Positions 1 to 64,000 of a DNA stretch of 64,000 bases are shown here, piece by piece. The position numbers were made by a program, and so were the translations under genes. The stretch lies in the NCBI GenBank assembly GCA_021775415.1, contig JAJFHV010000020.1, positions 62,001-126,000 on the forward strand, given 5' to 3'. Positions within the stretch are counted from its first letter, which is position 1, and the number at the start of each line of letters is the position of its first letter. This DNA is from Hyphomicrobiales bacterium. Its GTDB lineage: Bacteria > Pseudomonadota > Alphaproteobacteria > Rhizobiales > Rhizobiaceae. The notes under the pieces were generated by a model. That model was not told the DNA's origin. It saw nothing but the letters and a program-made list of their open reading frames with translations, and did no database searches.

Positions 1-99
1 GCAGAATGCATGTAAATACAAATCCACAGAAAAAAAGGAACGCTTGCATAAATTTCATCGCGTAGATGCTCCATCGAGTTAGATTAGTGTGTTTGAACA

Positions 100-1077
100 T
101 CACCGAGTTTTGAGGCGCTCCATAATCAACTTGTCGTCAAAAAAACTTATTATGCCGAAATAAAATGGATTCTTTTGGTTCTCCTCAATGCACCATAGCA
201 CCATAGCACTGCCTTTGCCGTGGCACGTCAAATCAGCCTCAAATATACAAGTATTTTCATCACAGTTTGTCAGTACAATATTGTGAATTCCAAACACAAT
301 AGTGGGACTAAACGCACTATGAAATTCACATTCTACATCGTTCATTTCAGAGCCGATGAGGTTGGCTTGTCCCCCTAACGCTTCGCCCAGCGACAAGGCT
401 GAATCCCAAACATCATCAATACCGTTGCACGCATTTCGCAAACTGGTGGTCAGCTCGCGCTCAATGAACTCAATGCGTTTGTTCTTTTCAAGGGTTTCCG
501 GTGAACTTAGAAGTGCAAATTCCGCCTCCAGCATCTCCATTTTTCTCACGTGTGCGTCATTCTCCGGATCGTAGATTAAAACATTGTGTTCTTCGAGGTC
601 GATCTCAACGCCATCAATTGCGATGTTGGTGTGCCGCTTCATCGAATTCTTAAACTGTTTTGTGTACCAAACCACCTCCTTTATGGAGTAGGGAACGCCT
701 CGAATATAATAAGGGACATAAAGATTGAGGTATTTTTCATAAAGTTTGACGCCGTACGATTCATTGGGACCATAGTCTCTAATAAGCGTATAATAGGTTT
801 TATCGGACTTTCGATGGGTGCCTTGGACCAGATAGGTGTTTTCAGCACGAACACCCATCACCATGATGTTTTCAAAATCACGAGACTCGTAAGTAGCACG
901 GTGCCCTGGCTTCAAGGTAATCTCTCGTTTCTTTTCACCAATGTAAACAATGGATCGTTCTTTGAAAAACGGTAGAGCCTGATCATCATCTGGATTGAGA
1001 TAGGGATCGGCTTCCATGCAACCGGCCAGCAATGTCAAAAGCAGAAAAAGTAGCGGCCAGCTGAAATTTGTACGCAA
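100..1077 (-). CDS. predicted outer-surface lipoprotein, unknown function
   Basis: Encodes about 325 residues. I place the start at a TTG (1077-1075) because a GGAGA Shine-Dalgarno sits about 8 nt upstream and the protein then opens with a textbook lipoprotein signal: a short basic start, a hydrophobic run and the lipobox LLAGC with the modified Cys at residue 20. An ATG further upstream at 1233 would add 52 residues of poor signal character. After the Cys an acidic stretch follows. The mature part has no domain I recognise; it is rich in charged residues and ends in a segment with four Cys. It is presumably anchored in a membrane facing the periplasm. Its neighbour to the right is divergent across a 588-bp gap. 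Being a lipoprotein is well supported; the role is unknown. Confidence 0.7.
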   Translation of the reverse strand: MRTNFSWPLLFLLLTLLAGCMEADPYLNPDDDQALPFFKERSIVYIGEKKREITLKPGHRATYESRDFENIMVMGVRAENTYLVQGTHRKSDKTYYTLIRDYGPNESYGVKLYEKYLNLYVPYYIRGVPYSIKEVVWYTKQFKNSMKRHTNIAIDGVEIDLEEHNVLIYDPENDAHVRKMEMLEAEFALLSSPETLEKNKRIEFIERELTTSLRNACNGIDDVWDSALSLGEALGGQANLIGSEMNDVECEFHSAFSPTIVFGIHNIVLTNCDENTCIFEADLTCHGKGSAMVLWCIEENQKNPFYFGIISFFDDKLIMERLKTR

Positions 1078-1665
1078 TGGTTGAATCTCCGAAATCAACA
1101 AGAATGAGCGGGCAATTTTTAAGATTGCAACGCATTGATCTGACACGAGTATACTAAAACGCTTGAAACGTTTGAGATAACAAAATCGTGATATGCGAGA
1201 TGCTATAATTTTGAGACTCGCTATTACACACAAAGTGCAAAATCTAGTTTACCGATATTGTCCGTTCTTGACACTTAACAGACATCGCAATTGTGTCGCT
1301 GGCAGACTAATCCAATTTGCAACTGATGTTGCTATGTCCGCATAGCGGCCGTTTAGGGCAGTCAGGCTGATTCGAGTTTCGCCAACGGCAGCACTGAGCC
1401 TAAAACGGCACAGGCCGCTTTTGTTTATTGCGCTGTTTGCGACAACGATAGTTTGTTGCACATGGCCGCAATTATGAAGGTTTTTGCATCGGTGTTCTGC
1501 GCTCAGCTATTTCAAAGGCTTAGCTGTTGCAAAAACATTGTCGTTAGTAGATTGGCTAATCTTTCGTTGAAAGACAATTATTCACAGCGGTATGATTAAA
1601 CGATACTGCGATGTGACAATATCATATATAAATTAAGGCAATACACAGGCGCGAAGGAGGGAAGG
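1078..1665. other. 588-bp divergent intergenic region
   Basis: No convincing gene is seen. It separates the leftward lipoprotein gene from the rightward tail-collar-domain gene, so it should carry both promoters. Near 1335-1410 are short segments resembling worn copies of the TCCGC...GCGGA palindromes found elsewhere in the window, but the match is too weak to count. The last 100 bases are AT-rich. Confidence 0.5.
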
Positions 1666-2244
1666 GTGACAGAGAAAAATTCTGGAAGAACCTGGGCAGA
1701 TGTAGTGGGTCAAGTCCCTGCCAAATTGGTCACATGGGCATTTGTCATCCTAACTGGAATTCTATCGATCTTTTCAGGCATAGCAATATTCGCTTGGATT
1801 ACAAACGAGACGCTAGTGCTCGCAGGGTATGAGTTCGGCAGGGCAAGCGTGGGTTCAGGAGCTGTGGTGGCGTATGATCTTACAAAATGTCCAAATGGAT
1901 GGAGTTCTTTTAAGCCAGCAACTGGTCGGTTCCTTGTTGGAGCGGGATCTGAATTTGACGTATCCTACGAGAAGGATAGTTCAGGCAATAGATTGTCGGC
2001 ACGGGGTCGACTTCAAATAGGCGGAGCTGAAGCACACAAACTGGATTTGGCCGAACTGCCAAAACACAATCACAACCTAACAACTTCTTTAGATGGGCAA
2101 GCTTTTCAAACGGGAGGTAAAAATTACCCTGTCCCTACGAGCGCAAATTTGCAAGCGTACCCATTCAATGGAGATGAAGGTGAAGGAAAAGCCCATAACA
2201 ATATGCCACCCTATATCGCGCTGTTTTTTTGCAAGAAGGATTGA
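1666..2244 (+). CDS. membrane-anchored phage tail-collar-domain protein
   Basis: A 192-residue protein starting at a GTG, chosen because AAGGAGG lies 5 nt upstream. Residues about 21-45 form one transmembrane segment after a short cytoplasmic N-terminus. The rest resembles the C-terminal tail-collar / microcystin-dependent-protein fold: a GAVVAYDL...CPNGW entry motif near residue 62, a GRFLVGAG motif, an HNHNL motif, and the characteristic C-terminal MPPYIALFFC. In phages this fold sits on fibre tips and binds receptors. Here it is tethered to the membrane and no other tail gene is nearby, so it is probably a surface-displayed binding domain rather than a prophage tail fibre. A hairpin with a T tract follows. 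The fold assignment is good; the role is inference. Confidence 0.7.
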   Translation: MTEKNSGRTWADVVGQVPAKLVTWAFVILTGILSIFSGIAIFAWITNETLVLAGYEFGRASVGSGAVVAYDLTKCPNGWSSFKPATGRFLVGAGSEFDVSYEKDSSGNRLSARGRLQIGGAEAHKLDLAELPKHNHNLTTSLDGQAFQTGGKNYPVPTSANLQAYPFNGDEGEGKAHNNMPPYIALFFCKKD

Positions 2245-2288
2245 GAGTGAACGATGTCATTGCAGCCTCGGCCTTCGCTCCTTTCCCC

Positions 2289-2315
2289 GGTGATTGTTGT
2301 TAAATCACCTTTTTT
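2289..2315 (+). terminator. Rho-independent terminator
   Basis: GGTGATT (2289-2295), a 7-nt loop, AATCACC (2303-2309), then six T. It lies 45 bp after the stop of the tail-collar-domain gene. The stem is short with only three G-C pairs at the base, so strength is moderate. Confidence 0.55.
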
Positions 2316-2455
2316 GCGTCAACACTTGAAGGTCTCAAAGGTCCGCACAGCTGCCCGTGATGCTTTGCAAGCCATGCCCGCTTTTATCCCAGAAAGTCGC
2401 CTCTTCTTCTTTGAATCTAGCATGAACGATAGTGGCACAGCGACGGGATTGAAAC

Positions 2456-2959
2456 CTACAACTCTAAATGTCCATATAGCTTTCCAAAGCGGCCATCCAT
2501 CATTTTGAAATCCGGCTCAATTAAATATGACATGGCATAATCGTCGAAGTCGACTGCGTAAAAATTTATATAAAGAGAAATTTTTTTCGGTGTATCAAGC
2601 AACGAAAATAGCAACTCGAAATAGCCATCGTGACAACCAAATCTGCCATCATAGAGGAAACACTTTTCTCCTTTTGCGCGCCCAATCTGCCAGCGGCAAT
2701 CACCTAGCGTTTTGCTTTCTTGCCACTGTTCCCATACATACGGATACGCATCAAACAATTCAGTGTATCGATCCTTAACCTGCGCATAGAATGCTCCAAG
2801 TTGTAATTTTGCTGGGTCAGCTGTTGCTCTGATTGCCGCTTGCTCATCTGCCTCTTTCTGAACTACCGCCTTCTTTTTTTCCAGCACAGCATTCCGGGCT
2901 CGATCAAAAGTGTCAGCTCGGCCGGTTTCTGTATGTTTCTCTTTCTTCTTCCAAAACAT
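2456..2959 (-). CDS. hypothetical protein with N-terminal charged coiled-coil segment
   Basis: A 167-residue protein of unknown function. The start at 2959 is chosen over an upstream codon because AGGAGGTG sits 4 nt before it. Residues about 1-60 are Lys/Glu/Ala-rich and likely helical (FWKKKEKH... then a KKKAVVQKEADEQ run). The remainder, from about residue 60, contains aromatic and acidic clusters such as YPYVWEQW and FYAVDFDDYAM and looks globular. No signal peptide or membrane segment is seen. It is convergent with the tail-collar-domain gene across a 211-bp gap that holds that gene's terminator. Confidence 0.55.
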   Translation of the reverse strand: MFWKKKEKHTETGRADTFDRARNAVLEKKKAVVQKEADEQAAIRATADPAKLQLGAFYAQVKDRYTELFDAYPYVWEQWQESKTLGDCRWQIGRAKGEKCFLYDGRFGCHDGYFELLFSLLDTPKKISLYINFYAVDFDDYAMSYLIEPDFKMMDGRFGKLYGHLEL

Positions 2960-3754
2960 GCCCACCTCCTGCACTCTGTTGAATCAGCATCATACACATA
3001 ATCAGACTTCCGACTGAACACTAATAAACCTCGCCTAGTGACGAGGTTTATTCGAAAGAGTTTGTCGTAACGGTTATGTTCGTAAATTTCGTGACCAAAA
3101 GACCTGATAGATTTTTCCATCCGTCTGGCTGCAAGTCCAGATGGATACCGCGGCAGTTTACTGCCCGAACTGCCGATAGGCGCATCTTTGATGCAAGTGT
3201 TTTCCCGTTTTGCCGTAGCCGACAGAGCAAGAGAAAAAGACTGCGACGCAGGAGCAGCTGATCTCGCTCGTCGTGCGCTCGGCCCCCCACGCTTGAGTTG
3301 AGATCGCAACTAACATTGATACTTCCATGGTTGCGAACGAGACCCCAGCTGCAGAACTCTCGCCCTTGCGTCAACTAGGCAGAGAGTCCGCAAAGCGCCG
3401 CCCGCCAATCAAAATAATGTGCTTCTCAAAGTCATATATTTTTACAAAGGGCGAGCGTGGGGGGTCGAGCGTAGACTCGGCAACACGGGAAAACAATTAT
3501 CGAGTATTTTCAGACGGTTACCGTCAACTCGATAAAAAACAGCCGGGCAACTCTAGAAATGACCGGTCAGTTGACCATGCATTTGCATCGGGAAACCAGC
3601 GTAGTTTAAGGCGATTCTATCGGAACGCCTAGCAGATAATTTGGTCAAAACTGTCGTGCAAGTTATGACATTTAGCTTACACAAAAACTTACACAAATGT
3701 GAAAGATCAAATTATTTAGGTATATAAATCAATTAGTTACAATAGTGATTTGTA
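2960..3754. other. gene-poor stretch left of the tRNA-Met scar
   Basis: No intact gene. One rightward frame is open from 3095 to 3301 (68 codons) with plausible codon use but has no start codon or ribosome site; it may be the tail of a decayed gene. Two exact direct copies of CTTACACAAA (3676-3685 and 3688-3697) lie 60-80 bp left of the tRNA-Met fragment. Short direct repeats at that distance are typical of integrase arm sites, but no integrase gene is present in the window. Confidence 0.4.
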
Positions 3755-3758
3755 GCAT

Positions 3759-3801
3759 CATAATCCGCGTGTCGGGGGTTCAAGTCCCTCTCCCGCTACC
3801 A
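3759..3801 (+). tRNA. 3' fragment of elongator tRNA-Met(CAT): attachment-site scar
   Basis: The segment runs from the CAT anticodon (3759-3761) through the 3' anticodon strand, variable loop, T arm (GTTCAAG loop) and acceptor strand to an encoded CCA. Sequence upstream of the anticodon does not continue as a tRNA, so this is a fragment and not a gene. Such fragments are left when an integrative element recombines inside a tRNA gene. The last 18 bases plus one recur in the same orientation at 36153-36170. The intact tRNA-Met is not in this window. Confidence 0.75.
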
Positions 3802-3802
3802 A

Positions 3803-4201
3803 CAAAATCAATAGGTTATGAAGCTTTCCAAAAACTCACGTCTCATATAAGTCTCAACAATTGGTGTTGTGATTGGCGGCTTGTGCGGTGAAAATGGATG
3901 GGAAGACCAACAATCTTGGCGCTCGATGGTGTAAACGCCCGCTTTCGGGGGTAAAGTTGACGTTGTTTACGAAGAACAAACAAGTTTGAAGCTGTGCGAG
4001 CGTTACATTTCGATGGTTGGTAGCCCAGGTCGATTTTCAAAGTCGTATTGCATTGATTGATCGCCCTGCCCTATTTGAACTTTCACACTACCCTCCTTGG
4101 CGTTGTACATAACGATTTCAATCTTTGAGTTTTGGTTGTTATCCCCACTTTTCATTTTTAATGTTGTTTTTAATATCTACTAATTTATCTATTAATATAG
4201 T
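3803..4201. other. 399-bp stretch without a recognisable gene
   Basis: Lies between the tRNA-Met scar and the iteron-like array. It is open in several short frames but none has a ribosome site or recognisable product. The right part (4110-4200) is AT-rich, as expected next to a replication-type repeat array. Confidence 0.4.
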
Positions 4202-4316
4202 CTGCCATTTTGTCACAAATCGACTGCCATTTTGTCACCGATTTACTGCCACATTGGCACTCCAGCTTCTAAAGACTGAGCGACTGCCATTTTGGCATAG
4301 GTACTGCCATTACTGG
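4202..4316. repeat. iteron-like array, five copies of CTGCCATTTTGKCA
   Basis: Five direct copies in the same orientation begin at 4202, 4224, 4246, 4284 and 4304, so three intervals are close to two helical turns (22, 22, 20 bp) and one is 38 bp. Copies 1 and 2 are identical (CTGCCATTTTGTCA), copy 4 differs by one base, copy 3 by three, and copy 5 is partial. The array abuts the stop of the leftward winged-helix gene at 4329. A related TTTTGTCAC motif recurs near 4731 upstream of that gene. Regular direct repeats beside a small winged-helix protein suggest an iteron origin or an operator array. Confidence 0.6.
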
Positions 4317-4328
4317 ACACGAGTGTTT

Positions 4329-4676
4329 TTATGAGCCTTTGATATCGTAAATTTCGACTGCCCTAATCCATTTTTCAGTTGCCCTCAAACCATATTCAGC
4401 ACGTTCAATTAAACCTGCTTCTTCCGCTTCATTTAATGATCGATAAACAGTTCGTTCCCCTAGCTTTAAAAACTCAGCCAAATGGGCTTTTGACATAATA
4501 CAAAACGGATATTTCCTATCCGACGAAGAGAGTTTGTGAATGCTATCAATGACAACATAGGTGCTGAGCGAAAGGCCTAGTTTTTCACGAACATCATGAA
4601 GCACCATTGTGTACCGAGGTCGTTTTTTAAATTTTGTTTTTTCAACAAAACTCCCAACTTGTCTGAACTCTGACAT
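4329..4676 (-). CDS. small winged-helix DNA-binding protein (replication/control type)
   Basis: About 115 residues. The central part (MSKAHLAEFLKLGERTVYRSLNE then EAGLIERAE, roughly residues 55-95) is a helix-turn-helix with a wing, as in plasmid replication or copy-control proteins and primary regulators. I choose the ATG at 4676; an upstream one at 4694 would overlap a TATAAT -10 box. It is probably a DNA-binding protein acting on the CTGCCATTTTG array that begins 12 bp beyond its stop, or on the similar motif upstream. It is too short to be a full replication initiator. Neighbours are plasmid-type genes in the same orientation. Function is inferred from fold and context only. Confidence 0.6.
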   Translation of the reverse strand: MSEFRQVGSFVEKTKFKKRPRYTMVLHDVREKLGLSLSTYVVIDSIHKLSSSDRKYPFCIMSKAHLAEFLKLGERTVYRSLNEAEEAGLIERAEYGLRATEKWIRAVEIYDIKGS

Positions 4677-4714
4677 AACCCCAAAATTATACACTATTGA
4701 ATTAATTTTGTCGG
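4674..4714 (-). promoter_or_regulatory. sigma70-type promoter giving a leaderless transcript
   Basis: On the minus strand CCGACA, a 17-nt spacer and a perfect TATAAT (4691-4686) precede the ATG at 4676. Transcription would start around 4679-4680, leaving only 3-4 nt before the start codon and no room for a Shine-Dalgarno. The transcript of the winged-helix gene would thus be leaderless. Confidence 0.5.
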
Positions 4715-4807
4715 TGTGGACAACGGCGATTTTGTCACGATGTCAGAACCACTTTCCAGTTTAGGCCGGAAAATATTTCCGGTAGAAGTGACATCCGGAT
4801 GTCGTGC

Positions 4808-5476
4808 TTACTCCCCTACACCACCACGATCAATTTCAGGATTATTGGGATCGGTTTCAATTGCCGGGGCTGACAATTGTAGCTGTGTTTCTAATGAGCC
4901 AATTTGATGAGCTTGAGTTGTGAGCCGATCGACAAAACCTTCGAGCTGACCAATCAGCTCTTTTCGATCTTCCTTGAATTGTTCAATCCTTTGATCCCGC
5001 ACCGCCTTGTCAATTTGAAGCGAATTGATCTCTCCATTTAGTTTTTCAATTTCTTCAGAATTTTCCGCTGTCACCCCTACCCCGACAGGCTCGCGACTTG
5101 TCGCGACTGTTGTCGCGTCATGTCGTGCTGGGTCGGGATCTGTCGCGACCGGTGTCGGGTCAATTGGTACTTGGTTTTTTCGGACTAATTCAATTCGTGT
5201 CGCGACTGTTGTCGCGTCAATTAATAGCATTGTCGCGCCACTGTCGGCCGGTTGTCGCGTCAATGGATCAACTTTTACAGCATCTAGTTTATGCTGCAGA
5301 CAATATCTCTGAATGGTTCTCTCAGTAAGTGGGAAGCCTTGGGCTGAAAACTCAACGACGGCTTCTGGCACCGTCATGGTATAGCGACCTATGTCGCGAA
5401 CTGTCGTGACCGGTCGTGGTTCATTGTCGTGACCGGTCGTGCCATGTCGTCCTAAGTGTTCATTGGTGTTTTCCAT
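4808..5476 (-). CDS. KfrA-like DNA-binding protein with C-terminal coiled coil
   Basis: About 222 residues from the ATG at 5476; longer versions would run across a GTACAA palindrome that looks like an operator. Residues about 25-65 (VPEAVVEFSAQGF...TERTIQRYC) look like a helix-turn-helix of MerR or KfrA type. Next comes a low-complexity linker with repeated TTVAT/DPTPVAT blocks, then a coiled coil of about 60 residues (NGEINSLQIDKAVRDQRIEQ...). This order matches plasmid KfrA-like partition accessory proteins. The linker DNA is packed with TGTCGCGAC and GTCGTGACCGG palindromes (5090-5450). Next to the iterons and DUF736 it supports a plasmid- or ICE-derived origin. The class assignment is tentative. 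Confidence 0.55.
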   Translation of the reverse strand: MENTNEHLGRHGTTGHDNEPRPVTTVRDIGRYTMTVPEAVVEFSAQGFPLTERTIQRYCLQHKLDAVKVDPLTRQPADSGATMLLIDATTVATRIELVRKNQVPIDPTPVATDPDPARHDATTVATSREPVGVGVTAENSEEIEKLNGEINSLQIDKAVRDQRIEQFKEDRKELIGQLEGFVDRLTTQAHQIGSLETQLQLSAPAIETDPNNPEIDRGGVGE

Positions 5477-5503
5477 TACTACAATCGTATCATGCTCATT
5501 GGA

Positions 5504-5522
5504 GTACAAATGCACCTTGTAC
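5504..5522. promoter_or_regulatory. GTACAA/TTGTAC inverted repeat, probable operator
   Basis: GTACAA, a 7-nt spacer and TTGTAC form a perfect 6-bp inverted repeat 28 bp upstream of the KfrA-like start; another GTACAAA half-site lies at 5564-5570. The position suggests autoregulation by the KfrA-like protein. Confidence 0.45.
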
Positions 5523-5593
5523 ACCTTGGCCCACTGGGTAATAAAAACCATCAAAGGTAAGCTGTACAAAAGTTAACACTACATACTGATGTA

Positions 5594-5624
5594 GAAACCG
5601 CCTGTCCCAGTGTGGGGCAGGCGG
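5594..5624 (-). terminator. Rho-independent terminator of the DUF736 gene
   Basis: CCGCCTG and CAGGCGG arms with additional pairing around a short loop (5598-5624), followed on the minus strand by TTTC. It lies directly after the DUF736 stop at 5635. Confidence 0.6.
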
Positions 5625-5634
5625 CATGTTGTGG

Positions 5635-5961
5635 CTAGTCTTTCGGGTTCCAGATGATCGCCAATACGTCGTCATCGTCCTGACCGGCTTCCTTGCCAAG
5701 ATTGGCAAAGAGCGTCCGATCTCCAAACTCCGGGGCGGCAAGGGAAACGCTGATATATTCGTTTCCGCTGTCACGGCCGTTTTTCTTCCATGCAGCGCCA
5801 ACTTCAACGTCTCCGGCCATGACATGAAAGTCTGGCTGGTTGCCGTTTTTTGGCTTACCGGTGTTTGGAATGAAGTTGATATTTTTTCGGATTGAGAGGG
5901 TAGCAAGATAGCCCTGCAAAGAACCATCTTTCTGCCGTACAACCTGTCCGATACTCGGCAT
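5635..5961 (-). CDS. DUF736 family protein
   Basis: A 108-residue protein, the usual length of the family. The start at 5961 is chosen because AGGAG lies 8 nt upstream. Family hallmarks are visible: an N-terminal MPSIGQV segment followed by a glycine and a short beta region, PDFHVMAGDVEVGAAWKK in the middle, YISVSLAAPEF, and a C-terminal segment ending in WNPKD. DUF736 proteins are small, probably beta-rich proteins whose molecular role is unknown; they are frequent in conjugative plasmids and ICEs of alphaproteobacteria, often near DNA-processing genes. It is followed by a terminator hairpin. Good evidence that this block is mobile-element cargo. Confidence 0.85.
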   Translation of the reverse strand: MPSIGQVVRQKDGSLQGYLATLSIRKNINFIPNTGKPKNGNQPDFHVMAGDVEVGAAWKKNGRDSGNEYISVSLAAPEFGDRTLFANLGKEAGQDDDDVLAIIWNPKD

Positions 5962-6386
5962 GATCGTTACTCCTGTGTTGTTGATTGAAAGGACAAAAGG
6001 ACTGTTGTTGTAGTCCTTTGCAGCGTACCAAACAGGGGAGGGGCTGAACACTTTACAACCCGCAAAAAAGGCCATGTAATAAAATACGGCCTTGTTAAGT
6101 GGCTCTAGTGAGCCGGGTTAGATTTTCTCTATAATCGCCGTACAGCGCTCAAGGTTTCAGACGGTGAACGCCACGATGATTTGCTATCCATGTTCGGCGG
6201 CAAACGCCTTACCTATCGGCGGACTAACGAAAGCGGTTACGCTTAGGGCGCAAACAAAATACTCCGCAACTATCCTCTTTGAGGGTGGTCCGGACTGCCC
6301 GTTAGGAGTTCTCCACTATGTGGAAGCGAACAACGGTAAACGTGGAAGTGAAAATTGATATTGCGGGTTGCCTCAGGGCTATCGCT
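5962..6386. other. 425-bp stretch with a possible gene remnant
   Basis: A rightward frame open from 6112 to 6246 reads like a protein end (GLDFLYNRRTALKVSDGE, then ...MFGGKRLTYRRTNE) but has no start codon or ribosome site. It is best taken as the 3' end of a lost gene. Another rightward frame of 64 codons beginning at 6164 has no supporting signal. Nothing else is seen. Confidence 0.35.
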
Positions 6387-6530
6387 TTAATTCTTTTCGT
6401 CATCCTCGTTTAAAACAGGGAGGCGCTGATTTCGATCAGCGTCTTTCTCTTTGGGCGTGGACGGCGTATCAAGCATCCGCTTTAGCGTTTTAATGAAATT
6501 TTGATCTTCTTTTTTGTCGGAGTTTGCCAT
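6387..6530 (-). CDS. small acidic/basic protein, 47 residues
   Basis: MANSDKKEDQNFIKTLKRML followed by a DTPSTPKEK segment. Very short proteins with an LKRMLxTPxxPK core are common, uncharacterised companions in alphaproteobacterial genomes and phages. The ATG at 6530 has AGGGA 6 nt upstream. It is divergent from the next gene, and the two start codons overlap in the palindromic CATG at 6528-6531, an unusual arrangement that would force their expression to interfere. Its reading frame has natural composition, but the length makes certainty impossible. Confidence 0.45.
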   Translation of the reverse strand: MANSDKKEDQNFIKTLKRMLDTPSTPKEKDADRNQRLPVLNEDDEKN

Positions 6531-7086
6531 GTCTAATCCCTGGGATCGCCCACCTATTCCTAAACGCGGCGATGAAGATGAGAAAACCACATTCTCTTGT
6601 GTTGGGCGCATAATGACCAATTGGGAAGCTGTCGAGTTTGAATTTAGCCGCCTCTACACATGGTTTGGCGGTTCATTGGATGACCAAACACTCATGAACG
6701 AGTACGGCAAGGGTACAATCTTTCGCAACAGAATAGAAATTCTAAAAATCAAAGCCGACGAATTTTTTGTAAAATCTCCGAACCAAAATCGGGAGTGTGA
6801 ATTTCATTCGTTGACAATCCAAGCCGAGGGATACGCCGGACGGCGCAATGATATCGCCCACGGTATGTTGTTTCAAATCGATCAACTCACATACTTCCGC
6901 GACCGCATAAAGGCCAACCTGTTGAAGCGAACACATTATGCTATTATTCCACCTCTACATGCGTTTCGGGCAACATCGGCTGATGGATTTCCCTCCTACG
7001 CTTACACGTCTAGGGAGATGTTGCATTTGGTGCAGCGACTTTGGGCGCTCCAGCAGTCGACAGAAAAGTTTCGTCTTCGCGGATAA
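6529..7086 (+). CDS. hypothetical protein, 185 residues
   Basis: Start ATG at 6529 preceded by GGAG at 7 nt spacing. No signal peptide or membrane segment. The region NWEAVEFEFSRLYTWFGG (about residues 30-47) and GRRNDIAHGM (about 105-114) are conserved-looking; the RNDIAHG pattern recalls helical RiboL-PSP/HEPN-type and similar all-alpha families in which an R-x-x-x-H motif is important, here spelled R-N-D-I-A-H. I would not assign nuclease activity on that alone. A 33-bp inverted-repeat element begins 2 bp after the stop. Context is mobile-element cargo, so a defence or addiction role is possible. Confidence 0.6.
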   Translation: MSNPWDRPPIPKRGDEDEKTTFSCVGRIMTNWEAVEFEFSRLYTWFGGSLDDQTLMNEYGKGTIFRNRIEILKIKADEFFVKSPNQNRECEFHSLTIQAEGYAGRRNDIAHGMLFQIDQLTYFRDRIKANLLKRTHYAIIPPLHAFRATSADGFPSYAYTSREMLHLVQRLWALQQSTEKFRLRG

Positions 7087-7088
7087 AA

Positions 7089-7121
7089 CAATCCGGTGCT
7101 AGCGCTAATCAAACCGGATTG
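7089..7121. repeat. 33-bp inverted-repeat element, copy 1 (right of 6529-7086)
   Basis: CAATCCGGT (7089-7097) and ACCGGATTG (7113-7121) form a 9-bp perfect inverted repeat. A near copy of the same size lies at 7904-7936. The right arm runs into the 3' end of the SRAP gene. It could act as a bidirectional terminator. Confidence 0.55.
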
Positions 7122-7768
7122 ATTAAGTGCTCTCCGGACGATTGGGAACTGTTGACCTCTCGGCCCACTCGATATGATTGCAATTCCCGGCCGCGTTCAT
7201 GTGTCAACGCTTCTCGCGCCTCTGGCGTTTCAGTATTCGGATCAAGCCACAGTCGATACGCCGTAGGATCAAGGATAATCGGCATCCGATGATGCAAGTG
7301 TTTGATATGAGCATCCGCCGCGGCCGTCAGGATTGTGCAACTGGTGATGCCAAGCGCTTTGTTGTGCGTCCACATGCCAGCAAAGGCGAATGGCTCCCAG
7401 TCGGGCAGGGTGATGCAGTGTGGATCTTTGCCGCCGTCCTCGCCCTTCGTCCATTCGTAGTAGCCATCTGCCGGTATCAGACACCGGCCGGATTTAAAGG
7501 CATCTCGAAATGACGGCTTCTGGTGAGCATCTTCACTTCGAGCATTGAACAGCGTGTATTTCGGGATCTCTTTGGCCCAGTGTGGCACGAGCCACCAACG
7601 GCCCTCGTTGAGCTGGTTGGTGCCGTCTGCTTGATGCACGAACAGCACATCTTGGGTGGGGGCGATGTTGTATCGGGCGGGGACGTTCCGGCCAGCGTCA
7701 GCACTCTTGAGGCTCAACATGGCGTGAATATACCGCCATGGGCCTTTGAATATGAAACGTCCGCACAT
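7109..7768 (-). CDS. SOS response-associated peptidase (SRAP, YedK/HMCES family)
   Basis: A 219-residue SRAP protein. These proteins form a stable covalent thiazolidine link between the N-terminal Cys (position 2 after Met removal) and an abasic site in single-stranded DNA, shielding it during replication. Visible signatures are MCGRF at the N-terminus, the NIAPTQ segment (Asn and Gln lining the site), FNARSE with the catalytic-region Glu, LIPADGYYEW, and HHRMPIIL with the conserved His. Length is normal. Chromosomal and mobile-element copies both exist; here it sits in accessory DNA and is bracketed by two copies of a 33-bp inverted repeat. Identification is secure. Confidence 0.93.
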   Translation of the reverse strand: MCGRFIFKGPWRYIHAMLSLKSADAGRNVPARYNIAPTQDVLFVHQADGTNQLNEGRWWLVPHWAKEIPKYTLFNARSEDAHQKPSFRDAFKSGRCLIPADGYYEWTKGEDGGKDPHCITLPDWEPFAFAGMWTHNKALGITSCTILTAAADAHIKHLHHRMPIILDPTAYRLWLDPNTETPEAREALTHERGRELQSYRVGREVNSSQSSGEHLINPV

Positions 7769-7903
7769 ACCGTTATCCTAATAACCCCCGCCAAGCTGCT
7801 TGATAGTGTGGGGCGCAACTTAACGGAGGGTGAGATCGCCAACCTGTGTGGGTTGTATACCGGCGACCTCACTGCTTTTGTAATCATGTTACGCCGGGTA
7901 AAT

Positions 7904-7936
7904 CAATCCGGCGCTAACGCGACCCAAACCGGATTG
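7904..7936. repeat. 33-bp inverted-repeat element, copy 2
   Basis: CAATCCGG (7904-7911) and CCGGATTG (7929-7936) form an 8-bp inverted repeat whose inner sequence (GCTA-CGC) resembles copy 1 at 7089-7121. Same length and same orientation, flanking the SRAP gene on the other side. Confidence 0.55.
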
Positions 7937-7960
7937 CTTTCGTTTACGGGAAAGAATAAA

Positions 7961-7980
7961 CCCCGCCAAGGCTGGCGGGG
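7961..7980 (-). terminator. Rho-independent terminator of higBA
   Basis: CCCCGCCA, a 4-nt loop and TGGCGGGG; on the minus strand the stem is followed by TTTATTC. It lies 16 bp after the higA stop. Confidence 0.75.
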
Positions 7981-7995
7981 TGTTTGGTGATCTGC

Positions 7996-8289
7996 CTATC
8001 CGACAGCGGCAGGTACAAGCGACTTGATCTTTACAGACTTCATGCGATTTTTCGCCTGAAACAGATCATAATTTAACTGCTGGCGCAGCCAACTTTCCGG
8101 GCTGCCACCAAAAGCCGCTGAAAGCCGAAAAGCCATATCAGTCGAGATACCGCACTCCTCGTTGATAAGACGAGAGAGTGTTTGCCGAGTGACACCAAGG
8201 TGCTTTGCGGCCGCTGTGACGGTTAGGTTGAGCGGCTCAAGACAATTACGCTTGATGAAACCGCCGGGATGTGGGGGATTGTGCATCAT
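7996..8289 (-). CDS. higA: HigA-family antitoxin, HTH XRE
   Basis: A 97-residue antitoxin that binds and neutralises its toxin partner and represses their common promoter. The family signature is clear: an N-terminal NPPHPGGFI segment, a helix-turn-helix at about residues 24-55 (VTAAAKHLGVTRQTLSRLIN), and SAAFGGSPESWLRQQ just after it. It follows the toxin gene by 9 nt, the normal toxin-first order of higBA operons. A terminator hairpin closes the operon. Confidence 0.92.
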   Translation of the reverse strand: MMHNPPHPGGFIKRNCLEPLNLTVTAAAKHLGVTRQTLSRLINEECGISTDMAFRLSAAFGGSPESWLRQQLNYDLFQAKNRMKSVKIKSLVPAAVG

Positions 8290-8298
8290 GGTATTTTC

Positions 8299-8577
8299 CT
8301 AATGATAGTCTACTAAATCGATGTCGGTTGGCTTGTTATCTTCAAATCGGAAGACGACCCGCCAATTACCTGTTACCGAAACCGCATAAAATCCGTCGTA
8401 CTTCCCGGTGAGGGGATGAAGATTTAAGCCGGGGATTGCCATATCACTTGGCTCTCGGCTGATTTCAAGACGGGCGAGCAAATCAGACAGGCGGTTAGCC
8501 CATTGCGAGTTAATCCCGCGTCGGGTGCCAGTCTCGTAAAACTGGCGCAACCCTTTATGTCTGATGTTTCCGATCAT
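8299..8577 (-). CDS. higB: HigB/RelE-type mRNA interferase toxin
   Basis: A 92-residue toxin of the RelE/ParE superfamily that cleaves mRNA on the ribosome when released from HigA. Visible features: the N-terminal IRHKGLRQFYETG, the ARLEISREPSDMAIPG centre, and the GNWRVVFRF strand with the conserved Arg that ends the fold. Length is typical. Translationally close to higA (9 nt). Confidence 0.92.
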   Translation of the reverse strand: MIGNIRHKGLRQFYETGTRRGINSQWANRLSDLLARLEISREPSDMAIPGLNLHPLTGKYDGFYAVSVTGNWRVVFRFEDNKPTDIDLVDYH

Positions 8578-8638
8578 ATGCGTTCGATGTCTTTAGTGTA
8601 ACATGTCATGTGTCATGTTGCAACTACCACACATAGGT

Positions 8639-8797
8639 TTATGGACGTTGCCGGTTGCGCTTCTCTAGATCTTGAAAAAGCTGGTGTACCTGTTCGTCAG
8701 TGGCAAATTGTGGGTCAGGGTCAGCCATGCGGCGGCGTATTTCAGCAACTTGAGTAGGTGTGAGTTGGACATCGGGGATTGAAAAGTCATCTCTCAT
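8639..8797 (-). CDS. small antitoxin-like protein, 52 residues
   Basis: MRDDFSIPDVQLTPTQVAEI, then RRRMADPDPQFATDEQVHQL and a charged end. The pattern of a helix with VAEIRRRMADP followed by an ATDEQVHQLF helix is that of the C-terminal part of antitoxins that mask RelE/ParE toxins. It lies 61 bp upstream of higB in the same orientation, so it may be part of the toxin-antitoxin operon or a leftover of a second module. No clear Shine-Dalgarno (upstream is AT-rich). The frame, composition and context support a real gene, but the function is inference. Confidence 0.5.
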   Translation of the reverse strand: MRDDFSIPDVQLTPTQVAEIRRRMADPDPQFATDEQVHQLFQDLEKRNRQRP

Positions 8798-8872
8798 AAA
8801 TCGAGTTTAACACGCGGCGGGGGAAAGAGGTGCGCTATTTCACGCATACTCTCAGGGTCGAGCAGAATTTGA

Positions 8873-8946
8873 GGTCTGCTTTACCCCCAAAAGCGGACTA
8901 CTTGTCATAAATTTACAATGTCTGCTTTGTGCCAATAGCGGACATT
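8873..8946. repeat. A-B-C repeat, copy 1 (modules B and C)
   Basis: Module B at 8874-8899 (TCTGCTTTACCCCCAAAAGC then GGA) and module C at 8918-8945 (GTCTGCTTTGTGCCAATAGC then GGACAT). Each module has complementary ends TCYGCT/AGCGGA and can form a small hairpin. Module A is missing. Same family as the copies at 11462, 14388, 18801, 19746, 29984, 30939 and 39768. Confidence 0.75.
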
Positions 8947-8990
8947 TTGGATGGTTGCCCAACCTCAAAACCGTTTTTGCGTTGTGCTGA

Positions 8991-9269
8991 TCACGTCGTT
9001 GGTAATGTGTTGGTGCCCTTAACAGCATCTATGGTTGTCTCGGAGCGCATTTTACTTGGTTGCAAGGCTGCAATTAGGGCCCGGAATGGGCGAAGGATGT
9101 GAGCTTTGACAGAATGTGATGGTGCATTGTCTTGTGCGGCTTCCTCAATTGCCATTGTCCGCAGTGTTTTGAATTTTTCACCATCACAGAATACCGGCCC
9201 GTGGTGCACTTGATTACCCTCAATTTTGGCACCTACTCTGGTAAGCTGCGTGATCTCAAGATGTTTCAT
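8991..9269 (-). CDS. small hypothetical protein, 92 residues
   Basis: Supported mainly by a strong ribosome site, AAGGAGAAG, a few bases before the ATG. The product (MKHLEITQLTRVGAKIEGNQ...) is basic with no membrane or signal segment; the N-terminal half could be beta-rich. The gene is divergent from the BTAD regulator gene 170 bp away, which might make it a target. No family recognised. Confidence 0.4.
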   Translation of the reverse strand: MKHLEITQLTRVGAKIEGNQVHHGPVFCDGEKFKTLRTMAIEEAAQDNAPSHSVKAHILRPFRALIAALQPSKMRSETTIDAVKGTNTLPTT

Positions 9270-9441
9270 TTTTCTTCTCCTTGGCTCCTTGCTTTTATCT
9301 CGCGGCGGTCATTCCAACCGATTAGATTGGGTCCAAGACTAAGGAACAGGTGTGAAATGCGGCGGTAGTCGCGCGTGAAAAATTCATTAAATCGAACAGT
9401 GCGACGTTGTTAATTGTCCTATCCGGGCATACCGTCTGTCC

Positions 9442-11445
9442 ATGGACAAGATTGAATTAAAGGCTCTCGGCGGTTTTGAAGTCGTCGATGGGACCGGACA
9501 GGCGATCAAGTTTCACACTCGCAAGTCCGCCGCCCTGCTTGCCTATTTGGCGATGTCTCCTGGTAAAGAGTTCTCCCGTGAGCATTTGATGAGCCTCTTG
9601 TGGAGCGACCGCGGCGAGGCTCAAGCAAGCAATTCGTTGCGCCAGGCTCTTTCACAACTACGCAAAAGCCTGAACCGGAATGGCATGTCGCCTTTGATTG
9701 CTTCTGCTGACTGCGTCAGCATTGATCCGCAAGCTGTCTCAACCGATGCCGTTGATTTTGAGCGCCTCGCGAGCAGTAAGGGTCGAGAACGCCAGAGCGC
9801 AGTGGACTATTACCAAGGCGATTTTCTCGCCAACTTCACGGTTCGCGACAATGCGTTTGAGGAATGGCGCCGGCAGAAGGCGGCACGTATCTGCTCACTT
9901 GCCGTCGATACTTTCGATTATCTGATGAATGAGGCGATTGCAGGTGCTCAGTATGACAGCGGAGCAGAACTGGCGAAAAGTCTGCTCGATATCGATCCAG
10001 CGCATGAGAGCGCTCACCGTGCCCTAATGAAGTTTTATGGTGCGAAAGGGCGCCGGGGGGCCGCGCTGCAACAATATCAGATTTGCCAAGAATTTCTGCT
10101 TACGGAATTGGGTGTTGAGCCCGAAGCGGAAACGGAAGAACTCCGCCGCACGATTTTGTCAGGCACTCCAAGCCCGAGTACCCCAGCGGGCACTGAACCT
10201 GCCAACACGCTTGGCGTGTTGCCGTTTACAACTCTTGATGACGATGTTGACGCGCAGAGGCTGTCCTGTGGGCTCGCCGCCTCTATTGCGATGGAGCTGG
10301 GGCGATTCAGATCGTTGTCTGTCGTATCCGCCGCATCATCACTGAGGTTCAAGGATAGCCACATCGACATTCGTGAAATCGCCAACAGTCTCGATGTTCG
10401 CTATGTCGTGGAAGGATCCGTTGACCGATCCGGCAATCGCTTGCATGGCTTCGTTCGTCTCATAGAACCCAGATCCGGGCGCCAGGTGTGGAGCGACCGA
10501 TTTGACGCGGGCGCAGAGGACGTAATCCATGTGGTGGACAATGTCGTTCAATCAATCGTATCCCCGCTCGCTGCGCGATTGGAAACCGAGGAAATCGCGG
10601 TCGCGCGACGGAAACCGGCAGTGAATCTTGACGCCTATGATCACTGGCTTCGCGGTCTCGGCCTTCTGCGTGTCATTTGCCCGGAAGATGAAGTTGAGGC
10701 TCGGGAGCATTTCCAGACCGCAATCGATTTCGATCCGGAATTTGCGCGTGCCCATGCTGGCCTTGCGATGTCCTATTTTAACGGGTGGTCATGCAGTGCT
10801 TGGGGCTCATGGCACGAAGACATTGAACTGTGCCTCGCGGCCGCAAATAAGGCTCTTTCGCTTGACCCGAGCGATCATTGGCCCCACATGGTTCTTGCCG
10901 TGACATTGTTGTTCCAGCGTGACTTCGACAAGTCGAGGGCACACTACGACCGCGCCATCAAACTCAATCCAAATGACGCAGACCTGCTCGCGAAGGGCAG
11001 CATGTGTCTCATGTATTACGGTGAACCTGACGCTGGTGTCGAGGCAGGTCTTGCCGCCATGCGCTTGAATCCGCTCTACACTGACGTTTATCCCTATTTA
11101 ATCAGTCTCGCCTTTCAGATGGCCCGCCGCTATGAGGAAGCAATCGAGTTGGGCAATCAGATCCCAGACGCGCTCGTTGGTGACCGGTCGTGGGAGGTGG
11201 TCAGGAATGTGGAAATGGGAAACCTCCACTATGCAAAAGAGCTCGTAACGAAGTTCCACGAGGAGATGAAGGGTCTTTGGCCGGGTGTGTCGTCGAGCAA
11301 CGACCTGCGGGAAATTCTTGAAACCATCAATCCGTGGAAGCGCAAGGAGGACTACGACCGGTTCTTCGGTGCACTGGAGGAAGCTGGCGTATTTGAGGGG
11401 CAACAGCGGAACGAAGACATGCCGCGACTCTCGCTGGTACAATAA
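9442..11445 (+). CDS. winged-helix/BTAD regulator with TolB-like and TPR domains
   Basis: A 667-residue regulator. Residues 1-95 form an OmpR/SARP-type winged helix (LGGFEVVDG...KSAALLAYLAM...FSREHLMSLLWSD...NSLRQALSQLRK). Residues about 100-235 are the bacterial transcriptional activation domain (BTAD), a helical repeat ending in LGVEPEAETEELRR. From about 255 comes a TolB-N-like beta domain (LGVLPFTTLDDD...IREIANSLDVRYVVEGSVDR...GRQVWSDRFDAG), then TPR-type helices to the end. It has no transmembrane segment, so it is cytoplasmic. The same TolB/TPR tail recurs on the cyclase that follows, a modular pairing common in Hyphomicrobiales. Target genes are unknown. An A-B-C repeat follows the stop. 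Confidence 0.85.
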   Translation: MDKIELKALGGFEVVDGTGQAIKFHTRKSAALLAYLAMSPGKEFSREHLMSLLWSDRGEAQASNSLRQALSQLRKSLNRNGMSPLIASADCVSIDPQAVSTDAVDFERLASSKGRERQSAVDYYQGDFLANFTVRDNAFEEWRRQKAARICSLAVDTFDYLMNEAIAGAQYDSGAELAKSLLDIDPAHESAHRALMKFYGAKGRRGAALQQYQICQEFLLTELGVEPEAETEELRRTILSGTPSPSTPAGTEPANTLGVLPFTTLDDDVDAQRLSCGLAASIAMELGRFRSLSVVSAASSLRFKDSHIDIREIANSLDVRYVVEGSVDRSGNRLHGFVRLIEPRSGRQVWSDRFDAGAEDVIHVVDNVVQSIVSPLAARLETEEIAVARRKPAVNLDAYDHWLRGLGLLRVICPEDEVEAREHFQTAIDFDPEFARAHAGLAMSYFNGWSCSAWGSWHEDIELCLAAANKALSLDPSDHWPHMVLAVTLLFQRDFDKSRAHYDRAIKLNPNDADLLAKGSMCLMYYGEPDAGVEAGLAAMRLNPLYTDVYPYLISLAFQMARRYEEAIELGNQIPDALVGDRSWEVVRNVEMGNLHYAKELVTKFHEEMKGLWPGVSSSNDLREILETINPWKRKEDYDRFFGALEEAGVFEGQQRNEDMPRLSLVQ

Positions 11446-11461
11446 TGCGGTGACATGTGAG

Positions 11462-11581
11462 ATGTCCGCTTTGCGTCATTAGCGGACCTAAATGATAATC
11501 CAACTGACTTCCGCTTTACCCTCGATAGCGGACCACTTGTCAAAAAATTGCAATGTCTGCTTTGCGCCAATAGCGGACATT
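11462..11581. repeat. A-B-C repeat, copy 2 (complete)
   Basis: Module A at 11462-11488, B at 11507-11532 and C at 11553-11581, in that order. Each has TCYGCT...AGCGGA ends. It fills most of the gap between the BTAD gene and the next cyclase gene; the rest of this 325-bp gap (11582-11770) shows no gene. Confidence 0.85.
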
Positions 11582-11770
11582 GACGGAATTGCTCGAACGT
11601 CTGCTTTTGAGCCCTTAGTTACCGATTTGGGTATTTAGTTGCCTGAACACAATGATGGATGCCTGAAGGGCATACTGTGACCCAAAGCCGATTGTTTGCC
11701 AAATTTTCTTCCACTCGCTAACCGAGCCGCACTTTGCTAATATCATCTTTACAAACCTTGCGAGGCATCC

Positions 11771-13705
11771 ATGGCGCATGAAGGAGTAACAAGAAAACTT
11801 GCTGCAATCGTTGCCGCCGATATGGTTGGCTACTCCCGTTTGATGGGGTTGAATGAGGCAGGAATTGTTACCCGACAAAAGGCCAGCCTTGATGAACTGA
11901 TTAATCCGAAAATCAAGGAATATGGTGGCCGTTTGGTCAAGACTACTGGCGATGGCATACTTGTGGAATTTCCAAGTGCTGTTGATGCGGTATTATGCTC
12001 CGTCACCATACAGCGTGAGATGGTCGATCGTGAAGCGGATATTGCCGAGGATCGCCGCATTCAATACCGCGTGGGTATCAATCTCGGTGAGATCATCATT
12101 GAAGGCGATGACATATTTGGTGATGGGGTAAATGTGGCTTCCCGACTGGAGGCATTGGCAGAACCTGGTGGCATTCGAATATCACAAGCCGTCTTTAATA
12201 ATGTTAAGGGCAAGCTCGATCTGGGTTTCGCCGACCTCGGTACACAAAAAGTCAAGAACATCGCCGAACCGGTTCCTACTTATCAGGTGCTGCTCGACCC
12301 GAGTGACGCCGGCAGGGTCATCGCAGCGAAACGGATGCGTCTGACTTCGTGGCGCTGGCCCGTGGCCACTGCCGCTGTGGCGCTGCTTATTGCTGCTATT
12401 GTCGGAAGTGGGGCTTATTGGTGGTTGCTTGATTCCAGCAAACAAGAATTGCGAGATACAGTTGGGCTTCCGGCAGGTACACCTTCGATTGCCGTTCTTC
12501 CTTTTGAAGATACAAGCGGTGATAAGCGGTTGGCCGCTCTGGCGCGAGGATTTACCGACGATATAACTCTAGAACTTTCTAGGTTCAAAGAGTTGTCGAT
12601 TATTGGACGGCAAGCCACTGCTTCGGCTCGCAGCAAAGGGGCCAACGCACTGAGTGTTGGCCAAGAATTGGGCGTACGATATGTAATTACCGGCACCCTG
12701 CGCAATGCCGAGGATCAGGCCAGAGTTGTCGTAAATTTGGTTGACGTTAGATCGGGCAGCAATATTTGGACTGAAAGATATGACTTCAATCAGGATGCGC
12801 AAAACTTCTTTGAACTGCAAGACCGAACCGTTGGGTTGATAGTAGCGGCAATCGCCTCTGATTTCGGCGCGCTAACCAAGGCACGCTTTACAGACTCTCG
12901 CGGTCGCGCACCGGAAAGTCTGATCGCCTATGAATGCGTGTTGCAGGCACAACGGTTTTTCAGCACATTTGACCCCAAGGAATTTGGGCCGGCGCGAGAA
13001 TGTTTGGAAAATACAGTCAAGAAGGACCCTGAATATGCCGAAGCCTGGGCATGGTTAGGTGGCATTTATCAGGAACAGGTTGCGTCTGGTTTCGATTCCA
13101 AGAAAATCGATTCCCTTGATCAAGCGCGGCGCGCTATCGACAACGCACTTCGAATTGCGCCAAATAATCAACAGGCGTTACTGTTTTTAGTTGAAGACCA
13201 TTTTCATCGGCGAAAATTGGACAATGCCATTGAGGTTGCAGAACGAGCCATTGCTCTAAATCCCAACAACACCGGCATGGTGATGACACTAGGCTGGTTC
13301 ATTGCTGGTTCCGGTGATTGTGAGCAGGGGTTGAAGATCATTTCCGATTCTGTCAAGCGGGTTCCTGGTTTGCCGCTCTGGCGACACAATGCATTTATTA
13401 GGTGCCTTTTCGACCAGAGAAAATACAAACAGGTCGTCGATTACATCGACGACCTGTTTTCACAGGGTACGCCAATGAGCCCCGGTCTTCTTCAAAACGC
13501 GAATGTATTTAAAATTGCGGCACTTTACGCTTTAGGTCGCAAGGAAGAATCGAGCAAGCATGCACTCAAATTTCAAGAAGAAGCTGGCAGGTTGCTTGCC
13601 GGTTGGGTCCTAACAGCAAAATATTGGTTCGAACCAGACCTGATTCAGGAGGTCATGATTGCATTGAAGGCAACAAATGTTTGGCCGCCGAACGCCAAAG
13701 ATTAG
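11771..13705 (+). CDS. class III adenylate/guanylate cyclase with TolB-like and TPR domains
   Basis: A 644-residue protein. Residues about 8-175 are a class III cyclase catalytic domain: metal-binding Asp17 in AADMVGYS, the second Asp in KTTGDGILVEF (about 61), and the DGVNVASRLEAL motif carrying the transition-state Arg. One transmembrane helix follows (about 194-217). The rest is a TolB-N-like domain (IAVLPFEDTSGD...FTDDITLELSRF...VGQELGVRYVITGTLR) and TPR repeats. Thus the cyclase is cytosolic and the TolB/TPR part is on the other side of the membrane, presumably sensing. The start has GAGG 5 nt upstream. Nucleotide specificity cannot be decided here. Confidence 0.88.
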   Translation: MAHEGVTRKLAAIVAADMVGYSRLMGLNEAGIVTRQKASLDELINPKIKEYGGRLVKTTGDGILVEFPSAVDAVLCSVTIQREMVDREADIAEDRRIQYRVGINLGEIIIEGDDIFGDGVNVASRLEALAEPGGIRISQAVFNNVKGKLDLGFADLGTQKVKNIAEPVPTYQVLLDPSDAGRVIAAKRMRLTSWRWPVATAAVALLIAAIVGSGAYWWLLDSSKQELRDTVGLPAGTPSIAVLPFEDTSGDKRLAALARGFTDDITLELSRFKELSIIGRQATASARSKGANALSVGQELGVRYVITGTLRNAEDQARVVVNLVDVRSGSNIWTERYDFNQDAQNFFELQDRTVGLIVAAIASDFGALTKARFTDSRGRAPESLIAYECVLQAQRFFSTFDPKEFGPARECLENTVKKDPEYAEAWAWLGGIYQEQVASGFDSKKIDSLDQARRAIDNALRIAPNNQQALLFLVEDHFHRRKLDNAIEVAERAIALNPNNTGMVMTLGWFIAGSGDCEQGLKIISDSVKRVPGLPLWRHNAFIRCLFDQRKYKQVVDYIDDLFSQGTPMSPGLLQNANVFKIAALYALGRKEESSKHALKFQEEAGRLLAGWVLTAKYWFEPDLIQEVMIALKATNVWPPNAKD

Positions 13706-13723
13706 CCTACTGAAAATACTAAT

Positions 13724-13897
13724 AAACCTTCCATCGCCGTGCTGCCGTTCGCCAATATTTCTGGCGACAAGAAGGAGGAATATTTCGCCAACGGCATGAG
13801 CGACGATCTGATCACCGATCTCTCAAATAGTGAGCGTCCGCGAATTTGCTTCAACCTGCAGGCTAACTCCATGGCAATAGTTCGTCAATACGGTTGA
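13724..13897 (+). pseudogene. fragment of a TolB-like domain
   Basis: Reads KPSIAVLPFANISGDKKEEY, then FANGMSDDLITDLS, the start of a TolB-N-like domain as found in the complete cyclase upstream, and then drifts into unrelated sequence and a stop. There is no start codon or catalytic domain. A remnant of a further cyclase/TolB gene copy. Confidence 0.75.
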
Positions 13898-14345
13898 TCT
13901 TGTGATCGGCGATCCGGCTGAGAATATGGTCGCAACAGGCTTGAAAGGCAGCGTCTCGGATCATGCGGAAAAAATTGCTGACTTGGCACTGGGCATGCAA
14001 AGAGCCTTTGGTGAATTTCGTCGGGATAACAATGTTGACTTGAAATTGAGGATTGGTGTGCATTCTGGCACGGTCATCACTGGAATTATAGGCAAGCATA
14101 AATTCTCGTACGACTTGTTGGGAAATACGGTTAACGTTGCCAGCAGGATGGAATCCGAAGATATTCCCGATCAAATTCAAATTTCTGCAGAGACATGGGA
14201 AATGCTATCCATTCGCTGCAAAACATCTTCGCGAGGCGAAATCGAAATCAAAGGACATAGGCTTAGAGAGACCTATATGCTTGAAGGTCATGCATACAAA
14301 TTAATATCAATTAGTTCCGGTATTGGCACATTGCGTCATAGATAA
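13881..14345 (+). pseudogene. C-terminal half of a class III cyclase
   Basis: About 155 codons, open from 13881; a GTG at 13902 could serve as start but has no good ribosome site. It contains the second half of a cyclase domain: LKLRIGVHSGTVITGIIG, then YDLLGNTVNVASRMES with the catalytic Asn/Arg, and a GRE/KGHRLRETYMLEG end. Both metal-binding Asp motifs, which lie in the first half, are missing, so it cannot be catalytic alone. It is joined out of order to the TolB fragment and is closer to free-standing cyclases than to the neighbouring copy, so it stems from a different gene. A truncated pseudogene, unless it acts as a dimerisation partner. Confidence 0.7.
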
Positions 14346-14387
14346 GCATGTCGCTTGTTGAACAACAGTCAAACTACCAAACGGTAA

Positions 14388-14660
14388 AAGGTCCGCTTTG
14401 CTGCTCTTGAGCATTTTCCAAACCATGTCTGCTTTGGGTCACTAGCGGAAGTCGCGGCACTGAAATCTGAGGTCCGCTTTAGCCCTGAAATCAGACATCG
14501 GCCTCGCACGGATTGATGTCTGCTTTGTGCCAAGAGCGGACATTGGGACAAACTACTGAACGTCTGCTGAGAGCCCTTTTAAGACATCGAGATTTAGTCG
14601 CTATCACAACGGGTAATACCAACCAGACTTCCGCTCCTGACCCAAATCGGACATAGTCGC
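14388..14660. repeat. A-B-C repeat, copy 3 (expanded and degraded)
   Basis: At least five module-like units: GTCCGCTTTGCTG near 14391, a module A (TCTGCTTTGGGTCACTAGC then GGA) near 14427-14450, a B near 14472-14496, a C (TCTGCTTTGTGCCAAGAGC then GGACAT) at 14518-14545, and worn units up to 14657. It fills the gap between the cyclase remnant and the GNAT gene. Confidence 0.7.
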
Positions 14661-14684
14661 TGCAGACTGTATGTTGACGAGGAT

Positions 14685-15212
14685 ATGACCGACAAAATCG
14701 AAATACGCCAAAGCCTGCCAGAAGATATAATCTCGATTGAGAAACTTTATCCGGTTGCGTTCCCCGATGAGGATTTACTGCCTTTAGTGAGGGAACTGCT
14801 GGGAGAGGAACCTGTCGTACTCTCGCTTGTCGCATTTGCAGACAAAATCATGGTGGGTCATGCCATATTCACAATCTGTGACATTGGCGGAAGAATTGAC
14901 AAGGTTGCACTTCTGGGACCGATCGCCATCCACCCAGATTGGCAACGGCAGGGTATTGGCAGTGCCATTGTCCGCACTGGCCTGCGGCGATTAGAAAATG
15001 TCGGCACCCGCCAAGTCTATGTACTTGGCGACCCTGTCTATTACGCACGCTTCGGCTTTGAAACTGAAAATGGCGTAGCACCACCATATCCCCTTCCGGA
15101 TGAATGGCTTGGTGCTTGGCAATCGCTCAACCTACACGGCGACAAGTCGCCTCTCAGAGGAAAGCTTTCTGTACCGCAACCATGGCGCCAACATGCCCTA
15201 TGGGTGCCTTGA
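14685..15212 (+). CDS. GNAT family N-acetyltransferase (YhbS-like)
   Basis: A 175-residue acetyltransferase using acetyl-CoA. The GNAT core is visible: beta strand IRQSLPEDI at the start, LLGPIAIHPDWQRQGIGSAI (about residues 77-97) with the Q/R-x-x-G-x-G/A pyrophosphate-binding loop, and DPVYYARFGFE (about 117-127), the hallmark of the YhbS-type predicted acetyltransferases. GAGGAT sits just before the ATG. Substrate unknown; probably a small molecule or protein amine. It stands alone between repeat tracts. Confidence 0.85.
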   Translation: MTDKIEIRQSLPEDIISIEKLYPVAFPDEDLLPLVRELLGEEPVVLSLVAFADKIMVGHAIFTICDIGGRIDKVALLGPIAIHPDWQRQGIGSAIVRTGLRRLENVGTRQVYVLGDPVYYARFGFETENGVAPPYPLPDEWLGAWQSLNLHGDKSPLRGKLSVPQPWRQHALWVP

Positions 15213-15532
15213 ATCAATCTTTACAAACAGAATGTCTGATTTTAGGGGAAAAGCAGACTTCTGCTTATGACCCTGAGCTACAAGTTGTGAACTCGGCTTG
15301 AATGACTGGATCGAGCCCTTCCCGGTCGTTGGTCAGGTGTCGTGATCTGGACAACTCTTAGCTGCGACCATCGTCAATCAGTGACCCAAATCGGACATAA
15401 AGCTGTCTTCATCGGTCATACCTCAGCTCAACCCACACAATGATTTTCGATTGCAAGTTTCTTAAATATGTACGGTTCGCGGATAGCACTGGCCGGATAG
15501 TCGGCAGCGTCCACAGACGGAGACCGGACGTG
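15213..15532. other. 320-bp gap with worn A-B-C repeat pieces
   Basis: Between 15229 and 15272 are worn modules (TGTCTGATTTTAGGGGAAAA then GCAGACTTCTGC), and ACCCAAATCGGACAT appears near 15383. No gene seen. The GNAT and membrane cyclase genes converge here. Confidence 0.5.
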
Positions 15533-16903
15533 TTATTGATCGGTCAACGTTGCGATGCGTTGGCGCGCTGACAGACCTCTTATGTTGAGTTCTCCAACAT
15601 GTTGCCAATCAAATTCGACGCCAGCTCGTTCGACTGTCTGGTTGCACGCGAGAAGCCGCGTTTTCTTGTGTTTGTTTTCTGTTTCAAGACGCTGGGCGAG
15701 ATTCACCGTCGCACCATAAATTGTGTACGTGAGACGTCCTCGTGTGCCAACCGTCCCTGCTGAGACTGTCCCGCTCGCCAAACCAATTCGGACGTCCAGA
15801 CGTTGCCCGGCAAATCTGTCTCTGTCTACCATCTCCAAAATTTCAACGGCAGCCCGCATCGAACTTGCAGCGTAGTCGGGTCGTTCAATCGGAAGATTGA
15901 AAGCAATTAAAACGGCATCGCCAATATAACTCACCACAACACCGTCATGCCGAACGACTATCGGGGTGATTTGCTCGAAAAACGCATTCACGATCTCGAC
16001 CAGCTCTTGTGGGCTTTTTTTGTCAGAGAGTTCAGTAAATTGGACAATGTCGACAAACATGATGGTGGCCGGTCTCTCAATTGGCGCCAGGACACCGTCG
16101 TCAGCCACAATTGCCTCAGCAACGGACTCCGGGACGTATTGTCCGAAGACATTTTCAATCTTTGCACGCTGCCGTTCGGCAGTTGCGCGAGCTGAGGCCA
16201 TAGCGCGTGCGCGGGCCACAGCTGCTGCAAGCAACAGTGTCGTTCCTATCAAGAATAGGCTCTCATCAACCCGATGTCCGAAAGCAATGAACCGGGGGCT
16301 GAGCACGATGGACATATATTGCTCCGCCGTTGCTTGCGCAGGAATGTCGGTAAAGGACAACGGCGTGGCAACCCCGGCTTTCACATAGAAATACAGCGCC
16401 CAGAGTCCTGCAACGCAACTGGTCCCCGTCCAGATCACCAGCCACGGTGACAAGGTCAGACATGCCATTGCGATGAAACCAAAAAAGACGTCGGTACCAA
16501 ACACGAAAAAAATCAAATTTTGAGGCACTCCGCCCGTGACATTAACCGGCACGAAAGCCCCCACCGCAACAATCGCGGCCACGTCAACTGTCAGGAATAC
16601 GTACCGATACCACGGTTGATCGTAACCCGAGCGAATGAGGCCGAGATAGGCCAATGTGATTGAAAGAAAGCAAACGGAAAATATTGCACCCCCCCAGTTT
16701 CCTCGCGGGAGCACAACTGTCCAGAGGACGAAAAGCAGGAACGCGAAAATGATTGCAGCTTGCAGCAAGAGTGCCAGCACAAAACCCTGGCGCTCGGTGG
16801 CTTCGAATTCCGGATCGACCGTAAGCAGCTGGCCAAAACGGAAGTGTGGCTTCTTTGATTGTTGCATTGGGTTAATTCTTGGAACGACCTTTTTTCTTTG
16901 CAT
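15533..16903 (-). CDS. membrane-bound class III adenylate/guanylate cyclase
   Basis: A 456-residue protein. Residues about 40-235 form a six-helix membrane domain (VLALLLQAAIIFAFLLF first; SLFLIGTTLLLAAAV last). A short signalling linker follows (RAKIENVFGQYVPESVAEAI, about 243-262), of the type that couples input domains to cyclases. The catalytic domain spans about 270-450: the metal Asp in MFVDIVQF, the second in YIGDAVLIAF, and TIYGATVNLAQRLE with the Asn/Arg pair. The start could instead be at 16867. Third cyclase-type gene within 5 kb. What the membrane part senses is unknown. Confidence 0.88.
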   Translation of the reverse strand: MQRKKVVPRINPMQQSKKPHFRFGQLLTVDPEFEATERQGFVLALLLQAAIIFAFLLFVLWTVVLPRGNWGGAIFSVCFLSITLAYLGLIRSGYDQPWYRYVFLTVDVAAIVAVGAFVPVNVTGGVPQNLIFFVFGTDVFFGFIAMACLTLSPWLVIWTGTSCVAGLWALYFYVKAGVATPLSFTDIPAQATAEQYMSIVLSPRFIAFGHRVDESLFLIGTTLLLAAAVARARAMASARATAERQRAKIENVFGQYVPESVAEAIVADDGVLAPIERPATIMFVDIVQFTELSDKKSPQELVEIVNAFFEQITPIVVRHDGVVVSYIGDAVLIAFNLPIERPDYAASSMRAAVEILEMVDRDRFAGQRLDVRIGLASGTVSAGTVGTRGRLTYTIYGATVNLAQRLETENKHKKTRLLACNQTVERAGVEFDWQHVGELNIRGLSARQRIATLTDQ

Positions 16904-17019
16904 CCATAAACGGGCCTAGTTTTACATCGGCTAGAGCGGGACAAACGTGCCAAGAGGCGACATTCTTGAAACCTGATACAAACAAAACAGCCCAATGCTT
17001 GTTGAGGAGACTTCCCAGG

Positions 17020-17946
17020 CTAGCTATTGGCAAAACCTGATAACATTGAATCTGTGGTCAGGAAACGCCGGAACCATTGATGAACACTGTCATACTGATT
17101 GCGGGGGTGCCATATCAAACTGATGTCGAGTGGCTGCAATTCAATTGGCAATGGCTTCGATACTAGATCGAAGTGCCCAACCATCCAACGCCCGAGCGGC
17201 TCCGGCATGATAAAAATCAGATCGGAGCACTCCAGGAGATTTGGCACCGCGGAAAAGTAAGGAAGAACCACTTCGACTCGCCTCTGCCGGTCAAGCGACC
17301 CGAGGATTTCATCAACTCTGCCGAAGCGGGTACCTGTAAAGCTGACAAGGCCATGGTCAGTTTTGACAAGCCGGCTGATTGTCAGTTTCTTTAAGGCAAA
17401 GGGGTGATCTGGCCGCATCAGGCAGCAATATGACCATTTGCACAATGAGCGAGTGTAGAATCCCGAACCACGTTCCGGCGCATCATCTATCAACAGGTCT
17501 ATGGAGCCCGATCTAAGTTTGTCCAAAATTATGTCATCGGCATTTATTACGGTTAGTTTCAATTCGGGAGCCGACACCTTCAGATGCTTAAAAATTTGCG
17601 GCAAGAACACCGTTGCCACATCATCGGTCATTCCTACCCTGATCTCTGCATCCAAATTCTCGGGCGCAGCAGACGTGTATGACAAAAGCTGATCGAGTTG
17701 TGCGAGGACTGTCCGCAGCATTGGATCAATGCTTCTTGCCTTGTGGGTTAGTTTATAACCACCGGGACCTCTTATCAAAAGCGTATCTGCAAACTGCGTC
17801 CGCATTTTTCCCAGGGCCTTTGACACAGCAGATTGCGTCAATCCCAGCCGATCGGCCGTGCGCGATACGTGACGCTCTTCCAACAACAACATTAGAATTC
17901 TCAAATGATGCAGATCAATGTCAGATGCTGCAGAGTTCCGTGCCAT
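17020..17946 (-). CDS. LysR family transcriptional regulator
   Basis: A 308-residue LysR protein. Residues about 10-68 are the winged helix-turn-helix (LRILMLLLEERHVSRTADRL, then GLTQSAVSKALGKMR); residues about 95-300 are the periplasmic-binding-like effector domain (EIRVGMTDDVATVFLPQIF...). The start at 17946 has AGGAGA 8 nt upstream. It is divergent from the cytochrome c' gene 111 bp away and is a candidate regulator of it. The effector is unknown. Confidence 0.9.
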   Translation of the reverse strand: MARNSAASDIDLHHLRILMLLLEERHVSRTADRLGLTQSAVSKALGKMRTQFADTLLIRGPGGYKLTHKARSIDPMLRTVLAQLDQLLSYTSAAPENLDAEIRVGMTDDVATVFLPQIFKHLKVSAPELKLTVINADDIILDKLRSGSIDLLIDDAPERGSGFYTRSLCKWSYCCLMRPDHPFALKKLTISRLVKTDHGLVSFTGTRFGRVDEILGSLDRQRRVEVVLPYFSAVPNLLECSDLIFIMPEPLGRWMVGHFDLVSKPLPIELQPLDISLIWHPRNQYDSVHQWFRRFLTTDSMLSGFANS

Positions 17947-18057
17947 AACTATTCTCCTACGGAATGATATTTATGAATGCTATGATCTTTCTGACATAGC
18001 ATCAACCTGTAACTTGGGAGTAGTTATCAGTGTCATACCAATGGAGGAGTTCAGTTC

Positions 18058-18525
18058 ATGTTTGCCCGAAAACTATTCAAATTATTAGTCGCAGGTGGTC
18101 TCATTGCCGGGATTGGGGTGATCCCTGTTTATGCGGGTGCGGCCGATGACGCAATCAAGGGTCGCCAAGCCTGCATGAAGGATGGCAATGCTGCAATGAT
18201 GAAGGCGCTTGCTGCCATGGTAAAAGGCGAAAAACCTTATGATGCGGCAGCGGTTCAAGCGGCTATCGCTCTTGACGAAGCCGCGTGTGCTGATTGGGAT
18301 AAGTGGTGGGGCGCAGAAACTCAAAAGGGCGAGACGGCAGAAACCTGGGCCAAACCCGAGGTGTGGTCAGATGCTGCCGGTTTTGGGGCTGCAGGCGATG
18401 CTTCGTATGATGCGTTCGTTGCTGTAAAAGACTCAACTGACGAAGCCAGCTTTAAGGCTGCTTTCCCGGCGCTTGGCAAAAGCTGTACGGGTTGCCATGA
18501 GAAGTTCCGCCGCCCGAAGAAGTAG
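18058..18525 (+). CDS. cytochrome c' family protein, periplasmic
   Basis: A 155-residue precursor with a signal peptide (KLFKLLVAGGLIAGIGVIPV, cleaved after about residue 26). The mature part is the four-helix-bundle cytochrome c' type: the single heme site CTGCHEKFR is close to the C-terminus, as the family requires. Cytochromes c' bind nitric oxide and help protect against nitrosative stress; some of the fold are electron carriers. Extra Cys residues (QACMKDGN, AACADW) occur in the mature part. Strong GGAGGAG ribosome site. Divergent from a LysR gene that may control it. Confidence 0.88.
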   Translation: MFARKLFKLLVAGGLIAGIGVIPVYAGAADDAIKGRQACMKDGNAAMMKALAAMVKGEKPYDAAAVQAAIALDEAACADWDKWWGAETQKGETAETWAKPEVWSDAAGFGAAGDASYDAFVAVKDSTDEASFKAAFPALGKSCTGCHEKFRRPKK

Positions 18526-18800
18526 TCGACGCTGAATCGCATCGCCGCGCGGGAAAAACAACACCTTGCCGATGTACGGTTCAGATTCAGGTTCAGGTCT
18601 TGGTTCCACCGATCAAGACCCTTCAAACTGAACTGGGCAAGGAACGCGCAGACGTGATATAGCAGGCACTTTCTCTTTTGCTCTCAACTTCCGCTACTGG
18701 CAAAAAATGCCAAGGAAAGGCCTGTCGCAGGCTGATCATTGGGTAAGGGGCACCGGTGTCGGTTTGTCCGCATAGCTGCCCTTAAGCGTTTTGCATGCCA
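18526..18800. other. gap after the cytochrome gene
   Basis: No gene recognised. A worn palindrome unit (TGTCCGCATAGCTG) lies near 18766; the complete A-B-C copy begins at 18801. Together the gap without a gene is 440 bp. Confidence 0.4.
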
Positions 18801-18919
18801 TGTCCGCTTTGGGTCATTTGCGGACATAGCGCGATCTTTATATGACGTCCGTTTTACCCCCGAAAGCGGAAGTGACTGCTCAATCCATTAAGGTCTGCTT
18901 TGTGCCAATTGCGGACATT
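18801..18919. repeat. A-B-C repeat, copy 4 (complete)
   Basis: Module A 18801-18828 (GTCCGCTTTGGGTCATTTGC then GGACAT), B 18844-18871 and C 18891-18919, spacing as in copies 2 and 7. Confidence 0.85.
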
Positions 18920-18965
18920 TGGTAGACTTCACCAAGCCCTCTGTTACGTCGAGCCGGGTAACAGA

Positions 18966-19325
18966 TTAAATTTTCAAAGTTAACTGTCTTAGGCGTTGTT
19001 CCAAGACTTCGGCCTTCTTGTCCGCCAACGCTCCATACCCACATAGCGATGACACATAGATAAAACACCAGGTGAAATACCATGGTACTAATACGCAATT
19101 CACGATTAGTCCCACAAGTCCAAATATGATCCATGAAATCGTGCTTTGTGTCAGAGCAACAAATATTATCAGCGGCGATACAACGAGCAAAAATGGAAAG
19201 GACCAGACAAAAAAAGTACCAATGGCAAAAAATGAGAAATATGGATGGCGCTCGACAGCTCGTAAAACCCACATCTCATGACGCGTAAACAAAAGACCTA
19301 ATTGGCGGAATAATTTTTTCAACAT
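18966..19325 (-). CDS. small membrane protein, unknown function
   Basis: A 119-residue protein. Three hydrophobic segments are visible (about 30-50 FFAIGTFFVWSFPFLLVVSP, 52-65, 66-85 with FGLVGLIVNCVLVPW) between a basic N-terminus and a charged C-terminal helix (ADKKAEVLEQRLRQL). No family recognised. No clear Shine-Dalgarno. Lies between two A-B-C repeats in a lineage-specific stretch. Confidence 0.5.
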   Translation of the reverse strand: MLKKLFRQLGLLFTRHEMWVLRAVERHPYFSFFAIGTFFVWSFPFLLVVSPLIIFVALTQSTISWIIFGLVGLIVNCVLVPWYFTWCFIYVSSLCGYGALADKKAEVLEQRLRQLTLKI

Positions 19326-19423
19326 TTGACAGGTTTACAACGCCTTCAAAGTATCTACTAGTCATCGAAATTGGGTAGGTTCTGATGATCGAATAACAAA
19401 AATTCTTTGAGGTAAAAATTGGC

Positions 19424-19693
19424 GTGACATTTGAAGCTTTGATCATCAGCGTTGGACAGATAGTTTTTGCGAAACTCGGCATATTCGATTTAGCGCGTGA
19501 AATATATTATGATATTAAAGAAATTGAGATCAACAAAAGAGAAAACATATTTTTAGCGAAAACTGCATACAACTATTTCACCAGAAATAAATATTACGTC
19601 GAATATTCGAAAATCAGGTATATTTTCACATTGATTTGGATATTTAATTTTTTAGCATTGTTTATCTTATCTGTTAGATTGGAAATGAGTTAA
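19424..19693 (+). CDS. AT-rich small membrane protein, 89 residues
   Basis: Begins at a GTG with GAGG about 12 nt upstream. The C-terminal part is one hydrophobic helix (FTLIWIFNFLALFILSV); the N-terminal part has a short amphipathic stretch. The gene is markedly AT-rich and rich in Ile, Tyr, Lys and Asn codons unlike its neighbours, a sign of transfer from elsewhere. Function unknown; 98 bp from the divergent membrane protein gene. Confidence 0.45.
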   Translation: MTFEALIISVGQIVFAKLGIFDLAREIYYDIKEIEINKRENIFLAKTAYNYFTRNKYYVEYSKIRYIFTLIWIFNFLALFILSVRLEMS

Positions 19694-19745
19694 AGATTTG
19701 TCACCTGGATTTGGAGAAAGAGGAATATGCCAAGCGGGAAGCTGG

Positions 19746-19865
19746 GTGTCCGCTTCGGGTCAAAAGCAGACATTGCGTTGAGCTGACGGGACTTCCGCTT
19801 TACCCCCAACAACAGACATCGACCTCGCAACGATTGACGTCTGTTTTGTGCCAATAGCGGACATT
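19746..19865. repeat. A-B-C repeat, copy 5 (complete)
   Basis: Module A from 19746 (GTCCGCTTCGGGTCAAAAGC), B from 19790 and C 19838-19865. It sits 38 bp beyond the stop of the last gene of the phosphodiester operon, in the position of a transcription end. Confidence 0.8.
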
Positions 19866-19903
19866 ATCGAATTTACTCTCACCGACCAACGCCAAGAGTT
19901 GCG

Positions 19904-21547
19904 CTACCCAGAACTACGTTTCCATTTTGTCTTAGGAACTTCACCGGAAGCCTTCAGTACTGGGTAGGCAATTGATGTCAAATGGCTGTTGATGCGCTTT
20001 AAATCGCGGATCACATCGAGATGAAGGCTGCTTGTTTCTATGCTGTCAGATACACCTGTACCGATCCGCTCCAAGTGCATGGTCACCGACTTGCTTTCCA
20101 ACAAACGCACACTGCTCTTTGCCTCATACAGCAACCGAGCCAATTCACTATCATCGGATACAAATGTGTTGATCGCCAAGTCAAAGGTCGTAGAAACGGC
20201 TTCATGCAGTTCTGTGATTTCCGCTAGCCCCTCATCGGAAAATTGCGTGTGCAGCTTGATCTTTTTGGCGGCCAGCTCCATTAAACTCCCGTCCACAATG
20301 TCGCCAATATGTTCCATATTTGCGGTAAAACTCAGCAGATCCATCGCGCGCTGGCTTTCTTCTTCGCTCAATTCTTCCCGCATTATTCGTGCAATATAAA
20401 TTTTGATCGCATCAAAAAGATGATCAACTGAATCGTCCATTGCAACGATTTCCTGCCTAAGATTCTCGTTGCCCTTTTTTAGTACAGGAAGTGCTTGGCG
20501 GACCATTGTCTGAGCGATATCGGCCATGTTCAGAGCTTCACGTTTGGCGCAGGCAAGCGCCTGGCTTGGTGACGCGAGCGCCTCCTCATCGAGATGCTTG
20601 GGCTCGACAGCCTCGTCGTCGCTTTTATCAACCGGCAAAAGGCTGGCGGCCAATTTTACTAACAAGAAAGAAAAAACCAGTCCCACTACAGCGACACCAA
20701 GGTTGAGTGCCAGATGAAAGGCAGCCGGTATCGTGGTTGCCGGAAACAAATCTCCATAAACAGCTACCAGATAACTTACAAAAGGAAATACGGCCGCCAC
20801 CCCAAACGCTCTAATAATCAAATTGGCGGTGACCGGAATCCTGGCATTCAAAGGTGAGTTCCAGTTGGCAACGACTGGTAACAGGCCGCTTCCGATGTTG
20901 GCTCCCAGAACAAGAAACAGACCGGCTTCGGTTCCCAGAAGTGTCGACTGAACAAAGCCGACTGCCAAAAGAACGATCGCCAAGCTCGAATGAGCAAGGT
21001 AGGTGAGAACGATACCAAACAGAACCATCAAAAACGGCTGCGTTACAAAAACCTGCATGACCGTGTTGAAGCCTTCCAGATCGGCCAAGCCTGCACCGAT
21101 CTTTCCAATCAGTGACAGTGCCAGGAGGATTAAGCCCAACCCGGATACTGCGCGAAACAGATTTCTCGTTTTGTTGTTTTCTGTTGCAAGAAATCCAAAT
21201 ACACCTGTCGCTAATAGAACCGGTGACACTAGGGTGATTTTTTGCGACGCAATTAACACCGCGATAGCAGTTCCAACATCGGCTCCAAGTATGGTTATAA
21301 GTGCGCTGCCCGTACTAAGAATCCCTTGCCCAGCAAACGAGGAGACAATCATTGCCGTAGCCGTGCTACTTTGGAGAAATATTGCTACAAAAAGGCCAGA
21401 TAAAAACGTTGGTGCAATGCGGCCTTCCGCCTGACGTGCCAGTTGCGCTAACCTTGAACCGTAAGCCCTCATGACGCCGGTTCGGACCATGCGCAGCCCC
21501 CAAAGCATTAGTGCGATCGCACCCAATAGTTCTAACAAGACAGACAT
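19904..21547 (-). CDS. Na/Pi-cotransporter family protein with PhoU-like domain
   Basis: A 547-residue inner-membrane protein. Residues about 1-315 contain two copies of the Na/Pi cotransporter repeat, with the QSSTATAMIVSSFAGQG and AHSSLAIVLLAVGFVQS signatures. Residues about 345-530 form a PhoU-like helical domain (MVRQALPVLKKGNENLRQEI...). The family member YjbB of E. coli is linked to phosphate export. The start at 21547 has GGAG provided by the end of glpD, 3 bp upstream: translationally coupled. As the last gene of an operon whose enzymes free glycerol 3-phosphate and possibly phosphate, it most likely discharges excess phosphate; import is the alternative. Confidence 0.88.
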   Translation of the reverse strand: MSVLLELLGAIALMLWGLRMVRTGVMRAYGSRLAQLARQAEGRIAPTFLSGLFVAIFLQSSTATAMIVSSFAGQGILSTGSALITILGADVGTAIAVLIASQKITLVSPVLLATGVFGFLATENNKTRNLFRAVSGLGLILLALSLIGKIGAGLADLEGFNTVMQVFVTQPFLMVLFGIVLTYLAHSSLAIVLLAVGFVQSTLLGTEAGLFLVLGANIGSGLLPVVANWNSPLNARIPVTANLIIRAFGVAAVFPFVSYLVAVYGDLFPATTIPAAFHLALNLGVAVVGLVFSFLLVKLAASLLPVDKSDDEAVEPKHLDEEALASPSQALACAKREALNMADIAQTMVRQALPVLKKGNENLRQEIVAMDDSVDHLFDAIKIYIARIMREELSEEESQRAMDLLSFTANMEHIGDIVDGSLMELAAKKIKLHTQFSDEGLAEITELHEAVSTTFDLAINTFVSDDSELARLLYEAKSSVRLLESKSVTMHLERIGTGVSDSIETSSLHLDVIRDLKRINSHLTSIAYPVLKASGEVPKTKWKRSSG

Positions 21548-21550
21548 GGA

Positions 21551-23131
21551 TCAGGCACTCCGGGCTCTTTGGCCACGCTCAAATTTGGAAAGTCCGTTTT
21601 TTGTGTAATCTTGGGAAGCTTCTCTTTGTGTTCGGGTGCCTAGATAGGTCGCAAGTTTGTCCACACCCGACTTGGTAATAACTATCCCGATTTTGGTTCG
21701 CCTGAACAAAATATCATCAACCGTAACCGCCCATTCGCTCGATATTAAGTGGTCTACCTCCGCTTGATAGAGCCCCGCACCAAAGTGAAGTCCCAGGTCA
21801 GCTAGAGATGTTGCATTCCCAAGAATGTTCTTGGACATCGTCCCATATAGTCTGACAAGCCTTTCGAGATAGTTCCGATCAATAAATGCGAAGCAGGATT
21901 GTAAATGATCTACAAGCCCAGCACTCTCATGAACTGCGAAGTTGCCGCCTGGTAATTTCGACCCGGCAGTCCATGCGTCGCCCCGTTTGCCCAAAGCCTT
22001 TTCAACATGCGAAAGAATGGTTTCGGAAAGTCGTCGATAGGTCGTGATTTTTCCACCAAAAATATTTATAAGAAGCGCCCCGTTTTTGTCTTCTGTCTCA
22101 ATGATGTAATCTCGGGTTGCCTCCTTGGCTTCACTGGCACCGTCGTCGTAAAGGGGTCTTACACCCGAGTAACTCCACACAATATCATCGGATAGCACCG
22201 GGTTCTTGAAATACTCATTGGCACAATTACAAAGATACTGGCGCTCTTTCTCGTCGATTTCTATTGAGCCAACCTTGGCGCCGTGATCAATGTCCGTAGT
22301 TCCAATTAGAGTGAAGTCCTCTTCGTAGGGAATTGCAAAGATAATGCGATCATCGGCGTTTTGGAAAATGTATGATCTGTCGTGATCAAACCGCTTTCTA
22401 ACTACAATATGGCTACCCCGGACAAGGCGGACATTTTTTGCACCCTTAGCACCAAGCGCAGAATTCAAAACCTCGTCTACCCAGGGACCCGCTGCATTCA
22501 CGACAACTTTGGCGGGGATTTCTTCCACTTCGCCGGTGGTGATGTCTTTTGTGGTGACTACCCAAAGTCCATTTTGTCGTCTTACCCTTGTTACCTTGGT
22601 ACGAACTCGAATTTGTGCACCGTTCTGCGCTGCATCCATTGCATTCAAAATCACAAGACGGGCGTCATCTACCCAGCAATCTGAATACTCAAACCCTTTT
22701 CGAAACTCAGATTTAAGTGGCTCGCCAGCAGGATCTTTGGAAAGATCCACATCACGGGTACCCGGCAAAATTTTACGATGGCCCAGATGATCATATAGAA
22801 ACAGGCCAATTCTCAACAACCACCATGGGCGAAGTTCTTTGCTATGTGGCAGAATGAACCGCATGGGGCTGATAATGTGCGGAGCCATTGTAAGGAGTAC
22901 TTCACGCTCCTGAAGCGCCTTGCGCACGAGCCCGAATTCATAGTGTTCAAGATAACGCAGTCCGCCGTGGATCAACTTCGAAGAGGCTGACGAAGTTCCT
23001 GATGCAAGATCATTTGCCTCACATAAGCAGACAGAAAATCCTCGCCCGGTTGCATCCCTGGCCACGCCCACACCATTTATGCCTCCGCCAATAACAAAAA
23101 CATCAACAGTCTCGTTTGTATCCAAGGTCAC
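21551..23131 (-). CDS. glpD: aerobic glycerol-3-phosphate dehydrogenase
   Basis: A 526-residue FAD enzyme of the inner-membrane face that oxidises sn-glycerol 3-phosphate to dihydroxyacetone phosphate and passes electrons to quinone. The N-terminal GGGINGVGVARDATGRG (about 16-32) binds FAD; SSASSKLIHGGLRYLE (about 46-61) and FGGKITTYRRLSE (about 357-369) are GlpD signatures; the C-terminal DUF-like domain (VDDILFRRTKIGI) is present. The start is a GTG that overlaps the HAD gene stop (GTGA). Full length. In this operon it would take the G3P released by the phosphodiesterase into central metabolism. Confidence 0.95.
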   Translation of the reverse strand: MTLDTNETVDVFVIGGGINGVGVARDATGRGFSVCLCEANDLASGTSSASSKLIHGGLRYLEHYEFGLVRKALQEREVLLTMAPHIISPMRFILPHSKELRPWWLLRIGLFLYDHLGHRKILPGTRDVDLSKDPAGEPLKSEFRKGFEYSDCWVDDARLVILNAMDAAQNGAQIRVRTKVTRVRRQNGLWVVTTKDITTGEVEEIPAKVVVNAAGPWVDEVLNSALGAKGAKNVRLVRGSHIVVRKRFDHDRSYIFQNADDRIIFAIPYEEDFTLIGTTDIDHGAKVGSIEIDEKERQYLCNCANEYFKNPVLSDDIVWSYSGVRPLYDDGASEAKEATRDYIIETEDKNGALLINIFGGKITTYRRLSETILSHVEKALGKRGDAWTAGSKLPGGNFAVHESAGLVDHLQSCFAFIDRNYLERLVRLYGTMSKNILGNATSLADLGLHFGAGLYQAEVDHLISSEWAVTVDDILFRRTKIGIVITKSGVDKLATYLGTRTQREASQDYTKNGLSKFERGQRARSA

Positions 23132-23952
23132 TTCACTGCCTCAATCGACTCTGAGACACCCTTCGATTCCAGTAGATACTGGGCTACTTCAGCGAACCCT
23201 GCACCGCCCTTGCGTTTGGTCACATAGGCAGGGCGTTCAAATTCAAAGGCGCGGCTTTCCAGAATATTTGCAACACCAACCGAATGTTTGAAATAGCCAA
23301 ACATCGTTTCGTCATTTGGAGAGTCTCCGATGAACATTGACGTAATTTGAGCCAAGTCTTTATCAATCCCAAAGCACTCATTTAAAAGCAGAATGCTGGT
23401 GGCCAGCTTGCTGTGATCACCAAACCAACAATTTACATGTATTGAGCTAATTTTTGCCGTAGCTCCATGAGCCTCAGCAAGTGAAGCAATTATTTTAACT
23501 TCGTTATCGGGCAATGGATCGACGTCTTCGGCAAAATCAATTGCAAAGTCTGTCATCCTGTAAGGCTGGTCGGAGGCTTCAGCTGTTCCAGGAATCTTTT
23601 CCAGAATGCTCGCACCCATCAGATGTAATTTTTTTGCATTGTCTTTTCGCTCAGTTTCACTTTGGCAAAAGAACTGATGCATTTTTTTTGTGGCGTGATC
23701 ATAGCGAAAATAGAAGGCGCCATTTTCGCCGACAACAGCATTTACCGGCCACATCCGTGCTATGTGATCGCACCAGCCCGCGCAACGTCCGGTTACAGGT
23801 ATTACAATATATCCAGCGCTCTGCAGGGCTTCCAATGCGCAATAAGCCTGACTTGTCAGCCGACCATCTGAAGTAATGGTGTCATCAATATCAGCCAAGA
23901 GAACTTTAATGCCAGCCCAATTTTCTCTCGGTAGCTGCGATATTTTCAACAT
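23128..23952 (-). CDS. HAD-IIB family phosphatase
   Basis: A 274-residue haloacid-dehalogenase phosphatase of the Cof / mannosyl-3-phosphoglycerate phosphatase type. The nucleophile motif is LLADIDDTIT (Asp at about 21 and 23), motif II is PVTGR, and motif IV is IGDSPNDETMF. A C2-type cap lies between. Substrate is likely a sugar or polyol phosphate. In the operon it follows the phosphodiesterase gene by 50 bp and overlaps glpD by 4 bp. It may hydrolyse the alcohol-phosphate product or excess G3P. The family is certain; the substrate is open. Confidence 0.85.
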   Translation of the reverse strand: MLKISQLPRENWAGIKVLLADIDDTITSDGRLTSQAYCALEALQSAGYIVIPVTGRCAGWCDHIARMWPVNAVVGENGAFYFRYDHATKKMHQFFCQSETERKDNAKKLHLMGASILEKIPGTAEASDQPYRMTDFAIDFAEDVDPLPDNEVKIIASLAEAHGATAKISSIHVNCWFGDHSKLATSILLLNECFGIDKDLAQITSMFIGDSPNDETMFGYFKHSVGVANILESRAFEFERPAYVTKRKGGAGFAEVAQYLLESKGVSESIEAVK

Positions 23953-24002
23953 TGGCTTACCTGCCTATTTCTTTAATCTTGGTGGATTTGTGCGGATGCG
24001 GT

Positions 24003-24821
24003 CTATCGACCATCTCTCTCCGGATAGAAAGGATGTGGGCCATCAAAATGACCGAAAGGGATGTGATGCGACACAATTCCACCTCGCGTTTCATGCAACA
24101 GGAATGCACCGGGTTCTTTTGTCAGGCAATTTTGCGCATTGACCTGCTGATTCATCGAAACAGCATGTGACGTTCCTGGTGCTATCTGACAAACCACTTT
24201 GCCAAACTGTGCGACGATGTTGCGGTGAATATGACCGCAGATCAGACGTAACTCGCCGCGGTAAGCCGATAGTATTTCCTTCAACCCGTCGCTATCGCGC
24301 AGGTTCTGAAGATCCATCTTTTCCTTGCCTATCAAGAATGGCGGATGGTGGATCGCAACAATAACGTGCTTCGCTTTAAGCGCCTCAAGTTTATCGACCA
24401 GGAAGGCGAGTGAACCCTCGCTCAGATGTCCGTGGGAATGGCCGTGGACGCTGGTATCAAGGCCGATTAGAGCAAGTTCAGCAAACTCCTCTACCCAATT
24501 AATAGGACCAGATTTCGGCATCCAGTCCTGATCTGAAAAACTTTCGCGCATCGTCTCCCGGTCGTCATGGTTCCCGGGAACGGCGCGGTATGGAATGGCC
24601 AGTGGTGCCATGATATTCTGAAACCGCTGATACTCTTCGACCGTTCCAAAGTCGGTCAAATCACCGGTGACAACAGCCATTTCGACCGGACCAATTTCAG
24701 GCAACATCCTATTGATCGTTTCAACGCATGCCGACAGCGGAGTTGCCGTGTCGACACGATTGTAAGCGAGCTGACCGTCCGGCACGATATGCGGATCTGA
24801 TATCTGGATGATCTTGGTCAT
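24003..24821 (-). CDS. metallophosphoesterase, GpdQ/CpdA-type phosphodiesterase
   Basis: A 272-residue cytosolic class III cyclic nucleotide / glycerophosphodiester phosphodiesterase. All metal ligands of the calcineurin-like fold are visible: ISDPH (Asp9, His11), VVTGDLTD, PGNHDD, AIHHPP and ICGHIH. The family hydrolyses cAMP (CpdA) or glycerophosphodiesters (GpdQ). The ATG overlaps the ABC ATPase stop (ATGA). Because it is coupled to an importer and to GlpD, the GpdQ-like reaction (glycerophosphodiester to G3P plus alcohol) is the better guess; a cAMP phosphodiesterase is the alternative. Confidence 0.88.
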   Translation of the reverse strand: MTKIIQISDPHIVPDGQLAYNRVDTATPLSACVETINRMLPEIGPVEMAVVTGDLTDFGTVEEYQRFQNIMAPLAIPYRAVPGNHDDRETMRESFSDQDWMPKSGPINWVEEFAELALIGLDTSVHGHSHGHLSEGSLAFLVDKLEALKAKHVIVAIHHPPFLIGKEKMDLQNLRDSDGLKEILSAYRGELRLICGHIHRNIVAQFGKVVCQIAPGTSHAVSMNQQVNAQNCLTKEPGAFLLHETRGGIVSHHIPFGHFDGPHPFYPERDGR

Positions 24822-25852
24822 GCACCGGATGCCTGATTGGGCAATAGGATCAGCGCATTTGGTTCGATCATGACCTTAACAGTCTCACCAACCTTGGGGG
24901 CATTGTAACCCGAATAAATTGATGTAAGCACGCTTGGCATGATGCCTTTTATCCCGACCCGGTAATGCGAGCCAAGAAAAGTTACTGTTTCGACCTGACC
25001 GGTCAACGGGCCTTTGGCGTCAATCTGCACGTCTTCTGCGCGAACATAAATATTCTGGTCAGAACCATCAGTCGAAAGTCTCAGCTTACCCCCGTTGAGG
25101 GTCAGTGTCTTGCCTTTGATTTTTCCGTCGAGATGCATGGCGTTGCCGACAAAGCCCGCAACGAAAGTGGATTTTGGATTGCGATACAGTTCTTCTGGCG
25201 TGCCACTTTGTGCGACCCGACCACCGGACATAACCGCGACACGATCGGCGATGGCCATGGCCTCATCTTGGTCGTGGGTAACAAAAATCGCCGTAATTTG
25301 GAATTCACGCAAGAGTATGGCCAATTCATCGCGCAGGGCCTCACGCAGCGCAGCATCGAGCGCAGACAGAGGCTCATCCAACAACAGCAGCCTGGGGCGC
25401 GGTGCAATCGCACGAGCCAAAGCTACACGCTGGCGCTGGCCACCTGACAGGGCGGTAATTGCACGAGCGGAATATTCCTGAAGCTGGCACATATCCATAA
25501 CTTCGTTCAACCGTGCGTCAATCTTGTCCTTGGGAAGCTTCTGCATTTTCAGTCCGTAGCCGATATTAGCGCGCACGGACATGTTCGGGAAAAGCGCATA
25601 GGACTGAAAAACCATGCCAACTTTGCGCCGCTCGACCGGTAGTGCAGTAACATTGTCATCGTCAAACCAGATATCGCTGCCTGGGTCGGGTGTCTCAAGG
25701 CCTGCGATAATCCTGAGTAGCGTGGTTTTTCCGCATCCTGATGGTCCAAGGAGCGAGACAATTTCACCTTTGTCTACGGTCAGGTCAGTCGATAGAAGCG
25801 CGCGTGTTCCATCAGGGAAAGTTTTTGCGGTATTGGTTAAGCGAAGAGTCAT
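24818..25852 (-). CDS. ABC importer ATPase with TOBE domain
   Basis: A 344-residue ATP-binding subunit of the PotA/UgpC/FbpC type. Walker A is GPSGCGKTT (about 37-45), Q-loop FQSYALFP, signature LSGGQRQRVALARA, Walker B LLLLDEPLSALD, H-loop THDQDEA. The C-terminal ~110 residues form the TOBE regulatory domain. The start at 25852 is taken because it overlaps the stop of the upstream permease (ATGA); the frame stays open further upstream but that would run through the permease gene. Drives the importer encoded by the next three genes. Confidence 0.92.
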   Translation of the reverse strand: MTLRLTNTAKTFPDGTRALLSTDLTVDKGEIVSLLGPSGCGKTTLLRIIAGLETPDPGSDIWFDDDNVTALPVERRKVGMVFQSYALFPNMSVRANIGYGLKMQKLPKDKIDARLNEVMDMCQLQEYSARAITALSGGQRQRVALARAIAPRPRLLLLDEPLSALDAALREALRDELAILLREFQITAIFVTHDQDEAMAIADRVAVMSGGRVAQSGTPEELYRNPKSTFVAGFVGNAMHLDGKIKGKTLTLNGGKLRLSTDGSDQNIYVRAEDVQIDAKGPLTGQVETVTFLGSHYRVGIKGIMPSVLTSIYSGYNAPKVGETVKVMIEPNALILLPNQASGA

Positions 25853-26640
25853 GATACAATCCTTTGAGCACGTGCCGAGGCCCACTGCATGGCCATCAGA
25901 AGCGGAACAATGAGCACGAAAAAGACGAGTGTATAAGCCGAGGCTACTTCCAGCCGCATCGAGGCGTAACTGTCTGCAAGGCCCACTGGCAATGTTTTGA
26001 GATAGGGGGTGTGCAGCATCCACGTCAGGTTAAACTCACCGATGGACAAGGTAACAACTGTCAATGAGCCTGCTAATATTCCAGGCATGGCGTTTGGCAC
26101 GACAATGTCGCGGAACCTTTGCCAGGGCGAAGCACCAAGCGATGCAGCACCTTCCTCGAGTGTTTTCAGGTCCATGGCAGCAAGGACCGCCAGAATAGAT
26201 CGGACCATGAACGGCAATGTGTAAAGCACATGACCGACAAGAATAAATGTCCACGAGGCTCGAAACCCTTTCATTGAACCATAAAGCTGCAGCAGGGCAA
26301 GCGCGAGGGCCAGGCCTGGAACAGCAAGCGGTAGTGAAATAAATTCTTCCAATATGCGGGAAAACCACCCGGGATTGCGGGCAAGCCCATACGCTGCCGG
26401 TAGTCCTATGATCAGTGTTACGACCAAACAGGAAAAGGCGAGCCACATCGACAGGAAAATACTGTCTGCATAAAGCTCCCAGACGCGAAACACCCACTTC
26501 AGGGTGAACCCTGAAGAAATGCCCTGAAAGTAGTTTGCAGTGACGCCCGCCAGAACCGAAAGGATCATTGGCACCAACAGGAAAGCACAAGCAGTTAGGG
26601 TGACGGTCAGTTGCAGTAATTTGGTTTTTGATTTGAACAT
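25849..26640 (-). CDS. ABC importer permease (second)
   Basis: A 263-residue inner-membrane subunit with six transmembrane helices and the EAA loop EEGAASLGASPWQRFRDIV (about 161-179) that docks on the ATPase. AGGAGG within the end of the preceding gene supplies the ribosome site. Belongs to the spermidine/putrescine-, iron- and phosphonate-type permease family (binding-protein-dependent, PotC-like). Confidence 0.9.
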   Translation of the reverse strand: MFKSKTKLLQLTVTLTACAFLLVPMILSVLAGVTANYFQGISSGFTLKWVFRVWELYADSIFLSMWLAFSCLVVTLIIGLPAAYGLARNPGWFSRILEEFISLPLAVPGLALALALLQLYGSMKGFRASWTFILVGHVLYTLPFMVRSILAVLAAMDLKTLEEGAASLGASPWQRFRDIVVPNAMPGILAGSLTVVTLSIGEFNLTWMLHTPYLKTLPVGLADSYASMRLEVASAYTLVFFVLIVPLLMAMQWASARAQRIVS

Positions 26641-26641
26641 C

Positions 26642-27445
26642 TCAGCCTCCTGCTGCGACAGTTGTGCCCGAAAGGCTGCGGGCGATTAGCAATAGGGCCC
26701 AGGTGACAATACCCAGAACAATCGACAGGGCAGATGCCATCGCAATGTTGGCCGACAAGGTGAATTCTGTGTAGATCACCATCGGAATGACATCGATGTT
26801 GGTTGCCAGCGTGAAAGCCGTACCAAACGCTCCCATCGCAGTTGCAAAGGCAATTGCCCCTGCCGCAATCAGCGAGGGCATCAGACCCGGCAGGATCACA
26901 TCCACCACGACTCGGTAGGGTGAGGCCCCCAACGTGCGTGCAGCTTCCTCCAGCGCGGGATCCAACTTTTCGGCTGCCGCCATCACCGTCAGTAACACGC
27001 GCGGTATTGAAAAATAGAGGTACCCCAAAAACAAGCCGATGACCGAATAAGCAAAGACTACATGCCCAGGTGTAATCTGGTTGACTAACCCCTGACGGCC
27101 GCCCAGCAGGATGATCAGAAAACCGATGACCACGCCTGGAAAGGCCAGTGGAAGCGTCATGATCGACAGCAGTATTCCGCGTCCTCTGAACCGGTTGCGC
27201 GATAGGAACATCCCCGCAGTTGTCGAGACAGCAAGCGCCGCAAAAGTCGTTGCAAGTGACACCAGTACAGTCAAAATCAGCGTGTTAAGATAGCGCGGTT
27301 TGCGAAGGATATCGAGATAGATCGTCCACCCTGCCGCACTTTCGCCAGATGCAAGAAACAAGCGCACAAGGGGCAAAGCAAGAAAGGCGATGGAAAAGAT
27401 AAAAAGGGGCGTGAGGCACGCCAGAACGAAGGTTCGGTTTGTCAT
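26642..27445 (-). CDS. ABC importer permease (first)
   Basis: A 267-residue inner-membrane subunit, six predicted helices, with the EAA loop EEAARTLGASPYRVVVDVI (about 165-183). I prefer the ATG at 27445; a TTG at 27457 is possible but lies in the foot of the intergenic hairpin, and neither has a clear Shine-Dalgarno. PotB-like. Together with the second permease forms the transmembrane pore. Confidence 0.88.
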   Translation of the reverse strand: MTNRTFVLACLTPLFIFSIAFLALPLVRLFLASGESAAGWTIYLDILRKPRYLNTLILTVLVSLATTFAALAVSTTAGMFLSRNRFRGRGILLSIMTLPLAFPGVVIGFLIILLGGRQGLVNQITPGHVVFAYSVIGLFLGYLYFSIPRVLLTVMAAAEKLDPALEEAARTLGASPYRVVVDVILPGLMPSLIAAGAIAFATAMGAFGTAFTLATNIDVIPMVIYTEFTLSANIAMASALSIVLGIVTWALLLIARSLSGTTVAAGG

Positions 27446-27455
27446 GGGATGTTGC

Positions 27456-27481
27456 AAGGGCCGGACAGATGTCCGGCCCTT
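27456..27481 (-). promoter_or_regulatory. 11-bp perfect hairpin between binding-protein and permease genes
   Basis: AAGGGCCGGAC (27456-27466), a 4-nt loop and GTCCGGCCCTT (27471-27481). On the minus strand it is followed by GCAAC and not a T run, so it is not a classical terminator. Such hairpins after a binding-protein gene stabilise the upstream mRNA or attenuate transcription, raising the level of binding protein over permeases. Confidence 0.7.
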
Positions 27482-27496
27482 CCTTCCAAAAAAGGA

Positions 27497-28492
27497 TTAT
27501 TTGACTTCGGATAGGTAGCGTTCGCCAAATCCGGCCTGCGCTTTTTCCATTTTGGCGTAGTCCACTGCGACAGCACGTTCGTAGTCGCTGGCTGGCAGGA
27601 ACTTGGCCGCCACATCCGCTGGCAGTTCAACCGGGCGCGCGGGTTGAAGGTAAGCGTTGGTCCAGATCGCCTGACCCTTGTCAGAAAGGATGAAGTCCAA
27701 GACGCGCTTTCCAAGCTCTGGGTGCGGTCCGTTGTTCACAAGACTCATCACATAAGGCACCCGTACCGATCCTTCGCAGGGCAGGACGAATTCAAAATTT
27801 CCGTCCTCTTCGTATTTGCCGCGATAGGCGTTGAAATCGTAATCAAACAGGATTGGAATTTCGCCCGAAACAACCCGCGCATAAGAGGTCTGCTTGGGCA
27901 CTATCGGCGAGTTTTCCGCCAAATCGTTGAAGTACTTGATCGCAGGGTCAAAGTTGTCCAGATCACCGCCAAAGGCGATATTTGCGGCCACGGCCCCGGC
28001 ATAACCGACAAATGCCGAAGACGGGTCAAGGTAACCAACCATGCCGCGATATTCGGGCTTTTTTAGATCAGCAAAACACTGAGGAACGTCTGCACCACCA
28101 AGTGCGTCAACATTTACGAAGAAGCCCAAGGTGCCGTAATGAATGGCAAACCACTTTCCGTCTGGATCCTTCAGGCCATCTGGTATTTCGTCAAACTTAG
28201 CAGGTTTATAGGCCGTTGCGACGCCTTCATTACCGGATTTGATGCCTGTTGTTACGCCATAATAGGCAACGTCAGCGATGGGATTGTCCCTCTCAGCCAA
28301 AAGTTGGCTAAGCGTTTGGCCGGAGTTTTTGTTGTCATGCGGCATTTGGATATCAATTTCTTTGTCAATCGCTTCAAGCATTGATGCCCAGTCGGCCCAC
28401 TGAGGCGGGCAGTTATAACATACTGCATCTTCCGCCATTGCCGGTGTGACTAACGCTATTGCCATGAACGTTGCTGCAAGTTTATATCTCAT
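27497..28492 (-). CDS. ABC importer periplasmic substrate-binding protein
   Basis: A 331-residue precursor with a Sec signal peptide (KLAATFMAIALVTPAMA cleaved before Glu21). The mature part is a type II periplasmic binding protein of the spermidine/iron/phosphonate class: VAYYGVTTGIKSGNEG, AIHYGTLGFFVN, YRGMVGYLDPSSAFVGYAG, GEIPILFDYDFN. A CYNCPPQW segment close to the N-terminus gives two Cys. The start overlaps the LacI stop (ATGA), with GGAGAG inside lacI. The ligand is not readable from sequence; the operon enzymes suggest a glycerophosphodiester or related phosphoester. Confidence 0.9.
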   Translation of the reverse strand: MRYKLAATFMAIALVTPAMAEDAVCYNCPPQWADWASMLEAIDKEIDIQMPHDNKNSGQTLSQLLAERDNPIADVAYYGVTTGIKSGNEGVATAYKPAKFDEIPDGLKDPDGKWFAIHYGTLGFFVNVDALGGADVPQCFADLKKPEYRGMVGYLDPSSAFVGYAGAVAANIAFGGDLDNFDPAIKYFNDLAENSPIVPKQTSYARVVSGEIPILFDYDFNAYRGKYEEDGNFEFVLPCEGSVRVPYVMSLVNNGPHPELGKRVLDFILSDKGQAIWTNAYLQPARPVELPADVAAKFLPASDYERAVAVDYAKMEKAQAGFGERYLSEVK

Positions 28493-29598
28493 TTTGATCT
28501 CTCCTGTTGGATATGTGTGTCCGTTTGGGTTAGGTCGTTTGACGGCGGGAAGGACGCAACCTTTCCGTCGTCACTACTTTCTGCGAACAGAGGTGCTAAG
28601 CTACCTCCGGCGCGGAAACTGAATGACAAGTCTGGGTCAGGAAAATCTGGGGGTGGGGTTTGGTTGATCACAGACAACACTGATTTACCGGCGCCTGCTC
28701 CCAACATTTTCGGGTCTGTAACAATCGTTGCTAAACTTGGCTCCACCATTGAGCCAACCTCGATGCCATCGAAGCCAATGATCGACAAGTCTCCTGGCAC
28801 TTCAAGCGCAAGCGCGCGCGCGCTTCGTATTGTTGCAAGCGCAAGAAAATCATTTGAGGCAAATATTCCGGTAATATCCGGGTTTTCCTGGAGAAACATC
28901 CCGAGCAGATCAGTCAGGTTTTGACTATCTTCGTCAATCTCCAGCAACGCTGGTTTGATCATTCCGTTTTGGGCGCAGCCTGCAACAAAGCCCTCATAGC
29001 GTTGACGTGCCCGGTCAGAGCTTTGAAATTTAAGTGCCAGAAATCCAGTGTCATTGTGTTTGTTTTCTGCAAAAGCATCTGCGACAGTTTTCGCGGCTGA
29101 ATGATCCGCCACCGACCAACTTATCTGATCGCCAGGTGCCGTGTTGAACAATAGACAATACGGTACTTGACGGTTTTCAATATAGGCTAGGCCTTCGCTT
29201 GTTTCTGCATCGCTAACTGTTAGCACAAAACCATCGACCTGTTTGGCGATTAGAGTCCGAATCGCCTGAAATTCAATTTCAGGGTTGTAATTCGTACATA
29301 CAAGCAGTGTCTGATAACCCGCGCGTTGAAACGCTTCCTGTGCACCCTGGACCGCATCGGCATACACTGGATTTGCCAGAGAGGGTACCACGCAACCAAT
29401 CGTTCGCGTCGTGTTGCTTTGTAGCGAGCGGCCAACTTCACTGAACTGGAAATCAAGCACTTCAACGGCTGCAAGAACACGCCGCCGCATCTCTGCACTT
29501 GCCGGCCCCGTATTGTTCAGAACACGGCTGACAGTCGCCACGCCACAACCGGCGCGCTGAGCAACATCTTTGATCGTAGCCGGTTGACGCAAATCCAT
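28489..29598 (-). CDS. LacI family repressor of the phosphodiester operon
   Basis: A 369-residue regulator. The N-terminal helix-turn-helix with hinge is clear (TIKDVAQRAGCGVATVSRVL at about 8-27, then NNTGPASAEMRRRV); residues about 65-345 are the sugar-binding-protein-like effector domain (RTIGCVVPSLANPVYADAVQ). It is the first gene of the operon and translationally overlaps the binding-protein gene, so it is co-regulated with its targets. A perfect LacI-type palindrome lies 8 bp upstream of its start. Negative autoregulation relieved by the imported compound is the natural reading. The C-terminal 30 residues extend past the usual end. Confidence 0.92.
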   Translation of the reverse strand: MDLRQPATIKDVAQRAGCGVATVSRVLNNTGPASAEMRRRVLAAVEVLDFQFSEVGRSLQSNTTRTIGCVVPSLANPVYADAVQGAQEAFQRAGYQTLLVCTNYNPEIEFQAIRTLIAKQVDGFVLTVSDAETSEGLAYIENRQVPYCLLFNTAPGDQISWSVADHSAAKTVADAFAENKHNDTGFLALKFQSSDRARQRYEGFVAGCAQNGMIKPALLEIDEDSQNLTDLLGMFLQENPDITGIFASNDFLALATIRSARALALEVPGDLSIIGFDGIEVGSMVEPSLATIVTDPKMLGAGAGKSVLSVINQTPPPDFPDPDLSFSFRAGGSLAPLFAESSDDGKVASFPPSNDLTQTDTHIQQERSK

Positions 29599-29605
29599 CC
29601 TCCCA

Positions 29606-29621
29606 GTGGAAACGTTTCCAC
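29606..29621. promoter_or_regulatory. LacI-type operator, perfect 16-bp palindrome
   Basis: GTGGAAACGTTTCCAC, a perfect palindrome with the central CG typical of LacI/GalR-family sites, 8 bp upstream of the lacI-type start codon. A weaker relative, GTGGAAACAGTTTAC, lies at 29856-29870, about 250 bp away, a distance suited to a repression loop. Confidence 0.85.
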
Positions 29622-29983
29622 TTTTGTATCCACTTCCCTGTTATTTAGCAAGAAAAACAAATATTGATTGATAAACCTTTGTAAAATCAACGGGTTGAGA
29701 AGTTTATTTGTTAGAGAATCGACCAACCAGTTGAAATATTTGAAAACAGTTTTGCCTATCAATGAATTGGTTTCTAACCACAGAGGGTAGCTCAGAATTT
29801 ATGGGTGGAGGTGCCTAATTGAACTCGCACTGCCGCAAATTTTTAGTACCGAACAGTGGAAACAGTTTACCAATCACCGGCCTGACGCTTACTGGAAATG
29901 CTATGCATTTCGCGAACAGGAAATCCGTGTAGCACCCAGGAGGTAATTTACCCGCATAACAGCAATTGATTGGGTTTAATGCC
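29622..29983. other. upstream region of the phosphodiester operon
   Basis: The 535-bp gap between the LacI gene and the methyltransferase holds the operator, AT-rich promoter sequence (29625-29760), the second operator-like site at 29856-29870, and the A-B-C repeat from 29984. A frame from 29801 to 29944 reads like protein (QWKQFTNHRPDAYWKCYAF) but lacks a start codon and is judged a remnant at best. Confidence 0.45.
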
Positions 29984-30103
29984 ATGTCCGCTTTGGGTCA
30001 TTAGCGGACATACAGCAATCTCTATATGACTTCCGCTTTACCCCCAAAAACAGACATTGCCAGTTCAGCTACCTAAGTCCGTTGTGTGCCAATAGCGGAA
30101 TTT
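29984..30103. repeat. A-B-C repeat, copy 6 (complete, best preserved)
   Basis: Module A 29984-30011 (GTCCGCTTTGGGTCATTAGC then GGACAT), B 30028-30057 and C 30075-30103. Adjacent to the stop of the leftward methyltransferase gene. Confidence 0.88.
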
Positions 30104-30133
30104 AAATTGGGTGAAAATCTCTATTCTAGGAGC

Positions 30134-30868
30134 TCAACATTTCGTGGTAACAAGACGATAGCCAAAGTCGCACTCATTAAGATCGAGTAGTTCAGAATAC
30201 CGCTGCTCCCATGCGCCGGTTTCCAGATCGCTGGCAAGTTTTTCCAACTTCGCAGAAACGTCGCCTATCGCCCAGAAGGAAGACATGGCGGCTCGAATTC
30301 TGGGATCGAGATAGGCCACTGGTCGTCGCCAATAGGCGTACAAGAAACCATCAGTACAGTCGTGCGGAATTGGAACGGCCGATATATTTACTAATCCAAG
30401 CCATTTCTCGTAATCTGTCATCCTTGGCATTTGTACTTCGTCCAGCTCCACAAGTTCCGGAATGTAGTCCGCAAGCCAGAACCCCCGATGCGAAGGGTCA
30501 AATGTTAGTATTACGATTGGGCCATGCGTTACTCGACGCATCTCTTTGAGGCCTTTTTCTTTGTCGATCCAATGGTGGACCGTCAGGATCGCCATCGACG
30601 CATCAAAGGAATTGTCATCAAAGGGCAGGTCTTCTGCATAACCCTTAATAACAGTCGCTGCCGACGCATCGCGCTGTTGGATCATTTCGATTGATGGCTC
30701 GATTGCCGTGACTGACCTGTCGGTCGGCTCGTATGACCCCGTTCCGGCACCAACATTCAAAACAGTGTTGGCAGTTCCCAAGGCTTTTGAGATCATCATC
30801 TGAATCCGGGCGTCAGGTTTTCTGAGGTCAGAATAATTGACACCGATTGTATCGTATGAAGTGCGCAT
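30134..30868 (-). CDS. class I SAM-dependent methyltransferase
   Basis: About 244 residues from the ATG at 30868 (an upstream ATG at 30883 adds five). Methyltransferase type 11 fold: the SAM-binding glycine motif VLNVGAGTGSYEP (about 38-50), acidic loop AIEPSIEMI, motif GYAEDLPFDDNSFDASMA, and LTVHHWIDKEKGLKEMRRV after it. No membrane segment. The acceptor is unknown. It is a single gene between two A-B-C repeats. Confidence 0.85.
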   Translation of the reverse strand: MRTSYDTIGVNYSDLRKPDARIQMMISKALGTANTVLNVGAGTGSYEPTDRSVTAIEPSIEMIQQRDASAATVIKGYAEDLPFDDNSFDASMAILTVHHWIDKEKGLKEMRRVTHGPIVILTFDPSHRGFWLADYIPELVELDEVQMPRMTDYEKWLGLVNISAVPIPHDCTDGFLYAYWRRPVAYLDPRIRAAMSSFWAIGDVSAKLEKLASDLETGAWEQRYSELLDLNECDFGYRLVTTKC

Positions 30869-30938
30869 AATGGCCAGTAACATATTGCGGCAATTTTGTC
30901 AGAAGATGTCCGATTTGCAGACAATAGATACAGTTTGT

Positions 30939-31013
30939 CATCTCCGCTTTGGGTCATTAGCGGAAGTCGGCCTGCTGGGTCGTGATGTCTGCTTTACACC
31001 CGAAAGCGGACAT
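30939..31013. repeat. A-B-C repeat, copy 7 (modules A and B)
   Basis: Module A 30939-30967 (CTCCGCTTTGGGTCATTAGC then GGA) and B 30983-31013 (TCTGCTTTACACCCGAAAGC then GGACAT); C is missing. A worn unit GTCCGATTTGCAGAC lies at 30908. Confidence 0.78.
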
Positions 31014-31137
31014 TCCAAACTCGCGATAACATTCAATTATCACGACCCAAATTCCTCTAATTGAGCCAAATTGGTTACACCAAGAAATTTTTGATGCACC
31101 CTACCTGACCCTTCTGATCGCCTTAAATCGATTGTAG

Positions 31138-31347
31138 ATGCAGCTTTTCAAAACGCCTGAACCTTCCGGTAAATTTCCGGAAGGTCATAGCGGGACCGTA
31201 CAGATGGCAGGTGCAGGAAATGTGGTATCCATATTGAAGCAATTCGACTTCGCGGAGTACGTGACATATGGTGAGGCGCTGATAATGTTCGCAGTGTCAA
31301 TATGCACCGCGTCTATTGTCGAGCATCTGGAAGGTATAAAACAGTAG
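31138..31347 (+). CDS. doubtful small protein, 69 residues
   Basis: MQLFKTPEPSGKFPEGHSGT, then a hydrophobic segment (ALIMFAVSICTASIV). No ribosome site. A perfect 8-bp hairpin, CCTTCCGG-loop-CCGGAAGG, lies inside the frame at 31162-31184 and may be the actual functional element. Kept as a weak call because the frame has a plausible C-terminal membrane helix. Confidence 0.25.
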   Translation: MQLFKTPEPSGKFPEGHSGTVQMAGAGNVVSILKQFDFAEYVTYGEALIMFAVSICTASIVEHLEGIKQ

Positions 31348-31396
31348 GTGATTTAACACACAAGAATACAAAAGAATGAGGCCGGAAGGAATTAAC

Positions 31397-31708
31397 ATGA
31401 AGCCACTTCTATTCTCCATTGCCACCTGCGTTGCTCTGGTATCCTCTGTAAAGGCAATGGATGCTGGTGAACAGGCATTGACTGTTCTGTACTGGATTAA
31501 GGCTTCAAACCTACCTTGTGATATTGGGGCAGATTGGAATGTTCTGGAAACCAAAATTAATAAAGTGATTGCACTCAATGGCTTTAGCCAAAACCGTGTA
31601 AACTCAATTCAGTCTAGTGCCCATACTGGCGTTTTCAATGCTGTTGCTGGTGATAAAACAACCTGGTGCAATGACGTTCATGATGTTTGGGCCACCATAC
31701 CACATTAA
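31397..31708 (+). CDS. small secreted protein
   Basis: A 103-residue precursor from the ATG at 31397, with AAGGA 7 nt upstream. A clear signal peptide (KPLLFSIATCVALVSSVKA) precedes a mature part of about 83 residues with two Cys (LPCDIG and TTWCND) that could form a disulfide. No family recognised. The stop codon overlaps the stop of the Sel1-type remnant on the other strand. Confidence 0.55.
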   Translation: MKPLLFSIATCVALVSSVKAMDAGEQALTVLYWIKASNLPCDIGADWNVLETKINKVIALNGFSQNRVNSIQSSAHTGVFNAVAGDKTTWCNDVHDVWATIPH

Positions 31709-31836
31709 TGCCACCCAATGTCATACACATACACATTTTCACCAGGATTCCGCGGCACGCCCTTGCCATTGAGGTACATGAAGCCGACGTTATGTTGTGC
31801 TCCCGCATACTCGACACCCAGAGCACCTTTGCAACA
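31705..31836 (-). pseudogene. Sel1-like repeat remnant
   Basis: The last 43 codons of a Sel1-type protein: AGAQHNVGFMYLNGKGVPRN is a textbook Sel1 repeat. The frame closes with a stop just upstream; the frame beside it continues for a further ~70 codons (ending near 31960), so a frameshift split the gene. No start. The remaining gap up to 32045 has no other gene. Confidence 0.7.
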
Positions 31837-32045
31837 TCATCGCGGGTCTGACCCTTTTCGGAATCCTGGGTCCGGGTTATTTGTGCGCAATTGTCTGACG
31901 ATTTCGATTTTCCTTTCGCTGACAAATAAACTCTCAACATTTGGACACAATGTTTGCACATGATTTTGGTAAGTTTTCTTGTGATTCGGAAACTCTCACT
32001 TCTATAGTGAAGTCTGAGGTATTTTTAATTTCGAGTCTGACTTAG

Positions 32046-33056
32046 ATGCCGATAAAACTTCCAATCAAAGCAACAGCCGCGTCTAACAAGAACAAAACCC
32101 TAGGCAAAAACGCGACACAGCCAGAGTATCCTGAAACAAAACATCAGATACCAACGCCATTCATTGATAAAATTAGCTTGGTACTAACTCCACCAAATGA
32201 TGAAGATTCATATGAAATCTTCAATGCGGTTTTCTCTGTTGCTGATGACAATACGCTCTTTAGTGATGCTCCAGGGGGCAAAAAAGGCGCTTTTAAGTTT
32301 GCCAAGCGGATAATTCTCAAATCAGTTTTTGACTTCAAACGTTTGCCGCTTTTCCAAATGTCCTATGACAAGCACAAGAAGCAAGCACTCAAGCTTCGGC
32401 TCGAATTCGTACCAGTAGACTTGGGGCCAAAAGGTATGGCGGAGTTGCATGTTGCAGTTAACATGTTCTTCGATGGTGGTTGGGAATATGTGGTCCACCA
32501 TGCACACATTACTCGGATTGATGTGACAGTTGATATACCGGACACCCGAATGGATAGCTTTCTATTCCTCCCTCAACAAGCCGCTACAACGACCCAATGG
32601 CAATACAAGGGTAAGCTCCAGAGCTACTACAGCGGTAAGTCAAAGGGCAATCAAACGAAGATATATGATCGCAAAGCCAAGCGGCTCAGCAAAGGGCAAC
32701 AATGGCCAGGGAAAGCCGCCGTTCGAATTGAGCGCAAATTAATCAACCAGCACAATATGAAGCTATCGGACCTTCATACCCTAGCTAATCCCTTTGCTGG
32801 AATGACAATGACTGAAAACGTTCCGCAACCACCTGACAGTCCGCCCACCAAGAAATGGGTATGGGCGGTATTTTGCGATTCGGTAAAGGTCAGGGGATTA
32901 ACAGACGCACTCGCGTTGTTACCCCAAGCGCAACGGACGAAGTTTCGGAAGTACATCAAAGCAAACCCAATAAGCTGGTGGAAGCCAGATGAGATTTGGA
33001 AAACATGGGGACCGATGCTAGACGAGCTTCAAATCGCCAAATCGAATTGGGAGTGA
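32046..33056 (+). CDS. Rep_trans-like replication initiation protein
   Basis: A 336-residue protein resembling replication initiation factors of rolling-circle plasmids and filamentous phages. The visible conserved pattern is HITRIDVTVDIP (about 155-166), YSGKSKGNQTKIYDRKAKR (about 196-214) and AAVRIERKL (about 225-233). In the family the middle motif positions the Tyr that nicks the origin; Tyr near YDRKAK or YYSGK may serve. The N-terminus is Lys/Asn/Thr-rich. It opens a rightward block with two nuclease-like genes, 150 bp on. It marks a plasmid- or phage-like element now resident in the chromosome. Family membership is by motif pattern only. Confidence 0.6.
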   Translation: MPIKLPIKATAASNKNKTLGKNATQPEYPETKHQIPTPFIDKISLVLTPPNDEDSYEIFNAVFSVADDNTLFSDAPGGKKGAFKFAKRIILKSVFDFKRLPLFQMSYDKHKKQALKLRLEFVPVDLGPKGMAELHVAVNMFFDGGWEYVVHHAHITRIDVTVDIPDTRMDSFLFLPQQAATTTQWQYKGKLQSYYSGKSKGNQTKIYDRKAKRLSKGQQWPGKAAVRIERKLINQHNMKLSDLHTLANPFAGMTMTENVPQPPDSPPTKKWVWAVFCDSVKVRGLTDALALLPQAQRTKFRKYIKANPISWWKPDEIWKTWGPMLDELQIAKSNWE

Positions 33057-33205
33057 CACGTTTCGACCGATGCACTTAACTGCTTTGGTTAGATATTTTG
33101 GTTTGCGCAGACGTTTCCCGTGTATCCTCAATATCGTAACGCAATAGAACAACTGCAATATGGACCCAGTTGAACCAAGGCCAAATTAGTTCAGCGAGGG
33201 AAGAG

Positions 33206-34105
33206 ATGCGCATTACCAAAGATGATTACATTCTTCGCCGGTTGTCCAAGATCAGCAAGAAGAAGTGGGAGTTTTTTGTTATTTCGCGAGTGATTCACAA
33301 ACTTGACGACCCCGATATCGAGTTTGTGACTCAGCAATTGGTGCGAAGGCCAGATGGCGCTCGTGCATTGACCGACATGTTTTTCCCCCAATTCAACTTG
33401 CATCTTGAGATAGACGAAGGTCAACATCTGGACGAATTGCATCGAGAGGCAGACAAACGACGTACCGAGGACATTGTAACAGTCACTAATCACGAAATTC
33501 ACCGCATTGCAGCTGCCCAGCGAATTGATGAAATCACTATTCAAGATTTTCCACTAAAAACGGTTGCTACGGATACGGACAATTTTATCGAGAAGATACG
33601 GGCCCTAAAAATGGCGGGGCTAGAAGATGGTAGTTTTCTCCCTTGGGATTTTAAACACCGACATGACCCGGAACGGCACATCAGAGCCGGTTATATTAGC
33701 GCGAAAGAGAATATTGTGTTTGAACGTCAAAGCGATGCCCTCCGATGTTTTGGCTATCGCGGTGGAAACTACCAAAAAGGGGCTTGGCAGATACCGGATG
33801 GATCGAACGATGTAGTATGGTTCCCAAGACTATTCACCCATGGCGATTGGGAAAATGAACTCACCCCCGACGGTAAAATCATCTACGAGCGTTCTACCAC
33901 AAACAATTCACAGGCGTGGGAGGAGAAATATCAGGACAATAAGTATGATCAAGGCAATCGGATAGTATTTGCCAAAGCAAAAGACCCGCTCGGATATAGC
34001 CTATATCGCTATGTAGGTACCTTCAAAAAAAACAAGGAACATTCGAAGGGTTCGCAAACGCAATTTAATCTCGTCCACGATAAGGAGGCAATACGTCTTC
34101 CCTAA
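33206..34105 (+). CDS. PvuRts1I/AbaSI-type modification-dependent restriction endonuclease
   Basis: A 299-residue protein from the ATG at 33206 (GAGGGAAGAG just upstream); a start at 33170 is less likely. The N-terminal half has the pattern of the PvuRts1I/AbaSI family: ISKKKWEFFVISRVIHKLDD, PDIEFVTQQLVRR, and LTDMFFPQFNLHLEIDEGQH, in which Asp57, Glu68, Asp70 and Glu71 fit a PD-(D/E)XK or Vsr-like nuclease core. The C-terminal part (IVFAKAKDPLGYSLYRYVG) matches the SRA-like base-flipping end. Family enzymes cut DNA carrying 5-hydroxymethyl- or glucosylated hydroxymethyl-cytosine, so they restrict T-even-like phages without a partner methylase. Length matches the family (about 300). The next gene starts 24 bp on. 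Confidence 0.78.
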   Translation: MRITKDDYILRRLSKISKKKWEFFVISRVIHKLDDPDIEFVTQQLVRRPDGARALTDMFFPQFNLHLEIDEGQHLDELHREADKRRTEDIVTVTNHEIHRIAAAQRIDEITIQDFPLKTVATDTDNFIEKIRALKMAGLEDGSFLPWDFKHRHDPERHIRAGYISAKENIVFERQSDALRCFGYRGGNYQKGAWQIPDGSNDVVWFPRLFTHGDWENELTPDGKIIYERSTTNNSQAWEEKYQDNKYDQGNRIVFAKAKDPLGYSLYRYVGTFKKNKEHSKGSQTQFNLVHDKEAIRLP

Positions 34106-34129
34106 AAGTAAATTTGGTGGGTACTGAAT

Positions 34130-35014
34130 ATGACTAGAAGATCAACCGCAGAAGCAGCAACGCATCTTTATGGGGATATGCCCTATCACCAAAGAGCACA
34201 AGAAGCCCTTCCTATTCTAGTTCGGCAAGCAATAGCAGGTAAGGAGTTGACTTACGGACAACTTGCCTTGGAATTGGGAATGCCAAACCCGCGAAACTTA
34301 AACTTCCCGCTCGGCAGTGTTGGAACCACCCTACTGGCATTGAGTGAAGAAATGGGGATCAATATTCCCCCAATTCAATGCTTAGTGATTAACCAAAAGG
34401 ACAGGCTGCCGGGTGAAGGCATTGCTTGGTTCTTGAAAGACCGTCTGTTGGCAAACTTCACCAGTCTTTCAAAAAAAGAAAAGCATCAGATTGTCCAAGT
34501 GATGCACAAGGAAATTTTTGCATTCAAAAAATGGCATGCCGTCTTGGGGCAACTTGATCTTGTGCCTTCGACCGATGATTTTCATGACCTAATTGATAGT
34601 GCAGGCAATTCGGGTGGACATAAGGAGAGCGAAGATCACATAAGGCTTAAACTTTTCGTCGCCAATTATCCGGCGTTGTTTGGCATTGAAAGTGATCATC
34701 ATGGGCACGACGAGGTTCGACTGCCGTCTGCTGATAGATTGGATGTCTCGTTCTATACACGAAGTAAGTGGATCGCTGTAGAAGTAAAATCGAAAAAGTC
34801 GGATGAAGGCGACATAACCCGAGGCCTCTTCCAGTGCATCAAATATGGTGCTGTGATGACCGCAGATTTGGGCGCGCGTGGAATAGAAAGGTCCGTGAGA
34901 GCACTATTGGTTGTTGAGCAGAAGCTGCCCTCCAAATTGGTAAAGCTGGCGCACACATTAGGCGTCGAATTTGTTGAGGTTTCTAAAACTGAGGATGGCT
35001 ACGAGATCATTTGA
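34130..35014 (+). CDS. PD-(D/E)XK nuclease-like protein with N-terminal winged-helix
   Basis: A 294-residue protein of unrecognised family. Residues about 17-70 (QRAQEALPILVRQAIAGKEL, TYGQLALELGMPNPRNLN) look like a winged helix. Residues about 160-290 show a restriction-endonuclease-like core: a Glu in GGHKESEDH (about 163-170), Asp205 in RLDVSF, and IAVEVKSKK with Glu218 and Lys220, followed by a helix GLFQCIKYGAVM. That is the D-(X12)-E-X-K signature. It follows the PvuRts1I-like gene by 24 bp, presumably in one transcript, so the two could form a single defence module. No membrane segments. Confidence 0.65.
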   Translation: MTRRSTAEAATHLYGDMPYHQRAQEALPILVRQAIAGKELTYGQLALELGMPNPRNLNFPLGSVGTTLLALSEEMGINIPPIQCLVINQKDRLPGEGIAWFLKDRLLANFTSLSKKEKHQIVQVMHKEIFAFKKWHAVLGQLDLVPSTDDFHDLIDSAGNSGGHKESEDHIRLKLFVANYPALFGIESDHHGHDEVRLPSADRLDVSFYTRSKWIAVEVKSKKSDEGDITRGLFQCIKYGAVMTADLGARGIERSVRALLVVEQKLPSKLVKLAHTLGVEFVEVSKTEDGYEII

Positions 35015-35296
35015 TCCGCATCTTACATAATCCGTCCAGTAGGCGCTGATGTCAGACACGAAGCTGGACACACGCATTCTCCAAATGAATATGCGACATT
35101 TGTTTGTCTCAATGCTGGCGTCTAGAACTAATTAGGCGAATTTTTGCAATCCACACGGATCGCAGAAATTTTTGAATAAATTCCCTTTTGGTATGGGCCA
35201 TTGGTTTGCCAATTCAGGAAGCGTTCAGGTTGCGTTCGGGGACAATGGCCTGGATGGTGAAGTAAATGTTGGTGCATGCAACAAACGGAGATACCC

Positions 35297-35998
35297 ATGA
35301 ACACCAAAAAACGCGATCCTGCTTTTATAGCGGAACAGGTAAAATTCATTAGAAAGATGTATTCTTTCACACAGGAAAACTTGGCTGACGCATCTGGATT
35401 GACGGTCAGGACAATCCAAAAAATTGAAAGTGGCAGACATATTCCGGATGAACAAACACTACGGAGTATAGGTCGTACGGTTCAGGTTGATGTTTCAATC
35501 TTTGACAAACCTTCCCCCGAACAGGTGGATCGTCAAAGGGCAGAGTTGGAACGTGCACGAAAACGAACGGTAGTGGTCCCTATAACTCCGATCAAGTTTG
35601 CGCATGATTTTCTTGGTGCTTTCGATATGCGCCATGCATTTCGGTTTGATACGTCGGCAATCGACAACGATGAAGCGCTATCAATCGCTTGCGGGATGGG
35701 TGACTGGATAAGGGATTTCAATGATGTTTGGGATGAATGTTACATGTCGCAGCGATTGGATTATGCAACACAGTTTGTAGGCCTGTGTGAACAAGTGGGC
35801 GAATATGGATTTACCTGTTTCATCGGAAATCACATGCAGCAATTGAAGGAAAAAGACCGATCAACGTTAGTTTTTAACGTTGGATTGATGACGTTTCTGC
35901 CAACTGACCAATCTGGTAAATTAAGGTATGGGTTGGTCCAACTTGAGGGAGGATGGGAGTGTTTGGAAAAAGATAAGATAGGCGGACTAACTGCTTAA
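35297..35998 (+). CDS. XRE family transcriptional regulator
   Basis: A 233-residue protein from the ATG at 35297 (GGAG 6 nt upstream). Residues about 15-65 are a Cro/C1-type helix-turn-helix (VKFIRKMYSFTQENLADASG, LTVRTIQKIESGR). The C-terminal ~150 residues have no recognised fold; they are acidic and aromatic (MGDWIRDFNDVWDECY). It ends the island's gene block, 155 bp before the 18-bp tRNA-Met-derived repeat. A plausible control gene of the element. Confidence 0.78.
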   Translation: MNTKKRDPAFIAEQVKFIRKMYSFTQENLADASGLTVRTIQKIESGRHIPDEQTLRSIGRTVQVDVSIFDKPSPEQVDRQRAELERARKRTVVVPITPIKFAHDFLGAFDMRHAFRFDTSAIDNDEALSIACGMGDWIRDFNDVWDECYMSQRLDYATQFVGLCEQVGEYGFTCFIGNHMQQLKEKDRSTLVFNVGLMTFLPTDQSGKLRYGLVQLEGGWECLEKDKIGGLTA

Positions 35999-36152
35999 TA
36001 AAATAGCGATCATGTTTGATCGAAAAATTATCCAACCAGTAACCAGCATTGTAGTTGCGGCTGTTTGTGGTAACCTGTACTGGTACCTTTTTGGTACCTT
36101 TTGCGGAATTAAAGATACGTAAAACCAATGACTTAGAGAGAGCGTCTGTTTT

Positions 36153-36170
36153 TCCCTCTCCCGCTACCAA
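36153..36170 (+). repeat. 18-bp copy of tRNA-Met 3' end, second attachment scar
   Basis: TCCCTCTCCCGCTACCAA, identical to 3785-3802 and in the same orientation. It contains the acceptor strand and CCA of the tRNA-Met fragment but none of the T arm beyond five bases. Upstream lie two close copies of GGTACCTTTT (about 36084-36105). It marks the right edge of the 31-36 kb island. Confidence 0.6.
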
Positions 36171-36234
36171 AATTGCCTATGAATTTCAGTTGGATTGTGA
36201 CCATCAAGTCGTGATGGCACATAAACTGGTGATG

Positions 36235-37197
36235 TCATTGCAGGTCTTCCGATCGTTGAATGTTGTCAAATTGCATTTCGGGATGGCCTCCAACGAACTC
36301 ATCGAACTTGATTGCTTCGGTGATTATCCAGTTACGGAAAGCGGTTACTTTTTGCAGGTTGAGAGCTTGAGGCTGGCATGCGAAATAGTAAGATCTGTTT
36401 TCGAGAGCTACAGGGAACGGAGAAACCAGGGCGCCGCGTTGTATCGCGTCGGCGGCGGCTACCATTCCCACTAAAGCCACGCCACGCCCTGCAATGGCCT
36501 CGGATAGAACCATGTGTTCCTCACTGAAGACCGGGGAACTTCCGAGTTCGGTGTCTGGTAATCCGGCTGCGGAAAACCATTTTTGCCAACTGGGGTCGCG
36601 TTCATTAAAACCGGTCCAGTGATAATCGAGCCTTGATACGTCTGCCAAATCAGCGGGGGTTAAGAGATTCTTCGCAAGATCCGGTGTGCAAACTGGTGTT
36701 ACAAGATCCGTGAACAACATTTGAGAGTGTAATTCGTCGTATCCGCCTTCTCCATAACGAATGGCGACATCGATATTGGTTCGCGCGAAATTTATAGGAT
36801 CATCTGTTGCTTCCACGCTGACAGCGAACTCTTCATGTTGATTGTAAAAGCTCGGCAGCCGAGGAGTAAGCCAATTCGATGCAAAGGACATCGTGGATGA
36901 TATAATCAGATCACCGCCATCATTCGACTGCTTCAAAGCTTCAGAGCCGTTGGAAAGAAGGTCAAATGCTTCCTTGATTATCGGCGCGTAAGCTTCCCCC
37001 TCTTTTGTCAGTTGGAGAGATCTTGTTAGCCGATTAAACAGTTTAACGCCTAGCCACTCTTCCAAGGCCCTTATTCTATGGCTAACAGCTGTAGATGTAA
37101 TGCACAGTTCGTCGGCAGCGTCCTTGAAACTCATATGCCTGGCCGCCACTTCAAAGGTTCTAAGAGCATTCAGTGGCGGCAGGCGTTGGATGGTCAT
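36235..37197 (-). CDS. LysR family regulator, GcvA-like
   Basis: About 320 residues from the ATG at 37197, with AGGAAAG upstream; the longer open frame to 37356 lies inside the azoreductase gene. Residues about 7-65 form the winged helix (LNALRTFEVAARHMSFKDAA, ...ITSTAVSHRIRALEEW). The effector domain carries the TDDPINFARTNIDVAIRYG segment typical of GcvA-like proteins. It overlaps the 3' end of azoR by 38 bp in the same orientation, hence co-transcribed. Confidence 0.88.
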   Translation of the reverse strand: MTIQRLPPLNALRTFEVAARHMSFKDAADELCITSTAVSHRIRALEEWLGVKLFNRLTRSLQLTKEGEAYAPIIKEAFDLLSNGSEALKQSNDGGDLIISSTMSFASNWLTPRLPSFYNQHEEFAVSVEATDDPINFARTNIDVAIRYGEGGYDELHSQMLFTDLVTPVCTPDLAKNLLTPADLADVSRLDYHWTGFNERDPSWQKWFSAAGLPDTELGSSPVFSEEHMVLSEAIAGRGVALVGMVAAADAIQRGALVSPFPVALENRSYYFACQPQALNLQKVTAFRNWIITEAIKFDEFVGGHPEMQFDNIQRSEDLQ

Positions 37198-37864
37198 GGT
37201 AACTTCTTTCCTGGGAGATATTGCCAGCAAGCGTTTTAGCAAGCTCAACAGTAGCTTTTTTAGCATCATCACGCGACCGCTCATGCCGCTCATCAGCGAA
37301 CTCTTGGTATTCACTGTGAACGAAGTGACGATCGGCAAGTCCAAGATAGTGAGCAACCGCTTTTATGTGGCCGTCCAGATAGTTCATGTGCTCACGAATG
37401 CCACCAGGTGAAAATCCAAATTCACCTTTAGAAGTCAGGGCCACCAGAGTCTTTCCGCCCAATATTGGCTCAAGTGGATAATCACCACGGGCAAGATCAA
37501 AAGAAAAAGTTTTGCCAATGCGAATGACCCTATCAACCCAGGCTTTCAATGCGGCTGGCATGCCATAATTGTACATCGGAGTGCCCAGCAGGACGATATC
37601 GGCGACCTCAAGTTCGCCGATTAGCTCATCGGACTCCTTGAGAATCTCAACCAACTCCGGCGTGCGCTGATCCTCTGGTGTAAAGCAGGCTTCAATCCAT
37701 TTAGCTGAAACGAACCCTGGTGGGTTTTGCCCGATGTCACGCCGAATAACGGTGTCGCCAGGACGTTCCGCCAACCAGGTTTCCAAGAAACAAGCGGATA
37801 ATTTCCGGGAAATGGATCGGTCGGTGTTCTGGGCACTGACATCAATATGCAGAATAGTAGCCAT
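37160..37864 (-). CDS. azoR: FMN-dependent NADH:quinone/azo reductase
   Basis: A 234-residue flavodoxin-fold enzyme that reduces quinones and azo compounds in the cytosol, protecting against thiol-reactive quinones. Signatures: N-terminal ILHIDVSAQ with the phosphate-binding SRKLS region, GTPMYNYGMPAALKAWVDRV (about 95-114), and SKGEFGFSPGG in place of the usual SRGG...; these contact FMN. It is about 30 residues longer than E. coli AzoR, mainly at the C-terminus (ERSYHDHPTPAATECS), which overlaps the LysR start. Confidence 0.88.
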   Translation of the reverse strand: MATILHIDVSAQNTDRSISRKLSACFLETWLAERPGDTVIRRDIGQNPPGFVSAKWIEACFTPEDQRTPELVEILKESDELIGELEVADIVLLGTPMYNYGMPAALKAWVDRVIRIGKTFSFDLARGDYPLEPILGGKTLVALTSKGEFGFSPGGIREHMNYLDGHIKAVAHYLGLADRHFVHSEYQEFADERHERSRDDAKKATVELAKTLAGNISQERSYHDHPTPAATECS

Positions 37865-38154
37865 TTGTTGTCTCCATAGTTATTTTCTGAATCAAATCTT
37901 CCCAACATCGTGGCGCTGCGTCGAATTCATTCTCGTCAGGTGATGGCTGAGGGTTTGGACACCCGGCTAATCAATTTCAAACCGGGTGGCTTATTTGAGC
38001 AAAATTGGACCGGTGTAGTCACGCAAAGTGTCAGTGCGGGCGCCCGGCATTCGCCTCCTGTCGAACATGTGCGTCAATTTGGTGAAGTGGCGCAATCCAG
38101 ATGTCGTCACGGGCAATAATGCGTGAGAGCCAGGCTTCGACCTGTCGCCATTCG

Positions 38155-38817
38155 TTAACTGTTTAGCATCTCTATGATGCCGGACATCAACGCCATGAAT
38201 TCAATTTCTTTTCCTGGAGAGACAATCTCCAGCTGGCTGTGATTGCGCGCGAAGTCGTCCAGTGCAATTTCACCCTCGGATAATGCAAGCAGATCGGCAT
38301 AGCTCGTAGAAAATATCAGATCCGGTGACGGGCAAGCCGCGTAGAGCATCTCGGCTTTGCCATTTTGCGTTATGAGTTGCATATTCTCCCCGTCCACGAC
38401 AATGGCTGCGCGAAAATTCATGTCGGGATTAACGATGCGTTTGGCTGCGGCGCCCATTGTGGTCGCAATAGTGCGTAGATTGCCTGGCTGCACAATGTCG
38501 CTTTGCGGTTTGAACCGACCGCCAAAGAGTGCCAGATCGAAAATGATGTCGCTCGTACGCGCCCCAAGCTCAGTCAGTTCATAAACCGACGTGCTGTGAC
38601 CGCCATCTGCTTTTTCAACCAACCCGTCTCCCACCAACTTTCCCAACCGCTCTGTTAATAGATTGGCTGCGATTCCGGTTAACCCGCGATGAAGGTCCGT
38701 AAAGCGCGCAGGACCAGCATGTAGATCCCGCAGGATCAGCAGCGTCCAGCGATCTCCGATGCGATCAAGCGCACGGGCAATCGGGCAGAGCAATTTGTAC
38801 GACCGACTCTTGGCCAT
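38155..38817 (-). CDS. HxlR family transcriptional regulator
   Basis: A 220-residue protein. Residues about 8-100 are the HxlR winged helix: CPIARALDRIGDRWTLLILR, RFTDLHRGLTGIAANLLTER. The C-terminal 100 residues look like an SCP2-type lipid-binding domain (FRAAIVVDGENMQLI...), a known fusion in this family. Divergent, 81 bp from the small gene and carbonic-anhydrase-like gene, and so a likely controller of them. Confidence 0.88.
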   Translation of the reverse strand: MAKSRSYKLLCPIARALDRIGDRWTLLILRDLHAGPARFTDLHRGLTGIAANLLTERLGKLVGDGLVEKADGGHSTSVYELTELGARTSDIIFDLALFGGRFKPQSDIVQPGNLRTIATTMGAAAKRIVNPDMNFRAAIVVDGENMQLITQNGKAEMLYAACPSPDLIFSTSYADLLALSEGEIALDDFARNHSQLEIVSPGKEIEFMALMSGIIEMLNS

Positions 38818-38898
38818 GACGTCCTCACGATAATGTTACTTTAAAAAATAAAGTGATTACTGTACTTTATCAAGTGACCTTAAATTCGGAGTTATGCC

Positions 38899-39063
38899 AT
38901 GTCAACGTTACTTGAGATCCCTGTCACCAGCGCAGCCCGGAAAACCGGCCTGGCTGTCATCATGCAATTGCTGGAAAATCCAAAATTTAGCCAAGAAATT
39001 CTTGAGTGCCGGCAAACCCGTTCTGCGGGCCAGTTGAAATTGCTCTTCGATCAGATGGCCTGA
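38899..39063 (+). CDS. small protein, 54 residues, upstream of the carbonic-anhydrase-like gene
   Basis: MSTLLEIPVTSAARKTGLAV, then a helical segment with LLENPKFSQEILE and an end LKLLFDQMA. The ATG has GGAG 7 nt upstream. The next gene starts 63 bp downstream in the same direction. No membrane segment. Not recognised; probably a helical small protein co-expressed with the next gene under HxlR control. Confidence 0.5.
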   Translation: MSTLLEIPVTSAARKTGLAVIMQLLENPKFSQEILECRQTRSAGQLKLLFDQMA

Positions 39064-39126
39064 CCTTAGGTTTCCACCACCGATAATCGCATCTCCCCCC
39101 AACCTAGAAAGAGAAAGAGAAAAACT

Positions 39127-39654
39127 ATGTCCAATCTATCAACACTCCTCGAACGCAACCAAGCCTTTGCAGCAGATTTTTCTTCGGCTGATCTCCCCAT
39201 CCTGCCCAAAATGCGAACGATCATATTGACCTGTGTCGACTCGCGGGTTGATCCTGCGCATGTGCTGGGACTTGAGCTTGGGGATGCGGTGGTCATTCGC
39301 AACAATGGCGGGCGCGTCACAAATGCCGTGATAGAAGAAGTGGCTACACTGGCTTTCATGGTTAGCATGATGGGTGGTGAAAAACCCATACTGTTTGAGC
39401 TGGTAATCCTGCAGCATACCCAGTGCGGTGCGGAGCGTTTTGCCGATCCAGACTTTCAAAGCGCGATACAAACAAAACTTGGTTTCGATGTTTCCACGTC
39501 GGCCATACACAATCATGAACAAAGCGTCAAAACTGATATTGAAAGTTTACGCAATGCATCCGAGATACCCGGAAACATTCTTGTGTCCGGCCTGATCTAC
39601 GATGTAAAAACCGGCAAAATCCAAGAAGTTGTTGCGCCCAAGCAGCTTGCCTAG
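39127..39654 (+). CDS. beta-carbonic-anhydrase-like protein
   Basis: A 175-residue protein of the beta-carbonic anhydrase fold. Zinc-site motifs are all present: CVDSRVDP (Cys36, Asp38, Arg40) and HTQCGAERF (His and Cys about 97-100). RNNGGRV follows the first motif. The true enzymes hydrate CO2; short members of this group with an RNxGG variant and a divergent neighbourhood are not certain to be enzymes. Length is shorter than the classical ~210-220. AAGAGAAAGAG precedes the start. Confidence 0.82.
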   Translation: MSNLSTLLERNQAFAADFSSADLPILPKMRTIILTCVDSRVDPAHVLGLELGDAVVIRNNGGRVTNAVIEEVATLAFMVSMMGGEKPILFELVILQHTQCGAERFADPDFQSAIQTKLGFDVSTSAIHNHEQSVKTDIESLRNASEIPGNILVSGLIYDVKTGKIQEVVAPKQLA

Positions 39655-40026
39655 ATTCCATTAGTACAAGGCAATGATTTGAAGCGGGGTAGCTGAAAAA
39701 GGGAGCCAGTGACCCCGCTGACCAAGGTAGAACTCGCCATATGGCAGACATAAACCGCCTGGATCGAGCTTCTGCTTTGGGTCATTATGCGAAGCCTGAT
39801 TCACTCCTGAAAGCGGACACACAAGGTTATCCACGAAGGTTGATCACCATAGCCTCGCTTCTTGCTCTCAACAATTTCAAATAGCTGCACGGCGATATTC
39901 GGGCAGATAATAGTTTTGATCATAGATGGTAGTTTCCCCACAAGCTGCCCGTATTGCTGGAGTCGATCGTACAGTCCAATTCGAAAACGAAAGGATTGCC
40001 GCATCAACGGGTACTGAGGGGAAAAT
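39655..40026. other. 372-bp gap before tRNA-Gly
   Basis: Contains a worn A-B-C repeat (39768-39820). A leftward frame 39801-40007 (68 codons from a TTG/ATG without ribosome site; ...QYGQLVGKLPSMIKTIICP...) has fair composition and may be a decayed gene end, but I do not call it. Confidence 0.4.
39768..39820. repeat. A-B-C repeat, copy 8 (worn A and B)
   Basis: TTCTGCTTTGGGTCATTATG then CGAA (A) and TCACTCCTGAAAGCGGAC (end of B). The rightmost copy in the window; none found between 40 and 64 kb. Confidence 0.6.
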
Positions 40027-40101
40027 TGGAGCGGGCGACAGGATTTGAACCTATGACCTCAATCATGGAATGATTGCACTCTGCCGTTGAGCTACACCCG
40101 C
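40027..40101 (-). tRNA. tRNA-Gly (TCC)
   Basis: A complete 75-nt cloverleaf on the minus strand with encoded CCA: acceptor GCGGGTG pairs with CGCCCGC, D arm GCTC..., anticodon stem CAATC/GATTG around ATTCCAT, T arm with GGTTCAAATCC. Anticodon TCC reads GGA and related Gly codons. Confidence 0.95.
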
Positions 40102-40231
40102 ATCCTGAGAATTGGATACTAGCCTACACGCCTTAAGGAGTAATGGTTAAAATGCGAAAGTGCGATTCATCGTTAATGGGATGATTGGGCAGTTCAACAG
40201 ACTCGCTTTCGCTTCAAACTACGAACCCGTG

Positions 40232-41275
40232 CTATGTATTCCGATTGGAAAAATTGAAACTACCAGCAACAAGCAGGGGCCTGTGAATCGCACAAAAAAG
40301 CCTTTTGATATTCAATTTTGTTAAAGCGCTCTTTATCAAGACTTTGGCCTGCAGTTTCAGATGAGGGATGAAGGCCAGCCAGATTCGCGCCGTCAACAAA
40401 ACCCTCTTGTGTCGTGCAACGAAGACGGTTGACAGAGGTACACGTTCACCACCCAAATCTGATTTCCATCTGCTGTTACCCCACAAAAAATTTGCCTGGG
40501 TACATCCTCGTGCCTCACATTCAGGCAGGGCTTGCAAATGCACCTGTGTGCCTGGCGAATATTTTTCGAATTCCTGGTCATAGCCCACGACATTGAAGTA
40601 TGCCTTTTTTCCCAGAATGGTAATGATATCGCCTGCGATGAGTTTGTCACCGATGTAGAGGCCGGCAATAAATCCAACGTCAGTGCAAATTTTCTTGAAC
40701 AGTTCTTGTTGCTTTTGCGCAAAACTGTGTTTGCGCCCTTTATTTGTGAGCGTTTGAGCGTTCAGCGCTATCACCGAGTCGATATCGTCTGCCGTGCACT
40801 TCCTGAACACAAATTCTGGAACCGCATTGTCGGCAATTTCTTTCAATTTTCTGGTTTTGCGTCTCAAATTGCTGGCTTGTTTGTTAGATAAATAAGCCTC
40901 GTCTTTAACAAGCGTGCGTGACCAGTTTTCCTGATATCTGGCCGTTAAATGCGGATAGTCAAGATTGCCACCGGGCTGAATTGCAACATCCTCAAATTTC
41001 ACAAAACGTGCTTGAGAAACAAGGAAAAGCTCTTCGCAAAGATTGTTAATTTGGGCGCGGGAAATATGGGATGTCCGGTTGCAGCAATATAAATGGTCAC
41101 CGAAATCCAGGAACAACAGATTGGTTTCAATACCTTCGGGTGTCACGAACCCGACCAGAATTGTCTCGGAACAATCAAAAGAATTCAGATACGTTGATTG
41201 AGTGAAATAGGTTTCACTAATCGCAGAACTCTCATTCTCAACCAGTGTATCGAGGCTTTGTCTGGTCAAATTCAT
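40232..41275 (-). CDS. GNAT/FemAB-type acyltransferase, CelD/BcsL-like (second)
   Basis: A 347-residue protein. The C-terminal half carries the Acetyltransf_6 core: NLRRKTRKLKEIADNA (about 134-149), FIAGLYIGDKLIAGDIITI (about 205-223), FNVVGYDQEFEKYSPGTQVH (about 229-248), CTQANFLWGNSRWKSDLGG. This fold is shared by CelD/BcsL cellulose-related and FemAB peptidoglycan-bridge enzymes. It likely transfers an acyl or aminoacyl group onto a surface glycan or lipid precursor in the cytoplasm. It follows the next FemAB-like gene by 2 bp; last gene of the surface operon. Confidence 0.8.
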   Translation of the reverse strand: MNLTRQSLDTLVENESSAISETYFTQSTYLNSFDCSETILVGFVTPEGIETNLLFLDFGDHLYCCNRTSHISRAQINNLCEELFLVSQARFVKFEDVAIQPGGNLDYPHLTARYQENWSRTLVKDEAYLSNKQASNLRRKTRKLKEIADNAVPEFVFRKCTADDIDSVIALNAQTLTNKGRKHSFAQKQQELFKKICTDVGFIAGLYIGDKLIAGDIITILGKKAYFNVVGYDQEFEKYSPGTQVHLQALPECEARGCTQANFLWGNSRWKSDLGGERVPLSTVFVARHKRVLLTARIWLAFIPHLKLQAKVLIKSALTKLNIKRLFCAIHRPLLVAGSFNFSNRNT

Positions 41276-41277
41276 AC

Positions 41278-42450
41278 TTAAGCGGCCTTCTTGCTAAATC
41301 TGTCGTTGCGCAACCGTACAGCCTTGCCCTTCAGATAACGCAGGGAATGCAGGGTACGTCCGCTCAAACGGCCAATCGGATTGTCGCAATAGTCATGTTC
41401 CATGGGGATTTGTGTTTCAGACCCAGCCTGACCAGACAGCCCGCTTTTGAATTGCCGCAGTCCGCCAAATTGTGATGACCCGCCCAGGTCATAGTATTTG
41501 AAGGATTCTGCGCTGAACTCGTTCACGATGTGCCAGTGCAAGGCATAGCTTGCTCTTAGTGGAAGGCCCTTGTCAGCGGTTGCCCCGTACAGGTAGTGGA
41601 CCGTGTCGCCCAGTGGCGCTGCCACTGCTCCTGCTACAACCTCGTCGCCCTGCCAGGCCAGATAGGTGCGCGGTTTTAATACTTCCGGTACTCTTTGGCA
41701 CATCAAAGGCACGACTTCCAACTGATCAACCAAATTGATCTGCTTTCGCGAAAGCATACTACTGTGAACCGAGGCGAAAGCATCTTGCCCACCAGGTCCA
41801 TCGTCTCTTTCTATCACCAGGTTATTCTTCAGCGCTTTGCGAAGATTGTAACGCCATTTCTGTCCCAGGCTTTTCATTTGTTCTTCGGCAGAGAGTTCGA
41901 GATTTACAACATACCGCGATGAAGCAGCAGTTGGCTCACGTTGTGTGAACCCGCACGAAAACAGCAAGTCGCTTTCAATTTCTTGATATTGTTGATTTGG
42001 ACGGGGTAAAATCGTCAACATGTGCCCCTGTTTTTCCACGAACTCAGCTTTCATCTGGGCTATGGTTGCAAGATAGTTGGATGGATCAACCGGGCAATGC
42101 CGACGGCGCCAAAATGGCCCAAAACGAACGTTTACCACGCCCCGTCCAATCAGGGGTATCGCGTAAATAACGACAACGGCGCCGCCAACCACTCTGCCCT
42201 GTCTGTATGAAATGAAAAGTTTGGTATTTCCCTGCTGAACCAGCGTCTTGTAACCGGCAATTTGGTCAAGGCTGAGGTCATCAAATTCCGCCGCCAGAAT
42301 ATCGAAATTTTCCGGCGTCAATGGCTCAATTTGATAGGATCCACTTGTTATGGAATCGCTATTTTCTTGCCACTCCCCCAGCGTCTGTGGGCTGCTGTAA
42401 TGTGGCAGTGTTGGTGTAGGAACAAGGGAATCCCGTTCAAGAAAGCGCAT
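41278..42450 (-). CDS. FemAB-like peptidoglycan/surface-glycan acyltransferase (first)
   Basis: About 390 residues from the ATG at 42450, which has AAGG and overlaps the ABC gene's end by 14 bp; an open extension to 42606 lies in that gene. Pattern: PLTPENFDILAAEFDDLSLD and QQGNTKLFISYRQGRVVGGA in the N-terminal domain, then QKWRYNLRKALKNNLVIE, YLAWQGDEVVAGAVAAPLG, ...LRASYALHWHIVNEF in the C-terminal domain, and YYDLGGSSQFGG. Members add amino acids or acyl groups to lipid-linked cell-wall precursors. The start overlapping the ABC exporter stop implies tight co-translation. Confidence 0.8.
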   Translation of the reverse strand: MRFLERDSLVPTPTLPHYSSPQTLGEWQENSDSITSGSYQIEPLTPENFDILAAEFDDLSLDQIAGYKTLVQQGNTKLFISYRQGRVVGGAVVVIYAIPLIGRGVVNVRFGPFWRRRHCPVDPSNYLATIAQMKAEFVEKQGHMLTILPRPNQQYQEIESDLLFSCGFTQREPTAASSRYVVNLELSAEEQMKSLGQKWRYNLRKALKNNLVIERDDGPGGQDAFASVHSSMLSRKQINLVDQLEVVPLMCQRVPEVLKPRTYLAWQGDEVVAGAVAAPLGDTVHYLYGATADKGLPLRASYALHWHIVNEFSAESFKYYDLGGSSQFGGLRQFKSGLSGQAGSETQIPMEHDYCDNPIGRLSGRTLHSLRYLKGKAVRLRNDRFSKKAA

Positions 42451-44263
42451 AAGATTTTGCCTTGATGGTGGTTCTGTTGTTTTGTTTTTTTGGCCGGATG
42501 GAAACTGGGTCCACAATTTTTTCATAAGTGCCCTGGTCCAGGATTTTTCCCTTGTTAAGTCGCACGACTGTGTCACAAATCGCCAAGGTCGAGACGCGGT
42601 GTGCAATGATGATGATTGTGATGTCGCTGGCCAATTTCTTGATTGCGTCCATCACCGCTGCTTCGGTCTCACTATCAAGGGCGCTGGTGGCCTCATCGAG
42701 CACCAGTACACTCGAACGTTTGTAAAGTGCACGGGCAATCCCGATACGTTGACGTTGTCCCCCCGATATGCGGATACCGCGTTCACCAACGCTTGCGGAA
42801 TATCCACCGGGTTGGCTCTCGATGAAATCGTCAATCTGTGCGCCTTCGGCGGCCTTTTTTACGCGTTCCAGATCGATTTCATCTGGATCTACTCCAAACG
42901 CAATGTTTTGGGCAATTGAGGCATCCTGCAAAAAGATTGACTGGGGTACGTGGGCAATCTCACTTTGCCAGGAACTTGTGGTTCCCTCACCCAATGTCCG
43001 GCCATCAATTTTAATGGTTCCAGTAGTTGGCTTTAATAGCCCCATGATCAAATCCACCAGGGTGCTTTTCCCGCTTCCGGTTTTTCCGACCAGACCAACA
43101 ATCGTACCTTTGGCGATCGTCAGGTTCATATCCTCCAGCACGGTTTCGTGTTCCCGGTCATAGCCGAAGTTTACGCCCTCAAGTTTAATGTCTTTTTTGA
43201 AAGCCGAGCCTTTGGAAGGCTTGTCTCCAAGGCGCTCCGGCAGAACCGGCAATTCCAGCAATCCCAGCACGTCGCGCAGTACCTGATGATTGCCGGTGAT
43301 ATGCGCCCATGCTTGGTACATGTCCTGCATCAAGGGAAGAAGGCGCTGAGCACCCAAAGCCAGTACCCCGAGAATTGGCAACGCTGCTACGGCACCCCCG
43401 ATCTGGTTGACTAGGTACAAGGCCATAAAGGCAATGATGACCATACCCAATGCCTCGACCACATAACGCGGAGCGCGAGCGATTGTATAATTCACCATGT
43501 TTGCCTGTTGAAGATTGTGGTCAAGTTGGCGAAACTTACTGACAAAAATTGGTTCCGCACGCTCGATCATCACTTCCCGAATGCCACCGGCACCTTCCTG
43601 GACGACCTGAATCCGCTTTGACTGCATTTCTGCAATTACACGGCTGTTTTTGCGCAAGTACCGCGCTGTAAACAAACGCACTCCCACAAACACCGACCCG
43701 ATACCGATCATCGAGGAAAACGCTACAACCGGTTCAATATACAAGAGCGCCGACAGGATAAATAATGCCATGATCACTGAAACAACCGCACGCATTGCAT
43801 GAAATAGCACGTTGTTTACAACGACCTGGATTTTGTTGATTGAGCCGACAATTTCACTGCTGTTGTGCTCAAGATGATAGGCGTAGGGTTGGTACAATAT
43901 GTTTTGATAAACATTCGCCGCAAGATCATTGCCCAGCCCATAGACGAACACATTGCTTGCCCAGGTCAGCACGACCCGAACAAATCCGGCAAACAGTGCG
44001 GCGGATGCAAAGAGCATTGTCACCGGTATCAATATCTGGTCTGAATCGCCCCAGCCGAAGAAATTTAGCACAGGTGCAAGGAATTCAAATTTTCCGGCTT
44101 CATCGGCACCAACCATCACGGTTAAAAAGGGTATAACCGCGCCCAGCGACATTACTTCTGCAGCAGCGCCAAATAGCATTAAAACCATCACAGCGGTCAG
44201 TTGACGTTTTCTGCGAACGGAGAGTTGTCGGTAGAGCCGGATGAGAAGCGGAGATGGTATCAT
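42437..44263 (-). CDS. ABC exporter/flippase, fused membrane and ATPase domains
   Basis: About 608 residues from the ATG at 44263 (overlaps the ATP-grasp stop as ATGA); the frame runs to 44329. An N-terminal six-helix membrane domain (LTAVMVLMLFGAAAEVMSLG first; about 20-310) precedes an ATPase domain (about 350-590): Walker A GKTGSGKST, signature ISGGQRQRIGIARAL, Walker B VLVLDEATSALD. Similar to lipid-linked oligosaccharide flippases such as PglK and to MsbA. In context it would flip a lipid-linked saccharide or lipid precursor. Homodimer expected. Confidence 0.88.
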   Translation of the reverse strand: MIPSPLLIRLYRQLSVRRKRQLTAVMVLMLFGAAAEVMSLGAVIPFLTVMVGADEAGKFEFLAPVLNFFGWGDSDQILIPVTMLFASAALFAGFVRVVLTWASNVFVYGLGNDLAANVYQNILYQPYAYHLEHNSSEIVGSINKIQVVVNNVLFHAMRAVVSVIMALFILSALLYIEPVVAFSSMIGIGSVFVGVRLFTARYLRKNSRVIAEMQSKRIQVVQEGAGGIREVMIERAEPIFVSKFRQLDHNLQQANMVNYTIARAPRYVVEALGMVIIAFMALYLVNQIGGAVAALPILGVLALGAQRLLPLMQDMYQAWAHITGNHQVLRDVLGLLELPVLPERLGDKPSKGSAFKKDIKLEGVNFGYDREHETVLEDMNLTIAKGTIVGLVGKTGSGKSTLVDLIMGLLKPTTGTIKIDGRTLGEGTTSSWQSEIAHVPQSIFLQDASIAQNIAFGVDPDEIDLERVKKAAEGAQIDDFIESQPGGYSASVGERGIRISGGQRQRIGIARALYKRSSVLVLDEATSALDSETEAAVMDAIKKLASDITIIIIAHRVSTLAICDTVVRLNKGKILDQGTYEKIVDPVSIRPKKQNNRTTIKAKSYALS

Positions 44264-45609
44264 TGGGTTACCTGAAGTTGCGGGGAAGGAAGAACCTTCT
44301 TCATTTGTTTTGACAATTTTTTGATCCATCTGGATGCCAGTGGAAGATTGTTTAGAAATGCCACAATCGTTGGCATCGGATCGCTCCAGCGCCAGGTCAT
44401 GTGGATTTCAGCCTTAACGGCCTGCACCATGGTTTTGAACAACTGTAAGGCTGCCTCCTGGGGACCAATCTCAGATGACTTTAGTGATCTGTAAATGCTG
44501 CTCACCGCGCCATAGGTCCAGACGTAGCGTTTGCCAGCAAGGCCGACCTTCAATTTTGATGGTTGTGGCTCCAAGCGCGCCAGATCAAGGGTCAGACGTC
44601 CAAGTTCCATTCCGCACGCTTCGGCAACCGCGTGGCTTCCGGCAACCCGTGGATTGAGTTCGAGAAAACTCAAATCATTTGTCGCGCTGTCGCGAATAAA
44701 CTGAATTAGCCCGACGCCGTGGTAATCGAGCTTTTCAATCAGGCGATCGCCAATTGACCGGGCTTGATGGTCCAGTTCAATTGTATGGCCATCCACCGCA
44801 AACCCGGTGCCATCCCTGACATCGGTTTCCAGTATTTCTGTTGCAAGATAACGGATGGGTTTTCCGTTCTGCGCGGCAAAATATAGATTGATCCGTGGGC
44901 CGGTTACGTAGCGCTGTACGATCAGTTCTGAATGGGATTTTGGCCACTCTGGCAATACATCATCCAATTGCTCGTCTGAGTGTACAATCAGCGCCTTTTT
45001 GCCCATCAGGGTTTTTCTGGAATCGACCGGGCGAATGATCAACGGGAAATCGATGGCATTTTTTGCTGCATCAAGCGATTTGTAGTCGGATACTTTTTGA
45101 TAACTGGCTATTGAAACACCTGCATTGGCCGCAAATTTCAGCATTTCCGGCTTGTTTGTGCAGATCTCTACGGTTTCAGCATCTACACCTGCATACAAAC
45201 GGTCTTCGGGTAGCAAGTGTTGGTATTGCGCCAGGTCCCGCAGGCAGTTTTCCCAGATTGGATAAACCACCGAAATGTCCGGGCGGGAGCGTAAAAAGTC
45301 ACCAAGGGCCTGATAAAATGCTTCACCGCTTTCAAGCGGGGGATGGTCCCAGCACTCATCCACGTGCCTGGAAAACTGCGCATAACCGCCGCCGCAATCC
45401 CGGGTTATGATCACCCGAAAGTTCATTTGAGCGAGTGCCGATGCAACGGTCAGGGTTGGCCGATAATTGCCAAGAAGCAGAACCGAAGATTGCTTTGATT
45501 TTGGGTTGCGCACCACTGATGATCCCTTGGTTTCGATAGCCAGTCCCGGTATGATTTTGCAAATGAAGACTGGTCCAGCGACAGCGAACCATGTTTCATT
45601 TTGCAACAT
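44260..45609 (-). CDS. ATP-grasp family ligase
   Basis: A 449-residue protein with carbamoyl-phosphate-synthase-like ATP-grasp fold. N-terminal: VLLLGNYRPTLTVASALAQM (about 42-61). ATP-grasp: FPLIIRPVDSRKTLMGKK (about 179-196), HSELIVQRYVTGPRINLYFA, and LSFLELNPRVAGSHAVAEAC (about 320-339), the metal-ligand motif. It would activate a carboxylate with ATP for amide or ester formation with an amine, providing, for example, a modification substrate for the surface molecule. First gene of the overlapping set ATP-grasp, ABC, FemAB, FemAB. Start is not certain. Confidence 0.82.
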   Translation of the reverse strand: MLQNETWFAVAGPVFICKIIPGLAIETKGSSVVRNPKSKQSSVLLLGNYRPTLTVASALAQMNFRVIITRDCGGGYAQFSRHVDECWDHPPLESGEAFYQALGDFLRSRPDISVVYPIWENCLRDLAQYQHLLPEDRLYAGVDAETVEICTNKPEMLKFAANAGVSIASYQKVSDYKSLDAAKNAIDFPLIIRPVDSRKTLMGKKALIVHSDEQLDDVLPEWPKSHSELIVQRYVTGPRINLYFAAQNGKPIRYLATEILETDVRDGTGFAVDGHTIELDHQARSIGDRLIEKLDYHGVGLIQFIRDSATNDLSFLELNPRVAGSHAVAEACGMELGRLTLDLARLEPQPSKLKVGLAGKRYVWTYGAVSSIYRSLKSSEIGPQEAALQLFKTMVQAVKAEIHMTWRWSDPMPTIVAFLNNLPLASRWIKKLSKQMKKVLPSPQLQVTQ

Positions 45610-45715
45610 TCAAGCCAGTTATCCTAAACAAGCAAAATGCATGCCACGTAAGGAATGAGCTGAAAATTTGATTCAAATTTTAGGGAATATCGCCGGTATC
45701 TTGTTAACCAGGACT

Positions 45716-48001
45716 TCAGTTGTAAAAATTACCCTTGACCAGAGACTTGGTGTCTACAGTTCCTTCGGCACCGCCACAATCAAGGCCGGTGGTGCCAATT
45801 TCAAGAAATCCGCCGGAAAACTCTTGTTTCTTGTTGTACAGTTCATAGCACACATCGGTATTTTCAACTTTGCCCTCCGATATGCGTGCGGAGCCAAAAT
45901 CCTTTACTGCAACACCAATTTTTGCGTGCCGGGCAAGGATGTTTTGAAAGGTTGCGATTGAGGCTTCTCCAACCGATACAGCCTTGTCTCCGCACCGGTT
46001 CAAATCCAAATTTTGGCCGTGGTAGCTACCATAGGACAGGTCCAGGCAGTCATTACCGGCATTTTCGACTGTCAGTTCGCTAAATTTGAGTTCAGAAAAG
46101 TCTGCATCAACGGCATCGTATGCTGCATCAACAATCGAAGCCCGCCGCACATTACCGCTGACACGCACAAAATTTACCCCATCCTCACAAGTCGCCTTAT
46201 TCACATTCACTTCAACATCATGCAAATTTATGTCGATAAATGTCAGACATCCAGTAAGGCCAAGACGGTCAAAATTTTGTTCTCCACCGGCGACATCCTT
46301 CACGTGACCCGACACATCATCCAATGAGACTGACCAGCCGCGCATTGAGCCCGTAGTGACAACTGCCCGTCCGCTTGCTCCGGTCTTTGTCAATTTTATT
46401 GTTTTGTTTTCTTTGTTCAGTTCACCGTCAATTTGCCCATACAAGTCGACGTTGAACTCCCGGGTATCCAGTGATTTATGCGATATGCCAAGATCGTCGG
46501 GGTCGCTAAATCCGGTAAATGGTTCATCCAGTTGAGATTTGGGAAAGGCAAAGTAAATTCCCGTAAGACCATCCGCATCAATATAAGTTTGGCTCATCAG
46601 CTTCTTTACCAGCAAGTCCGGTGTCGCATCGATCATCCGGCAATCGGTCAACGAGTCGCTGCAAACTTCCAGTTTTCCAGGCTTGTCTGTAGTGAAAACG
46701 TAGCTCAGCCGGTTGTTACTGCGACTATAGTTTTTTCGGGCTTTCACCTTGACCGATCTCACCTGATCGGTTGTTTCCATCTGCCTCAACCGGGTTTTCA
46801 TGGTCTCAAGAGTCGATTGGAGGTCGTTATTTGCAATATTCACGCCCCTGTTCATCAGCGATTGACGAAAATCTTCAACATCCAACTGTTCCAAGAGCCG
46901 TTGTGCGGCTGGCACTCCTTTTTGGGCAGTCATCGTGATTTTTTTCAAAACCTCATCCGGCGCTGTCAGGACTGAGGATCCGCCATCATAATAAATCGGG
47001 ATGAAGCTGTTGGTCAGCGGATCATAAATTGCACGGCGATCGTCTTGAGAAAATCCATGCGTCCCACCCATGCTGTTAAGGATTGCTTCAAATGCAGCGG
47101 TTCCGGGAAATTTTAACCGGTTTTTGCCGTTTTCGAGGCGGTTTGCGATTTCAACCATGTCATACATGTTACCGCCATATTTGGTGGCGTAAGCCTTGTC
47201 GTACCTAAACAACAACCGGTTCATCTGGCTTAATGCAGTATTAGCAATCGCCATGCTTGTCGGCCCTTTGAGACCCCATTTGAAGTTCGAGATGCGAGCA
47301 AGTGCAGCACCCCTTTCGAGATGCGCGAATTTGTGTCCAAACGCAAAACGCTCGTCACCTTCGATAATCGGGCCTTCGCGGACATTGTTGAACTCCAGGA
47401 ATTCCTTGACGATTTTTTCCTGAAATATCACGCCTACGGCTGGTTTTTGATTTCCAACGACCCGAAGGGTTGCCATGGTGGTGCGAGGTGCAAGAAAGCC
47501 CAGCTTTCCAAGCATGGTGGCAGCGAAAACCTCGTTCTTTCCATTTCGGGTTTCTGGCCTGAACAAGACAAATTTGGTAATTCCGAATATGTGCCCATCC
47601 ACCAGCTTTGCATTCAGGCTAGGCTCCTCGTTCATGTCATCTGGATAATGATCGTCCAAATCGCCATGGGGCCGGAACTTTATTTTCAAAGTGCATGAAA
47701 CCCCGGACTTGGTATGGAAGGTGATGGTCCCTCCGGTGCGTTTTTCTTTTCGCGCGTGCCCCCGTTTAGCCAGGGAAACGTAGGATTTGATTTTCTTCTT
47801 TACCCAACCCCGATAATCATCGATCACCAGTTCCATTTCGAGCGAACCGAAAGCGTCTGGATGGATTGCAAGTGAATCAGTGTAATTCAGTTCGTTGCAT
47901 TTTGGATACGGTGTCGGCACCGTCAGTTCGGCATTTTCTGCCGCATTGGCGTTCCAGGCCAACAACATCGCTGCCAGTAGTGCCATCCATCTCACAACCA
48001 T
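45716..48001 (-). CDS. secreted CotH-like protein with C-terminal right-handed beta-helix
   Basis: A 761-residue precursor with a signal peptide (MALLAAMLLAWNANA). Residues about 50-400 have the outline of the CotH kinase family: a central LVDGHIFGITKFVLFRPETR then FLAPRTTMATLRVVGNQKPA with a following IFQEKIV, and IYYDGGSSV. CotH proteins are atypical secreted protein kinases of spore coats and related surfaces. The C-terminal ~200 residues (DVEVNVNKATCEDG, DVSGHVKDVAG..., NCGDKAVSVG) have parallel-beta-helix spacing. It overlaps the VTC gene by 10 bp. The kinase role is by family analogy only; catalytic residues are not certain to be kept. Confidence 0.65.
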   Translation of the reverse strand: MVVRWMALLAAMLLAWNANAAENAELTVPTPYPKCNELNYTDSLAIHPDAFGSLEMELVIDDYRGWVKKKIKSYVSLAKRGHARKEKRTGGTITFHTKSGVSCTLKIKFRPHGDLDDHYPDDMNEEPSLNAKLVDGHIFGITKFVLFRPETRNGKNEVFAATMLGKLGFLAPRTTMATLRVVGNQKPAVGVIFQEKIVKEFLEFNNVREGPIIEGDERFAFGHKFAHLERGAALARISNFKWGLKGPTSMAIANTALSQMNRLLFRYDKAYATKYGGNMYDMVEIANRLENGKNRLKFPGTAAFEAILNSMGGTHGFSQDDRRAIYDPLTNSFIPIYYDGGSSVLTAPDEVLKKITMTAQKGVPAAQRLLEQLDVEDFRQSLMNRGVNIANNDLQSTLETMKTRLRQMETTDQVRSVKVKARKNYSRSNNRLSYVFTTDKPGKLEVCSDSLTDCRMIDATPDLLVKKLMSQTYIDADGLTGIYFAFPKSQLDEPFTGFSDPDDLGISHKSLDTREFNVDLYGQIDGELNKENKTIKLTKTGASGRAVVTTGSMRGWSVSLDDVSGHVKDVAGGEQNFDRLGLTGCLTFIDINLHDVEVNVNKATCEDGVNFVRVSGNVRRASIVDAAYDAVDADFSELKFSELTVENAGNDCLDLSYGSYHGQNLDLNRCGDKAVSVGEASIATFQNILARHAKIGVAVKDFGSARISEGKVENTDVCYELYNKKQEFSGGFLEIGTTGLDCGGAEGTVDTKSLVKGNFYN

Positions 48002-48606
48002 TCCGCCGACCCCATTTTAATTGCGGTAATTGATCGTGCGTATTTTGAGAACCGGGTGCGGCGGAACGGAAATTTTTGCGTCAACATATCCATGGATACA
48101 CCAAAATTTGCCTTTAACTCGACTGCGACGCTACCATCACGAACCGGGAAGCTTGAGCCTACACTACAATATTCAATATCTGTATCGATTGTGAGGCGAA
48201 CATCGTTCACTTGAAAATATTCCCGCTGGTAGGAAACGGTCACAACCGGCTTGCAAAACCCGTAGTCGGGATCAACAAGGCCGTTTGAAAACAATTGCCG
48301 GACCTCATCGTCAGCGAGTTTACGAATGGTTTTGTGGCGTCCTTCTACTGAAGAAATTTTTACCTCCAGTGAATTGCCGTTTTCAAAGTGACCAGACGCG
48401 TTGTAGGTCCTGATGCGAACCTTCTTTCTTGGCACACTACCCTCTTCGGAAGCTGCAAAAATATCGAACGACAGGGTATCAAAATAGGTCGAGTAAATTC
48501 GCCTTTTTGGATGCAGCAAAATCGCATTTTCGTTCGACAGCCACTTGTGCAAGCCAGCGACCTGGCTTGAATTTACAAGCAGCTTTTCTTCAACACGAAA
48601 GCTCAT
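47992..48606 (-). CDS. VTC-domain protein (polyphosphate polymerase fold)
   Basis: A 204-residue member of the VTC family, the tunnel fold of yeast Vtc4 that polymerises polyphosphate. Basic/acid strand motifs are visible: FRVEEKLLV at the start, YSTYFDTLSFDIFAASEEGS, RKKVRIRTYN (with the KxRxR), SLEVKISS (the EVK) and AVELKANF with the last Glu-Lys. Bacterial copies regularly sit next to DUF4956 and CotH genes. It begins one base from the DUF4956 stop and overlaps the CotH-like start. The substrate in this setting is not established. Confidence 0.88.
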   Translation of the reverse strand: MSFRVEEKLLVNSSQVAGLHKWLSNENAILLHPKRRIYSTYFDTLSFDIFAASEEGSVPRKKVRIRTYNASGHFENGNSLEVKISSVEGRHKTIRKLADDEVRQLFSNGLVDPDYGFCKPVVTVSYQREYFQVNDVRLTIDTDIEYCSVGSSFPVRDGSVAVELKANFGVSMDMLTQKFPFRRTRFSKYARSITAIKMGSAEWL

Positions 48607-49272
48607 CTATGCGAGGTTGTTTGAGTAGTGCACGTTGACATATTCAACGTCGGGATCGCCGCGAAGAAACACCAGCATTTCGTCGGTTTCTTGCCGGGTT
48701 CGATAGGCGAGCCTGTAGTTGTAGGTGTCACTTTGCTTGTCGAGTTGCACGTTCTGCAGGGCTTCTGCACCAAGCAGGCTCTCAATCGGCATCTTGCTTT
48801 TTGTTTCGATCAGATTTGCCGGCAATCCCTCATCAAATGAGAGAGAAAACAGTGGTGTATTGCGAAGCAGGAATATTTTTTCCAACACATGCGCACCGGT
48901 AATCGCTCCCAGAACCAGGACTAAAAGCATTATCGCCCACTTTAGTGTCACACCGGCTGCAATGCCGATGGTAAGCAGTGAAAACAGTACTACCAATTCA
49001 AACGGGTTCTTTACCGGATTACGAAACCGAACGATCGATAGCGCTCCGACCATCCCGATTGACAGGGTCAAATTGCCGGATATGACCTTGGTGATGACCA
49101 ATGTAATGATTGGAAGAAGTATAAAGGTCAGGGTATGATGATAAGTCCGTACCCATCTTTGCCCTACTGCAGATAGCGTGTAGCGGATAAGCAGTCCTGA
49201 AATTCCGGCAGTCAGTACGGCCAATATAATTGACTGTTGTAGCTGCCATTGTTCGCGAATAACGTCCAACAT
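48607..49272 (-). CDS. DUF4956 membrane protein
   Basis: About 221 residues from the ATG at 49272 (GGA nearby); a longer start at 49308 has no ribosome site. Four to five helices: ILAVLTAGISGLLI, LTFILLPIITLVIT, VVLFSLLTIGIAAGV, IMLLVLVLGAITGAH. The MVGALSIVRFRNPVKNP motif (about 82-98) is the DUF4956 hallmark. The C-terminal ~90 residues are soluble. Function unknown, but the family is a constant partner of VTC-domain and CotH proteins. It begins the leftward operon; the promoter must lie in the 276 bp to the divergent Wzy-type gene. Confidence 0.88.
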   Translation of the reverse strand: MLDVIREQWQLQQSIILAVLTAGISGLLIRYTLSAVGQRWVRTYHHTLTFILLPIITLVITKVISGNLTLSIGMVGALSIVRFRNPVKNPFELVVLFSLLTIGIAAGVTLKWAIMLLVLVLGAITGAHVLEKIFLLRNTPLFSLSFDEGLPANLIETKSKMPIESLLGAEALQNVQLDKQSDTYNYRLAYRTRQETDEMLVFLRGDPDVEYVNVHYSNNLA

Positions 49273-49548
49273 TTTTGTTTTCCATAGTTGCCCAGATGAC
49301 TGGAACATCGCATTTCAACGCTAATTATCGGTTAATTCGAGCGTGTGAAGTTTGCAGGTTGTTGCGAGCAATTTGTGTCATGCAGGATCACGACCCTGCA
49401 TGCTCATTTGTTGTCCGGCTCACCAGTCATCTTATTTTCGGACCATTGTGTTTTTCGGCGGCATCTTTTAAGCACCGCTTAACTGCAACGCCTGCAATTT
49501 GTTTGATTCGCGGCCGCTGAAATCAAGCTTTGGAGGAGTAAATTCGCT

Positions 49549-50823
49549 TTGGACATCGCTGAAGAGGGTTTCTACGCCAGGAGGGAACCAATTCCCTGGA
49601 CCGGATGGGTAGCAAGTCTGGCCCTGGTGCTGGTCATGTTGTTTGCCAGCCACTCGTTTCAGTTCCTGTTTGCAGATCAAATTACAGAAGGGTTAGCCGA
49701 GCGGCCGACCGCACGCTCCAATCCTGCCTATGCGGCTCTCTTCCTTGTTCAGTTTTCCTTGTTTTTCGTGCTTTTGTTTTTCCACATGCTGCGCAACGGC
49801 ATTCGCATTCCGTTGATCGTTGCAATTGGATTTTGCGCCTATGTTGGGAGCTCAATATTCTGGTCGATAAGTCCGGGTACGACCTTGGCACCGGCGGTTT
49901 TGTTTTCCTATCTGGTGTTGGCGGCCTACACGACTTCAGCTTTCCTGCCGCCAAGACTATTTGTTCGACACTACTTTTTTGTTTGTGCGTTTATCCTGAC
50001 AGCCTCGTTTATTCTCTACTTTGTCTGGCCAGAGGCGGCGGGTAGCCAAAGATGGATTGAACTCGGGCCGTTTGAATTTGAATTCAGCGGCGTAATGGCG
50101 AGTAAAAACTACGCCGGGATTGTATTTGCCAGCGCAGCCATCCTGGCATTGAACGGTGGGCATATCGGCATATCCAACCTCTGGCGATTTTTGGTTTTTG
50201 TAATGGCGATTGTCGCTGTCTTCCTATCAAATTCCGCAACTGCAATGGTGATTGTTGTTGCTCTTGGTGCACTGAGCTTGTTGATCAAGATATTTTCACA
50301 TAATTGGAGAGCATTGCTGTTTGGATGCCTGGTATTGATTGCGGTGTTAATCCCAGCCCTTCCATTTATTTCTGTCGGTGATGTTCTGTCGATAATTGGG
50401 CGGGACCCAACATTCACCGGGCGGGCAGCTCTGTGGGACGGAGCCTATTCCGCCTTTCCCAATTATCCATGGATGGGGCACGGATATTTTGCGTTTTTTG
50501 ATGCGGGCAAGTTTTCACCAGCTTGGGAATTTTGGGAGGACTTTAGATTTTTCCGGGCGGATAATTTTCACAACTCATCCGTGGATATTTTGGTTTCTCT
50601 CGGCATTGTCGGCCTGGTGGTGATGCTGGGCGCAATAATAAAAGCTGCAAATGTAGTGAATAATCAATCCATTGATCCGGGTGCTCGGCTTTGTCTTGGA
50701 TTGGTGCTCGCATCATTCCTCATCGGTTCGATGATGGAGTTTGCTATTTTCCATTACAACTACATCGCAACTTTCATTCTGTTCTATGCCTTGTTTGCTG
50801 GCATGTGGCGGTATGGTGAGTGA
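49549..50823 (+). CDS. O-antigen ligase / Wzy-type polymerase family protein
   Basis: A 424-residue integral membrane protein with about ten to eleven helices. The large periplasmic loop has the family markers: GRDPTFTGRAALWDGA (about 283-298) and FHNSSVDILVSLGIVGL (about 342-358), with GRxxLW and HN(S/F)xxD residues shared by ligases (WaaL) and polymerases (Wzy). A TTG start with GGAGGAG upstream. Divergent from the DUF4956 operon; polymerises or attaches the surface saccharide presumed to be made here. Confidence 0.85.
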   Translation: MDIAEEGFYARREPIPWTGWVASLALVLVMLFASHSFQFLFADQITEGLAERPTARSNPAYAALFLVQFSLFFVLLFFHMLRNGIRIPLIVAIGFCAYVGSSIFWSISPGTTLAPAVLFSYLVLAAYTTSAFLPPRLFVRHYFFVCAFILTASFILYFVWPEAAGSQRWIELGPFEFEFSGVMASKNYAGIVFASAAILALNGGHIGISNLWRFLVFVMAIVAVFLSNSATAMVIVVALGALSLLIKIFSHNWRALLFGCLVLIAVLIPALPFISVGDVLSIIGRDPTFTGRAALWDGAYSAFPNYPWMGHGYFAFFDAGKFSPAWEFWEDFRFFRADNFHNSSVDILVSLGIVGLVVMLGAIIKAANVVNNQSIDPGARLCLGLVLASFLIGSMMEFAIFHYNYIATFILFYALFAGMWRYGE

Positions 50824-50864
50824 TGTGTCTCGCCAGCCGGTATCGGTGTCGGCACTCAAATTCG

Positions 50865-51542
50865 CTAAGCTGCTATCTGCTCGTAGGCAAGTGCTGCAAC
50901 GATGTGCACGCGGTTGGTTTCACCGCCATTGAGCGCTGTATGATAGCCTCTTGTGTCAGTGAAATAAACTGAACCATCTGCAGGTAAATGCGTTACATGG
51001 TGATTGACTACAAACAGCGAGCCGGGATTGGTGACAACCGGAATATGCAGCCGCGGCTCAGGATCACGATGCCAGGAATTGCAGTTGTATAATCCCTTTG
51101 AAAGGACTCTCGTTCGCCCAATCGGAAAGCGCTTGGCAAGTTCCGCGTGAACATGCTCGAAATACGTTCCCCTGAATTTGGGGTTAAACTCAGAAAATTG
51201 TATTTCAGGCACCAAATCTTCTCGCGGTTCCTCCACATAGCGCTCATCAGCTCTTAGCCAATATCGACCGGATAGATCATTGTCTGTCCATTCGGTTTGA
51301 CCGGGTCTTTGAGTTAGCGGTAACGCGGCAAAACCCTGGTCCTGCATTCCACCCTTGAACGCTTCTCGCTCCAGGCATTCATCAAGCGCCTCACACAGTT
51401 TGTTTGTATCGAACTTTAGATCAAGCCTATGGATGCCTGGGCCTGGAACAAATCCAGCAACGGATTGGGTTTCTGGTTGTTGCGCCATCCAGTTTTTGAC
51501 CGCCTCAACATCCCTGTCAGTTATCAGTTTTTCTACTTGCAT
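50865..51542 (-). CDS. 2OG-Fe(II) oxygenase-like (aspartyl/asparaginyl hydroxylase fold)
   Basis: About 225 residues from the ATG at 51542 (AAGGA upstream). A His-x-Asp...His triad typical of 2-oxoglutarate Fe(II) oxygenases is visible: NSWHRDPEPRLHIPV, GSLFVVNHHVTHLPADGS, RGYHTALNGG, with the distal Arg in TNRVHIVAAL. Resembles aspartyl/asparaginyl beta-hydroxylases. A protein or amino-acid hydroxylation is inferred. Convergent with the Wzy-type gene across 41 bp. Confidence 0.78.
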   Translation of the reverse strand: MQVEKLITDRDVEAVKNWMAQQPETQSVAGFVPGPGIHRLDLKFDTNKLCEALDECLEREAFKGGMQDQGFAALPLTQRPGQTEWTDNDLSGRYWLRADERYVEEPREDLVPEIQFSEFNPKFRGTYFEHVHAELAKRFPIGRTRVLSKGLYNCNSWHRDPEPRLHIPVVTNPGSLFVVNHHVTHLPADGSVYFTDTRGYHTALNGGETNRVHIVAALAYEQIAA

Positions 51543-51701
51543 GTCCGGTTCCTTACGTCTGGAGCGTTGGCGTACAACCACTTTCTATTCAATCATATTA
51601 TTCGATGATATACAGGCGATTAGGCGCTGTCAGTCTCGAAAATTGGAAGACTTATTGCGAAAATTCGATTAACTTGCTCATTTTAAAGGAGTAATCCGAG
51701 C

Positions 51702-52604
51702 ATGCGCCGACAGATTCCTTCGATAACCGCACTTTTGTGCTTTGAAGCCGCCGCCCGTACCGAGAGTTTTGTTCAGGCTGCAGAAGCAATGAACATGACC
51801 CAGAGTGCTCTTAGCCGGCAGATCAAATTGCTGGAAGAACAGGTCCGCCAACCGCTGTTTGACCGGGTTCGCCAGCGTGTGAAACTTACCTCGTCTGGAA
51901 GGTTGTTCTGGCGGGAACTGGTGCCTCAACTGGAAAAGCTTGAGACAACTGTTTTGCGGGTGCGTACCCACGATCACAGAGGCGGCTCATTGAATTTGGG
52001 GATTTATCCAACTCTTGGCAGCCGCTGGTTGATGCCGATTATTGCGCATCTTTCCAGACAGCATCCTGAAATCACTTTCAATACGATTACCTACCTCAAC
52101 AACGCTCAGCTTGATGCCAGTAATATTGACATTGCCATTGTCCAGGGTGATCCGTCCTGGCCGGGCTTCGACGTACAACATTTGATGGATGAAACGCTGG
52201 TTGTTGTGGCGAGCCCAGACCTGCTGGAGAAACCAACCAGTGCGGTAAGTGCCTTGTGGGATTATCCAATCCTCCAGCATGAGACCCGTCCCCAGTCATG
52301 GAATATCTGGTTGACCAGCCTTGAAGCAACTCTGGAAACAGTTCCGGGCGGTCCAAAATTCAGTCAATTCGAAATGTTGATTGAGGCTACGAAAAAGGCG
52401 CTTGGTATCGCTCTTGTCCCGCGTGTTTTGGTGGAAAGAGAGCTGACCGATGGCAGTTTGATAAAAGCGCATCCACACGAATGCACTCCAAAAAGTGCTT
52501 ATTATGTACTGGTGCCCAATGCGAAGCTTGGCATAAAAAGAATTGAGCTGGTTAGCAAGTGGCTGGTGGAAGAGGCGGGGTGTTCCAACGGCGCGAGAAG
52601 CTGA
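51702..52604 (+). CDS. LysR family regulator, GcvA-like
   Basis: A 300-residue protein; winged helix at about 5-63 (SITALLCFEAAARTESFVQA, MTQSALSRQIKLLEEQV), effector domain 90-295. AAAGGAG 9 nt upstream. Divergent from the 2OG-oxygenase gene by 159 bp and upstream of htpG; the most likely target is the divergent gene. Confidence 0.9.
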   Translation: MRRQIPSITALLCFEAAARTESFVQAAEAMNMTQSALSRQIKLLEEQVRQPLFDRVRQRVKLTSSGRLFWRELVPQLEKLETTVLRVRTHDHRGGSLNLGIYPTLGSRWLMPIIAHLSRQHPEITFNTITYLNNAQLDASNIDIAIVQGDPSWPGFDVQHLMDETLVVVASPDLLEKPTSAVSALWDYPILQHETRPQSWNIWLTSLEATLETVPGGPKFSQFEMLIEATKKALGIALVPRVLVERELTDGSLIKAHPHECTPKSAYYVLVPNAKLGIKRIELVSKWLVEEAGCSNGARS

Positions 52605-52688
52605 CTTGCAGTTGAATTCCTGTCTGCCTATATCAGCACCTATTAAAACAAATCGTAAACTTGCAAAATCTATGGGACTTTGACCGCC

Positions 52689-54554
52689 ATGAACGACACC
52701 GCCACAAAGGAAGTCTTTTCGTTTCAGACGGAGGTTGGTCGACTACTCGACATTGTTGCCGGGTCTCTTTACTCGAACCGCGAAATCTTTCTGCGCGAGT
52801 TGGTCTCCAACGCATCGGATGCCTGTGACAAGCTCCGTCACGCGGCGCTTACCACTCCTTCGCTGGTTGAAGGTAATCAGGAATTTCAAATTTCACTGAA
52901 CGTGGACAAGAAAGCTAAAACCATAACCATTGCGGACAATGGCATTGGCATGAACCATGATGATTTGCTTGAAACACTCGGCACAATCGCAAAGTCCGGT
53001 ACCGGCGCTTTTCTGGATCAGCTTGGAAAAGGAGATAAAAACGATCTCAGCCTGATCGGGCAGTTCGGTGTTGGATTTTACTCCGCCTTCATGGTTGCAG
53101 ACAGTGTTGAGGTTACCACCCGGAAAGCCGGGGAAGAAGGAGCGTGGCTTTGGTCGTCGGATGGCAAGGGCGAGTTTTCCATCGAACCGGCAAACCGCGA
53201 TGAACGGGGAACCACAGTCGTTCTACACACAAAGAAAGATGCCAAGGAGTTTCTCGAAGAGACCCGCATTCGCCACATCGTCAAAACCTATTCAGATCAC
53301 ATTGGCTTTCCTGTTCTGTTTAAGGATGAAACCCTGAATGCTGCATCCGCAATCTGGACGAGACCGCCAAAAGACGTCAGCACGGAACAGCATACGGAAT
53401 TTTATCATCATTCCGCCCATGCATTTGACGAGCCCTGGCTCACTATTCACAACCGCGTCGAAGGTTTGGTGAGTTATACGAATTTGCTCTACGTACCTTC
53501 CAGCCAGCCGCTCGATTTGTTTGATCCGGAGCGAAAGGGCCATGTGAAACTGTATGTGAACCGCGTGTTCATTACGGAAGATACCAAAGGGCTACTTCCG
53601 AATTTCTTGCGCTTCCTGCGCGGAGTGGTGGATTCAGAAGATCTTTCATTGAACATATCGCGCGAAATGCTGCAGACCGATCCCAAGCTTGCAAAGATAC
53701 GCTCCGGTCTCACCAAGAAGGTAATTAGTGAACTCAAGAAGAAGGCGACCAAGAACCCGGAAGATTATGTGTCTTTCTGGAAAAACTTCGGCGCCGTGGT
53801 GAAAGAGGGGTTGGTCGAGGAAGTGGGCGTGCGTGACAAAATCCTCGAAATCTGCCGCTTTACCTCAACCCATGGTGACGAGCTGACAAGCCTGCAGGAG
53901 TATGTGGACCGGCTGAAGGATAAACAAGAAGCCATCTACTATATTGCCGGCGATGATGCGGCAAAAATTGCCCATTCCCCACATCTTGAAGGTTTCCGAG
54001 CTAAAGGGGTGGAAGTATTGCTTTTGTCAGATTCAGTGGATGAATTCTGGATGCAGCATGTCACCGAATTTGATGGAAAGCCGTTCAAGTCAATCACCCG
54101 GGGTGCTGCGGATCTGGATGCCATAGAGGGCGATGAACCAAAGAAAGACAAAAAGGATGAAGCGGACACACCGGCGCTCGACGGCTTGATTGCTGCCATC
54201 AAACTGGAGCTGGGTGATTTGGTTAAAGACGTGCGCCCATCCAAGCGGTTGACGGAAAGTCCGGTCTGCCTGATCGCAGACGAAGGTGACATGGATGTCA
54301 ATCTGGAGCGCCTGCTACAGCGACACGGGCAATTGCAAGGGGGCACTCCACGTGTATTGGAGCTCAACCCGGACCACAGCATCGTTCGCAAATTGGTTGA
54401 ACGTGCTGATCTGGAAGGAGCGGGTAGTGATGCCTTGTTGAAGGACGCAGCACATCTATTGCTTGATCAGGCGCGTATTGCCGATGGTGAGGTGCCCTCA
54501 GATCCAGCTGAATTTGCCCGTCGATTGAGTTCTGTGATGGAGCAGGCTCTATAA
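52689..54554 (+). CDS. htpG: HtpG, Hsp90-type chaperone
   Basis: A 621-residue cytosolic ATP-dependent chaperone of normal length. N-terminal GHKL ATPase: LRELVSNASDACDKLR (about 30-45, with catalytic Glu and Asn), IADNGIGMNHDDL (Asp binding adenine), GQFGVGFYSAFMVAD (about 117-131). Middle domain with NISREMLQ and catalytic Arg; C-terminal dimerisation domain ends LLLDQARIADGE. The ATG at 52689 is preferred over a TTG at 52680. Confidence 0.97.
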   Translation: MNDTATKEVFSFQTEVGRLLDIVAGSLYSNREIFLRELVSNASDACDKLRHAALTTPSLVEGNQEFQISLNVDKKAKTITIADNGIGMNHDDLLETLGTIAKSGTGAFLDQLGKGDKNDLSLIGQFGVGFYSAFMVADSVEVTTRKAGEEGAWLWSSDGKGEFSIEPANRDERGTTVVLHTKKDAKEFLEETRIRHIVKTYSDHIGFPVLFKDETLNAASAIWTRPPKDVSTEQHTEFYHHSAHAFDEPWLTIHNRVEGLVSYTNLLYVPSSQPLDLFDPERKGHVKLYVNRVFITEDTKGLLPNFLRFLRGVVDSEDLSLNISREMLQTDPKLAKIRSGLTKKVISELKKKATKNPEDYVSFWKNFGAVVKEGLVEEVGVRDKILEICRFTSTHGDELTSLQEYVDRLKDKQEAIYYIAGDDAAKIAHSPHLEGFRAKGVEVLLLSDSVDEFWMQHVTEFDGKPFKSITRGAADLDAIEGDEPKKDKKDEADTPALDGLIAAIKLELGDLVKDVRPSKRLTESPVCLIADEGDMDVNLERLLQRHGQLQGGTPRVLELNPDHSIVRKLVERADLEGAGSDALLKDAAHLLLDQARIADGEVPSDPAEFARRLSSVMEQAL

Positions 54555-54698
54555 CTTGAAGGATTGGCGATCACTGAAGTTGTTCAATCAGTTTAGTGAA
54601 CCAGGGCCAGTTCTGTTCAGCTTGATCGTTGATGAACCGGCTGTCAGTTTGTCGCTTGCTGATTTCTTACCCTCCAACTTGAACCCCAGGAGATAATT

Positions 54699-55733
54699 AT
54701 GAAGTTCCAACTTGCAATCAACATGGAGCGCATGAACCCGGAGACAGATATGGTCGCGGTGCGAGATCATACGCTTGAAATGGTCAAGATGGCAGATGCT
54801 GCAGGCTTTGAGATTGCCTGGGCAGCAGAACATCACGCGCTTGAAATGACGATTGCGCCCAATCCGTTCCAGTTGCTCACGTGGTGGGGGGAGCATGCGC
54901 CCAACATTCGTTTGGGTGTCGGAGTAGTAAATGCTGCCTATTGGCATCCAATCAATCTGGCAGGGGAAGCTGCCATGCTGGATTTGATCAGTGGTGGCCG
55001 GTTGGAGTTCGGCATCGGCTCAGGCGCATACCAGCGGGAATTTGACCGGATGAAACCGGGTCTCGCCCAACCGGACAGCTGGCGCTACATGCAGGAAATG
55101 CTACCGGTGGTGAAAGAGCTCTGGAAAGGTGATGTGGAACACAATGGGGAGTTTTGGGAGTTCCCAACCTCCACTTCCTGTCCAAAGCCTGTTCAAGAAA
55201 ATGTGCCGGTTTGGGTTGCGGCCCGATCACCGATTACCTTTGACTATGCAGTCAAACACAACTGCAACATTTTGAGTTGGCCGTTGACAATGCCATTTTC
55301 TGAAGCCGAAAAATACAAGGGCCAGCTGGACGAGGCAATTGCCAAGCATGATGGAAAGTTTGACGGTACATTCGCGATGATGCGTCATACTTCAGTCTAT
55401 GAAACAGAAGCGGATCGGGAAGCCGCCATGGTTGCAATTCGGAGTGTGCTCGGCCAGTTCGGCAATTTGATGATGAAAATTGGCGACGTGCACAATGGAT
55501 TTCCAGAGCGTGTGCCGCTTGAACAACTTGACGGTAATTTTCGGGTAGAGCCAAAGATGCTGGAGGAAAACCTGATGTTTGGTTCACCGGAACAGGTTAG
55601 CGAAAAACTTCACAAATACGAAGAACTGGGCGTTGATGCTTTTCTCTATTACGCTTCGATGGGGCTTGGTATGGAACAGCAAAAACGCTCTCTTCAACTG
55701 TTCATTGACAAGGTCATGCCTGAATTTGCCTGA
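54699..55733 (+). CDS. LLM class flavin-dependent monooxygenase
   Basis: A 344-residue bacterial-luciferase-like TIM-barrel enzyme that uses FMNH2 and O2. Signatures: GFEIAWAAEHHALEMTIAPN (about 32-51), VGVVNAAYWHP, GEAAMLDLISGGRLEFGIGS (about 88-107), and the C-terminal FGSPEQVSEKLHKYEELG. AGGAGA precedes the ATG. First of a three-gene set with hydrolase and ThDP enzyme (gaps 28 and 26 bp). Could open or oxidise a substrate processed by the hydrolase; a reductase supplying FMNH2 is not encoded beside it. Confidence 0.88.
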   Translation: MKFQLAINMERMNPETDMVAVRDHTLEMVKMADAAGFEIAWAAEHHALEMTIAPNPFQLLTWWGEHAPNIRLGVGVVNAAYWHPINLAGEAAMLDLISGGRLEFGIGSGAYQREFDRMKPGLAQPDSWRYMQEMLPVVKELWKGDVEHNGEFWEFPTSTSCPKPVQENVPVWVAARSPITFDYAVKHNCNILSWPLTMPFSEAEKYKGQLDEAIAKHDGKFDGTFAMMRHTSVYETEADREAAMVAIRSVLGQFGNLMMKIGDVHNGFPERVPLEQLDGNFRVEPKMLEENLMFGSPEQVSEKLHKYEELGVDAFLYYASMGLGMEQQKRSLQLFIDKVMPEFA

Positions 55734-55761
55734 TCCAAACCCACGTAAAGGGAGCCGATGC

Positions 55762-56559
55762 GTGAGCGCAATCACTAAAGACGGAACCGCCTATGATTTA
55801 TCTGGCTCGGAAGATGCGCCGGTTGTTGTGCTCATACACGGCTTGGGGATGAACCGGGAGACCTGGGGTCAAATCGCTCCGGTGCTGGCACAAAAATACC
55901 GGGTTTTGGCTTATGATCTTTGCGGGCATGGACAAACGGTTCTGCCACGGGAGACCCCAAGCCTGGGCGTGTTGTCGAAGCAGTTGCGAAGTCTGCTTGA
56001 TGAGTTGGCGATTGAAAAATGCGCCATCGTCGGGTTTTCGCTTGGCGGGATGATCAACCGGCGGTTTGTCATGGATAATCCGGGTCGGGCAACCGCACTG
56101 GTGATCCTCAATTCGCCACACGAGCGACGCCCTGAAGAGCAAATACTGGTTGAAGAGCGTGCCGCCCAGACTGGGGCAGGGGGACCGGCAGCAACCATTG
56201 ATGCCACGCTGGAGCGCTGGTTTACAACAGACTATCGCGACAACCGGCCCGGTGAAGTTGAGCGCATCCGCAATTGGGTTCTGGCCAATGATCCCGATAA
56301 CTATGCCAGGCATCGCCAGGTGTTGGCGAATGGCGTTATCGAACTGATCCGGCCTGAACCACAAATTACCACACCCAGTCTGGTGATGACGTGTGAAAAT
56401 GATAGCGGTAGTACGCCGGAGATGTCTTACGGTATTGCGTCGGAAATTCCCGGTGCTGAGACTATTATTATACCGGGCCTCCAGCATTTGGGATTGATTG
56501 AACAACCGGCGCTTTTTTCTGCCCCTATTGAAGAATTTCTTGGTCGAACGATCGACTGA
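55762..56559 (+). CDS. alpha/beta hydrolase
   Basis: About 265 residues from a GTG at 55762 with GGGAG 8 nt before; a longer open frame lies within the monooxygenase gene. The fold is clear: LIHGLGMNRETWGQIAPVLA (about 25-44, oxyanion HG), YDLCGHGQT, and GFSLGGM with the nucleophile Ser (about 96). Asp in MTCENDSG and His in GLQHLG (about 245) complete the triad. Similar to 3-oxoadipate enol-lactonases and related carbon-carbon or ester hydrolases. Probably acts on the monooxygenase product. Confidence 0.88.
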   Translation: MSAITKDGTAYDLSGSEDAPVVVLIHGLGMNRETWGQIAPVLAQKYRVLAYDLCGHGQTVLPRETPSLGVLSKQLRSLLDELAIEKCAIVGFSLGGMINRRFVMDNPGRATALVILNSPHERRPEEQILVEERAAQTGAGGPAATIDATLERWFTTDYRDNRPGEVERIRNWVLANDPDNYARHRQVLANGVIELIRPEPQITTPSLVMTCENDSGSTPEMSYGIASEIPGAETIIIPGLQHLGLIEQPALFSAPIEEFLGRTID

Positions 56560-56585
56560 CCCAGTACACAGACAAGGAACACAAA

Positions 56586-58274
56586 ATGGCAAAGCTCACT
56601 GGCGGACAAGCTGCGGTTGAAGCGCTTAAAGTTGAAAACGTTGAATATGTCTTCGGGCTGATTGGTTCTGCCACAATGGAGATGTTTGACGCGCTTTATG
56701 ATGCGAAGAAGATCAATTTTGTTGGTGTGCATGACGAACGAACCGGTACCCATATTGCTGATGGCTATGCACGCGCCAGCGGCAATGCAGGCGTTATACT
56801 TGCCGGGCAAAACGGACCGGGGGCGACCAACCTTGTGACCGGGTTGGGGCAGGCAATGGCGGCTTTCTCACCGGTGATTTCGATCGCCGGGGCCTTGTCT
56901 TCGTCGCATGTTTATCGGGATGCCTTTCAGGAAGTTGACCAGCAGTCTCTATTCAAGCCGGTTACAAAAAAGACCTGGACGGTAACCGGGGCAGACCGGG
57001 TGCCGGAAATGTTTCGTGAAGCGTTCCGGGTGTCGATGAGTCCCCGGCGGGGTCCGGTTCAACTCAATCTACCGCGTGATGTATTGTCCGCTCAGGCTGA
57101 GTATGAAGATTTTGGCGCGCCTGAAGCTTACCGGGTGCAATCGGTTCCTGCCGGTTCGCAAGAGACAATTGAACAGGCGACTGCGCTTCTGCACAAGGCA
57201 AAGCGTCCGGTGATAATCGCTGGTGGTGGTATCAAGAACACTGAAGGCCATGTACAAGCAATTGCTTTGGCTGAAGCATTGAACTCGCCGATTGTGACTT
57301 CTCCAGGCCATGGGGACGCAATCCCCTTAGGTCATCCGCTCAATGCAGGACAGATGGGTCCGCGCGGCAATGAAGTTGCCTCACGTCTGGTTCGCGAAGC
57401 AGATGTGATCCTGGCGCTGGGTACGAGGGTTGGATTTAACTCAACATTCTACAGCTATGACAACATCAACCGCGATGCGAAGATAATCCATGTGGAACTG
57501 GAACCAACCGCTATCGGCCGGTTTTTCCCGGTTGAGCTGGGCATTTGGGGAGATGCTCCAACTGTTGCATTACAATTGTGCGAAGCGTTGGCGAAACTTG
57601 AATCACGAAACACAGCGGATGCATGGACTGAGGCCTATAAGGCCGAACGGATTGCCTATCTCGCTAAACGGGATGCGGATGCACAGGTTGACGCGATGCC
57701 GATCCATCCGTCTGGTCTATTCAAAACACTTCGCGATGTGCTGCCGCAAAATGCAGCCGTCACGATGGATGCTGGCACCTTGTGTTTGCAGGCAACTGAC
57801 GCGCTGAATTACTGGGAGCCAAAGAGCCTGTTCACGCCTCTGGATTTTGGATTGGTCGGGTTCTCATTTGCCTGTGGTCTTGGGGTCAAGCTCGCAAAAC
57901 CCGAACGACCTGTTGTCAGTTTGATGGGGGATGGTGGATTTGGCATGACTGTTTCTGAGCTCTCAACGGCGGTTGATCACGGCATCAACACGGTCACCGT
58001 GGTGATGAACAACCGTTGCTGGGGTGCAGAAAAAGCCTATCAGCGTGACTTTTTTGGTGAGCGCTATATCGGCGCTGACATTTCAAGCCCGGAGTTTGAC
58101 AAGCTGGCCGAACTCTACGGCGCTGCAGGGTTCCGGGCGAGCACATTGCCTGAAATGGCTGAGGCGATTGAGGCGGCACTGGCGTGTGGCAAACCTGCTG
58201 TCGTTGACGTGGCAGTTGACCCGGCAGCGCTTTACAGCTTCCGTCGGGACAGTTTCAAACACCGGGGTGGCTAA
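56586..58274 (+). CDS. Xsc-like thiamine diphosphate enzyme
   Basis: A 562-residue ThDP enzyme of the acetolactate-synthase superfamily. The N-terminal VFGLIGSATMEMFDAL, ...VHDERTGTHIADGYA with the catalytic Glu (about 50), and AFQEVDQQSLFKPV; the C-terminal VVSLMGDGGFGM (GDG...ThDP motif) and NNRCWGAEKAYQRDFFGERY. The WGAEK stretch and FQEVDQ segment are those of sulfoacetaldehyde acetyltransferases, which convert sulfoacetaldehyde plus phosphate to acetyl phosphate plus sulfite. The match is by pattern only, and other 2-oxoaldehyde substrates are possible. Downstream, converging, is a SulP anion transporter. Confidence 0.75.
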   Translation: MAKLTGGQAAVEALKVENVEYVFGLIGSATMEMFDALYDAKKINFVGVHDERTGTHIADGYARASGNAGVILAGQNGPGATNLVTGLGQAMAAFSPVISIAGALSSSHVYRDAFQEVDQQSLFKPVTKKTWTVTGADRVPEMFREAFRVSMSPRRGPVQLNLPRDVLSAQAEYEDFGAPEAYRVQSVPAGSQETIEQATALLHKAKRPVIIAGGGIKNTEGHVQAIALAEALNSPIVTSPGHGDAIPLGHPLNAGQMGPRGNEVASRLVREADVILALGTRVGFNSTFYSYDNINRDAKIIHVELEPTAIGRFFPVELGIWGDAPTVALQLCEALAKLESRNTADAWTEAYKAERIAYLAKRDADAQVDAMPIHPSGLFKTLRDVLPQNAAVTMDAGTLCLQATDALNYWEPKSLFTPLDFGLVGFSFACGLGVKLAKPERPVVSLMGDGGFGMTVSELSTAVDHGINTVTVVMNNRCWGAEKAYQRDFFGERYIGADISSPEFDKLAELYGAAGFRASTLPEMAEAIEAALACGKPAVVDVAVDPAALYSFRRDSFKHRGG

Positions 58275-58275
58275 T

Positions 58276-59886
58276 TTAGTGATTGAGCCCCAGCATGCCG
58301 GTTCTTACTGAATAGTCGACAACCAGCCCGTAATCAGGATCTTCTTCTGAATCGACTACCAATTGTCCTGCACGCTTCAATACGCGGTGACAATCATGGG
58401 AAAGATGACGAAGCTGGATGGTTTTCCCCTGCGCCTCATACTTCGACGCAAGTGCCTCGATTGCCTGTAACGCGGATTGATCAACAACCCGGCTGTTCAT
58501 AAAATCAACAATGACAAGAGAGGGGTCGTTTTTAGGATCGAAGATTTCGGCAAAACCCTCAGTGGAGCCGAAAAACAATGGGCCCTCTATTTGATAGACC
58601 CGGGCACCGTATTCGTTTAGCCCAGACTTCGCGTGAATTCGTTTCGCATTGTTCCAGGCATAAGCCAGAGCAGAAACGATAACACCCACCACAACCGCGA
58701 TTGCCAAATCGCTCATCACGGTAACAATCGTTACCAGTATCATGACCATGGCATCGGTGAGGGGAATGCGGCGAAGGATCATCAGGCTTTGCCAGGCGAA
58801 CGTGCCGATAACCACCATGAACATGACGCCCACAAGGGCTGCCAGCGGGATTTGCTCGATCATGCCGGATGCGAACAGAATAAACACAAGTAGGAACAAT
58901 GCGGCTGCAATGCCTGAAAGTCGGGTACGTCCACCGGACTTTACGTTGATCATCGACTGACCGATCATTGCACAACCACCCTTACCGCCAAAGAAGCCGG
59001 TAATTGTATTGGCTATACCCTGGGCAACGCATTCCTGAGATGCCCCGCCACGATTTTCAGTAATCTCGCCAACCAGATTGAGCGTCAACAGGCTCTCGAT
59101 CAATCCGATCGCTGCCAATATCAGTGCGTAAGGAAATATGATCCTGAGTGTTTCGAGCGTGATTGGCACAGTTGGAATGGCGAACTCCGGCAGGCCACCC
59201 TGAATGGAGGCTAGGTCACCAACACGGGGTACATCAATGCCAAACGCGATAACAATCGCGGCGACTATCGCAATGCCCGCCAGGGGCGCAGGCACAACAT
59301 TAGTAATTTTGGGCATTGTCCAGATGATCGACATCGTTAGTCCGACCAGACCCAGCATGAGAAACAGCGATACACCGCTCATCCAAGCCCTGGCACCATC
59401 CGCGCCGGTTACCTGAAACTGTGTAAGCTGGGCGGCAAATATCACGATTGCCAGTCCGTTTACGAAGCCAAGCATGACAGGATGCGGAACCAGACGGATA
59501 AATTTCCCCAACTTAAAAATGCCTGCGAGAATTTGCATGATGCCCATCAACACAACAGTTGCAAACAGGTACTGAACGCCGTGCAGGGCAACCAGTGACA
59601 CCATAACAACAGCGAGCGCTCCCGTAGCGCCGGAAATCATGCCCGGTCGTCCACCAATCAGGGCAGTCACCAACCCCACGATAAATGCAGCGTACAGCCC
59701 AACAAGTGGGTGAACACCAGCAACGAACGAAAACGCCACAGCTTCGGGAACAAGGGCCAAGGCAACTGTTAGACCAGAAAGCAGTTCGGTTTTTATGCGG
59801 CCTGGGGTGAATTTGCCGGAGTCTGACTCAGTCTTATCAGCAAATGAAAAGCGTGCGGCAAATTCTGCCAACATCGATTTGGACAC
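58276..59886 (-). CDS. SulP family inorganic anion transporter with STAS domain
   Basis: A 536-residue transporter (sulfate, bicarbonate or similar anions). About ten to twelve helices with ALVPEAVAFSFVAGVHPLVG (about 41-60) and GGRPGMISGATGALAVVMV (about 77-95) signatures; VGEITENRGGASQECVAQG (about 270) is common to the family. Residues about 425-525 form the STAS domain (IVDFMNSRVVDQSALQAIEA). GTG start with GGAAG upstream. It ends 2 bp from the ThDP gene stop, converging. With a sulfite-releasing enzyme it would handle the anion; as a bicarbonate or sulfate carrier it could be independent. Confidence 0.9.
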   Translation of the reverse strand: MSKSMLAEFAARFSFADKTESDSGKFTPGRIKTELLSGLTVALALVPEAVAFSFVAGVHPLVGLYAAFIVGLVTALIGGRPGMISGATGALAVVMVSLVALHGVQYLFATVVLMGIMQILAGIFKLGKFIRLVPHPVMLGFVNGLAIVIFAAQLTQFQVTGADGARAWMSGVSLFLMLGLVGLTMSIIWTMPKITNVVPAPLAGIAIVAAIVIAFGIDVPRVGDLASIQGGLPEFAIPTVPITLETLRIIFPYALILAAIGLIESLLTLNLVGEITENRGGASQECVAQGIANTITGFFGGKGGCAMIGQSMINVKSGGRTRLSGIAAALFLLVFILFASGMIEQIPLAALVGVMFMVVIGTFAWQSLMILRRIPLTDAMVMILVTIVTVMSDLAIAVVVGVIVSALAYAWNNAKRIHAKSGLNEYGARVYQIEGPLFFGSTEGFAEIFDPKNDPSLVIVDFMNSRVVDQSALQAIEALASKYEAQGKTIQLRHLSHDCHRVLKRAGQLVVDSEEDPDYGLVVDYSVRTGMLGLNH

Positions 59887-60066
59887 GAAATAACTTCCAA
59901 TCAGGAGTTTCGGGAAAGTGTGCCCTGTTAATCAGGATTATAGGCATTTCGCAATGGTCAAAGCAGTGTGTTGTAACGATTGTTGGCTAAATTGGGCGGA
60001 TGCGTAGTAGTTTTCTTCTCGCTTCTTTATAGGTAGTTGCTTGATGGGGTGCTGAGGAATTCAATA

Positions 60067-60981
60067 TTGGCCAATTCTGAAACTGCGACGAGCTTCACTC
60101 AAAGCCAGGCGTTTGGCATTGGTATGATTCTGCTCGGCTCGGTATTTGTTGGTGTAATGCCAAATGCGGCAAAAATTGCTTATCAGGATGGTGCCAATCC
60201 GCTGGCGTTAATCTTGCTTCGCACTATTTTTGGTGCACTTGGAATGGCGCTTTTTATGATTGTGCGCGGACGAAAGTTTGGTATTGCCCGAACCCATGTA
60301 AAACAAAGCGCGATTGCGGGCATTGCGCAGTTCTTCTGTGCCTTGGGTTTCATGGGGTCGGTTGCCTATATCGATGTAAGCCTGGCAAGCCTCCTGATCT
60401 TCTTCTTTCCGTTTATCGTGGCAGTAATAAGCCACTGGCGAGGCGATATCCGACTTACTCCGATGATTGTTGGGTGCATGATTGTTGCAACTGTTGGGTT
60501 GGGTTTGGCGTTGGGAGTTAAATTTGGGGAGTTGGATATGCGTGGGGTTTATCTTGCCATAATTGGTGCGATTGCGATGGCAACGATGGTCTTTTCTGCA
60601 TCCAGCCTATCGAGTGCGATTGGTGCAACTCCAGCCAATTTTTTCATGACCTGTTGGGCAGCATTTTACTATGCGGCTGTTGCACTCATTCTGCCGAGCT
60701 TTGGCATCATTGAACCCATGGCTTTTCCGTCAACCAGTCTTGGCTGGATCGCGATTGTTGCGACCGGTGTTACCTTCACCATGGGTTATGTGTTGTTCTT
60801 TGTCAGTGCATTGATTATCGGCCCAACTCGCGCATCGACGCTGAGTATCGTTGAGCCCGTAATGATAATCCTGTTTGCCGTTCTGCTGGTTGGCGAATGG
60901 CTGAACACAATACAATGGGTTGGAATTGTACTGGTATTGTCCAGCCTGTTTGCGATGGAGATGTTCAGGAAGCCATCCTGA
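60067..60981 (+). CDS. DMT superfamily transporter (EamA)
   Basis: About 304 residues from a TTG at 60067 with GAGGAA 7 nt upstream; an earlier TTG at 60037 has none. Ten predicted transmembrane helices in two EamA repeats (IGMILLGSVFVGVMPNAAKI first; ...STLSIVEPVMIILFAVLLVG in the second, with the typical EP). Moves metabolites or amino acids across the inner membrane; substrate unknown. Converges with the DUF1185 gene (8 bp apart). Confidence 0.88.
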   Translation: MANSETATSFTQSQAFGIGMILLGSVFVGVMPNAAKIAYQDGANPLALILLRTIFGALGMALFMIVRGRKFGIARTHVKQSAIAGIAQFFCALGFMGSVAYIDVSLASLLIFFFPFIVAVISHWRGDIRLTPMIVGCMIVATVGLGLALGVKFGELDMRGVYLAIIGAIAMATMVFSASSLSSAIGATPANFFMTCWAAFYYAAVALILPSFGIIEPMAFPSTSLGWIAIVATGVTFTMGYVLFFVSALIIGPTRASTLSIVEPVMIILFAVLLVGEWLNTIQWVGIVLVLSSLFAMEMFRKPS

Positions 60982-60989
60982 CTCCCCGC

Positions 60990-61592
60990 TTACACATCGG
61001 CTGGATTTTCAGCGTCGCGACCAAGATCTTTCAGGTCCTGATAACGATCACCAATACGGTGGTGTGGACGTCCGCCGGTTGCTCCACCAAGTGCGACGAC
61101 CAGCTCATCATCAGCCGGGGCATCATAGATTGAAAATTGAATTGTGTGATAGTGGGAGCGGCGGCCTGTGTCGTTCTTGTCCATCAATGGAATCTGGATT
61201 TGAGTGTTGGCGGGGCCACGGGTGTTGGTGAACCCAAGATAACTCTTTGCGCCCACTGCCTCGCGATAGAAATTACCGTAGTGAAGGGTATGGATGAGGG
61301 CCGACGCCAATTCGATTTCGCAATCAAGACCTGAAATGCATGCTTTGCCGTAGGCTTCAATGTTATCACCCGATCCAGCAAGAGAAATAATCCGCTCAGT
61401 CAGCATTTCTCCCAGCACCGGTCCAAGCGCCATGATTTCCGGTTTCAAATCTTCAACAAAGCCACGGCCGGACCAAGGGTTTTTTACAACCGCAGCAACG
61501 GCAAACATGCGTAGGGGTGGCACAGCAGCCTTGCCGCCTTCGATGTGAATATCTTCGTCGAAGGTGACAACTTTTCGAATGTGTTTTTCCAT
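60990..61592 (-). CDS. DUF1185 (amino acid synthesis family) protein
   Basis: About 200 residues from the ATG at 61592; the open frame to 61742 runs into the dehydrogenase gene and is not used. Family segments: NPWSGRGFVEDLKPEIMALG (about 37-56), ACISGLDCEIELASALIHTL, REAVGAKSYLGFTNTRGPAN, RSHYHTIQFSIYDAPADDEL, LVVALGGATGGRPHHRIGDR. Members have known structures but no settled function; the title comes from a database name. It starts 25 bp from the dehydrogenase stop, in the same orientation, and so probably belongs to the same catabolic operon. Confidence 0.85.
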   Translation of the reverse strand: MEKHIRKVVTFDEDIHIEGGKAAVPPLRMFAVAAVVKNPWSGRGFVEDLKPEIMALGPVLGEMLTERIISLAGSGDNIEAYGKACISGLDCEIELASALIHTLHYGNFYREAVGAKSYLGFTNTRGPANTQIQIPLMDKNDTGRRSHYHTIQFSIYDAPADDELVVALGGATGGRPHHRIGDRYQDLKDLGRDAENPADV

Positions 61593-61617
61593 GTCTCTAA
61601 CTTTCTGTCTGGATGTG

Positions 61618-63252
61618 TCAGGTTCGGGGCAGGAGCCCGCGGGTGATGATTTCGGCCTGCATCTCGGCAGCCCCTTCAAAAATATTGAGAATTCTTGCGT
61701 CACACAGGACGCGTGAAATTGGTGTTTCTTGTGCGTAGCCAATGCCGCCGTGGATTTGGAGAGCGTTGTCTGCAGCAGACCAGGCGAGGCGGGCGGCCAG
61801 CAGTTTGGCCATGCCGGCCTCTACATCACAGCGACCACCCTGATCTTTCTTGCGTGCAGCCATATAGCTCAACTGACGCACGCCGGTGATTTCCACGACC
61901 ATGCGCGCAAGCTTGCCGTATATTCGCTCATACTCGATGATGGGTTTGCCAAACTGTTTTCGGTTTTGAGCGTATTCGAACGCAAGTTCCATCGCATTAC
62001 CCGCAACGCCTAAAGCCCGGGCAGCAGTTTGAATGCGGGCGCTTTCGAAGGTCTTCATCAACTGTTTGAAGCCTTCGCCTTCCTTTTCACCCAGGGCTGA
62101 AGAGACGGGAACTCGCAACCCGTCGAATGCTACATCGTATTCCTTCATGCCGCGATAACCGAGTACAGAGATTTCACCCCCTGAAATGTTGTCATCAGGG
62201 AATGGATTTTCGGCATCTCCACGGGATTTTTCAGCCAACAGCATGGTGAGACCGCGATGGCCTTTTTCCTCGGGATTGGTGCGTACCAGTAACGTCATGA
62301 GGTCGGAACGGCCAGCATGGGTTATCCAGGTCTTGTTGCCGGTAACGATATACTCCTCACCTTGTTTCCTGGCCCGGGTTGTAAGGCTTGCCAGATCGGA
62401 ACCGATATCCGGTTCGGTGAACACAGCGACTGGTAGTATCTCGCCAGAAGCAATTTTTGGCAGGTAATTTTGCTTTTGTGCATCGGTGCCGCCATTGCTG
62501 ATCAGTTCAGCAGCGATCTCCGAGCGGGTGCCCAAACTGCCGACACCGATATAGCCCTTGGACAATTCCTCGGTTATCACACACATGGCGAGCTTGCCCA
62601 GTCCCGTGCCGTCAAATTCTTCGGGGATCGTCAACCCAAAAACTCCCAGTCCGGCAAGTTGTTCAACCAGTGCGTCCGGTATGAGGCAATCTTCTAGGTG
62701 CCACTGATGGGCGTGGGGGGTGATTTCGCCAGCTGCGAAATCCTGAAACTGTTGAGTGATTTGTTGTAGCGTTTCGTCGAGGCCCTTATCACCCCATTCG
62801 TTCGTGGCGGTCGCTTTTCGGGTGAGGCATTCTTCAACGATTTTCTGCGCGAGCTTTGCCACACTGAGGGCGTTGAGACTAATTACAGAAGCGTCATTTC
62901 CAAGTTCAGAAGCAAGATCATCCGCGCCCAAGTCTGCCGGGCGGATAATCTCATCCTGGCTCATGGCAATTCCATGCTGGAGCTGGGCCAGATACTCACT
63001 GAACTGCGCCGCTGCAATATGCTGTTCAAGCTTTTGAAACCGGTTTTCACCCTCAAGCGCTTCTGCCCATTCCAGCGTTGCCGCCAGAACCTCGACATAG
63101 GCGGAAATCCAGGCAAACCCATGCCGGACGAATTGATTGTCAGTGGAGGTTTGATTGGAGACAAGCCGTTCACGAATTGCATGGGAATAAGAACGTGCTG
63201 CGATCACGGCCTGTCGCATGGATTGGAGAAGGGTTTTTTTCTCAAGCATCAT
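61618..63252 (-). CDS. mcd: acyl-CoA dehydrogenase, (2S)-methylsuccinyl-CoA-dehydrogenase-like
   Basis: A 544-residue flavoprotein. The first ~155 residues are an N-terminal helical extension absent from ordinary acyl-CoA dehydrogenases (about 390 residues) but present in (2S)-methylsuccinyl-CoA dehydrogenase of the ethylmalonyl-CoA pathway. Core signatures: EFDGTGLGKLAMCVITEELS, AVFTEPDIGSDLASLTTRA, GNKTWITHAGRSDLMTLL (about 294-311), EVQ-type QTAARALGVAGNAMELA, QIHGGIGYAQETPISRVLCD. The WITHAGR/MTLLVRT stretch is close to Mcd. The symbol is provisional: no other ethylmalonyl-CoA pathway gene is in the window. Overlaps the CoA-transferase end by 11 bp. Confidence 0.72.
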   Translation of the reverse strand: MMLEKKTLLQSMRQAVIAARSYSHAIRERLVSNQTSTDNQFVRHGFAWISAYVEVLAATLEWAEALEGENRFQKLEQHIAAAQFSEYLAQLQHGIAMSQDEIIRPADLGADDLASELGNDASVISLNALSVAKLAQKIVEECLTRKATATNEWGDKGLDETLQQITQQFQDFAAGEITPHAHQWHLEDCLIPDALVEQLAGLGVFGLTIPEEFDGTGLGKLAMCVITEELSKGYIGVGSLGTRSEIAAELISNGGTDAQKQNYLPKIASGEILPVAVFTEPDIGSDLASLTTRARKQGEEYIVTGNKTWITHAGRSDLMTLLVRTNPEEKGHRGLTMLLAEKSRGDAENPFPDDNISGGEISVLGYRGMKEYDVAFDGLRVPVSSALGEKEGEGFKQLMKTFESARIQTAARALGVAGNAMELAFEYAQNRKQFGKPIIEYERIYGKLARMVVEITGVRQLSYMAARKKDQGGRCDVEAGMAKLLAARLAWSAADNALQIHGGIGYAQETPISRVLCDARILNIFEGAAEMQAEIITRGLLPRT

Positions 63253-64000
63253 CAGCCTCGCCCAGTTCGTCGAGTACAGCTTTTGTGTCTGACCCGACCG
63301 GAGAGGCGGGGCGCACTTTCAAACGCTCCTTGCCGGCGAACGTAAGAGGTGATCCAGCAGCGCGAAGTTTGCCGATGCCGGGCTGTTCAATTTCTTCAAA
63401 CAGGGGATTATCTGTTGATGCGCGTGGATCGTTTCGAACCATTTGCTGGAAAGTCTGGTACGGTCCCCACAGGATTTTTGCCGCATCAAATTGTTTGGCG
63501 ATTTCGCTCAACTGGAGTGTCTTTGACCAAATCTGAAGGGTTGCCAATATCTCATCGCGCGCCTCGTAGCGCCCTTCATCGGTATCCAGATTGTGACCGG
63601 TGTTGCTTTGGATTGTCGCCATCGCTTCAGCGGTTTTAGTTACCGTAACCAAAGCCCGCCAATGTCGTTTTGTAAGCGCAATCACCATCAACTGACGACC
63701 ATCCCTTGTGGGTAAATTATGGCCAAATGCACCATAGATGTGATTGCCGATTGCGGGGCGGTCACGTTTCAAAATTTCGGCTTCACCCATATATCCAAGA
63801 TTTGAGACCATGGCGTAGGCAACATCAGAAAGTGATAGCGTGACATGCTGCCCCTCGCCGGTTTTTCTGCGGTGGCGTTCTGCGGCCAGTATGCCGGTTG
63901 CAAGTGTCATACCGGCCACTGCATCCCAGGCTGGAAAGACGCTGTTTACTGGCTGATCGCTGCTCGCATTGCCGGTTGCAAACGGTATCCCGACTGCGCA
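63242..64000 (-). CDS. CaiB/BaiF family CoA-transferase (partial, 5' end outside)
   Basis: At least 252 residues; the frame runs to the right edge of the window. The visible part contains VGIPFATGNASSDQPVNSVF then PAWDAVAGMTLATGILAAERH, the typical GEGQHVTLSLSDVAYAMVSNLG and the C-terminal LDTDEGRYEARDEI, WGPYQTFQQMVRNDPRAS, PLTFAGKERLKVRPAS. Class III transferases move CoA between acids. Overlapping with the methylsuccinyl-CoA-dehydrogenase-like gene, it may act as a mesaconyl- or methylsuccinyl-CoA transferase; that is inference. Confidence 0.85.
   Translation of the reverse strand, partial: CAVGIPFATGNASSDQPVNSVFPAWDAVAGMTLATGILAAERHRRKTGEGQHVTLSLSDVAYAMVSNLGYMGEAEILKRDRPAIGNHIYGAFGHNLPTRDGRQLMVIALTKRHWRALVTVTKTAEAMATIQSNTGHNLDTDEGRYEARDEILATLQIWSKTLQLSEIAKQFDAAKILWGPYQTFQQMVRNDPRASTDNPLFEEIEQPGIGKLRAAGSPLTFAGKERLKVRPASPVGSDTKAVLDELGEADDA

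What the first reader, a model, noticed from the sequence alone, without database searches (positions are those of the whole stretch)
33206..35014. PvuRts1I/AbaSI-like endonuclease coupled to an undescribed winged-helix PD-(D/E)XK protein
Seen: the first protein keeps the whole N-terminal pattern of the modification-dependent family (ISKKKWE..., FVTQQLVRR, LTDMFFPQF..., LEIDEGQH) and an SRA-like end. The second starts 24 bp downstream and carries D205, E218 and K220 in a D-x12-E-x-K nuclease core. Known: PvuRts1I-type enzymes act alone on hydroxymethylated or glucosylated cytosine. Inferred: the pair may be a two-nuclease anti-phage module in which the second protein extends or controls the first. 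I know of no described system with this pair.
Basis: partly seen in the sequence, partly recalled or inferred. Interest (0 to 1): 0.75.

Follow-up and report, generated by a model that had tools for sequence, protein, structure and literature searches.

The report
Two unrelated phage-DNA-cutting enzyme genes
Two neighbouring bacterial genes look like separate phage-DNA-cutting enzymes: one of a known kind that reads hydroxymethylated cytosine, one from an apparently unnamed family; they sit together here but in none of the related loci examined, so they do not look like one fixed system.

Summary
The two ORFs are real. P1 (33206-34105) is a textbook PvuRts1I/AbaSI-family enzyme: both Pfam domains over cut-off, closest solved sequences PvuRts1I and AbaSI, and the mapped catalytic and main pocket residues kept. 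P2 (34130-35014) starts 24 bp downstream and matches no curated family over cut-off. Its predicted structure has a helical N-terminal domain whose best, weak, matches are the winged helix of MGMT/ATL DNA-repair proteins (alkyl-accepting Cys absent), and a C-terminal PD-(D/E)XK domain resembling NucS/EndoMS, with D205, E218, K220 and Q235xxxY239 invariant in 11 aligned members.
The claimed coupling fails its own test: 0 of 70 GTDB loci, 0 of 6 viral contigs and 0 of 7 plasmid loci with P1 relatives carry a P2 relative, and 0 of 24 P2 loci carry a P1 relative. P2 relatives sit between type III-like res and mod genes (4 of 24), beside AIPR-like genes (2), or in other settings. P2's N-terminal domain also occurs alone and joined to an HNH nuclease resembling phosphorothioate-dependent enzymes.
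Best reading: two independent restriction nucleases side by side; P2 is an unnamed winged-helix-like + PD-(D/E)XK family, probably a defence endonuclease.

The parts
33206..34105 (+). P1: PvuRts1I/AbaSI-family modification-dependent endonuclease, 299 aa
   Evidence: Pfam PvuRts1I-like_N 1.8e-30 and SRA 5.4e-28; PDB PvuRts1I 1.8e-56, AbaSI 1.7e-52; PADLOC mREase_II 4.3e-91
33224..33544 (+). P1 N-terminal variant PD-(D/E)XK domain (Pfam match residues 7-113); E22, D57, E68, D70 at the catalytic positions
   Evidence: residue mapping onto PvuRts1I with the residues named in PMC4027163
33677..34060 (+). P1 SRA domain (Pfam match residues 158-285); pocket W205, P207, W215, N217, E228 kept
   Evidence: mapping, pocket named in PMC4027163
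34106..34129 (+). 24-bp gap between P1 and P2; no promoter-like or terminator-like site listed here
34130..35014 (+). P2: winged-helix-like domain + PD-(D/E)XK protein, 294 aa, no curated family over cut-off
   Evidence: family alignment; model
34166..34603 (+). P2 N-terminal domain (residues 13-158 as modelled), MGMT/ATL-like winged helix by weak but one-sided fold matches; Y42 invariant, no Cys at the PCHR position
34616..35011 (+). P2 C-terminal PD-(D/E)XK nuclease domain (residues 163-294), nearest solved folds NucS/EndoMS
   Evidence: 2vld Z 12.1, 107 aligned, rmsd 2.5; 5gke Z 11.8, 109 aligned, rmsd 2.8
34742..34789 (+). P2 catalytic core D205 (34742-34744), E218 (34781-34783), K220 (34787-34789)
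   Evidence: sequence; invariant in 11 of 11 rows
34832..34846 (+). P2 Q235-x3-Y239, a further invariant nuclease-domain motif (QxxxY, a label recalled from RecB/Cas4-like nucleases)

Best explanation
P1 is a PvuRts1I/AbaSI-type enzyme: its SRA domain reads 5hmC or glucosyl-5hmC in phage DNA and its variant PD-(D/E)XK domain cuts at a distance. P2 is a second, independent nuclease: an N-terminal MGMT/ATL-like winged-helix domain binds DNA (possibly reading a base modification) and a C-terminal NucS-like PD-(D/E)XK domain cuts. The two genes were brought together by horizontal transfer as a small defence cluster, possibly co-transcribed, and add to each other's target range without forming one complex. 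Shown here: family of P1, conserved residues of both, two-part predicted build of P2, no recurrent linkage in the loci examined. Inferred: activity of P1, DNA cleavage by P2, its role in defence, its sensor function, horizontal transfer, co-transcription.
For: P1; catalytic and main pocket residues kept (with PMC4027163 passages). P2: D205, E218, K220, Q235 and Y239 invariant in 11 of 11 rows; the nuclease domain matches NucS/EndoMS in the top three VIA rows, Z 12.1, 11.8, 10.2; the N-terminal domain's best matches are MGMT/ATL in 15 of the top 16 VIA rows, Z 6.1-5.2, and in the top 9 Foldseek rows. No linkage: 0 of 70, 0 of 6, 0 of 7 P1 loci carry P2; 0 of 24 P2 loci carry P1. Some P2 relatives lie in restriction settings: between res and mod (L005, L130, L131, L132), beside AIPR-like genes (L095, L127). 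The N-terminal module also occurs fused to HNH (L112; Pfam HNH_2 2.3e-14; NCBIfam PT-DNA_restrict 3.7e-19 over the C-terminal half only, 68.9 bits against a cut-off of 180) and alone at about 115 aa. Patchy occurrence: P1 in 0 of 60 other genomes drawn as relatives; P2 in 3 of 384 other genomes of the class by single sequence, 4 of 384 by profile, one of these a match to the N-terminal half only.
Against: The 24-bp gap and same strand are what a true two-gene system would show. The N-terminal fold matches are weak: Foldseek E 0.6 and worse, Z about 6, under the 8 below which the tool's note says a match may be only a common arrangement; PF01035 hits P2 at E 1.16 only; hhalign against the own-genome MGMT copies gives 24% over 26 columns; stand-alone relatives of the domain hit general HTH models or VMAP-M0 under cut-off and list no PF01035. 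For the whole model Foldseek has no match at E <= 0.001 and its first rows are nickase N.BspD6I and an R2 retrotransposon protein, not NucS. GC is low around the genes but also at 39.5-41.5 kb, so it is poor evidence of transfer.
Confidence: 0.72

Rival explanations
1. P1 and P2 form one two-nuclease anti-phage module in which P2 extends or controls P1.
For: Same strand, 24 bp apart; both nuclease-like. P1 relatives in other lineages do sit close to other DNA enzymes (UvrD helicase with PDDEXK_1 in L019 and L024; DUF2779 in L045 and L074).
Against: 0 of 83 P1 loci carry a P2 relative and 0 of 24 P2 loci a P1 relative; the profiles of the two proteins show no similarity.
Confidence: 0.06
2. P2 is a nuclease borrowed from a type III-like restriction-modification operon, where some relatives sit between res and mod; here it is an orphan with little or no function of its own.
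For: Homologues lie between res and mod in L005, L130, L131 and L132.
Against: Those are the more distant members (L005 is 27% identical to P2); the six nearer rows of the alignment (37-47%) lie in L002, L003, L092, L094, L095 and L099, of which none of the five whose neighbours were listed shows res and mod beside the gene (L099 not listed). P2 is intact and keeps every invariant residue.
Confidence: 0.12
3. P2 is a DNA-repair endonuclease: an ATL-like lesion-binding domain tied to a NucS-like nuclease, by analogy with the ATL/AGT-EndoV fusions of archaea.
For: Both predicted domains resemble repair folds; AGT-EndoV and ATL-EndoV fusions are described (PMC10779285, passages).
Against: Patchy occurrence (3 of 384 other genomes in the class), presence on viral-collection contigs and R-M neighbours fit defence better than housekeeping repair.
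Confidence: 0.1

Closest known systems
PvuRts1I / AbaSI (type IV, 5hmC- and glucosyl-5hmC-dependent endonucleases)
   Same: P1: both domains, catalytic E22/D57/E68/D70, pocket W205/P207/W215/N217/E228
   Different: 37-42% identity to the five members aligned; A237 where PvuRts1I has Y237, a candidate contact in the paper (in a gapped part of the alignment); neighbour P2 not found beside the other members examined
Winged-helix fusion endonucleases (DpnI, HhiV4I, FcyTI, Psp4BI; PMC11037411, abstract, section 14 and part 1 of section 3 read)
   Same: P2 works like them on paper: a winged-helix-like domain fused to a nuclease; PD-(D/E)XK and HNH versions of the same N-terminal module exist
   Different: P2 has the helical domain first and the nuclease last (the paper's PD-(D/E)XK-wH enzymes are named the other way round); its best fold matches are MGMT/ATL (DpnI simply not listed); 6mA dependence untested
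MGMT / ATL alkyltransferase-like winged helix
   Same: Best fold matches of the N-terminal domain; Y42 in a TYGQLA motif that aligns with TYSDIA and SYGDIA of the own-genome MGMT copies
   Different: Pro, His or Leu where PCHR has Cys (ATL: Trp, from PMC10779285 passages); no alkyl transfer expected
NucS/EndoMS mismatch endonuclease (the name NucS for 2vld is recalled)
   Same: C-terminal PD-(D/E)XK fold, Z 12.1 over 107 residues
   Different: 18% identity over that stretch; the N-terminal half of P2 is a helical domain with other best matches
Phosphorothioate-dependent (SBD-HNH) restriction enzymes
   Same: The HNH half of the sister architecture L112 resembles them
   Different: P2 itself has PD-(D/E)XK, and L112 has the P2-like domain where, as I infer, the sulfur-binding domain would be

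Membership tests
PvuRts1I/AbaSI family (P1) | N-terminal PvuRts1I-like domain over Pfam cut-off | tested here: met
   PF21598 106.2 bits, cut-off 27
PvuRts1I/AbaSI family (P1) | C-terminal SRA domain over Pfam cut-off | tested here: met
   PF18491 98.2 bits, cut-off 30.2
PvuRts1I/AbaSI family (P1) | Catalytic E20, D57, E68 (and D70) of PvuRts1I | tested here: met
   E22, D57, E68, D70 (residues from PMC4027163)
PvuRts1I/AbaSI family (P1) | Base pocket W205, P207, W215, N217, E228 | tested here: met
   all five identical (pocket)
PvuRts1I/AbaSI family (P1) | Cleavage of 5hmC/5ghmC DNA, not of C or 5mC DNA | not testable with these tools
   biochemistry needed
PD-(D/E)XK nuclease superfamily (P2) | PD-(D/E)XK fold with D...ExK in place | tested here: met
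   model residues 163-294 match NucS/EndoMS, Card1/Can2, BsoBI, BamHI, FokI and others; D205/E218/K220 invariant
MGMT/ATL (P2 N-terminal domain) | MGMT/ATL winged-helix fold | tested here: inconclusive
   one-sided best matches but weak scores; stand-alone relatives hit other HTH models weakly
MGMT/ATL (P2 N-terminal domain) | PCHR cysteine (MGMT) or PWHR tryptophan (ATL) | tested here: not met
   P, H or L at that place in the 11 rows, placed by motif reading, with the own-genome MGMT copies for comparison
Winged-helix 6mA-dependent endonucleases (DpnI type) | wH domain homologous to that of DpnI | tested here: inconclusive
   DpnI is not among the rows shown, which is no proof of absence
Winged-helix 6mA-dependent endonucleases (DpnI type) | 6mA-dependent cleavage | not testable with these tools
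   biochemistry needed
NucS/EndoMS (P2) | NucS-type nuclease domain fold | tested here: met
   top three VIA rows, Z 12.1, 11.8, 10.2; a shared fold, not proof of the family
NucS/EndoMS (P2) | NucS N-terminal domain | tested here: inconclusive
   only about residues 163-294 were aligned; the N-terminal model finds other folds

The most novel reading that the evidence does not exclude
P2 founds an unnamed class of modification-dependent nuclease in which an MGMT/ATL-like, base-flipping winged helix serves as the sensor (perhaps for a modified guanine or thymine of phage DNA) and is swapped between PD-(D/E)XK and HNH nucleases; beside P1 it would give the host two sensors for differently hypermodified phages.
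Probability: 0.2. Interest if true: 0.72.

Novelty: new variant of a known kind. Interest (0 to 1): 0.4.

Why it matters
P1 adds a diverged, apparently intact 5hmC/5ghmC nuclease. P2 draws attention to an uncurated family that in part sits in restriction loci and whose N-terminal module is shared between two kinds of nuclease. If that module reads modified bases, it would be a further kind of sensor for type IV restriction and a possible tool for mapping other DNA modifications. The negative result on linkage also keeps a two-gene 'system' that was not seen to recur out of defence catalogues.

Tried and rejected
Pair as a module: tested both ways and rejected. P2 as an MGMT/ATL enzyme: no Cys at the active position. 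P2 homologous to P1: no. P2 in Pfam, NCBIfam, PADLOC or PHROGs: nothing over cut-off; weak Tox-REase-9 match in 4 of 11 family members, best E 0.00072. P2 in annotated phages: no match. P2 against PDB sequences: nothing useful. DpnI was not among the rows shown for the N-terminal model; I do not read that as absence. GC as proof of transfer: windows of 1 kb starting at 31-36 kb have 43.5-47.5%, but those starting at 39.5-40.5 kb have 46-47% too, so I give it little weight.

Gene upstream (32046-33056): from recalled motifs I suspected a filamentous-phage-type replication initiator. Tests gave nothing: no Pfam match over cut-off and no PHROG match, no phage or plasmid match, no viral contig by its peptide patterns, 0 of 198 other genomes in the order, Rep_trans PF02486 not found in the genome. 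Left as unknown.

Synteny with same-genus genomes by DNA: one match of about 470 bp in one of 11 other genomes, so the insertion boundaries could not be drawn. A scan of viral contigs with the N-terminal alignment was not possible, no conserved stretch. Two further viral scans with the P2 subgroups added no new contig.

Literature: the listings show no title or shown abstract start that describes the P1-P2 pair or a P2-like family; I opened PMC11037411 (outline with abstract, section 14, section 3 part 1 of 2), PMC4027163 (passages), PMC10779285 (passages) and PMC12839542 (passages). Most subscription papers are not held.

Full report
Observation. The window holds two intact forward ORFs at the stated place. 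P1 runs 33206-34105 (ATG; a TTG start at 33170 would add 12 residues) and P2 34130-35014, 24 bp apart. The quoted residues are there: D205, twelve residues, E218, K220.

P1. Pfam finds PvuRts1I-like_N (E 1.8e-30) and SRA (5.4e-28), both far above cut-off. The three distinct solved sequences matched at E <= 1 are PvuRts1I (4oq2, 4oky; 1.8e-56 and 1.9e-56) and AbaSI (4par; 1.7e-52). PADLOC lists it as a type II methyl-directed enzyme, E 4.3e-91. Mapped on PvuRts1I, the catalytic E20, D57, E68 and D70 and the pocket W205, P207, W215, N217 and E228 are all kept; R208 and R244 are kept; Y237 is Ala in a gapped part of the alignment (residues taken from passages of PMC4027163). Hence a 5hmC/5ghmC-dependent cutter is the expected activity; cleavage itself is untested.

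P2. No curated family reaches its cut-off (family members). Relatives came from plasmid records (6 records, one of them matched over 47% only), viral contigs (9 loci, L092, L093 and L099 nearly alike, L096 and L097 interrupted) and genomes. Eleven full-length members align; E166, H170, D202, D205, E218, K220, R231, Q235, K238 and Y239 are among the invariant columns. An AlphaFold2 model from 7 rows has mean pLDDT 83.3 and pTM 0.62. Residues 163-294 form a PD-(D/E)XK domain; the best VIA rows are NucS/EndoMS (2vld Z 12.1 over 107 residues, rmsd 2.5; 5gke Z 11.8; 5gkj Z 10.2), followed by other PD-(D/E)XK folds. Foldseek alone gave no match at E <= 0.001; its first rows, from E 1.6e-3, are nickase N.BspD6I, an R2 retrotransposon protein and viral cap-snatching endonucleases.

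The N-terminal domain was modelled alone (mean pLDDT 86.6). The top nine Foldseek rows are O6-methylguanine methyltransferases, at E 0.6-1.1, and 15 of the top 16 VIA rows are MGMT or ATL at Z 6.1-5.2. These scores are weak by the tool's own yardstick; what speaks for them is that they point one way. In support: one of 11 members hits the MGMT domain PF01035 at E 0.1, the own-genome search with PF01035 lists P2 last of five matches at E 1.16, and hhalign aligns the TYGQLA stretch of P2 with the own-genome MGMT copies at 24% probability over 26 columns. Against: six stand-alone or longer relatives of the domain scanned against Pfam gave only under-cut-off hits to VMAP-M0 (best 0.00047) and general HTH models (best 0.0004), and no PF01035. 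The alkyl-accepting Cys is absent: the place of PCHR reads PPIQ, PHIQ, PPLQ, PLIN or PPIN in the 11 members (by motif reading). So P2 is not an alkyltransferase; a DNA-binding, perhaps base-reading, winged helix is an inference.

Modularity. A profile of the N-terminal domain finds it in 18 of 398 genomes of the phylum at E <= 0.001, own genome included. Besides P2-like proteins there are stand-alone proteins of about 110-121 aa (L149, L151, L153, L157, L160) and a fusion to HNH (L112, the same protein as L152). The HNH half of L112 matches HNH_2 (2.3e-14) and, over its C-terminal half, the phosphorothioate-dependent restriction enzyme model of NCBIfam (3.7e-19, 68.9 bits, under that model's cut-off of 180). 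The same front end on two kinds of nuclease is the layout of NTP-independent modification-dependent enzymes as described in PMC11037411 (abstract, section 14, section 3 part 1). It is an argument from architecture, not a demonstration.

Are they a pair? A profile of P1 found 70 loci in GTDB genomes, 65 of them with at least 1 kb downstream, 66 with at least 1 kb upstream and 48 with at least 3 kb on both sides, and 6 in viral contigs, four of them nearly alike; 7 of the 49 plasmid records were fetched. By tblastn and by hmmsearch with the P2 profiles none of these 83 carries a P2 relative; the own locus is found as a positive control at E 4.9e-116. Conversely 24 P2 loci besides the own (6 plasmid, 9 viral, 9 genome; several partial, interrupted or on short contigs) carry no P1 relative. 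In the 60 other genomes drawn as relatives there is no P1 at E <= 1e-5.

Company kept by P2 relatives. In L005 (annotated), L130 and L131 the gene lies between a type III-like res and a DNA methyltransferase gene (Pfam: ResIII 2.4e-10 for the L131 res, N6_N4_Mtase 5.5e-32 for the L130 methyltransferase; the longer piece of the L130 res matched only RE_endonuc at 0.008, under cut-off; the L131 methyltransferase and all of L132 were judged by sequence similarity, not run). In L095 and L127 an AIPR-like gene follows (AIPR 0.0039 and 6e-05, both under cut-off), and L127 also has a type ISP enzyme nearby (2e-67). Of the other 18 of the 24, 15 were read as ORF lists or annotation: L003 has two genes annotated as Abi family upstream, L007 a DNA methyltransferase two genes upstream, and I saw no partner shared among them. 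L093, L097 and L099 were searched for P1 but their neighbours were not listed.

Local setting. GC is 43.5-47.5% in 1-kb windows starting at 31-36 kb, 49.6-53.8% in those starting at 26-28.5 kb and 50.6-51.4% at 37.5-38.5 kb, but 46-47% again at 39.5-40.5 kb; it fits an acquired patch without showing one. No promoter-like or terminator-like site lies in the gap; the scan finds such sites no more often than shuffles do, so it proves little. Co-transcription is plausible and untested. The gene downstream (35276-35998) is an HTH regulator (HTH_3 8.8e-09); any link to P1-P2 is speculation.

Conclusion. P1 is a new member of a known family. P2 belongs to a family unnamed in the four libraries searched and built like a modification-dependent nuclease. 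The link between them is local as far as could be searched.

Noticed in passing
L018, L029, L070, L076 (beside the P1 relative): PvuRts1I-family genes lie directly beside ADP-ribosylglycohydrolase genes in 4 of 83 P1 loci (gaps 46, 12, -8 and 9 bp; PF03747 E 8e-67 or better in all four), in records titled Porphyrobacter, Bacteroidetes and two Bacilli. Not tested against chance; no paper in the library holds both terms.
   Followed up: partly
L019, L024, L082: PvuRts1I-family genes follow a large UvrD-like helicase gene (gaps 139, -4 and 12 bp; UvrD and PDDEXK_1 confirmed by Pfam for L019 and L024, L082 by BLAST clustering).
   Followed up: partly
L045, L062, L074: PvuRts1I-family genes next to a DUF2779 gene (gaps -8, -8 and 25 bp; Pfam run for L045 and L074, L062 by BLAST clustering; L045 and L062 have similar surroundings).
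   Followed up: partly
L088-L091: Viral-collection contigs of up to 373 kb carry a PvuRts1I-family gene, so very large phages may use this nuclease themselves.
   Followed up: no
window 29979-30103 and 30936-31015: Short dispersed repeats on either side of a methyltransferase-like gene (30134-30883), with 75-89% identical copies elsewhere in the genome, one of them at window 18795-18920.
   Followed up: no
window 32046-33056: 336-aa orphan gene upstream of P1; no relative found in annotated phages, plasmids, viral contigs (by peptide patterns) or 198 other genomes of the order.
   Followed up: partly
L149, L151, L153, L157, L160: Stand-alone proteins of about 110-121 aa related to the P2 N-terminal domain occur in several genomes of the window's phylum; function unknown.
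   Followed up: partly
L096 and L097: P2 relatives on viral-collection contigs whose reading frame is interrupted.
   Followed up: no
   Followed up: no
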